Positions 1 through 22,388 of a stretch of DNA of 22,388 bases are shown one piece after another. A program made the position numbers and the translations under genes. This stretch comes from a virus. Under the pieces are notes generated by a model. The model was not told where the DNA came from. It did no database searches and saw only the letters and a program-made list of their open reading frames with translations. Positions within the stretch are counted from its first letter, which is position 1; each line of letters starts with the position of its first letter. The stretch spans positions 1-22,388 of IMG/VR virus record IMGVR_UViG_3300025327_000163. One strand, given 5' to 3'.

Positions 1-144
1 ACGATCCGGCACCGCACTGATATCAACACGACCTGGCGAGTGCTCAAGAGCAGTGAAGCGTGGCAGATCATCTCTGTTGATCCTGTGCGCGATCAGCGGC
101 GCTATGTGGAGCTGGTCGTTGAGCGCGCGAAAGGCAGTGTGTGA
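1..144 (+). CDS. Head-tail joining protein, C-terminal part (partial)
   Basis: Frame 1 is open from the window edge to a TGA at 142-144, giving the last 47 residues of a protein whose start lies outside the window. The visible residues (RHRTDINTTWRVL, then a hydrophobic W-Q-I-I-S-V segment, then RRYVELVVERAKG) have the pattern of the SPP1 gp16/HK97 gp6-type head-tail adaptor family: short beta strands ending in a charged Y-x-E-L strand. Such proteins form the ring that connects the portal to the tail. Position supports this, because gp10-like and tail terminator genes follow directly, as in most siphoviruses. The family assignment is inferred from motif pattern and gene order, not from a search. 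Confidence 0.65.
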   Translation, partial: TIRHRTDINTTWRVLKSSEAWQIISVDPVRDQRRYVELVVERAKGSV

Positions 145-147
145 GAC

Positions 148-187
148 GGTGTCAGGTATCAAGTATCAGGTGTCAGGTATCAGGTGA
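148..187 (+). repeat. Short direct repeats between head-tail genes
   Basis: The 14-mer GGTGTCAGGTATCA occurs at 148-161 and again at 169-182 (21-nt period), with a shorter GTATCAGG copy between. The block fills almost the whole gap between the joining protein stop and the next start at 192 and leaves no good Shine-Dalgarno apart from AGGTG at 183-187. It is one of several low-complexity blocks at gene junctions in this window. Confidence 0.8.
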
Positions 188-191
188 ATGA

Positions 192-584
192 ATGGCAACG
201 AGTGGAAAACTCTCCTTAAATGGTCTGGCTAATTATCTCGAAGATCTTGCTCGAGCCGGCAAGGATGTGGATGCAGCTGCGCAGCGTGCTCTCGCGAAAG
301 GCGCTAATGAGATCCTGCCTGAAATGAAGACCCTGGTGCCCAAGGACACTCACAACCTGGAAGCCCATCTGAGCATCGAAGGACCTCACCAGGACGGCAA
401 TTTCTCTTATGTGGATATTGGCATCATCACGGCAGACAAAGAGACTGCCATTTATGGCAACGTGCAGGAGTATGGCTCATCGTCTGTCGCCGCCCAACCC
501 TACATCCGGCCTGCGCTGAAGAGCAGGAAGGCCAGGGCGATGCGAGCGATGAAGGAATCCTTGAAGTCTGAAGGCCTGGTATGA
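192..584 (+). CDS. HK97-gp10-like tail completion protein
   Basis: A 130-residue protein of the size and layout of HK97 gp10-like proteins: an N-terminal helical part with alternating A/R/K residues (AAAQRALAKGANEI), a central LVPKDTHNLEAHL segment resembling the family's VPVDTGxL motif (here PKDTHNL), and a C-terminal AAQPYIRPALKSRK segment matching the typical QP(F/Y)xRPAL ending. The family acts at the head-tail interface as a neck or tail-completion component. It follows the head-tail adaptor and overlaps the next gene by 4 nt (ATGA). The start at 192 is chosen because only weak signals exist upstream, in a repeat-rich leader. Confidence 0.8.
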   Translation: MATSGKLSLNGLANYLEDLARAGKDVDAAAQRALAKGANEILPEMKTLVPKDTHNLEAHLSIEGPHQDGNFSYVDIGIITADKETAIYGNVQEYGSSSVAAQPYIRPALKSRKARAMRAMKESLKSEGLV

Positions 585-916
585 CCACGATCTTCGAGCG
601 TGTGAAGACCGCCCTGACCACCATCAGTCCCGCAGTGCCCTTCTCATTGGCGCCCTACAAAGCCGGCACGCTGCCTGATACGTTTTTGGCTTACCAGTTG
701 ATCGTGAGCGTGCCCGAGCAGAATGCGGATGATGCGGAGATCGAGAGATCGCATCTGATCCAGGTATCCGTTTACAGCAAGGCGGGCCTGGTCTCGCTCC
801 CGGATGTGGATACGGTCATGCTTGCTGCCGGTTTTGAAAAAGGTCGTGAACGCCAGCTTCCCCAGGACCCGGAAACCGGTCACTATGGCCTGGCGAAAGA
901 ATACATATTTGTATAG
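581..916 (+). CDS. Tail terminator-like protein (DUF3168-type)
   Basis: A 111-residue protein starting in an ATGA overlap with the preceding gene, which implies translational coupling. It begins with an amphipathic helix (TIFERVKTALTTI), then a F-L-A-Y-Q-L-I-V strand, and in the middle ERSHLIQVSVYSKAG, resembling the 'x-Q-V-D-V-Y-S' strand of DUF3168/tail terminator proteins. It ends in a short strand (GLAKEYIFV). Such proteins cap the tail tube and set the head-proximal end of the tail. Assignment rests on size, strand pattern and position between the gp10-like gene and the major tail protein. Confidence 0.65.
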   Translation: MTTIFERVKTALTTISPAVPFSLAPYKAGTLPDTFLAYQLIVSVPEQNADDAEIERSHLIQVSVYSKAGLVSLPDVDTVMLAAGFEKGRERQLPQDPETGHYGLAKEYIFV

Positions 917-982
917 CAATAGCAACCCCGGCAAGAATTGACGAATGGTCAATTACTTGCCGGGGCAAAGGAGTAACAAGCT

Positions 983-1900
983 ATGACTGCATCAGGTGAA
1001 TACAAAAGCACACTAGGTCTGCGTGACCTCTATTATGCGCTGGTGACCCAGGACGATGCGAACGCGTATGCGGCTGGCACGCCCGTGTATGTGGCGCCAC
1101 TGATCACGGCGAGCCATGCACCGGCCAGCAATAGTCAAACCCAATACGCGGACGATGGTCCGTATGATGTGATGACCTCCGAAGGCGAGACGAAGATCGA
1201 TCTCGAAACCACCGGGATTCCCGTGCAGATCCTGGCCGCGCTGCTGGGCAAGACCTACGATGCGGCCACGGGCCGCATGTTCGATTTTGGGGCCACGCCT
1301 CCGGATGTAGCCTTGTCATTCCGCGCGATCAAATCCAATGGAAGTTATCGTTATTTCCAATACTTGAAAGGCAAATTCTCCGCGCCTTCGGAAGAGCAGA
1401 GCACCAAGACCGACACGCCGGAACCGAAGACGGCAAAGATCACCTTCACGGCGGTCAAGACGACCTACCAGTTTGATTTGATCGGAGATGCGTCCCTGAT
1501 GGACGGCGTCAAGCGCGTGGTTGGGGATGAAGATGCAAGCGGCTTCAGTGGAACCACGTGGTTCGCTTCGGTCCAGGTGCCTGTGGCTGGTTCTCCCGCT
1601 TCATTCACGTGCACGCCATCGCCTGCTGACGCTGCGACCGGTGTGGCTATAAGTGTGAGCCCGACGCTGACCTTCAGCAATCCCCTGGCGGGCAATGCCG
1701 AAAACGGGATCATCATTACGTCTGTGGCCGGTGTGCCGGTGGGTCTGGCCCGCACGATCAATGCAGCTCGCACGATCGTGACGCTCAACCCGGATTCGAA
1801 CTTGAGCGGGACGACGCAGTACCTGATCATCGTGCCGGGTGTGACCGATATCTATGGCCAGGCGCTGGCCAATACCGTCTACGATTTCACGACGACATAA
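983..1900 (+). CDS. Major tail (tube) protein with C-terminal Ig-like domain
   Basis: A 305-residue protein preceded by a clear Shine-Dalgarno (AAAGGAG at 967-973). Residues about 1-200 look like a phage major tail protein: beta-rich, with an ALVTQDD start region, a KIDLETTGI strand and a KITFTAVKTTYQF strand. Residues about 205-305 form a separate domain (TPSPADAATGVAISVSPTLT, then NPLAGNAENGI, then a YGQALANTVYDFTTT ending) that fits the SbsA/Big_5 Ig-like fold. Ig-like domains are common decorations on tail tube proteins and can bind cell-surface sugars. The gene lies directly upstream of the tail assembly chaperone pair, the standard place. The Ig-domain call is strong; the tube-protein call depends on gene order. 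Confidence 0.8.
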   Translation: MTASGEYKSTLGLRDLYYALVTQDDANAYAAGTPVYVAPLITASHAPASNSQTQYADDGPYDVMTSEGETKIDLETTGIPVQILAALLGKTYDAATGRMFDFGATPPDVALSFRAIKSNGSYRYFQYLKGKFSAPSEEQSTKTDTPEPKTAKITFTAVKTTYQFDLIGDASLMDGVKRVVGDEDASGFSGTTWFASVQVPVAGSPASFTCTPSPADAATGVAISVSPTLTFSNPLAGNAENGIIITSVAGVPVGLARTINAARTIVTLNPDSNLSGTTQYLIIVPGVTDIYGQALANTVYDFTTT

Positions 1901-1918
1901 CCCCGAAAGGCATCAGGC

Positions 1919-2254
1919 ATGGTTTCAGCACCGATCGAGCTGCACTTCTATGACGAAGACGATCAGATCGTCGCCACGCACTCACGCAACCGGATCCCGT
2001 CCTATCTGCTGGATATGGCCATCGACCTGCAATCTCAATTCACAGCAGATGACAATGGCAAGCAGAACACGGACGCGCTCTTCGATTTCATCGTGGAGTT
2101 TTACGGCGGCAAGTTCACACGCGATGAACTGAAGCAAAAGACCGATTTGATCGAATGCGTGAGCGTGGTGCGATCCATCATTGCCCGGGCCAGCGCGCTC
2201 ACGCTGGAGTTCGCCAAGGCAAACCCTCCGGTCCCATCTCCGAAGAAGAAATAG
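1919..2254 (+). CDS. Tail assembly chaperone (gpG-like), upstream frame
   Basis: A 111-residue protein between the major tail protein and the tape measure gene, where siphoviruses encode their G-type tail assembly chaperone. The body is acidic to neutral and helical, including DALFDFIVEFYGGKFTRDEL, a motif typical of Gram-positive-type tail chaperones (…FY…..FT.d.L). It ends in PVPSPKKK followed by TAG. The last codons lie over a heptanucleotide slippery site (2221-2227), and the -1 frame stays open to 2451, so a fraction of ribosomes should make the longer fusion described separately. These proteins coat the tape measure protein and recruit tube subunits during tail assembly. Confidence 0.75.
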   Translation: MVSAPIELHFYDEDDQIVATHSRNRIPSYLLDMAIDLQSQFTADDNGKQNTDALFDFIVEFYGGKFTRDELKQKTDLIECVSVVRSIIARASALTLEFAKANPPVPSPKKK

Positions 2255-2451
2255 ACGGAGATGGGAAATGGTTCTGGGATCTCAAATGCAGCCTGGTGGA
2301 GATGTTCCACTGGAGCCTGCGCGAGATCGATCTCACGGACATCGAAAGCCTGATCCCGTTTGTGTTTCATTATCTGCAGTGGAAGGAGGCGCGCGGCGGT
2401 GTGCGCCGTGGGAATGGGCGCGTCTATGCGGACCAGGTAGATTGGCTCTGA
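1919..2451 (+). CDS. Frameshifted tail assembly chaperone (gpGT-like), -1 fusion
   Basis: The predicted product joins 1919-2227 to 2227-2451 by a -1 shift, giving about 177 residues. The downstream frame has no start at a sensible position but has protein-like composition (GKWFWDLKCSLVEMFHWSL, then EIDLTDIESLIPFVF) and a YADQVDWL ending, resembling the T-type extension of tail chaperones in many siphoviruses. The heptamer A AAC CCT (X XXY YYZ form) lies in the correct zero frame at 2221-2227. The arrangement matches lambda gpG/gpGT and its many analogues. Shift efficiency cannot be read from sequence. Confidence 0.7.
2221..2227 (+). other. Predicted -1 ribosomal frameshift site AAACCCT
   Basis: In the zero frame of the upstream chaperone the codons read GCA AAC CCT. 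The heptamer A AAC CCT allows both P-site and A-site tRNAs to re-pair in the -1 frame (AAA, CCC). The zero-frame stop TAG follows 25 nt later, at 2252-2254, and the -1 frame continues to 2451. A second slip-prone run (GAAGAAGAAA) lies just before the stop but does not match the X XXY YYZ form in this frame. Confidence 0.65.
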
Positions 2452-2498
2452 CGATTTGCGATTTAGGATTTTTGATTTTCGATTGAGGATTGGCGATT
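2452..2498 (+). repeat. GATTT-rich low-complexity junction
   Basis: The gap between the chaperone stop and the tape measure start consists of degenerate repeats of GATTT/GATTTTTGA/CGATTGAGGATT, sharply more AT-rich than the flanking genes. The tape measure start codon ATG at 2499 is reached through this block, with a possible Shine-Dalgarno GAGG at 2485-2488. Confidence 0.7.
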
Positions 2499-4922
2499 AT
2501 GGCCGGTGAAGTAGAACGACTTTCAGGCAAACTCGGACTCGATACCACGGATTTTAAGGTTGCGCTGGGGGCTGCCAACCGGGAGCTGCGTGTCCTGGAG
2601 AGTGGATTCAAGGCATCCGCGGCCGCGCTGGGGGATTGGACCAAGGATGCCACGGGCCTGGAGAGCCGCGTCAAGAGCCTGACGGGGCAGATCGATATCC
2701 AGAAGTCGAAGGTGGATGCTCTGCGGGCGGAACATGAACGGCTGGTGGAGGCCAATGGCGCCAACAGCCGGGCCGCGCAGGATGCGGAGATCAAGCTCAA
2801 CAAAGAGACCGAGACGCTGGGTAAGATGCAGGTGGAGCTGAATGGTACCGAAGAAGCCCTGCAGGAGATGGAGAGCGGCGAGGAGGAAGCCGGCGATGCC
2901 GCGGAAGATATGGGGGAGCAGGTGGATGAGAGCGGCGCGAAGGTCGAAGGGTTCAAGGGCGTTCTGGCCGGTATGGGTGTGGTGGCGGCAGGCGTGGTGA
3001 CAGCAGTTGCTGCGGTGGGTGCGGCTGCCCTGGCTGCGGTGGCTGGGATCAGCGCGCTGGTCTTCAAGGCGTCGGAGGCTGCGGCAGAGCTGGTGGACAT
3101 GAGTGCCAAGACGGGGATCTCGACGACACGCTTACAGGAATTATCTTTTATCGGCGAGCAGGTGGGGACGAGTCTGGATACGATCACGGGCGCGCAGGCG
3201 CGGCTGGTGCGGTCGATGTTCTCGGCCACGGAGCAGCAGCAGAAGTTCGATGAGGCGCTTGCCGAAGGGAAGTCAGAAGACGAGATTCCGATCGGCGATC
3301 TGGCTGTGGCATTCAACACGTTGCGTGTGAGCACTATGGATGCCAACGGCGAACTGCGCGACAGCCAGGCCGTATTCGATGATGTGATCGACGCACTCGG
3401 AAAGATCCAGAATCCCACCGAGCGGGACGCGCTGGCCATGCAGATCTTTGGGAAGAGCGCACAGGAACTGAACCCGCTGATCAAGGCCGGATCGGATGAG
3501 ATGGCGCGGTTGGCCAAGGAGGCGCACGATGTCGGCGCGGTGATGTCCGAGGAGGACGTGGCCGCGCTGGAAGAGTTCGACGATACGATGGCAAGCGTGA
3601 AGGCAGGGATCAAGGGGATGCTGGGTTCGCTGGCTACCGAATTCCTGCCGATCTTCAAACAAGTGGCGGGTGGGCTGAAGGATTTATTCAAGTCAGAAGA
3701 CTTCAAGCGCAGAATACAGGAGTTTTCTCAGCTCCTGAAGGGCTTTGTCGAGGTGATGGGGGTCGTGCTGAAGCAGATCCTGAGCGGCGATATCAAGGGC
3801 GCGTTGACCACGATGTTTGGCGCTGATCGGGCAGACCAGCTGCTGAATCTGTTCAATGCGGTGCGGAGCTTTATTTTCGACACGCTGATCCCATTTATCA
3901 ACACGCATGGGGAGGCGATCAAATCGATCTTGATCGCGATCGTGGCGGGCCTGGCTGCCTTTGCGATCATCGGCACCGTCGTTGGCTGGATCACCGGTCT
4001 GATCGCCACGATCACGGCATTATCAGGTGCGTTTGTTGCGGCAGGGGGAGGGATCGCCGGGATCATTGCCATCCTGGGCGGCCCGGTGACACTGGTCGTT
4101 GCCGCAGTTGCCGCTGCCATAGCATTATTGGCGGCTGCCTGGGCCGGCAACTGGTTCGGGATCCGGGACACGCTGACGAAGATCTGGGAAGGTTTTCTGA
4201 AGCCAACGTTCGAGACTCTCAGGAACTGGCTTTCCGTGACGATCCCGGCAGTGCTCAGGGCACTCAGCAGTATGTGGACGGGGACATTACTGCCTGCGAT
4301 CCAGGCGGTATGGAGTTTTCTGAATGGCAGCATCTTTCCCCTGCTCCGGGCAATCGGCGAGTTCATCGGCGCGGTGTTCAATCTGTATGTGCGTGTGATG
4401 GCCGGGTTGTGGCAAAACGTACTGCTGCCGGCGCTGCAAGCGGCCTGGGGCTTCCTGGACGCGAATGTGTTCCCGATCTTCCGGGCGATCGGCGATTATA
4501 TTTCCGGAAAGCTGCAACCCATTTTTTCTACATTGGCTGGCTTTCTGAGGAGCAGCCTTACCCCTGCCTTCGAAGGGATTGCGAGAGCGATTGAGTCCGT
4601 GATTAGATTTCTGCAGGGGATGGCGGAAAGACTCAATAGCCTGAAGCTACCGACCTGGCTGACCCCGAGATCGCCTACACCGTGGGAAATCGGGCTGATC
4701 GGGATCAACGACGCCATGCGTGAGCTTAACAGCCAATTGCCTGTGATGGCGATGGGGCTGAACCAGGTGGCCTTCGCGGGCGCTTCGGGCGCGGGCGGTC
4801 CGTCGCAGATCTCGAACGCATCCACGCAGAATGATAATTTCGCTTTTTACGCACCGGTGATCGTGCAGGGGTCCACACCGCCGCAAAGTCTGGGCGCCAG
4901 GCTGAAGGGCCGCAGGTACTAA
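2499..4922 (+). CDS. Tape measure protein
   Basis: An 807-residue protein, the longest in the window. Residues about 50-130 form a charged coiled-coil region, 156-189 a long Ala/Val/Gly hydrophobic stretch, and 200-390 resemble the TP901-type tape measure core (MSAKTGISTTRLQEL, QIFGKSAQELNPLI). Residues 476-548 form a second strongly hydrophobic region. A roughly 45-residue imperfect repeat follows (W593 and W638, pattern W..LLPA.QA.W.FL…FP..RAIG.(F/Y)I). The protein sets tail length and probably enters the host envelope during DNA ejection. ATG 2499 is preferred to TTG 2490. The chaperone pair upstream and distal tail gene downstream fit the usual order. Confidence 0.93.
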   Translation: MAGEVERLSGKLGLDTTDFKVALGAANRELRVLESGFKASAAALGDWTKDATGLESRVKSLTGQIDIQKSKVDALRAEHERLVEANGANSRAAQDAEIKLNKETETLGKMQVELNGTEEALQEMESGEEEAGDAAEDMGEQVDESGAKVEGFKGVLAGMGVVAAGVVTAVAAVGAAALAAVAGISALVFKASEAAAELVDMSAKTGISTTRLQELSFIGEQVGTSLDTITGAQARLVRSMFSATEQQQKFDEALAEGKSEDEIPIGDLAVAFNTLRVSTMDANGELRDSQAVFDDVIDALGKIQNPTERDALAMQIFGKSAQELNPLIKAGSDEMARLAKEAHDVGAVMSEEDVAALEEFDDTMASVKAGIKGMLGSLATEFLPIFKQVAGGLKDLFKSEDFKRRIQEFSQLLKGFVEVMGVVLKQILSGDIKGALTTMFGADRADQLLNLFNAVRSFIFDTLIPFINTHGEAIKSILIAIVAGLAAFAIIGTVVGWITGLIATITALSGAFVAAGGGIAGIIAILGGPVTLVVAAVAAAIALLAAAWAGNWFGIRDTLTKIWEGFLKPTFETLRNWLSVTIPAVLRALSSMWTGTLLPAIQAVWSFLNGSIFPLLRAIGEFIGAVFNLYVRVMAGLWQNVLLPALQAAWGFLDANVFPIFRAIGDYISGKLQPIFSTLAGFLRSSLTPAFEGIARAIESVIRFLQGMAERLNSLKLPTWLTPRSPTPWEIGLIGINDAMRELNSQLPVMAMGLNQVAFAGASGAGGPSQISNASTQNDNFAFYAPVIVQGSTPPQSLGARLKGRRY

Positions 4923-4925
4923 TTA

Positions 4926-6881
4926 ATGCTGATCACGGTCAAGACGTTCAACGGGCACAACATCAATGACGGGTCCAATTACCGGGCCGTGCTGCAGAAC
5001 CCATACGGGATGCCGGATGCGACGCCTGTCTTCATCGAGCAGACGAACGCGGACGCGATCGACGCGGGACGGTATGCGGTGGGCGTGCAGAACAGGGTGC
5101 TGAGCATCAAGGTCCTGAACTATGCCAACCGCTATTCGTTGATCTCGCAGCTCAAGACCCGGTTCAAGCGAGGCACAGAGGGAGTCCTGGTTGTGACGTT
5201 TGCCGACGAGGGGGTAGATTACCAGATGAGCTGCCGGGCAGTGAACCTGGTGCAGGAGACGGAGTATTCGGACCGGTTCACGGCGGTCCTGCAAACCGGT
5301 GTGTCTGCATGGCGGGCAGCGATAGAGACGACGCAAGCGACATGGACCGCGACCGGCGCCACTGAAACTCAAAACATCAGCGTGGGCGGGAAGGATGAAA
5401 CTTTTTTGAGCGCGGATATTACGGTGGTCGCAGGTCCGGCGAGCGGGTACCTGTATCAGAATCTTTACCGGCTGCCGAACACGGTGCTGCTGACGCATGG
5501 ACTGATCCCCTGGTGCATCACCGTGAATACGGCTGCGCTGGTGACCGCGGGCAAGATGCAGGCGGATTGTGATGATCTGCGGATCGTGGATCTCAACACC
5601 GGGCAGGAGCTGAAGCGCTGGATCGCCAATCCAAACAATGCGTCCACCAAAGTCTGGGTCAATCTGAATCTGAGCCACCTTGGTCAGTTTGTCTTGCTGG
5701 ATGCGGTCGCATCGAGCGGAGATATCGAATATTTGCAGTTCGATCCTGTTTCCTTCGGTTATATCAATAAGCTGCCTCCCAGCGGCATCGTCTACCACGG
5801 CACGGAATGGTTTGCTTATAACAGCACGGACCCGGCAAACTGCAGGCTGTACATTGCCACGCGCGGTGTGTTCGGCACGACCCTGCAGGCGCACGCGGCG
5901 AGTGATGTTTTTTATTTCATCCAGTATCCTCTGCTGATGAAATACGGGAACGCGAGCGCGGCAGCTCCTTCTGCGACGGATGCGAATTATGATGACACGA
6001 AGCCGTTATTCAACCTGGCAAGCTCGAGCAATACCTCCTGGATATGGACGGCCAGTGATCTGTTCTATGACCCGGCGCATCCGAACCGGACGGGGGGCTG
6101 GACGTTTATCAAGCAGACGCTGGGTCCGGAAAGCGATGTTTTTTTTGTCAAACAGAATGCAGCCAGCGGCGATGCGGCGCTTGGATTCAAGATCGCCAGT
6201 TTCCAAAGCGGGTCGCTCTGGAAGGATGAAAATGTGGTCTTCAAGGGCGTGCTCTATCGGGCGACAGGTTTCACATCTGTTTCGATGACAGGGGATAAAT
6301 ACAGGAGCAATGATAACTGGATCGGGAACTCTCTTTTTGCGTTTTCGAATGTTGGGGGAATGCTCACGAAACGGTATCTTGTTCCGCTGTGGGCTGAAGC
6401 CACACCGGCAAGCGAGGACACATGGACCGCCTGGACGCATAACAGCGTTACTGTGACGCCCTACACGCTGCAGTCTCTTGAGTTCTGGTTCTGGGGCGGT
6501 TATGCCGGCGCTGAAAACGCATACGCGGCGAGCGAGATGTTGACCTGCACGGTGGTCTTTGATTCGACGTATATTCCGACAGGCACCTTCCTGGGCGAGG
6601 TGGGTAGTTATCCACTCGAGGTGACGCTCGAGAATGAGACGACCGGCGATGCGATCACGCTGAATTATGTAATGCTGATCGGCTCGACCTTTTCTCTTGA
6701 TGGAGAGAATCAGATTGTGCAATATAACGGGGTGAATGCCTTTGGCGCGGTGACAATGGATGACGAGGGACGCGCGGCCTATCTGCGGTTGCAGGGCGGC
6801 GTCACGAACACGATCCGGATCAGCGGGGATGATCTTGGTCAGTTGAGTATTGATCTGAGCTGGTACCGGAGGCGGTTGTGA
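4926..6881 (+). CDS. Distal tail protein (Dit-like) with long C-terminal extension
   Basis: A 651-residue protein directly after the tape measure protein (3-nt gap). Residues about 1-140 are beta-rich, with RYAVGVQNRVLSIKVLNY and an RFTAVLQTG strand that resemble Dit/minor tail N-terminal domains, which form the ring at the tail tip. The long remainder (about 145-651) is beta-rich, Thr/Ser/Trp-rich and without recognised motifs. It may carry carbohydrate-binding domains, as in 'evolved' Dit proteins. No strong Shine-Dalgarno is visible. The role is inferred mainly from position and from the N-terminal strand pattern. Confidence 0.65.
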   Translation: MLITVKTFNGHNINDGSNYRAVLQNPYGMPDATPVFIEQTNADAIDAGRYAVGVQNRVLSIKVLNYANRYSLISQLKTRFKRGTEGVLVVTFADEGVDYQMSCRAVNLVQETEYSDRFTAVLQTGVSAWRAAIETTQATWTATGATETQNISVGGKDETFLSADITVVAGPASGYLYQNLYRLPNTVLLTHGLIPWCITVNTAALVTAGKMQADCDDLRIVDLNTGQELKRWIANPNNASTKVWVNLNLSHLGQFVLLDAVASSGDIEYLQFDPVSFGYINKLPPSGIVYHGTEWFAYNSTDPANCRLYIATRGVFGTTLQAHAASDVFYFIQYPLLMKYGNASAAAPSATDANYDDTKPLFNLASSSNTSWIWTASDLFYDPAHPNRTGGWTFIKQTLGPESDVFFVKQNAASGDAALGFKIASFQSGSLWKDENVVFKGVLYRATGFTSVSMTGDKYRSNDNWIGNSLFAFSNVGGMLTKRYLVPLWAEATPASEDTWTAWTHNSVTVTPYTLQSLEFWFWGGYAGAENAYAASEMLTCTVVFDSTYIPTGTFLGEVGSYPLEVTLENETTGDAITLNYVMLIGSTFSLDGENQIVQYNGVNAFGAVTMDDEGRAAYLRLQGGVTNTIRISGDDLGQLSIDLSWYRRRL

Positions 6882-6882
6882 T

Positions 6883-6931
6883 TGGAAAGTGGAAAGTGGA
6901 AAGTGGAAAGTGGAGAGTGGAGAGTGGAGAT
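6883..6931 (+). repeat. Seven tandem heptamers (TGGAAAG/TGGAGAG)
   Basis: Four copies of TGGAAAG, two of TGGAGAG and a last TGGAGAT run without interruption from 6883 to 6931, directly after the distal tail gene stop. The block supplies a purine-rich GGAGA just before the TTG at 6931 and so may act as the ribosome binding region of the next gene. Copy-number change would move the GTG at 6889 in or out of frame with that gene. Confidence 0.9.
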
Positions 6932-7962
6932 TGAGCAGGATCGTGGTGTTTGATCTGAATAATTATGGTGTGGGGGAGTTTGCGGCCACTTGCAACCGCG
7001 GCTGGATGGTGTATGGGAATCCGGGCGTGAGCGGCGCGGGAGAGACGAGTGTGATCGTCCCTGACGACGTGGCTGCGCAAAACTGGCTGCAGTTGGGCAG
7101 GATGGTGCTGGTGCAGCATCCTAAGCTGCCAGCCTGGGCAGGGGTGATCGATACTCCCTGGAAGGCCACCCTTCCGGTGGAAGTGACGCTCTACAACGCC
7201 GAATATTTGTTTAGTTTGCGAAGCCCGGAGCAGGCCAAGGGGTTCGCAGGTTCCGTGCCGTTTATCGTGAGTGAAATGATGCGGCTCATGAACGAGCAGG
7301 AGCAGATGTATCTATCGCTGGGGAATGCGAGCGGCGACACCACGATCCACAAAGAGACTCTGGACCAGCGAACGATGTGGGATCAGCTTGTGCCGCTGCT
7401 GGAGAGATCTGGTTTCGAGATGATCCTGCGTCCGGAGCGCGGGCCGGGGCAGCAATTGCAGATCTATGTGGACGTGGGCCAGAGTCTGGGGACGGATACG
7501 GGTTTCCTGCTGCAGGACAGCGAGCAGGGTAAAAACATGACGGTGGTAGATGCCAGTGTGAGTGAGAGGATCGTTAACCGCGTGATGGGCGTGAGCGGGC
7601 AAAGCACGACGGAGGAACAGTTGCAGACGCAAGTCTTCGAAGAGCAGGCGTCGCAGAATATCTATCGGACACGGAGCGAGATCGTGCAGTTCCAAAATAT
7701 CGTGCAGCTTTCAACGCTCGAGGCATATACGCAGGCTTATCTGGCTTCTGCCCAAGAGCCTTACCTGGATCTGACCCTGGCTTGTATGGATGTGGGCGAT
7801 ACATTCCTTCATCTGCGGCCAGGCAGCCGGCTGCTGCTGCGCTCGTCCAATGTGTACCTGCCGGGCGGTGTGCGCGGCTGGACGGGCAGCGTGCGGGTGC
7901 TGGCAATGGTGTATGACGAGGATCAGAACGTGGTGCAGACGAAAGTGCGAGGTCTCCTGTGA
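6931..7962 (+). CDS. Tail hub/baseplate protein (ReqiPepy6 Gp37-like)
   Basis: 343 residues from TTG 6931 (a GTG at 6889 would add 14 residues encoded purely by the tandem heptamers, so I prefer TTG). The start SRIVVFDLNNYGVGEF, an early W-rich section (GRMVLVQHPKLPAWAGVI) and a central DQLVPLLERSGFEMILRP segment have the look of the siphovirus Gp37-like/Tal N-terminal 'hub' proteins that follow Dit and close the tail tip. The end overlaps the GTG start of the tailspike by 4 nt. No peptidase or lysozyme domain is visible. The function is inferred from order and overall pattern. Confidence 0.6.
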   Translation: MSRIVVFDLNNYGVGEFAATCNRGWMVYGNPGVSGAGETSVIVPDDVAAQNWLQLGRMVLVQHPKLPAWAGVIDTPWKATLPVEVTLYNAEYLFSLRSPEQAKGFAGSVPFIVSEMMRLMNEQEQMYLSLGNASGDTTIHKETLDQRTMWDQLVPLLERSGFEMILRPERGPGQQLQIYVDVGQSLGTDTGFLLQDSEQGKNMTVVDASVSERIVNRVMGVSGQSTTEEQLQTQVFEEQASQNIYRTRSEIVQFQNIVQLSTLEAYTQAYLASAQEPYLDLTLACMDVGDTFLHLRPGSRLLLRSSNVYLPGGVRGWTGSVRVLAMVYDEDQNVVQTKVRGLL

Positions 7963-9530
7963 AGGCTGAAGACATTCTCAACAACACAGATCCGGCAGAG
8001 CTGCGCAATATCATCCAACAGTTGAGACGGCAGCTGGCGGGTTCGCTGCGACCGCCGCCAACCGAGATTGTCAACACGAACCCCGGACTGTATCCGCCAT
8101 TGTCGTCCGAGAAGGACTTTGACCTGGGATGGATCAACGTAAAAGACCACGGGGCTGTGGGGGATGGGGCAAGTGACGACAGGCAAGCGATCAACAATGC
8201 GATCGCAAAGCTGAACCTGGATGGCAAAGGCGTGCTGTATTTCCCGCCCGGGAAATACATATGCAGCGCGGGATTGACCACGATCACAGCCGATGCCTTG
8301 ATCATGGGTGTAGGCGCCGGAAGCTTTGACGATACCAAGCAGGTCAGCAAAGTGATTTGCACATCTAGCACAGCGGTTCTGTTCACCGTCACCGCGCTGT
8401 ATGCGCAATTCTCGAACCTGGAGCTGTCCAATACAGCCAGTGCTCCGGTGAGTGGAGCTGGGATCCAGGTATCTGGCTCCAGTGCCTATCAAAAGGTTGA
8501 TTTTGACAGCCTGCGGGTGTATGGTTTTTATATCAATATTGATATACAGACCGGCGTTGGTTGGATCATGAAGAATTGTGTTTTACAAGCGCCCGTCTTA
8601 TACGCGGTTAAAATCCGGAACACAGTGATTCCAGGGATTGGGAACTGGTTGATCACTGACTGCATTTTTCATGCGGGGGCGCACAATTCGGCAGCGGCGA
8701 TCCGGATCGAATCGGGGGGCGGAGGGAAAATTACGAGCTGCGACATTGAATGGGGAGCCGACTCGTTCACTTTTGAGCATGGAATCGATATCAACAGTGC
8801 CATCCTCACGGGTTTTTTGACAGTATCCGATTGCCTGATTGGAAATATTCGTGGTCACGGGATTCGAGCAGCAGGGGCCTGGGTCTACATCACCGTGGAT
8901 GCAGTCCAATTTGGCTTATCTGTAACAACGGGAAACAACACAGGGAATGCCATCAACATCACAGGCATCAACGGTGTAATTATCTCCAGCTGTCTGTTCA
9001 ATGGGGGCTCAACCCCTGCTGCCATCTCGCTCACCAGTGTGAATGGTGCAAGGATCGTTGGGAATATCAATACCACGTTTTCCAGCCTGGTCACACAATC
9101 GGGCTGTTCAGGCGTGGTCATTATCGAGCCTGCAGCAGCGGTAACGAGTGAAACAAGCTACGGGCAAGCATCATCAGCTGGTGCATCTACCCTGTATGCC
9201 AGAGAGGATCACACCCACGGGACGCCAGCACTCTCTGCAGCCACGCCGCAAGATGTGGGGTCGAGTGGAGGTGCTGGAAGTGGTAGTACACCCAGCAAGA
9301 GTGATCATGTTCATGAGGGTGTTCACTCCTTAGCAAAATCAGGAGGATCCGCTTTGTATGGTGATGTGACCGTTTCCGCAGGGGCAAATATCACCATCAC
9401 CCCCAGTGGGAATGATTTGCAGATCGCCTCGACTGCCAGTGGCAGTGAGCTGCTCATGCAGGATGGCGTGACCGCGCCGCCCATCCCCGTGGAGACGGAA
9501 GCGCGAGACGATTGGCTGTATCGAGATTAA
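7959..9530 (+). CDS. Tailspike, pectate-lyase/right-handed beta-helix type
   Basis: A 523-residue protein starting with GTG in an overlap with the hub gene stop. Residues about 1-30 form a helical tail-attachment segment. Residues 59-76 contain INVKDHGAVGDG, the hallmark entry motif of the pectate lyase_3/RHGA epimerase family, followed by A-x-N-N-A-I and PPGKY and by repeated short beta-helix coils to about residue 390. Residues about 400-460 carry fibre-like motifs with HxH (REDHTHG, KSDHVHEG), which in phage fibres can bind metal within a trimer. The protein probably binds and may depolymerise a host surface polysaccharide. Catalytic residues cannot be assigned by eye. Confidence 0.85.
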   Translation: MKAEDILNNTDPAELRNIIQQLRRQLAGSLRPPPTEIVNTNPGLYPPLSSEKDFDLGWINVKDHGAVGDGASDDRQAINNAIAKLNLDGKGVLYFPPGKYICSAGLTTITADALIMGVGAGSFDDTKQVSKVICTSSTAVLFTVTALYAQFSNLELSNTASAPVSGAGIQVSGSSAYQKVDFDSLRVYGFYINIDIQTGVGWIMKNCVLQAPVLYAVKIRNTVIPGIGNWLITDCIFHAGAHNSAAAIRIESGGGGKITSCDIEWGADSFTFEHGIDINSAILTGFLTVSDCLIGNIRGHGIRAAGAWVYITVDAVQFGLSVTTGNNTGNAINITGINGVIISSCLFNGGSTPAAISLTSVNGARIVGNINTTFSSLVTQSGCSGVVIIEPAAAVTSETSYGQASSAGASTLYAREDHTHGTPALSAATPQDVGSSGGAGSGSTPSKSDHVHEGVHSLAKSGGSALYGDVTVSAGANITITPSGNDLQIASTASGSELLMQDGVTAPPIPVETEARDDWLYRD

Positions 9531-9539
9531 AGGTGAAAC

Positions 9540-10412
9540 ATGGCAAAAGCGAGTGACAATCAATTTCCCAAAATTGTTTTGACTGAGCAAGCCAGCACGC
9601 CCAGCAACCCGCCTGCTGGGGATCAAAAGCTGTTTATCGACAGTGCAGACAACAAGCTCAAGCGCGTAAATTCGGCTGGGGCTGTGACCATCATTGAAGG
9701 CGGTGGGGCAGGTTCGGATACGAGCGCGATTCATGACAACGAAAGTGGCGAGATCAACGCTCTAACAGAGAAGGTTAGTCCGGTTTCAGCAGATCTTGTC
9801 GTCATCGAGGACAGCGCGGCCTCTTATGCCAAAAAGAAGGCGCAGATCGGGAATCTGCCGGGAGGTGGTGGCGGCATCAGCTGGTCGCAGGTTGTCAACG
9901 AGAGCGGCACGTCCTTCACTAATTTTACGGGCACAGGAGGAGGAACCTGGTCATCGGACGGGACCGTCATCAAGCAAACAAACACAGCTGCAACACGGTT
10001 CAGGTGTTATCACACCACGAAAATCGTCACGAGCTTTGCGGTTGTGGAAGCGGAGATCCAACTCAAAACTTCGGGGAGTGACAATCGTGGTGGGTTCATC
10101 ATCGGATTCGACGGCACGAGTGGATATGGCTGTGCTGTTTTTATCAGTGAGAACAACACAGTTCAAGTGGAAGTCGATGGAGTAGTCAACAAATATAACC
10201 ATTCCGTGACGATCAATGTTGACACGTGGTACAAACTCAGGGCTGTGTGCACAGGTCATTCGGTATCTGTTTATCTGGATGGCACGCTGATCTTTTCGTC
10301 TGGCAACAATGTGCAGGGGTCTGACAGCGCCCTCTATATTGGCTTACTGGCTTATCAGGCGGAAGTTTGGTTCCGGAACATCAAGGCCTGGAATTTGACT
10401 TTACCCGCATAA
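9540..10412 (+). CDS. Tail fibre / receptor-binding protein with LamG-like domain
   Basis: 290 residues. Residues about 15-60 carry a common phage fibre entry motif (TPSNPPAGDQKLFIDSADNK), and 95-112 an AQIGNLPGGGGG motif. Residues about 120-290 look like a concanavalin/LamG-like beta sandwich (EAEIQLKTSG, GGFIIGFDG, DTWYKLRAVCTGHSVSVYLD, then LYIGLLAYQ). The last strands match the pattern in which a ligand-binding jelly roll ends with 'W-Y-x-L-R…V-x-x-Y-x-D-G'. It lies in a run of three fibre-type genes and probably contributes to host recognition. Start 9540 follows an AAAGGTG Shine-Dalgarno at about 9530-9536. Confidence 0.7.
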   Translation: MAKASDNQFPKIVLTEQASTPSNPPAGDQKLFIDSADNKLKRVNSAGAVTIIEGGGAGSDTSAIHDNESGEINALTEKVSPVSADLVVIEDSAASYAKKKAQIGNLPGGGGGISWSQVVNESGTSFTNFTGTGGGTWSSDGTVIKQTNTAATRFRCYHTTKIVTSFAVVEAEIQLKTSGSDNRGGFIIGFDGTSGYGCAVFISENNTVQVEVDGVVNKYNHSVTINVDTWYKLRAVCTGHSVSVYLDGTLIFSSGNNVQGSDSALYIGLLAYQAEVWFRNIKAWNLTLPA

Positions 10413-10419
10413 GGCTATT

Positions 10420-11217
10420 GTGACCATCCATCCTTACACCCGTCTTTTTTCTGGCAAGACATCCGCGCCGACTGTCAATGACGATATCAGTCTTGGCTAT
10501 GAGGTTGGTGATATTTGGATTGACGAAACGGGTTATGCTTCTTATCAAGCATTGGATGTAACAGATGGGGCGGCAGTATGGTTGGAGGTAGGAGGCGGCG
10601 GAGTTGAAGCGATTCAAGACATCGTCGGCGCGATGTTCTCGGGCAATACGGAGGTAGGGATCACCGCCATTTACCAGGATGGCGACGGGACGATTGATCT
10701 GGATGCAACTCACACCCACGAGGTGGATGAGCGCGCGGATATGTTTTCGGATGCGGAAGGTAATCCAGCAGATATTGGAACTGCTGCAGACGGGACCAGC
10801 ACTTACGCCGCAAGACGGGATCATGTACATGCAGATAATGCTTTGCACCATGAGTTCTTGCCTTTCGGAATCTACACAAACACCCTTCCGCTGACCGCTA
10901 CTCCCTCATATCCTTTCGCGGCAAGCATCGACCGGACTCTTACCTTTGTGCGCTGGTCGCAGGCGTGGCACGTGGCAACAACAAACGATGGTTCGAACTA
11001 CTGGACGATCACACTCAAGGACGAAACCGGCCCGACGACTATTAAGTCGTTCAACACATCGGCGGGAGCGGTGAACACATGGACGCTCAATCAAGCGACC
11101 ACCTTTGATTCGGCCAGTTCAGGTATATCAGACATAATGCTATTTATCGAGTGTTCCAAAACCGGCAGTCCTGGCCCCTTGTACCTGGGGGGGCCAAACC
11201 TGGAAGTGACGGGCTAA
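10420..11217 (+). CDS. Tail fibre protein with HxH motifs
   Basis: 265 residues from GTG 10420. The N-terminal part has fibre-like features (LGYEVGDIWIDETGYASYQA, SGNTEVGITAIYQDGDGTID). Two HxH motifs (THTHEVDE and RRDHVHADN) resemble those at the end of the tailspike, a pattern used to coordinate metal along trimeric fibres. The C-terminal 120 residues (YWTITLKDE and others) form an unrecognised beta-rich, probably receptor-binding domain. It follows the LamG-like fibre gene by 7 nt, and its stop precedes the next ATG by 1 nt. Confidence 0.65.
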   Translation: MTIHPYTRLFSGKTSAPTVNDDISLGYEVGDIWIDETGYASYQALDVTDGAAVWLEVGGGGVEAIQDIVGAMFSGNTEVGITAIYQDGDGTIDLDATHTHEVDERADMFSDAEGNPADIGTAADGTSTYAARRDHVHADNALHHEFLPFGIYTNTLPLTATPSYPFAASIDRTLTFVRWSQAWHVATTNDGSNYWTITLKDETGPTTIKSFNTSAGAVNTWTLNQATTFDSASSGISDIMLFIECSKTGSPGPLYLGGPNLEVTG

Positions 11218-11218
11218 A

Positions 11219-11434
11219 ATGCCAGATGCTAATATTGATCAGATTGAAGCCAAGCGTGCGGCGGATAAAGCAGAACTTGCTCTGACCGGAGCGCTTCGAA
11301 CAGCGACCCCCCAACAGGCCGTGAATTACATCGAGGCGAATGTAATCAATCTAGCAACAGCCAAAGAAGCATTGAAACTTGTGGTACGGATGCTGATTGT
11401 CTTGCGGGATCAAATGCAGAATCTCAGGGAGTAG
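11219..11434 (+). CDS. Small helical hypothetical protein
   Basis: 71 residues, almost wholly helical and charged (DQIEAKRAADKAELAL, then EALKLVVRMLIVLRDQ). It starts 1 nt after the fibre gene stop, so it belongs to the tail operon. It could be a small tail component, a fibre chaperone or a lysis-associated coiled-coil protein. It has no transmembrane segment strong enough to call a holin. Function not recognised. Confidence 0.6.
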   Translation: MPDANIDQIEAKRAADKAELALTGALRTATPQQAVNYIEANVINLATAKEALKLVVRMLIVLRDQMQNLRE

Positions 11435-11437
11435 GAC

Positions 11438-11536
11438 TTAAAACTTTCCATCATGGCTGCGTCCTGAGAACTCTTCGAGCAGGTCTTTGAGATCGTCCAG
11501 GAATTTGCGAATGGCGGAGATCAGGCGTTTGAACAC
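11438..11536 (-). CDS. Possible 32-residue amphipathic peptide
   Basis: The minus strand reads from a GTG at 11534-11536 to TAA at 11438-11440 and gives KRLISAIRKFLDDLKDLLEE followed by FSGRSHDGKF. The hydrophobic spacing (L/I every three to four residues) is regular and more protein-like than chance, but the frame is short and no good Shine-Dalgarno is visible. It may be a small real gene, or the remnant of a larger gene in which this helix was internal. It occupies most of the gap between the tail operon and the gene at 11630. Confidence 0.2.
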   Translation of the reverse strand: MFKRLISAIRKFLDDLKDLLEEFSGRSHDGKF

Positions 11537-11556
11537 CGGGGCATTGTATCTTTATG

Positions 11557-11592
11557 TCTTGTCCTTCGTGAAGGGCGATATCATAAACAAGA
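11557..11592 (+). repeat. TCTTGT-N24-ACAAGA element, copy 1
   Basis: Exact 6-nt terminal inverted repeats TCTTGT (11557-11562) and ACAAGA (11587-11592) enclose exactly 24 nt. The centre contains the small inverted repeat CCTTC..GAAGG. It lies in the noncoding gap upstream of the hypothetical gene at 11630, about 540 nt from the main cluster. Confidence 0.85.
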
Positions 11593-11629
11593 CAGCAGTG
11601 AGTGGTAAGTGGGGATTAGAATAAGCAGT

Positions 11630-12121
11630 ATGAACGCACCAGAACGGCCACGGCTTTTTTCGCACCTGACTAGAACACGTTTTCTACATATCGAGGACGC
11701 CCTGGAGCGCGGGAAGCTGCGATTTTTTATTGGATCGTTCGAGAAAGGGAGAGGTTCGAACTCGACGGCGTATGCGTTCCTGGATGTGGATGATGCACGG
11801 GTGGTGCTTTCGGATCTGAGCTGGGGAAAGCCAGTGGAATTCATTGATTTCAAAGGCGGTAGAGGCTCGAATAATTTTCTGGTCTCGCGCGTGTTGAAGA
11901 TCGAGACGAAGCAGGATAAGGTTTGGATCGAGGTGCGGAATGGGCCAGGGCAGGAACTTGGAGAGGGTGCGGTCAGGCCGAATGGAAAAGGGGTCAGTGT
12001 CTCGATGCCGTTGACGATCTTCGAGGGAAGGAAGATGGGGTTTGCGTGTCTGGCTTATGTGCAGGCGTGGGAGATTGCAAAAGCAATCAGTGATCAGCAT
12101 CCAGTGATCAGTAAGCAGTAA
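11630..12121 (+). CDS. Hypothetical protein, nucleic-acid-binding-like
   Basis: 163 residues from ATG 11630 (a GTG at 11609 would add seven residues). Beta-rich with basic and aromatic residues: KLRFFIGSFEKGRG, AYAFLDVDDARVVLSDL, VEFIDFKGGRGSNNFLVSRV, VWIEVRNGPGQELGEGAV. Repeated G-R-G-S-N motifs and the five-to-six-strand layout would suit a small ssDNA/RNA-binding fold, but I recognise no family for certain. The last residues (SDQHPVISKQ) are encoded by the junction repeat CAGTGATCAG (12088-12097 and 12102-12111), suggesting that the C-terminus was recently extended into a repeat. It sits alone between the tail operon and the 36-nt repeat cluster. Confidence 0.6.
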   Translation: MNAPERPRLFSHLTRTRFLHIEDALERGKLRFFIGSFEKGRGSNSTAYAFLDVDDARVVLSDLSWGKPVEFIDFKGGRGSNNFLVSRVLKIETKQDKVWIEVRNGPGQELGEGAVRPNGKGVSVSMPLTIFEGRKMGFACLAYVQAWEIAKAISDQHPVISKQ

Positions 12122-12128
12122 GATCATA

Positions 12129-12241
12129 TCTTGTGCGCCGGCCTGGCCCGCCGGCGAAACAAGATCGTCTTGTGTAGCCAGGCCCGAGCGATCGCAAACA
12201 AGAATTCTTGTGTTCCCTGGGAGCTGTGGCCAGAAACAAGA
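12129..12241 (+). repeat. Cluster of three TCTTGT-N24-ACAAGA elements
   Basis: Exact copies at 12129-12164, 12168-12203 and 12206-12241, each 36 nt, with 6-nt terminal inverted repeats and 24-nt centres that differ almost completely from one another. Spacers are only 3 nt (TCG) and 2 nt (AT), so neighbouring ends form palindromes ACAAGA-TCG-TCTTGT and ACAAGA-AT-TCTTGT. The first centre is itself a strong hairpin (CGCCGGC/GCCGGCG). No coding capacity. Confidence 0.9.
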
Positions 12242-12317
12242 ATTTCGTGACCACAGGAAGCTCCAGGACGCACGCAGTGGAGTCGGGCCATATCGCAGCA
12301 CCCCCAAGAATCCGAGA

Positions 12318-12336
12318 TCCTTCGCTTCGCTCAGGA
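12318..12336. repeat. TCCTTCGCTTCGCTCAGGA dispersed-repeat-like motif
   Basis: A 19-nt imperfect palindrome with TCCT/AGGA ends. From memory, the reverse complement (CTGAGCGAAGCGAAGGA type) is a short repeat found in many unrelated bacterial genomes; I cannot verify this here. It directly precedes a half-element TCTTGT at 12341. Confidence 0.45.
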
Positions 12337-12390
12337 CAAGTCTTGTGTGGAATTAATTGGCCAATGTGCCGTTTCAGGAAAGATTGGCTT

Positions 12391-12472
12391 TCTTGTGCGC
12401 TGCATGCCGTTCCAGGAATTACAAGATAATCTTGTTTCTTGTTTCGTGGATCCGCAGCTGAGCAGAACAAGA
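12391..12472 (+). repeat. Two TCTTGT-N24-ACAAGA elements, second with duplicated end
   Basis: Exact 36-nt copies at 12391-12426 and 12437-12472. The spacer contains an extra TCTTGT at 12430-12435, seven nt upstream of the second copy's own start, so a 43-nt alternative (12430-12472) also ends in ACAAGA. An upstream TCTTGT at 12341 pairs only with a degenerate GAAAGA at 12378-12383, again 43 nt end to end. Confidence 0.88.
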
Positions 12473-12677
12473 CCCCTGCCCCTCCGGGGATTTTGAGCTG
12501 AGCAGTTATATCGCGTAGCCACTATAGCCCTCTCCGAACCTGAGGGCATTTGTGTGGCTGGTTGGGGCGGGAGGGGGCTGCGCCCACCCGGAAGACGCGA
12601 GGCTCCGATCCCCCCGGCGCGCGTGCTGAGTGACTACACGCGCTCGAATCGAGGTACTAGAACATATAATCAGTGTT

Positions 12678-12693
12678 TGATATAATGAGCGCA
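12678..12693 (+). promoter_or_regulatory. Extended -10 promoter, probably leaderless start
   Basis: TGATATAAT at 12678-12686 is a perfect extended -10 (TG-n-TATAAT). The ATG at 12693 lies 6 nt after the hexamer, where transcription should begin, so the mRNA may start with AUG. The -35 region (TAGAAC at 12658-12663) is weak, as expected for extended -10 promoters. A second TATAAT at 12665-12670 may be an alternative. Confidence 0.55.
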
Positions 12694-12929
12694 TGGTACT
12701 GCAACTGGAACTGCTGATGGAAGAAATAATTATGACCACTGCCGAGGTCGCGAGGAAGTTGAACGTGACACAAACAACCATCAGCGTATGGATTAATTCG
12801 GGTTTCTTTCCCAACGCGTTCAAGCTCAGTCCAAAACCGAAATCCCCCTGGCGAATCCCAAAAAGCGACGTGGATGCATTTATCGAGAAACGCCGCCAAC
12901 AGCGCGGCTTTTTTTATACCGTGAATTGA
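12693..12929 (+). CDS. Excisionase/MerR-type helix-turn-helix protein
   Basis: 78 residues. TTAEVARKLNVTQTTISVWI is the helix-turn-helix of the Xis/HTH_17 family, followed by the wing (WRIPKSDVDAFIEKRR) whose R-I-P-x-x-D-V-x-x-F/F-I ending is typical. ATG 12693 is chosen because it coincides with the expected transcription start; ATGs at 12717 and 12732 (MTTAEV) are alternatives without a strong Shine-Dalgarno. Proteins of this type act as recombination directionality factors or small regulators. It is 1 kb from the integration site and flanked on both sides by the 36-nt repeats, so it is a candidate partner for those sites. Confidence 0.82.
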   Translation: MVLQLELLMEEIIMTTAEVARKLNVTQTTISVWINSGFFPNAFKLSPKPKSPWRIPKSDVDAFIEKRRQQRGFFYTVN

Positions 12930-12938
12930 TGCTCAATG

Positions 12939-13051
12939 TCTTGTGCGCCGGCGTGGCCAGCGGTGGAAACAAGATCAATCGCGCGATCCCGACGTCGGGA
13001 TCGCGCGATGTCTTATCTTGTATGCCTGGCGCCCGCAGCTCGGGGACAAGA
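12939..13051 (+). repeat. Two TCTTGT-N24-ACAAGA elements flanking a palindrome
   Basis: Exact copies at 12939-12974 and 13016-13051. Between them lie exactly 36 nt (12975-13010) containing a 32-nt perfect palindrome, then TCTTA and the second element. The first copy shares its opening 13 nt (TCTTGTGCGCCGG) with the copies at 12129 and 22112. The pair separates the convergent ends of the + strand helix-turn-helix gene and the - strand DUF6941-like gene, so the hairpins might also terminate transcription. Confidence 0.9.
12978..13009. repeat. 32-nt perfect palindrome
   Basis: Left arm ATCGCGCGATCCCGAC (12978-12993) is followed at once by its exact reverse complement GTCGGGATCGCGCGAT (12994-13009), with no loop. 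It contains nested smaller palindromes (ATCGCGCGAT at each end, CCCGACGTCGGG in the centre). It could extrude as a cruciform, or form a strong RNA hairpin between convergent genes; no U-tract follows on either strand. Confidence 0.92.
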
Positions 13052-13073
13052 TTTGCGATGCGCTAAAATATGA

Positions 13074-13457
13074 TCAGGTGAAAGAAAGGAATTCTCTATG
13101 GCGAACAACATCATTCAAAAGTATTTCCACCGTGTAGCGGCCCGGTTCCGGAATTTCAATTTCTGGAAGCTGACTAAAGAACCCAAATTCGCGGGAGGAT
13201 CCAGTGGGCGAGTCGGAGATGAGGGGCCGCGGCGCGCTCTCGAATATATTCTCTCCGTCGGGGTTCCTGATGCGGATGGAAATCAAGTGGTGAAGCGGTT
13301 CACTGTGGATGATTTTGTCAATGACGATGGTACACCCAAAAAGATATGGATAAATCTCCACTTTCACGCTGCTAAACCGGTTGACAAATGAGAATGGCGA
13401 GCCATCGGGGTTATGAATTACTTTTTCGCAAAAGAAGATCTCTCCAAAATTAATCAT
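13074..13457 (-). CDS. DUF6941-like protein
   Basis: 127 residues from ATG 13455-13457 on the minus strand, chosen because of the strong Shine-Dalgarno (TTGGAGA, 5 nt upstream). The protein is beta-rich: FGEIFFCEKVIHNPDGSPFS, a conserved central HHLISIRIRNPDGENIFE strand pair, and a C-terminal EPGRYTVEILLNDVVRHREF that closely fits the 'PGRYxxxIxxDGxxxxxxPF' ending of the DUF6941 family. The function of that family is unknown. The opposite strand has an open frame (13098-13391) with its own Shine-Dalgarno, but its translation resembles nothing. This is the only minus-strand gene left of the integration site. Confidence 0.68.
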   Translation of the reverse strand: MINFGEIFFCEKVIHNPDGSPFSFVNRFSSVKVEIYPYLFGCTIVIDKIIHSEPLHHLISIRIRNPDGENIFESAPRPLISDSPTGSSREFGFFSQLPEIEIPEPGRYTVEILLNDVVRHREFLSFT

Positions 13458-13495
13458 GCTTTCTCCAATTGGACGCTTCGCAGTGCGAAAACGAT

Positions 13496-13538
13496 TCTTG
13501 TATCTTCTTAGCCGGATCGCCGTCTCAGATATACAAGA
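13496..13538 (+). repeat. TCTTGT/ACAAGA element, 43-nt variant
   Basis: TCTTGT at 13496-13501 and ACAAGA at 13533-13538 are 43 nt end to end. A degenerate inner start TCTTCT at 13503-13508 restores the standard 36-nt length (13503-13538). It lies upstream of the DUF6941-like gene and just before the promoter of the next helix-turn-helix gene. Confidence 0.7.
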
Positions 13539-13556
13539 TTGATAGGCCCGCAACCC

Positions 13557-13592
13557 TTGACGGCAAGGGACAAGCAGGATAAGATGTCCGTA
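13557..13592 (+). promoter_or_regulatory. Sigma70-type promoter, leaderless for the next gene
   Basis: -35 TTGACG (13557-13562), a 17-nt spacer, and -10 TAAGAT (13580-13585). The ATG at 13592 is 6 nt after the -10, so transcription should start on or next to the A of the start codon. No Shine-Dalgarno is present between promoter and ATG. The geometry equals that of the promoter at 12678. Confidence 0.65.
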
Positions 13593-13810
13593 TGACTAAA
13601 ACAGACCTGATGACAGTTTCACAATTCGCAGCCAAGATTGGTGTCGCCCGCAATACAGTTAGCCGATGGGTGCAGTCCGGCAAGGTGAAGGGATTCAAGA
13701 AGGATCCTTTCAACGGCAGGACCTCACCCGTTTTTATTCCGGTCAGCGAGCTCGAGCGCGTGCTAAAGCTCATGGCTGAAAACGAGCAGGGTCTCTCTGA
13801 TCAATCCTAG
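13592..13810 (+). CDS. Excisionase-like helix-turn-helix protein next to att site
   Basis: 72 residues. MTVSQFAAKIGVARNTVSRW is an Xis/HTH_17 helix-turn-helix; a wing follows (VKGFKKDPFNGRTSPVFIPV) and the SELERVLKLM helix ends it, as in small DNA-bending excisionases. The gene ends about 110 nt from the tRNA-derived attachment site and 190 nt from the integrase stop, so it is the best candidate for the recombination directionality factor. Alternatively it regulates the integrase. It appears to be translated from a leaderless mRNA. Confidence 0.82.
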   Translation: MTKTDLMTVSQFAAKIGVARNTVSRWVQSGKVKGFKKDPFNGRTSPVFIPVSELERVLKLMAENEQGLSDQS

Positions 13811-13848
13811 TTAAAAAGCAGGTCGCCTACCGGGACAGGCAGGCGACC
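13811..13848 (-). terminator. Rho-independent terminator, minus strand
   Basis: GGTCGCCT (13821-13828) pairs with AGGCGACC (13841-13848), an 8-bp GC-rich stem with a 12-nt loop. On the minus strand the stem is followed by TGCTTTTTAAC, giving a five-U tract. It would stop transcription coming leftward through the tRNA fragment and integrase. On the plus strand no U-tract follows. Confidence 0.7.
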
Positions 13849-13916
13849 CAGCTTCAAGCCCATCGGGGCTAAGGTCCAGTAAAAGAGCAGCACCTTAACA
13901 ACCGAATAGACTTAAA

Positions 13917-13968
13917 GCGGGTGATGGGACTCGAACCCACGATATCTTGCTTGGGAAGCAAGCGCTCT
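13917..13968 (-). tRNA. tRNA-Gly(CCC) 3' fragment (integration site, not a complete tRNA)
   Basis: On the minus strand the sequence contains, in order, the 3' half of a D stem (GAGC), an anticodon arm CTTGC-TTCCCAA-GCAAG with anticodon CCC, a variable loop ATATC, a T arm GTGGG-TTCGAGT-CCCAT, the 3' acceptor strand CACCCGC, and a U discriminator at 13916, as expected for bacterial tRNA-Gly. The 5' acceptor strand and most of the D arm are missing: upstream the sequence becomes a second copy of the anticodon arm. It is therefore a tRNA-derived att sequence rather than a functional gene. Confidence 0.88.
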
Positions 13969-13978
13969 TGCTTGGGAA
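13945..13978. other. Probable att core: anticodon-arm inverted repeat plus 13-bp direct repeat
   Basis: Plus strand CTTGC-TTGGGAA-GCAAG (13946-13962) is an inverted repeat with a 7-nt centre, the usual form of a tyrosine recombinase core with a 7-bp overlap placed on the anticodon loop. The 13-mer TCTTGCTTGGGAA is repeated at 13945-13957 and 13966-13978 (21-bp period). Two more inverted repeats follow: GGAAC..GTTCC (13975-13989) and AATCAAG..CTTGATT (13992-14011, spanning the integrase stop). The crossover position is inferred. Confidence 0.6.
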
Positions 13979-13998
13979 CAACTAGTTCCACAATCAAG

Positions 13999-14859
13999 TT
14001 ACGGCTTGATTATATCATCTGGATCACCATCTCCCAGAAGGCCGGACACCGGCAAATACTTTCGCATGGCTTCCAGTTTGAGGGTTCGGGTGTAGCGCTG
14101 GATCATGTCGGAATTGGACCAGCGACCGCCCTCCATCAGGATACGCTCAGGAGCGCCCATGAGCTCGGTGGCAAGCATGGCGAAGGAACGACGCAGATCA
14201 TGCGGGGAAAGTTTGATACCGATATGCAAACCCCACTGCCTGACAATTTGATTGAGACCCTCCGGGGTGAGACCTTTCCCGGTAAAGGTGTTGGCGAATA
14301 AAAATCCCTGGCCTTTAGTAGGCTTGCGATAGTTCAGCCAGCGCCGGATATGTTCTGCGGTCTGAGCACTGAAGACAGCGGCAGCCCACTGACCGCCTTT
14401 GACAACGACCTGCAGGACACGACGATCCAGATCTGTGTCGGAAAGCTGGAGCCTGCAAAGCTCAGAAGCGCGCAGGCCGGTATCCAGAGCAAGCGTACAG
14501 ATCGCCAGGTCGCGAGCGCCTTTGGAAGTGTAGGGGTCGAATGAGGCAAGCAGCTTCAGGGCAACTTCGGGGGTAAGAGCACGCTGCGGTTTTCCACGAA
14601 ATCGCTTGATCTTTGCAGCGAGCGCAGGATGCGCCTGACCATATTTCCAGGTAAGAAATTTTTGAATGGCTGCCAGTGCGACGCACTGACGAGAATTCCC
14701 CCACCCGCTCTCATTCAAAATTTTCAATAAATTGGGAGCCGACATATTCGCGATATCTTGGCTCATCGCGAATATGCGGCTCAGAATGTCCAAGTAGGTC
14801 CGCCGAGTAGATTCGGCATAGGGGAAGGACGCAAGGAAGTTCGAAAGATCGTCATTCAT
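13999..14859 (-). CDS. int: Tyrosine recombinase (integrase)
   Basis: 286 residues. An N-terminal SAM-like core-binding domain (about 1-90) is followed by the catalytic domain with the full tyrosine recombinase signature: Arg130 (TGLRASEL), Lys154 (VVKGGQ), His220 and Arg223 (SPHDLRRSF), Trp247 in the H/W position (GGRWSNSDM), and nucleophile Tyr256 (IQRYTR). It cuts and joins attP and attB. Its length is at the short end for phage integrases and there is no arm-binding N-terminal extension, as in XerC/D-like and many mobile-element integrases. The stop lies 30 bp from the tRNA-Gly fragment, the standard int-att arrangement. No strong Shine-Dalgarno precedes ATG 14857-14859. Confidence 0.95.
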   Translation of the reverse strand: MNDDLSNFLASFPYAESTRRTYLDILSRIFAMSQDIANMSAPNLLKILNESGWGNSRQCVALAAIQKFLTWKYGQAHPALAAKIKRFRGKPQRALTPEVALKLLASFDPYTSKGARDLAICTLALDTGLRASELCRLQLSDTDLDRRVLQVVVKGGQWAAAVFSAQTAEHIRRWLNYRKPTKGQGFLFANTFTGKGLTPEGLNQIVRQWGLHIGIKLSPHDLRRSFAMLATELMGAPERILMEGGRWSNSDMIQRYTRTLKLEAMRKYLPVSGLLGDGDPDDIIKP

Positions 14860-14974
14860 TTTTTATACAACTGCCTGCTGGTCGAGATCAACCACGAAGA
14901 CTACCAGCAGACAGTTGCAAATCCGATTTTACACCACCGCTGCTTGAATGCAGCACGATAGGAGATTAACCACA
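14860..14974. promoter_or_regulatory. Divergent control region between int and rightward operon
   Basis: The gap between the leftward integrase and the rightward operon holds an inverted repeat of 15 nt with one mismatch (CAACTGCCTGCTGGT at 14868-14882; ACCAGCAGACAGTTG at 14903-14917) separated by 20 nt. On the minus strand TTGATC and TATAAA, about 18 nt apart, overlap the left arm and could be the int promoter, though the -10 is only 2 nt from the ATG. The repeat is a candidate operator. No convincing rightward promoter was found. Confidence 0.45.
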
Positions 14975-15184
14975 ATGTCAACAACACATTTGAATTGCGC
15001 AATGAACGTCAAAGATATGCTGCCCCTGACGGCAAACTATACGGTCACTTATAACGGCGGGACTGTGGAAGAGTTCAAGGGTCCGCTCTTCATGTGCGAG
15101 ATGTTTTGCAAAGGCACCATCTTCAATGCGTCCCGATCCACGGCATTGGCGCAACAAATCGAGACGAACGGAGATCGACCATGA
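14975..15184 (+). CDS. Small hypothetical protein, first gene of rightward operon
   Basis: 69 residues from ATG 14975, chosen because AGGAGAT lies 8 nt upstream. Sequence includes MNVKDMLPLTANYTVTYNGG and a cysteine-containing MCEMFCKG segment. There is no transmembrane segment. The stop overlaps the ATG of the GGDEF gene by 4 nt (ATGA). Family not recognised. Confidence 0.6.
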   Translation: MSTTHLNCAMNVKDMLPLTANYTVTYNGGTVEEFKGPLFMCEMFCKGTIFNASRSTALAQQIETNGDRP

Positions 15185-15702
15185 ACAAAAAACAATTAGA
15201 CGAATTAAATCGAAGCCAGCTCGAACAATTGATCCAAGCCCTGGCGTGGAATGATGAGTACGATTGCTATTCGCGCGCGGGTTTTCAGGAGCTGATATGG
15301 CCGGGGATCGCAGCCATCGCTAGATGGGTCATATTTTTCGACATTGACGAAATGGGGCATCTCAATGAAGTCCATACTCATGCGGGTGTCAACACCCGGA
15401 TCAAGAAAAGCCTGGCAATGCGCGCATCAGATTACAGGATAGGCCAACGTTATTCAGGGGATGAATTCATCGTCGTCATTACGGACGACGATCCGGGCCG
15501 CCGCGAATCGAACCCCATCGAATTATGCGCACGCCTGGCAGAATCTCTGCGCGAGAACGGCTTATCGGCCACCTTTGCCATTGCGCCTGTCATCTCAGAT
15601 GATCTGACGGCGAATGTCGAACCAGCCGTAAAGCTAGTGGAGCTCGCGAAGATGGAAAACAAGCGCGGTGTCATCCGCATTGCACCCGGCGATCCGCGCT
15701 AA
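15181..15702 (+). CDS. Stand-alone GGDEF-domain protein (putative diguanylate cyclase)
   Basis: 173 residues from ATG 15181 (GGAGAT 8 nt upstream). After a short helix come YSRAGFQEL (the usual 'N-R-x-G-F' region), the metal-binding strand VIFFDIDEMGHLNE with its Asp residues, and the signature RYSGDEFIVVI. The first Gly of GG(D/E)EF is Ser; SGDEF variants keep the catalytic D-E-F, so activity is possible but uncertain. No sensor, receiver, transmembrane or EAL domain is attached, and the domain length is complete (about 160). If active, it makes cyclic-di-GMP and could shift the host toward a sessile, surface-attached state; if not, it may sense c-di-GMP or bind nucleotides. It is translationally coupled to the small gene before it. 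Confidence 0.85.
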   Translation: MNKKQLDELNRSQLEQLIQALAWNDEYDCYSRAGFQELIWPGIAAIARWVIFFDIDEMGHLNEVHTHAGVNTRIKKSLAMRASDYRIGQRYSGDEFIVVITDDDPGRRESNPIELCARLAESLRENGLSATFAIAPVISDDLTANVEPAVKLVELAKMENKRGVIRIAPGDPR

Positions 15703-15754
15703 ACGACTGGTTAGCCCGCTCCCGATGGCTTTGTAACGGAGAGAGAGGTCTGAA

Positions 15755-15943
15755 ATGTCCGACAAAAAAACAGAAATCGTCACAGTCAAGAAGGTTGGCA
15801 GCGACACGGTAACAACCAACAAAGGCACATCCGGCAAAGAGCATTTCCCGAATGCTCAAACTGGCGATAAATGGAAAGTGACCACGTTTGGCAATGATTC
15901 CATAAAAGGCGGCGTCATTGTGTCAACCCAGCGGGACAACTAA
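15755..15943 (+). CDS. Small basic hypothetical protein
   Basis: 62 residues (MSDKKTEIVTVKKVGSDTVT, then KEHFPNAQTGDKWKVTTFGN). A beta-rich, Lys/Thr-rich sequence with no transmembrane segment. A GAGAGAG purine run sits upstream. It lies between the GGDEF gene and a zinc-ribbon-like gene, all on the same strand. Family not recognised. Confidence 0.5.
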   Translation: MSDKKTEIVTVKKVGSDTVTTNKGTSGKEHFPNAQTGDKWKVTTFGNDSIKGGVIVSTQRDN

Positions 15944-15973
15944 CGGGCTAACAATCAAGAGGAGATCAGCCAC

Positions 15974-16270
15974 ATGAAAACAAATTTTCAATCCTTAGGT
16001 GGTAAAGCAGTCATTGGCAAGAGCGCACCGGAAGTTTGTCCGCGGTGCGAGGCGTCGATGAGCGGACGGTCATGGCACAGCTTCCTTGGTCATCTTGGCC
16101 TGCATGGGCTCGCGGATAAATATTTCGAGGGAGACATCCATGCTGCGCAAAAACAATTGCGGGAGAACGGGCTGGCCCGCCAGGATCCATTCCCAGGGAA
16201 TGGCGCGTGGAAAGCGTATCGACCAATCGACACACTTGTCTTCGAGTCTGACTTTCAGATGGAGGCTTGA
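15974..16270 (+). CDS. Small C2H2-like zinc-finger protein
   Basis: 98 residues, preceded by GAGGAGATCAGCC. Residues about 22-44 contain C-P-R-C followed by H-L-G-L-H after a 14-residue loop (CX2CX14HX3H), compatible with a C2H2-type zinc finger. The rest (KQLRENGLARQDPFPGNGAW) is unrecognised. The next gene starts 1 nt after its stop. It may bind DNA or RNA. This is one of two C2H2-type sequences in the same operon. Confidence 0.65.
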   Translation: MKTNFQSLGGKAVIGKSAPEVCPRCEASMSGRSWHSFLGHLGLHGLADKYFEGDIHAAQKQLRENGLARQDPFPGNGAWKAYRPIDTLVFESDFQMEA

Positions 16271-16271
16271 G

Positions 16272-16730
16272 ATGTATATCCTTATCCTGATCGCCATCTT
16301 ATTGCTGATCGTGATCATCTTCGGAGTCTCTTCGGGGATGCAATCCTATTCCACTGCACAGCAGGCACAGGCGACGATTGAAGTCGCCCAGCTCGGCCAG
16401 ATCAATGCCTGGGGCAACCTGGTCACAATCCTGACGATCGCTCTATTCGTGGTCATCTTTGTGGCGCTGGTCGCTGTGATCTTGTGGGCGATGTGGAAGC
16501 GGGCAGGGATCAGGGGGCAGGGGACCGGAGACGGGGGACCGGGGACAGGGGGCAGAGGGCAGATGGCAGATGGCAGGCCGCAGAGTCAGATCTCGATGAA
16601 CGAGCTCACGCAGCTGATGATGCTGGATATGCTGCGGTCGATGCGTTCACCCGCTCCACCTGCTTCTCTCCCGTCTGGGAATGGCAATGGTCCGCACGAC
16701 GATGATGAGCCACTTCAATGGCTCAGGTAA
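16272..16730 (+). CDS. Two-TM membrane protein with low-complexity segment
   Basis: 152 residues from ATG 16272 (GGAGG 6 nt upstream), preferred over an upstream in-frame start that overlaps the zinc-finger gene. TM1 covers residues about 1-18 and TM2 about 50-74. Residues about 76-105 are Gly/Arg-rich and encoded by the purine-rich low-complexity DNA at 16497-16580; the tail is acidic (HDDDEP). It starts the cluster of membrane proteins leading to the FtsK-like gene and is probably part of the same complex. No family recognised. Confidence 0.65.
   Translation: MYILILIAILLLIVIIFGVSSGMQSYSTAQQAQATIEVAQLGQINAWGNLVTILTIALFVVIFVALVAVILWAMWKRAGIRGQGTGDGGPGTGGRGQMADGRPQSQISMNELTQLMMLDMLRSMRSPAPPASLPSGNGNGPHDDDEPLQWLR
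16497..16580 (+). repeat. G-rich low-complexity block inside a coding region
   Basis: A stretch of GGGGCAGGGGAC, GGGGGAC, GGGGACAGGGGGCAG and GGGCAGATGGCAGATGGCAG units, strongly strand-asymmetric (almost all G/A on the plus strand). It encodes the Gly-rich linker of the two-TM protein. It resembles a junction repeat that became coding. Confidence 0.65.
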
Positions 16731-16740
16731 GAAGGTGGAT

Positions 16741-16911
16741 ATGTTGAACATAATTTTCACAATTCTAATGGGGCTGGCGGTTGGTCTGCTGGGCATCGGG
16801 ATCTGCATTGGCATCTACGCGATTCTATTCGTGCGGAAGCCAAACGATCCCTGGGGATGGGGTGAGGTCGTGGAGCAGCTCAGAAAAGATGACCCAGGAA
16901 AGGGATGGTGA
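16741..16911 (+). CDS. Single-TM small membrane protein
   Basis: 56 residues from ATG 16741, preceded by GAAGGTGG. Residues about 4-30 form one hydrophobic, Gly/Ile-rich helix; the tail (RKPNDPWGWGEVVEQLRKDD) is charged. It overlaps or abuts the lipoprotein gene. The size and position resemble small transmembrane subunits of DNA-transfer or secretion systems, but no family is recognised. Confidence 0.6.
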   Translation: MLNIIFTILMGLAVGLLGIGICIGIYAILFVRKPNDPWGWGEVVEQLRKDDPGKGW

Positions 16912-16913
16912 CC

Positions 16914-17849
16914 ATGAACAAGAAACCGTTCTTAATGTTCCTTGTGGTCCTGGCCCTGGCGGGGTGTGTAACGCCTCCAGCCGGTTCGCCAGATCTGTAT
17001 GCAAATGTGCAGAACAGCAAGGCGACCTCAGATGCGGCGCTGCAACAGGCGTATTACCAGAGCCAGTTCCTGACCGCGACTGCCGAGGCCCCGATCATCC
17101 GGATCACTGAGACCGCGGCGGGGATGGTCTTCCAGCAGCAGATGTGGACGGTCACTGCACAGAGCATACAGGAGACGCAGATCTCCGCCATGACCCAGAC
17201 TGCCATGGCCTGGACTCCGACACCGGACGCCACCCAGACCGCTGTGTTTGGTTTGTTGAATGCACAGGGCACGCAGATGGCAAATAATGCGATCCGTGAC
17301 AATTTGGAGCTCCAACGACAGCAGGATATCAACGACTTCAAGGGCAAGCTGCCTGTGTATAGTTTTGTAGTCGTGGTGCTGGTGCTGATCATCTTCGTGA
17401 TGCTGATCGTCCGTCGCTGGAGTTTTCAAGCGCCGCAGGTGGATGCACGAGGGAATATTTTGCCAGTGCTCAATATCGTCGACGGCACATACACCGATAT
17501 AGATCGCAGTCCGAATTTTCAAGGCCAGTTGAAAGCTGGATTGATCAACCGCTGGGCTGAGACAAAGTTGAACCTGCCGCCTTTACTGCCTGCCATTACT
17601 GCAGAACGCCAGGACGCAGTGACCGAACGCGATCAGATGATCGATCTGGCTACGAGGGGATTACCCGGCGAGCAGAAGTCGGAAGCCAGGAAGCAACTGG
17701 CCGGCCAGGAGATGATCAAACAGCTTTCCGATTCCAACCTAGAGAGTCGCTTCAAAATATTGGATGGTGCGACGAACCATCTTGAAGTGATCGATGGTGT
17801 GATTGTCCAGGAGCTGGATAGTTCCTGGAAGGAGGCAAAGAAGGAATGA
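16914..17849 (+). CDS. Lipoprotein with internal transmembrane helix
   Basis: 311 residues from ATG 16914 (AGGAAAGGG 9 nt upstream; ATG 16905 is the alternative). Residues 1-17 are a signal sequence with lipobox L-A-G-C (Cys18), predicting lipid attachment at the outer face of the membrane. Residues 30-145 are Gln/Thr/Ala-rich with repeated T-x-T-A and M-x-Q-T-A segments (SAMTQTAMAWTPTPDATQTA). Residues about 148-167 form a strong transmembrane helix, followed by a soluble domain (about 175-311) that should face the cytoplasm next to the translocase. The stop overlaps the FtsK-like ATG by 4 nt. This double anchoring suggests an envelope-spanning partner of the ATPase. Confidence 0.72.
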   Translation: MNKKPFLMFLVVLALAGCVTPPAGSPDLYANVQNSKATSDAALQQAYYQSQFLTATAEAPIIRITETAAGMVFQQQMWTVTAQSIQETQISAMTQTAMAWTPTPDATQTAVFGLLNAQGTQMANNAIRDNLELQRQQDINDFKGKLPVYSFVVVVLVLIIFVMLIVRRWSFQAPQVDARGNILPVLNIVDGTYTDIDRSPNFQGQLKAGLINRWAETKLNLPPLLPAITAERQDAVTERDQMIDLATRGLPGEQKSEARKQLAGQEMIKQLSDSNLESRFKILDGATNHLEVIDGVIVQELDSSWKEAKKE

Positions 17850-19105
17850 ACACAAATTTAGTTCAGCGGGTGGCATATAAAACGCTCAGCCTGCTGATCC
17901 AGAACAAGGTGTTGCATTACTCATCCGGGGTGGCATTCTATCTGTGGCAGAGAGATGAGCGCATCATCGTGGCCTTTGACCCGTCTGCGATCCGGCTCGA
18001 GCGCGTTAACGATCATTTTGTCCACGACCTTTCCACTCGACTCGAGGGACGGCGTGTGATCCGCACAAATACGCGGGGTCTCTTTCTGCAGGTGGGCCTG
18101 GAGATTCCGAGCGCATCGGTTTCACTCGATGAAGCCATGCCCCTGGACCTGACAAAGCAGCCGCATCCCTGGGATCTGCCGGTGGGGATGACGAAGAATG
18201 GTCCATTGTGGATCCCGCTGATGGGTGGCATCTCGTTCCTGTTGGGTGGCTCGACAGGGATGGGCAAGACGGGCGAGGAGCATGCGTGGATCCAGGCTCT
18301 GCTGCACGGAGGCAAGACACTGGTCTATGCCTGGGATGGTAAGCACAGCGTTGAGTTCATCCGCTATGCAGATCAGCCCAACTTCCACCTGATCTTTCAA
18401 GCGGGCGAACTGGAGCAGCTGCAGGCTTTGTTCCGTGAGCGCGAGCAAAAGCTGGTGAAGAGTGGATGCGTGAACATCCTGATGCACAACGATGCGCATC
18501 CCGAGGATCCCATTCTGCCGATCGCGCTCTTTGTAGATGAAGCTGCGGACCTGCCTGATTCGGCCAAGCTGCTGCTGAAGCAGATGATCCGCATCTATCG
18601 CTATGTGGGTCTGTATCCGATCATTGCGACCAATCAGCCCACGCAGGCTGAGATGTTCGCCAAGACGAACCTGTCCACCCGGGTGGCGTTCCGTGTGCCT
18701 CACCACAACGACTCGATCACCATGCTGGGCAGCAAGGGCGCCGAAACCCTGCCGGATGTATGCGGGCGCGGGTTGATCATCTGGAGGGGCAGGCTGGTCG
18801 AGTTCCAATCTTTCACGGTGACGTACCCCCCGATCTCGGAGGAGGCCCGCCAGTTGATGATTGAAGGGGCTGAAGCACAGAGCGAACCCGCTGAGCAGGA
18901 TGAGATCGTGAAGCTGGCTGAATCGATCCGCTCACAGTGGACCCCAGGCATGAGCGGCAGAGCTGTGGGCCGGTTGTTGGGTAAGCCGAACGGCGGCTCC
19001 TGGAATGCCACGATCAACAAAATTATCGAATATTTGAGTGCTACTACTGCTACTGCTACTACTGGCAGTCCCGATTTGCCCCTAAATGGGGCGGTGGCGG
19101 GGTAG
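17846..19105 (+). CDS. FtsK/TraB-like DNA translocase ATPase
   Basis: 419 residues. Walker A is GGSTGMGKT (134-142, Lys141) and Walker B is IALFVDEAAD (Asp231-Glu232), followed by IIATNQPTQAEM (the FtsK/HerA 'sensor' strand with T-N-Q-P) and candidate arginine finger R279 (STRVAFRV). This layout is that of hexameric FtsK/SpoIIIE dsDNA pumps. The C-terminus (TPGMSGRAVGRLLGKPNGGSW to the end) looks like a winged-helix module, as in the gamma domain of FtsK or of Streptomyces TraB. It has no transmembrane domain of its own; membrane proteins are encoded on both sides. Likely roles are DNA transfer, partition or dimer resolution. A packaging motor is less likely. Confidence 0.85.
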   Translation: MNTNLVQRVAYKTLSLLIQNKVLHYSSGVAFYLWQRDERIIVAFDPSAIRLERVNDHFVHDLSTRLEGRRVIRTNTRGLFLQVGLEIPSASVSLDEAMPLDLTKQPHPWDLPVGMTKNGPLWIPLMGGISFLLGGSTGMGKTGEEHAWIQALLHGGKTLVYAWDGKHSVEFIRYADQPNFHLIFQAGELEQLQALFREREQKLVKSGCVNILMHNDAHPEDPILPIALFVDEAADLPDSAKLLLKQMIRIYRYVGLYPIIATNQPTQAEMFAKTNLSTRVAFRVPHHNDSITMLGSKGAETLPDVCGRGLIIWRGRLVEFQSFTVTYPPISEEARQLMIEGAEAQSEPAEQDEIVKLAESIRSQWTPGMSGRAVGRLLGKPNGGSWNATINKIIEYLSATTATATTGSPDLPLNGAVAG

Positions 19106-19115
19106 TAGTAGCAGT
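19052..19115. repeat. Nested hairpin over the end of the translocase gene
   Basis: ACTGCTACTACT (19052-19063) and AGTAGTAGCAGT (19104-19115) are perfect 12-nt inverted repeats; an inner stem GCCCC/GGGGC (19078-19092) lies between. The translocase stop TAG (19103-19105) is inside the right arm, and the Shine-Dalgarno of the next gene follows. It may tune expression of the downstream gene or terminate part of the transcripts; no U-tract is present. Confidence 0.75.
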
Positions 19116-19130
19116 GAAGGAGATGAAGCG

Positions 19131-19922
19131 ATGAAGACGCAAACAAAGCAGGCTAAACAAGGAAAGAAGAAATCCAGCTTCGATTTCGGCAGGTTGTTAC
19201 TGATCACCGGCGCGCTCGCAAATGTGACGATCTGGATTGGCGCCTTCGTGTCTACGGAGATCCAGGGATTGGTGAGCACATGGGTGCGAGAGTTTCTTCT
19301 GCCAGTGCTGGGAGGGATTTCTGGTCTATCAATGGGGATCACGGTCGCCGCCGGATTGGTGTATGTGCTGGCGCGGCTGGGCAAGCTCAAGCCGCGCATT
19401 GAGCAGAAGATCCGCGGGAAGAAGGATAAATATCGATCGATCCCGAACGTGCGTTTCTATACAGCCTGGTCAGCGATCATTTTGCTGCTCATCATCTCGC
19501 CTGCGCTGCTGGCACCTTATGTCTTTATGACGATCTCGGGTGAAGAAAATCTTTACACCGTGTTGGGGATCGTTTGGGCGTGGCTCTGGTCCGTTGGTCG
19601 GATTGTAGCTGCGGACCTGGCACTGGCTGCGATTGCTTTGGTGTATGGAGTGCAATTATCTGCGCCTGCAGGAAACGGACGTGCGGCGCACAGTGCAAAG
19701 AGTGCAACGCAGACTGCGACGAAGAAGCCGGACAGTGCAAAGAGTGCGACGGACTCTGTCGCAGTGCGACGGACTTATCCGCGCAAGTGCGAGCACTGCA
19801 CGCAGATGCTTCGCAGTGCGAATTCGGTTGGTGCGCACATGAAGAAACATCATCCGGAGTTGTGCAAGCCGAAGACAAGCCTGGCGGCTGCATTGTTCAC
19901 ACCAGTGGAAAGCAAGCAGTGA
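19131..19922 (+). CDS. Four-TM membrane protein with C-terminal C2H2 zinc finger
   Basis: 263 residues from ATG 19131 (AAGGAG 8 nt upstream). A basic N-terminus is followed by hydrophobic segments at about 20-42, 55-82, 111-135 and 148-178. The region 185-212 is low-complexity (HSAKSAT repeated; 16-bp DNA repeat ACAGTGCAAAGAGTGC at 19690-19705 and 19732-19747). Residues 220-240 form C-x2-C-x12-H-x3-H (Cys220, Cys223, His236, His240), an exact classical C2H2 finger, in the context RKCEHCTQML and AHMKKHH. A membrane anchor with a cytoplasmic DNA-binding finger next to an FtsK-like motor suggests a protein that brings DNA to the membrane pore. Alternatively the finger mediates protein contact. 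Confidence 0.78.
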   Translation: MKTQTKQAKQGKKKSSFDFGRLLLITGALANVTIWIGAFVSTEIQGLVSTWVREFLLPVLGGISGLSMGITVAAGLVYVLARLGKLKPRIEQKIRGKKDKYRSIPNVRFYTAWSAIILLLIISPALLAPYVFMTISGEENLYTVLGIVWAWLWSVGRIVAADLALAAIALVYGVQLSAPAGNGRAAHSAKSATQTATKKPDSAKSATDSVAVRRTYPRKCEHCTQMLRSANSVGAHMKKHHPELCKPKTSLAAALFTPVESKQ

Positions 19923-19950
19923 ACGTGAATTGACAAAGGAGACATCAGAA

Positions 19951-20229
19951 ATGAACTATAAAATAAAGCCTCATAAACATATCAATCATCATCTTGTCGA
20001 TGAACAAGGGAACTTCACTGTTGGCATGCATGGATCGCCAGCAATGATCTTGCTTGTACTAAATATGCCTGGTCATTCCAATGGGTTGAACATCGAAGAT
20101 CTTCAGGAGAATACAAGCTACCCGCGGGAGGCGGTGGAATATGGTGTGAAACTACTAGAAGATGATAATTTTATCCAGCCGCTTACCGATGGCCGCTGGG
20201 CTTCCATAATATATGCGGGGCTAGGTTGA
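19951..20229 (+). CDS. Small winged-helix-like protein
   Basis: 92 residues from ATG 19951 (AAAGGAG 9 nt upstream; TTG 19930 is an alternative). The central part (PAMILLVLNMPGHSNGLNIE, then YPREAVEYGVKLLEDDNFIQ and a short wing LTDGRW) follows the pattern of a winged-helix domain in which a long recognition helix ends in 'L-x-x-D-x-F/G-x-I'. It resembles the N-terminal domain of the next protein (20231), which starts 1 nt after its stop, so the pair may be related. Probable DNA-binding regulator or replication accessory; family not certain. Confidence 0.6.
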   Translation: MNYKIKPHKHINHHLVDEQGNFTVGMHGSPAMILLVLNMPGHSNGLNIEDLQENTSYPREAVEYGVKLLEDDNFIQPLTDGRWASIIYAGLG

Positions 20230-20230
20230 T

Positions 20231-21097
20231 ATGCGATTCGAAAACCCACTAACCTTTGTTAGATCAATCAAAGGCGCTCCAGCATCGATCTTATGGGCCT
20301 TCGCTTTCACGCGTCGCGTCATGACCGCGCTTGAGCTCCAAGAGTGGACTGGCTATAAGGGAGATAACATCACCGTGGCTGTAAGGTTGCTGGTGAATCT
20401 TGGTTGGTTAGCAGCGCGCGGGTCGCGTGGTCCGTGGTGTTTGGTTGAAGGAAGACAACTGCCCTTAATGGAGATGCTTGAGAAGGTCGAGCAACTTACT
20501 GGGGGAGACTCCGATTTAATCGGAGTCGGAGCTACTACTACTACTGTAGACATTAATGTATTAAAAATAGTTAAAGACTCAGTAGTAGTAGAGGCCCTGA
20601 ATCCGATTAAATCGGAGTCAGGGCCATCTGTGGTGTATCTGACCCATGGAGTGACCTTCGAAGCAAACCTTGCTGCGTGTCGAAATTCTGGCATCGGAGA
20701 ACCAAAAGCTTCCACGATCTCACGGCTCGAACATGTCTCGCCCGAGTTGATCGATGCCCATGTCAAGGGGCTGCGGACTACGGATAGGATCGGACTGGCC
20801 ATCCGACGGATCGAGGCCAATGAAATGCCGCAGGCCTGGTTGGACGAAATCAAGGAAATATCCAGGCGGGAAGAAGCGAGTGAACTGATTGATGATGACG
20901 AAGAATTGGACATGACCGGTGTTGGTTGTGTGTGGCAGGATGAGACAGATGAACTGCTTCACCCGAATCGTGTGGGGGATAAGACGAAGAAGAAGACGCC
21001 CATGTGCATGAAACCATGCAAGCAGGGATCCTCAAGGTGGTGCGAAGAACATTATGAGATCGGGACTGCGACGTATGACGAAAGTAAGGAGGAATGA
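20231..21097 (+). CDS. Winged-helix protein, probable replication initiator or regulator
   Basis: 288 residues. Residues about 14-75 form a winged helix (GAPASILWAFAFTRRVMTAL, then ITVAVRLLVNLGWLAA and a basic wing). Residues about 91-135 are encoded by nested inverted repeats and look like an inserted linker. Residues 140-202 (ANLAACRNSGIGEPKASTIS, then HVSPELIDAHVKGLRT and GLAIRRIEANEMPQAW) fit a motif seen in phage and plasmid replication proteins of the 'GI-x-EP…L-x-H-V-T-P-E-x-I-x-x-H…P' type. The C-terminus has C259, C263, C271 and H274 in a possible zinc site. I infer a role in replication or its regulation. Confidence 0.6.
   Translation: MRFENPLTFVRSIKGAPASILWAFAFTRRVMTALELQEWTGYKGDNITVAVRLLVNLGWLAARGSRGPWCLVEGRQLPLMEMLEKVEQLTGGDSDLIGVGATTTTVDINVLKIVKDSVVVEALNPIKSESGPSVVYLTHGVTFEANLAACRNSGIGEPKASTISRLEHVSPELIDAHVKGLRTTDRIGLAIRRIEANEMPQAWLDEIKEISRREEASELIDDDEELDMTGVGCVWQDETDELLHPNRVGDKTKKKTPMCMKPCKQGSSRWCEEHYEIGTATYDESKEE
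20507..20625. repeat. Nested inverted repeats inside the winged-helix gene
   Basis: From left to right: a 21-nt palindrome with 10-bp arms, GACTCCGATT-T-AATCGGAGTC (20507-20527); arm CTACTACTACTG (20535-20546); a 33-nt AT-rich loop; arm CAGTAGTAGTAG (20580-20591); and a 33-nt palindrome (20593-20625, 16-nt arms with one mismatch) whose core TCCGATTAAATCGGAGTC is the reverse complement of the left palindrome. The whole unit keeps the reading frame open. It could be an insertion of a small mobile element or a pair of operator sites. Confidence 0.88.
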
Positions 21098-21423
21098 TGG
21101 ACGTAAGCAACAAAGAGCTTGTCAGGCAATTTACACGCGAGATGACGCAGCTTGGGCAGCAGGGGATGGTCGTTCGCTTGAGTTTGACACCGGACCAGGC
21201 GATGTCGTTGATCAGTGCGGTGCAGCTCGCAAACCAGAACCCGTTCAATGCGGGATCTTCGCGGCTCATCGCCAGGCGGATTGCGGACCAGATGCAATCT
21301 CAGTTTCTCCAATATGGAGTCCCGCATATCATCGAGGTCATCCGGCGCGGCTGGCTTGATGATTTGCTTAGCAAATCATACGATGTGGATGTGAGCAAGC
21401 AGGAAAAAGGAGATCAACCATGA
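21097..21423 (+). CDS. Hypothetical helical protein
   Basis: 108 residues from ATG 21097, with AGGAGG (21087-21092) 4 nt upstream; ATG 21094 overlaps the previous stop and is an alternative. Entirely soluble and helical: NKELVRQFTREMTQLGQQGM, then VVRLSLTPDQAMSLISAVQL, then SSRLIARRIADQMQSQF. The middle resembles small proteins built from the 'S-L-T-P-x-Q-A' type helix-turn. No family is recognised. The stop overlaps the next ATG by 4 nt, so it belongs to the same operon. Confidence 0.65.
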   Translation: MDVSNKELVRQFTREMTQLGQQGMVVRLSLTPDQAMSLISAVQLANQNPFNAGSSRLIARRIADQMQSQFLQYGVPHIIEVIRRGWLDDLLSKSYDVDVSKQEKGDQP

Positions 21424-21725
21424 AAAGCAAGTTGCAAGAAATCTTAGAAGACATGTTCGCCGAAGCGAAGGCGAAGGCCGGGCAGAAGGTCGTCCGAAAA
21501 CTTGGCAGAGGTCTGCGGATCGAGATAATCTGTGTCAACAGCAACGTCTGGCTGGCTATCACTCGGGACGATACCTTCCCGAGCCTCAAGGAATGGGAAA
21601 CGGTGACCAACAACTTCCCCTACCAGGTCCCGAAAGTCGAACCCACGTCGGACCGCAGCGGTGGCCGCTACAGCATCAGTGCGCGCTTTGCTTTGGCACG
21701 CACTGTGCAGATGAAATTTTTTTAG
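21420..21725 (+). CDS. Hypothetical protein
   Basis: 101 residues, start ATG 21420 in an ATGA overlap with the preceding gene and after GGAGATCAACC. An N-terminal charged helix (KLQEILEDMFAEAKAKAGQK) is followed by beta strands (GLRIEIICVNSNVWLAITRD) and a C-terminal strand (RYSISARFALARTVQMKFF). The alpha-beta layout is that of a small compact domain. No catalytic motif and no family recognised. Confidence 0.62.
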   Translation: MKSKLQEILEDMFAEAKAKAGQKVVRKLGRGLRIEIICVNSNVWLAITRDDTFPSLKEWETVTNNFPYQVPKVEPTSDRSGGRYSISARFALARTVQMKFF

Positions 21726-21735
21726 GAGGTCTATC

Positions 21736-22107
21736 ATGGACGAATTGAAAGTCAACGGCGTGCAATATCGCCAGCAATATCGCAAATGTGGAAAGCCAGG
21801 TTGCAAGTGCAACACCGGCGAGGGACACGGTCCCTACTGGTATGGCTATGATGGCAACAGCGCGGCGAAGTACGTGGGCATCCAGTTGCCTGAGCATGTC
21901 ACGAAGCACTTAGCGCTGCTCAAGGCGAGCAGGGAAAAGCTGAAGGCCATCAAAGAGAAGATCTCGAAGCGACGTGATGATCTGTATGAATCTTATCGCA
22001 AGGCTGATCGTGAGCTGAGTGCGGTGCGGGCGCTCGAGGCAGGGGAGCGGGTTGATTCGCGGATGCTGAAGTCTTTGGGGCTTGCTCAATTCAACGGGAA
22101 GCAGTGA
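21736..22107 (+). CDS. DUF6788-like protein
   Basis: 123 residues, preceded by AGGAGG (21725-21730). The start region QQYRKCGKPGCKCNTGEGHG, then PYWYGYDGNSAAKYVGI, matches the pattern of DUF6788 and related transposon- or phage-associated proteins: C-G-K-x-x-C-x-C, then H-G-P-Y-W/Y and a basic strand. Cys and His here could bind zinc. A long charged coiled-coil follows (LLKASREKLKAIKEKISKRR). The function of the family is unknown; it often occurs in mobile elements as a DNA-associated protein. Confidence 0.72.
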   Translation: MDELKVNGVQYRQQYRKCGKPGCKCNTGEGHGPYWYGYDGNSAAKYVGIQLPEHVTKHLALLKASREKLKAIKEKISKRRDDLYESYRKADRELSAVRALEAGERVDSRMLKSLGLAQFNGKQ

Positions 22108-22111
22108 GCAG

Positions 22112-22147
22112 TCTTGTGCGCCGGTGATCATCTGGCCATAAACAAGA
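22112..22147 (+). repeat. TCTTGT-N24-ACAAGA element, distal copy
   Basis: An exact 36-nt copy, 4 nt after the DUF6788-like gene stop and 14 nt before the next gene. It shares TCTTGTGCGCCGG with the copies at 12129 and 12939 and ends in ATAAACAAGA like the copy at 11557. It lies over 8.5 kb from the main cluster, on the other side of the integration site. Confidence 0.88.
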
Positions 22148-22161
22148 AGGATGAAATTATT

Positions 22162-22388
22162 ATGAATACACAACTATCTCTCATTCATCAGAAAAACACA
22201 TGGATGCACTTCATCGGTGGGTACTACAAGAGCACCGATAAATTTATCAATGAAGCCAAGCTTCAACGCATCTCGCGGCGCGCTCCTGCTCAACAGGTCC
22301 GCGGCATGCAGTTCGGTGATCGGCTTGTGTTCTTGCGCTATCACAAAAAGGATGTGGTCTCTGCATTCGCTGAAGCGCAGATCGTTGG
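22162..22388 (+). CDS. Partial hypothetical protein (runs off window)
   Basis: ATG at 22162 opens a frame that stays open to the window edge, giving at least 75 residues. The start is MNTQLSLIHQKNTWMHFIGG; later come SRRAPAQQVRGMQFGDRLVF and KKDVVSAFAEAQIVG. The G-D-R-L-V-F-L-R-Y and the following F-x-E-x-x-I-V strand recall small barrel domains (ASCH/EVE-like), but the match is too weak to name. No strong Shine-Dalgarno is seen (AAGAAGG at 22144-22150). Confidence 0.55.
   Translation, partial: MNTQLSLIHQKNTWMHFIGGYYKSTDKFINEAKLQRISRRAPAQQVRGMQFGDRLVFLRYHKKDVVSAFAEAQIV

Follow-up and report, generated by a model that had tools for sequence, protein, structure and literature searches.

Dispersed 36-bp elements with fixed inverted ends and word-built centres in phages, and a DUF6788 protein as their candidate binder

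A family of 36-bp elements displaying 6-bp inverted ends and a 24-bp centre, TCTTGT-N24-ACAAGA, was delineated in a viral stretch of 22,388 nucleotides (IMG/VR record IMGVR_UViG_3300025327_000163; the whole stretch is called the window here) and in related records. On balance these elements are likely to be dispersed binding sites of a protein of family DUF6788 (PF20586), together forming a phage regulatory system. DUF6788, a family of unknown function, is now tied to DNA repeats in three settings, namely phages, chromosomal promoters and viruses with TATA-like promoters. Element and protein constitute a testable DNA-protein pair, possibly a new phage control system.

The nine exact copies listed by the first-pass annotation were all recovered by pattern search, at 11557-11592, 12129-12164, 12168-12203, 12206-12241, 12391-12426, 12437-12472, 12939-12974, 13016-13051 and 22112-22147, for a chance expectation of about 0.001 (by arithmetic, 22,388/4^12). 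The element at 12129 lay 7 bp past the stop of the 11609-12121 ORF, and was followed after 3 bp by that at 12168 and after a further 2 bp by that at 12206; GATATC was found within the centre of the element at 11557. Among spacings N0 to N59, the window displayed N24 and otherwise only N31, which occurred twice, at 12430 and 13496. The former was due to an extra TCTTGT half-site (12430-12435, plus strand) situated 7 bp outside the element at 12437. The latter combined an exact TCTTGT at 13496 with the ACAAGA of a degenerate copy at 13503-13538, which carried one mismatch in its left end. This degenerate copy, announced earlier, was retained, while the one placed at 12341 turned out to be a lone half-site and no element.

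In 20 related records (342,380 bp, partly overlapping), most of them fetched by scans requiring an N24 or N23 element and thus favouring these two spacings, N24 was encountered 109 times, N23 16 times, N30 seven times, N31 nine times and N32 once, with no occurrence of N20-22 or N25-29 and an expectation of 0.02 per spacing. According to centre and flanks, 94 of the 109 N24 elements were distinct. Records chosen otherwise agreed, with nine N24 in the window and seven in L093. Whole-record scans from N20 to N34 yielded seven N23, five N24, one N30 and one N31 in G319, and two N24, one N23, one N30 and one N31 in G313; a record found through its integrase showed the same spacing classes as other element-bearing records. 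The comparison over N20-N28, for which equal frequencies had been named as the refuting outcome, was thus far from equal (an N24 peak, a minor N23 and zero elsewhere), and as the N24/N23 peak was also present in records chosen otherwise, refutation on this ground fails. An extra half-site 7 bp outside the element accompanied four of the 109 N24 elements, for 0.05 expected. Permuted half-sites reached up to 14 occurrences at some spacing in the 20 records (mean 1.3), a peak that may represent the same elements in a shifted register (CTTGTT-N22, which was observed).

Five records of 37-40 kb contained 8, 8, 11, 11 and 15 N24 elements, respectively. Copies were found in one (G259) of 298 host genomes from the class, seven of them on a single contig. 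Chance or an assembly artefact, for which nothing was found in favour, is hardly credible: most element-bearing records are metagenomic, but they carry different IMG project numbers, and neither 109 copies for 0.02 expected nor seven copies on one G259 contig fit this explanation. The viruses concerned infect bacteria, probably Chloroflexota. A search for an annotated phage relative found none, integrase matches being all below 60% identity.

In agreement with the first description of the copies as noncoding, all were situated outside the window ORFs accepted as genes. An open frame of 120 aa on the minus strand, which crosses 12129-12470, was taken as a shadow frame. In a broader set, 45 of 56 N23/N24 elements lay outside homology-supported ORFs, which cover 38-81% of each genome. 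A gene caller maximising ORF length, which labelled 64 of 99 elements as coding, was set aside because it accepted shadow frames. Elements were either solitary or arrayed in tandem with 2-3 bp between them, mostly between genes and often directly 3' of stop codons, 23 of 64 clusters ending 0-12 bp past a stop.

The candidate binder is encoded at 21736-22107 (plus strand, 123 aa) and reached a Pfam score of 43.9 bits for a curated cut-off of 27.2. After being spotted in the window and in L093, it was sought in 33 records: DUF6788 was present in 12 of 23 records with elements and in none of ten integrase-related records without them. These ten controls, scanned whole, contained no N23/N24 element and a single N26 (in G323). 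Among element-bearing virus records of at least 21 kb, seven out of eight encoded DUF6788 (the window and G006 representing one phage), as did all three element-bearing host genomes, on the same contig as the elements, the G259 protein scoring below the Pfam cut-off (24.8 vs 27.2 bits). The 11 element-bearing records devoid of DUF6788 were fragments of 4-12 kb in ten cases, the other being a 21-kb record (G313, with five N23-N31 elements), which may be incomplete. Of 21 window proteins tested, DUF6788 alone also had matches in L094 and L095.

Linkage extended to the position of the gene. For 11 of the 13 genes examined, the 3' end of DUF6788 abutted or overlapped an element; two pairs among the 13, window/G006 and G008/G014, are identical or nearly so. 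An N24 element started 0-6 bp past the stop codon in eight (4 bp in the window, where it is the element at 22112), the 3' part of the ORF was overlapped by an element in three (N24 in L093 and L094, N31 in G319), and two genes neither adjoined nor overlapped one. No element was seen upstream of phage DUF6788 genes, the upstream sequence being short for G005 and G008, and none was bordered by elements on both sides within 600 bp; where present, elements lay 3' of the gene or within the ORF. Among 16 viral-contig DUF6788 loci found through the protein alone, nine were on records without TCTTGT-N20..34-ACAAGA, and four of these nine displayed no related repeat near the gene.

Apart from DUF6788, the window protein displayed only a marginal YlqD match in Pfam and no NCBIfam match; no transposase motif or family, Y1/HUH included, was found in it with either collection. 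Its structure model combines strands with two helices, one of them 36 residues long. Besides the long helix, the beta-sheet domain carries conserved residues C18, C23, C25 and H31, which may form a metal site. For an MBD/AP2/integrase-arm fold, structural matches were weak (MBD domains, Z 2.1-2.2), and so they were for a PUR-repeat fold (Z 2.9-3.1); Foldseek returned nothing at E under 0.001, and there was no convincing match to a known DNA-binding domain. Solved structures searched by sequence gave no hit under E 0.5. With MBD and PUR matches reaching only Z 2-3, no fold is therefore claimed. Three loci elsewhere in the phylum encode DUF6788 in fusion with BTAD and AAA domains, the BTAD partners of these relatives being regulators.

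Inverted repeats were also encountered at promoters of DUF6788 relatives. Five DUF6788 promoters displayed TTAGGTAAC-N14..24-GTTACCTAA around TATAAT; this arrangement was found once in each of the five genomes and nowhere else in them, and was absent from 35 other genomes searched, 15 of which also encode DUF6788. The CTTAGGTAAC promoter half-site was present at nine of the 15 chromosomal genes displayed (one with only TTAGGTAAC), five of the nine having both halves. Repeat spans were 41-42 bp in three cases and 37 bp in two, and two spans are not predicted by a single ruler. These repeats emerged just on targeted inspection; an unbiased hexamer scan of 18 chromosomal DUF6788 stretches gave no family of at least three copies except weak triples in L131 and L133. 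No CTTAGGTAAC repeat was found at L119, L121, L127, L130 and L131, where promoters were covered by the repeat list alone. In viral relatives L142-L146, the DUF6788 promoter has a TATA-like box flanked by CTTATGTAAG and CTTACATAAG (with one mismatch in L143), and each locus contained 5-13 exact CTTANNTAAG sites, many within the ORF. Most of these promoter repeats have a spacing that approaches the N30/N31 register of the phage elements.

Such half-site arrays at DUF6788 in L142-L146 are iteron-like, and could suggest a role in partition, packaging or replication, the elements being assembled by DUF6788 into a complex that acts like a centromere or organises the genome. Clusters and single sites are dispersed over the 37-40 kb genomes, and an FtsK-like gene shares the genome region of DUF6788 in the window and L093. 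This explanation is nevertheless improbable: the FtsK-like gene had no match in element-bearing G003, G004 and G319, the proteins scanned included no recognisable partition NTPase, and DUF6788 relatives are fused to domains of transcription regulators.

The first-pass annotation had proposed binding tests for the two helix-turn-helix proteins beside the cluster; the likelier protein, DUF6788, is encoded away from these genes, towards the window's end. Two HTH_17 genes were confirmed at the cluster, one Xis-like (12693-12929, plus strand) within it and one Cox-like (13592-13810, plus strand) adjoining it, while the DUF6941-like neighbour could not be substantiated, neither neighbouring orphan ORF having a Pfam match. 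One of these orphans (11609-12121, plus strand, 170 aa), 3' of the element at 11557, had homologues in G003-G007 as well as in the L056 and L063 records, and none in the examined parts of ten records without elements. Were the elements sites of the HTH_17 proteins, serving excision or its control, the location of both genes would be fitting, and so would the occurrence of 13592 homologues in six element-bearing records (G004-G007, of which G006 is the same phage as the window, plus those of L056 and L063) and in none of the ten others, as far as their examined parts go. The 12693 protein, however, had homologues in the examined parts of three of the ten element-free records too, L094 and L095 harboured elements and neither HTH gene, and G003 displayed 11 elements without an integrase match or a 13592 homologue, which makes such a role very improbable.

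Centres had been described as unrelated, which was wrong: two window centres match at 19 of 24 bases, and a common vocabulary runs across centres. They are combinatorial and constrained, each with about three positions that are filled from a limited set of short words of dyad symmetry. Out of 64 possible 6-bp palindromes, 49 centres drew on 22. Eight of the 16 four-base palindromes were over-used and the other eight totalled 8 for 22.3 expected, and generic self-complementarity (copy-copy pairing) was disfavoured because of this bias. Arms recurred between elements (248 near-identical arm pairs vs 22 in column shuffles), 12-bp arms being found with different partners in 34 half-sharing pairs, while the two arms within one element were kept unlike. 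Changes in centres preserved palindromic words, and word order was mixed. Many of the words (CCGG, GATC, AGCT, GCGC, GGCC, TCGA, CTGCAG, GATATC, CCWGG) correspond to common type II restriction or methylation sites. A binding site accounts for fixed ends and length, not for this palindromic vocabulary, which represents an unexplained constraint on DNA between two fixed half-sites.

A folded RNA or ssDNA hairpin with a 6-bp stem and a 24-nt loop had also been envisaged. Every copy has ends capable of pairing (mean probability of a pair, 0.59-0.93), but being invariant these offer no covariation, and centres folded slightly worse than shuffled ones (mean z +0.38 for RNA, +0.26 for DNA). The vocabulary bias, unlike generic self-complementarity, and the lack of any Rfam 15 match above gathering score in the window likewise leave this reading with very little credit.

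Evidence for movement was mixed. Near-identical 36-mers, whose centres differed at 1-4 of 24 positions, formed 29 pairs, some repeating the same phage. In 25 of them neither flank score exceeded the 95% level seen for random pairs, and in the other four one flank did. Flanks changed within one genome in L022 (1927/10527), G005 (19471/32539) and G004 (4056/24452), and the window element at 22112 differed at two of 24 centre positions from a G007 element with unrelated flanks. No target site duplication was detected, flank repeats of n = 2-9 occurring about as often as by chance. Of the minimal mobile cassette proposed initially, near-identical units in unlike flanks were thus found, while a target site duplication and a transposase were not. 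A 36-bp unit copied by a recombinase or transposase, possibly DUF6788, with regulation being secondary, would agree with the unlike flanks and with the reuse of arms; we consider it rather unlikely, given that DUF6788 displays no transposase motif or family, that identical copies in different flanks are rare, that four pairs retain one similar flank, and that unlike-arm pairing and retained palindromes point to selection rather than copying alone.

A protein-bound site, with selection acting on ends and spacing, was among the first proposals and is the best-supported one. We infer that DUF6788 binds the elements as a dimer held by its long C-terminal helix, one beta-sheet domain contacting each TCTTGT half-site. 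The half-sites being 30 bp apart, or about three turns, such a dimer would account for fixed ends and length; a second register, 6-7 bp longer (N30/N31), is also present. DUF6788 would most likely control transcription across accessory modules, its sites acting as operators or roadblocks, and elements may spread as 36-bp units or half-units. The restriction of centres to a small vocabulary of dyad words makes a further dimeric reader of the centre likely; if it exists, the elements would represent a modular operator design, of a form not found in the literature searched. An improbable extension is a composite, address-like element, in which DUF6788 would clamp the ends, about three centre words would be shuffled between elements, and the centre could report DNA-modifying or dyad-binding proteins of the host. 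Its last step, in which host identity or DNA methylation would influence how the phage is regulated, is speculation.

By analogy, the element/DUF6788 system appears stoperator-like in function and REP/RAYT-like in genetics, and matches neither. PMC9283540 describes stoperators of cluster A mycobacteriophages (L5-type) as numbering more than 20 sites per temperate phage, read by one phage protein and located in promoters and short intergenic spaces. Like these, the elements are many intergenic sites across a phage genome (8-15 N24 per 37-40 kb record; 45 of 56 N23/N24 elements outside homology-supported ORFs). Stoperators are 13-bp asymmetric consensus sites oriented with transcription and bound by the immunity repressor, a monomeric HTH protein, whereby elongation is halted; the elements, in contrast, display symmetric 6-bp inverted ends at a fixed 24-bp distance around a centre that varies and is composed of words, and their partner is DUF6788, the proposed binder. 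According to PMC2817692, REP/BIME are short, clustered intergenic palindromic repeats, kept by compensating changes and tied to one gene with border copies. The elements are likewise clustered, intergenic and linked to one gene with copies at its border. RAYT, however, is an IS200/IS605-related transposase between two REPs, whereas DUF6788 lacks such a domain and has elements usually on one side; REPs are near-perfect palindromes, whereas element centres do not fold and only the 6-bp ends are pairable; and REPs exceed 100 copies per host genome, for 8-15 elements per phage. Terminal inverted repeats and unrelated flanks are shared with MITEs, from which the elements differ by a length of only 36 bp, a constrained combinatorial centre and the lack of target site duplication and known transposase. 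SAS/ESAS repeats of cluster K mycobacteriophages are phage-wide and intergenic, with inverted halves and a spacer; they precede start codons at variable spacing, whereas the elements are fixed in spacing and often lie 3' of stop codons.

The nine exact copies of TCTTGT-N24-ACAAGA listed in the first-pass annotation (11557, 12129, 12168, 12206, 12391, 12437, 12939, 13016 and 22112) were all found at those coordinates in the window, a virus record of 22,388 bases, and a copy at 13503 displayed one mismatch. The fixed centre length claimed for them extended beyond the window: 20 related records (342,380 bp, partly overlapping) contained 109 N24 elements (94 distinct) and none at N20-22 or N25-29, with 16 at N23, seven at N30, nine at N31 and one at N32, for a chance expectation of 0.02 per spacing; this peak is partly built in, since most of these records were retrieved by scans requiring N24 or N23. 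Records retrieved without a spacing-based scan displayed the same spacing classes, with nine N24 elements in the window and seven in L093, a stretch from a host genome. For two further records of this kind, whole-record scans from N20 to N34 gave seven N23, five N24, one N30 and one N31 in G319, and two N24, one N23, one N30 and one N31 in G313. Records of 37-40 kb carried 8, 8, 11, 11 and 15 exact N24 copies. Some N31 matches were N24 elements with an additional half-site 7 bp outside, an arrangement found four times beside the 109 elements (0.05 expected). In two phages (G005:30426 and L056:2215) the N31 elements agree in their right half, CGCGCGGAAAACAAGACG, and resemble each other in the left flank; they are possibly a true promoter operator of the longer register.

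Two other sites were noticed in the window. A long GC-rich palindrome (CGCGCGATCCCGACGTCGGGATCGCGCG), seen by reading, occupies 12976-13012 between elements 12939 and 13016 and may be a terminator or another site. A stretch resembling a tRNA 3' half, recognized by eye at 13918-13990 immediately 5' of the integrase gene, is probably the attachment site; ARAGORN reported no complete tRNA in the window.

In five phages, whose homology-supported ORFs take up 38-81% of the genome, 45 of 56 N23/N24 elements lay outside such ORFs. One end was located 0-12 bp past the stop codon of an approaching ORF (at least 100 aa) in 23 of 64 element clusters and in 3% of random windows, a contrast that is overstated because random windows were drawn also from coding DNA. 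When the next TCTTGT fell within 80 bp, the gap was 2-3 bp for 47 of 85 flank sides. Among 29 occurrence pairs with one to four centre differences, 25 had both flanks at or below the 95% level of random pairs, between phages as well as inside one phage, and four shared one flank above that level. Arms shared with different partners gave 34 pairs, 28 with both flanks at or below the same level. No target-site duplication was found in the element flanks.

The N24 centres comprised 88 distinct sequences, reduced to 48 after removal of similar ones (49 in a slightly different list used for folding and word-usage tests). Each centre held on average 1.58 six-bp palindromes, a fourfold excess over shuffles (0.41); the remainder of the phage genomes gave 0.30. 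Along the 36 bp these palindromes formed broad peaks around 12.5 and 24.5 and a sharp one at 18.5, with 20, 20 and 18 counts, respectively, against 1.5 expected (both strands); neighbouring positions 13.5 and 11.5 had 17 and 11, and a 76-centre set displayed the same three peaks. Particular palindromes are favoured as centre words. CCGG, GATC, AGCT, GCGC, GGCC, TCGA, TGCA and ATAT were over-used 1.6-4.7 times, the remaining eight four-base palindromes totalled 8 against 22.3 expected, and CCWGG was also over-used (21 versus 5). In 45 centre pairs differing at one to six places, which are non-independent, palindrome coverage held at 17.7 of 24 bp; under random substitution, simulated without mutation bias, it fell to 10.7 bp (sd 0.74; 0 of 500 simulations reached 17.7). 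Ten-base arms were reused in combination with different partners: near-identical arm pairs numbered 248, compared with 22 after column shuffling. Within one element, the two arms differed more than random pairs do (mean distance 7.74 versus 7.00; sd 0.17; 0 of 2,000). The vocabulary of N23, N30 and N31 elements was similar, as judged by inspection. A folded ssDNA or RNA hairpin, earlier proposed as what such ends might form, was not supported, the centres folding no better than shuffles as RNA or DNA.

Scanning viral contigs for two elements at most 30 bp apart yielded 21 stretches; the same scan of a genome collection (84,980 species) yielded two, titled Chloroflexi bacterium and Thermoflexales bacterium. 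Within the host class, any element match occurred in 31 of 298 genomes, and about 60 (table count) matched a reversed control; hosts in general are therefore not enriched. Clusters among hosts were limited to G001 and G002, from the tandem scan, and G259, from the 298-genome draw. G259 had seven matches on a single contig of 17.3 kb, bounded by a 141-base terminal repeat, hence six distinct sites and presumably a circular element. This 17.2-kb element of a Chloroflexota genome (L093; G259:C27, 1-17319) encodes integrase-like, FtsK-like and DUF6788 proteins, and the ends of its six sites extend to TCTTGTG/CACAAGA.

The DUF6788 (PF20586) protein of the window scored 43.9 bits (cut-off 27.2), and its gene terminates at 22107, separated from element 22112 by 4 bp. 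Linkage was tested on 33 records after the gene had been noticed in the window and L093. It was present in 12 of 23 element-bearing records, the other 11 being the 21-kb G313 and ten fragments 4-12 kb long, and in none of ten integrase-related records devoid of N23/N24 elements (scanned whole; one N26 match, in G323). Seven of eight element-bearing virus records of at least 21 kb carried it (the window and G006 represent a single phage). All three host genomes had the gene on the contig bearing the elements, no more than a few hundred bases away from them in two cases; the match in G259 fell below Pfam's cut-off. In 8 of 13 genes examined, the stop codon was followed at a distance of 0-6 bp by an N24 element, fewer genes being independent since the window duplicates G006 and G008/G014 are near-identical. 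Elements overlapped the 3' part of the ORF in L093 (N24), L094 (two N24) and G319 (N31); the second G006 copy was 189 bp from its nearest element, and the G004 gene had none within 600 bp. Only DUF6788, among 21 window proteins tested, also reached L094 and L095. Of 16 viral-contig loci found by protein alone, seven were on element-bearing records; nine were on records without any TCTTGT-N20..34-ACAAGA, which counts against linkage. Each of the seven larger phage records with elements that were compared encoded the 170-aa orphan protein (11609-12121), which was absent from the examined parts of ten records without elements; it is a possible further partner.

Among 15 chromosomal DUF6788 genes inspected, nine had a common promoter pattern, CTTAGGTAAC-gcgtg-like-TATAAT (TTAGGTAAC in L123), often preceded by ttgacct. 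Five of these also carried a second inverted half, GTTACCTAAG; the paired repeat occurred once per genome in those five and in none of 35 other genomes searched, 15 of them also with DUF6788. In viral relatives L142-L146, CTTATGTAAG and CTTACATAAG (CTTACAGAAG in L143) flank a TATA-like box in the promoter of DUF6788, and the half-site recurs inside the ORF, partly as a 15-bp tandem (5-13 exact CTTANNTAAG per locus versus about 0.1-0.2 expected); nothing comparable was seen in L147-L150. The CTTACMTAAGAC half-sites lie within DUF6788 coding sequence (L142:1-742, L143:4676-5089, L144:4750-5150, L145:4626-5030, L146:5938-6407), as in-frame 15-bp repeats in L143 and L146 (SLPKT/PLPKT peptides), and a variant (CKDVF) is arrayed in 15-bp tandem at the start of L142. 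Outer spans were 35-36 bp for N23/N24 and 42-43 bp for N30/N31; those of the relatives' promoter repeats were 41, 41 and 42 bp (three chromosomal genes), 37 bp (two) and, in viruses, 41 bp (43 in L143), so that any model has to admit more than one register. Of 400 genomes from the phylum, 58 were matched by a profile built from ten DUF6788 proteins. At three loci read, DUF6788 formed the N-terminal domain, followed by Trans_reg_C (a match below cut-off at two of them), BTAD and AAA domains, the layout of AfsR/SARP-like regulators. Such large BTAD/AAA regulators with N-terminal DUF6788 were found in other Chloroflexota (L157, L159, L162, L165 and others), often with four matches per genome. The window protein was modelled (pLDDT 92) with four strands and two helices, one of them 36 residues long; fold searches with this model gave no match of weight.

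DUF6788 is likely the reader of the element ends, because gene and repeats are linked across phages, the circular element and host genomes, because TCTTA-like inverted half-sites lie over the promoter of the same gene in two further lineages, and because it is fused to regulator domains. A dimer with a rigid helix would account for the fixed spacing. Regulation is our best guess for the function of the elements. End reading by DUF6788 leaves the centre vocabulary unexplained, which points to a second dimeric reader or another constraint.

Literature searches on DUF6788, its motif and Chloroflexota phage repeats returned no description. Stoperators (PMC9283540) are the nearest known system in function and REP/RAYT (PMC2817692) the nearest in genetics, and neither fits. 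The elements are best filed among dispersed phage protein-binding sites, and their centre code is the part that may prove categorically new.
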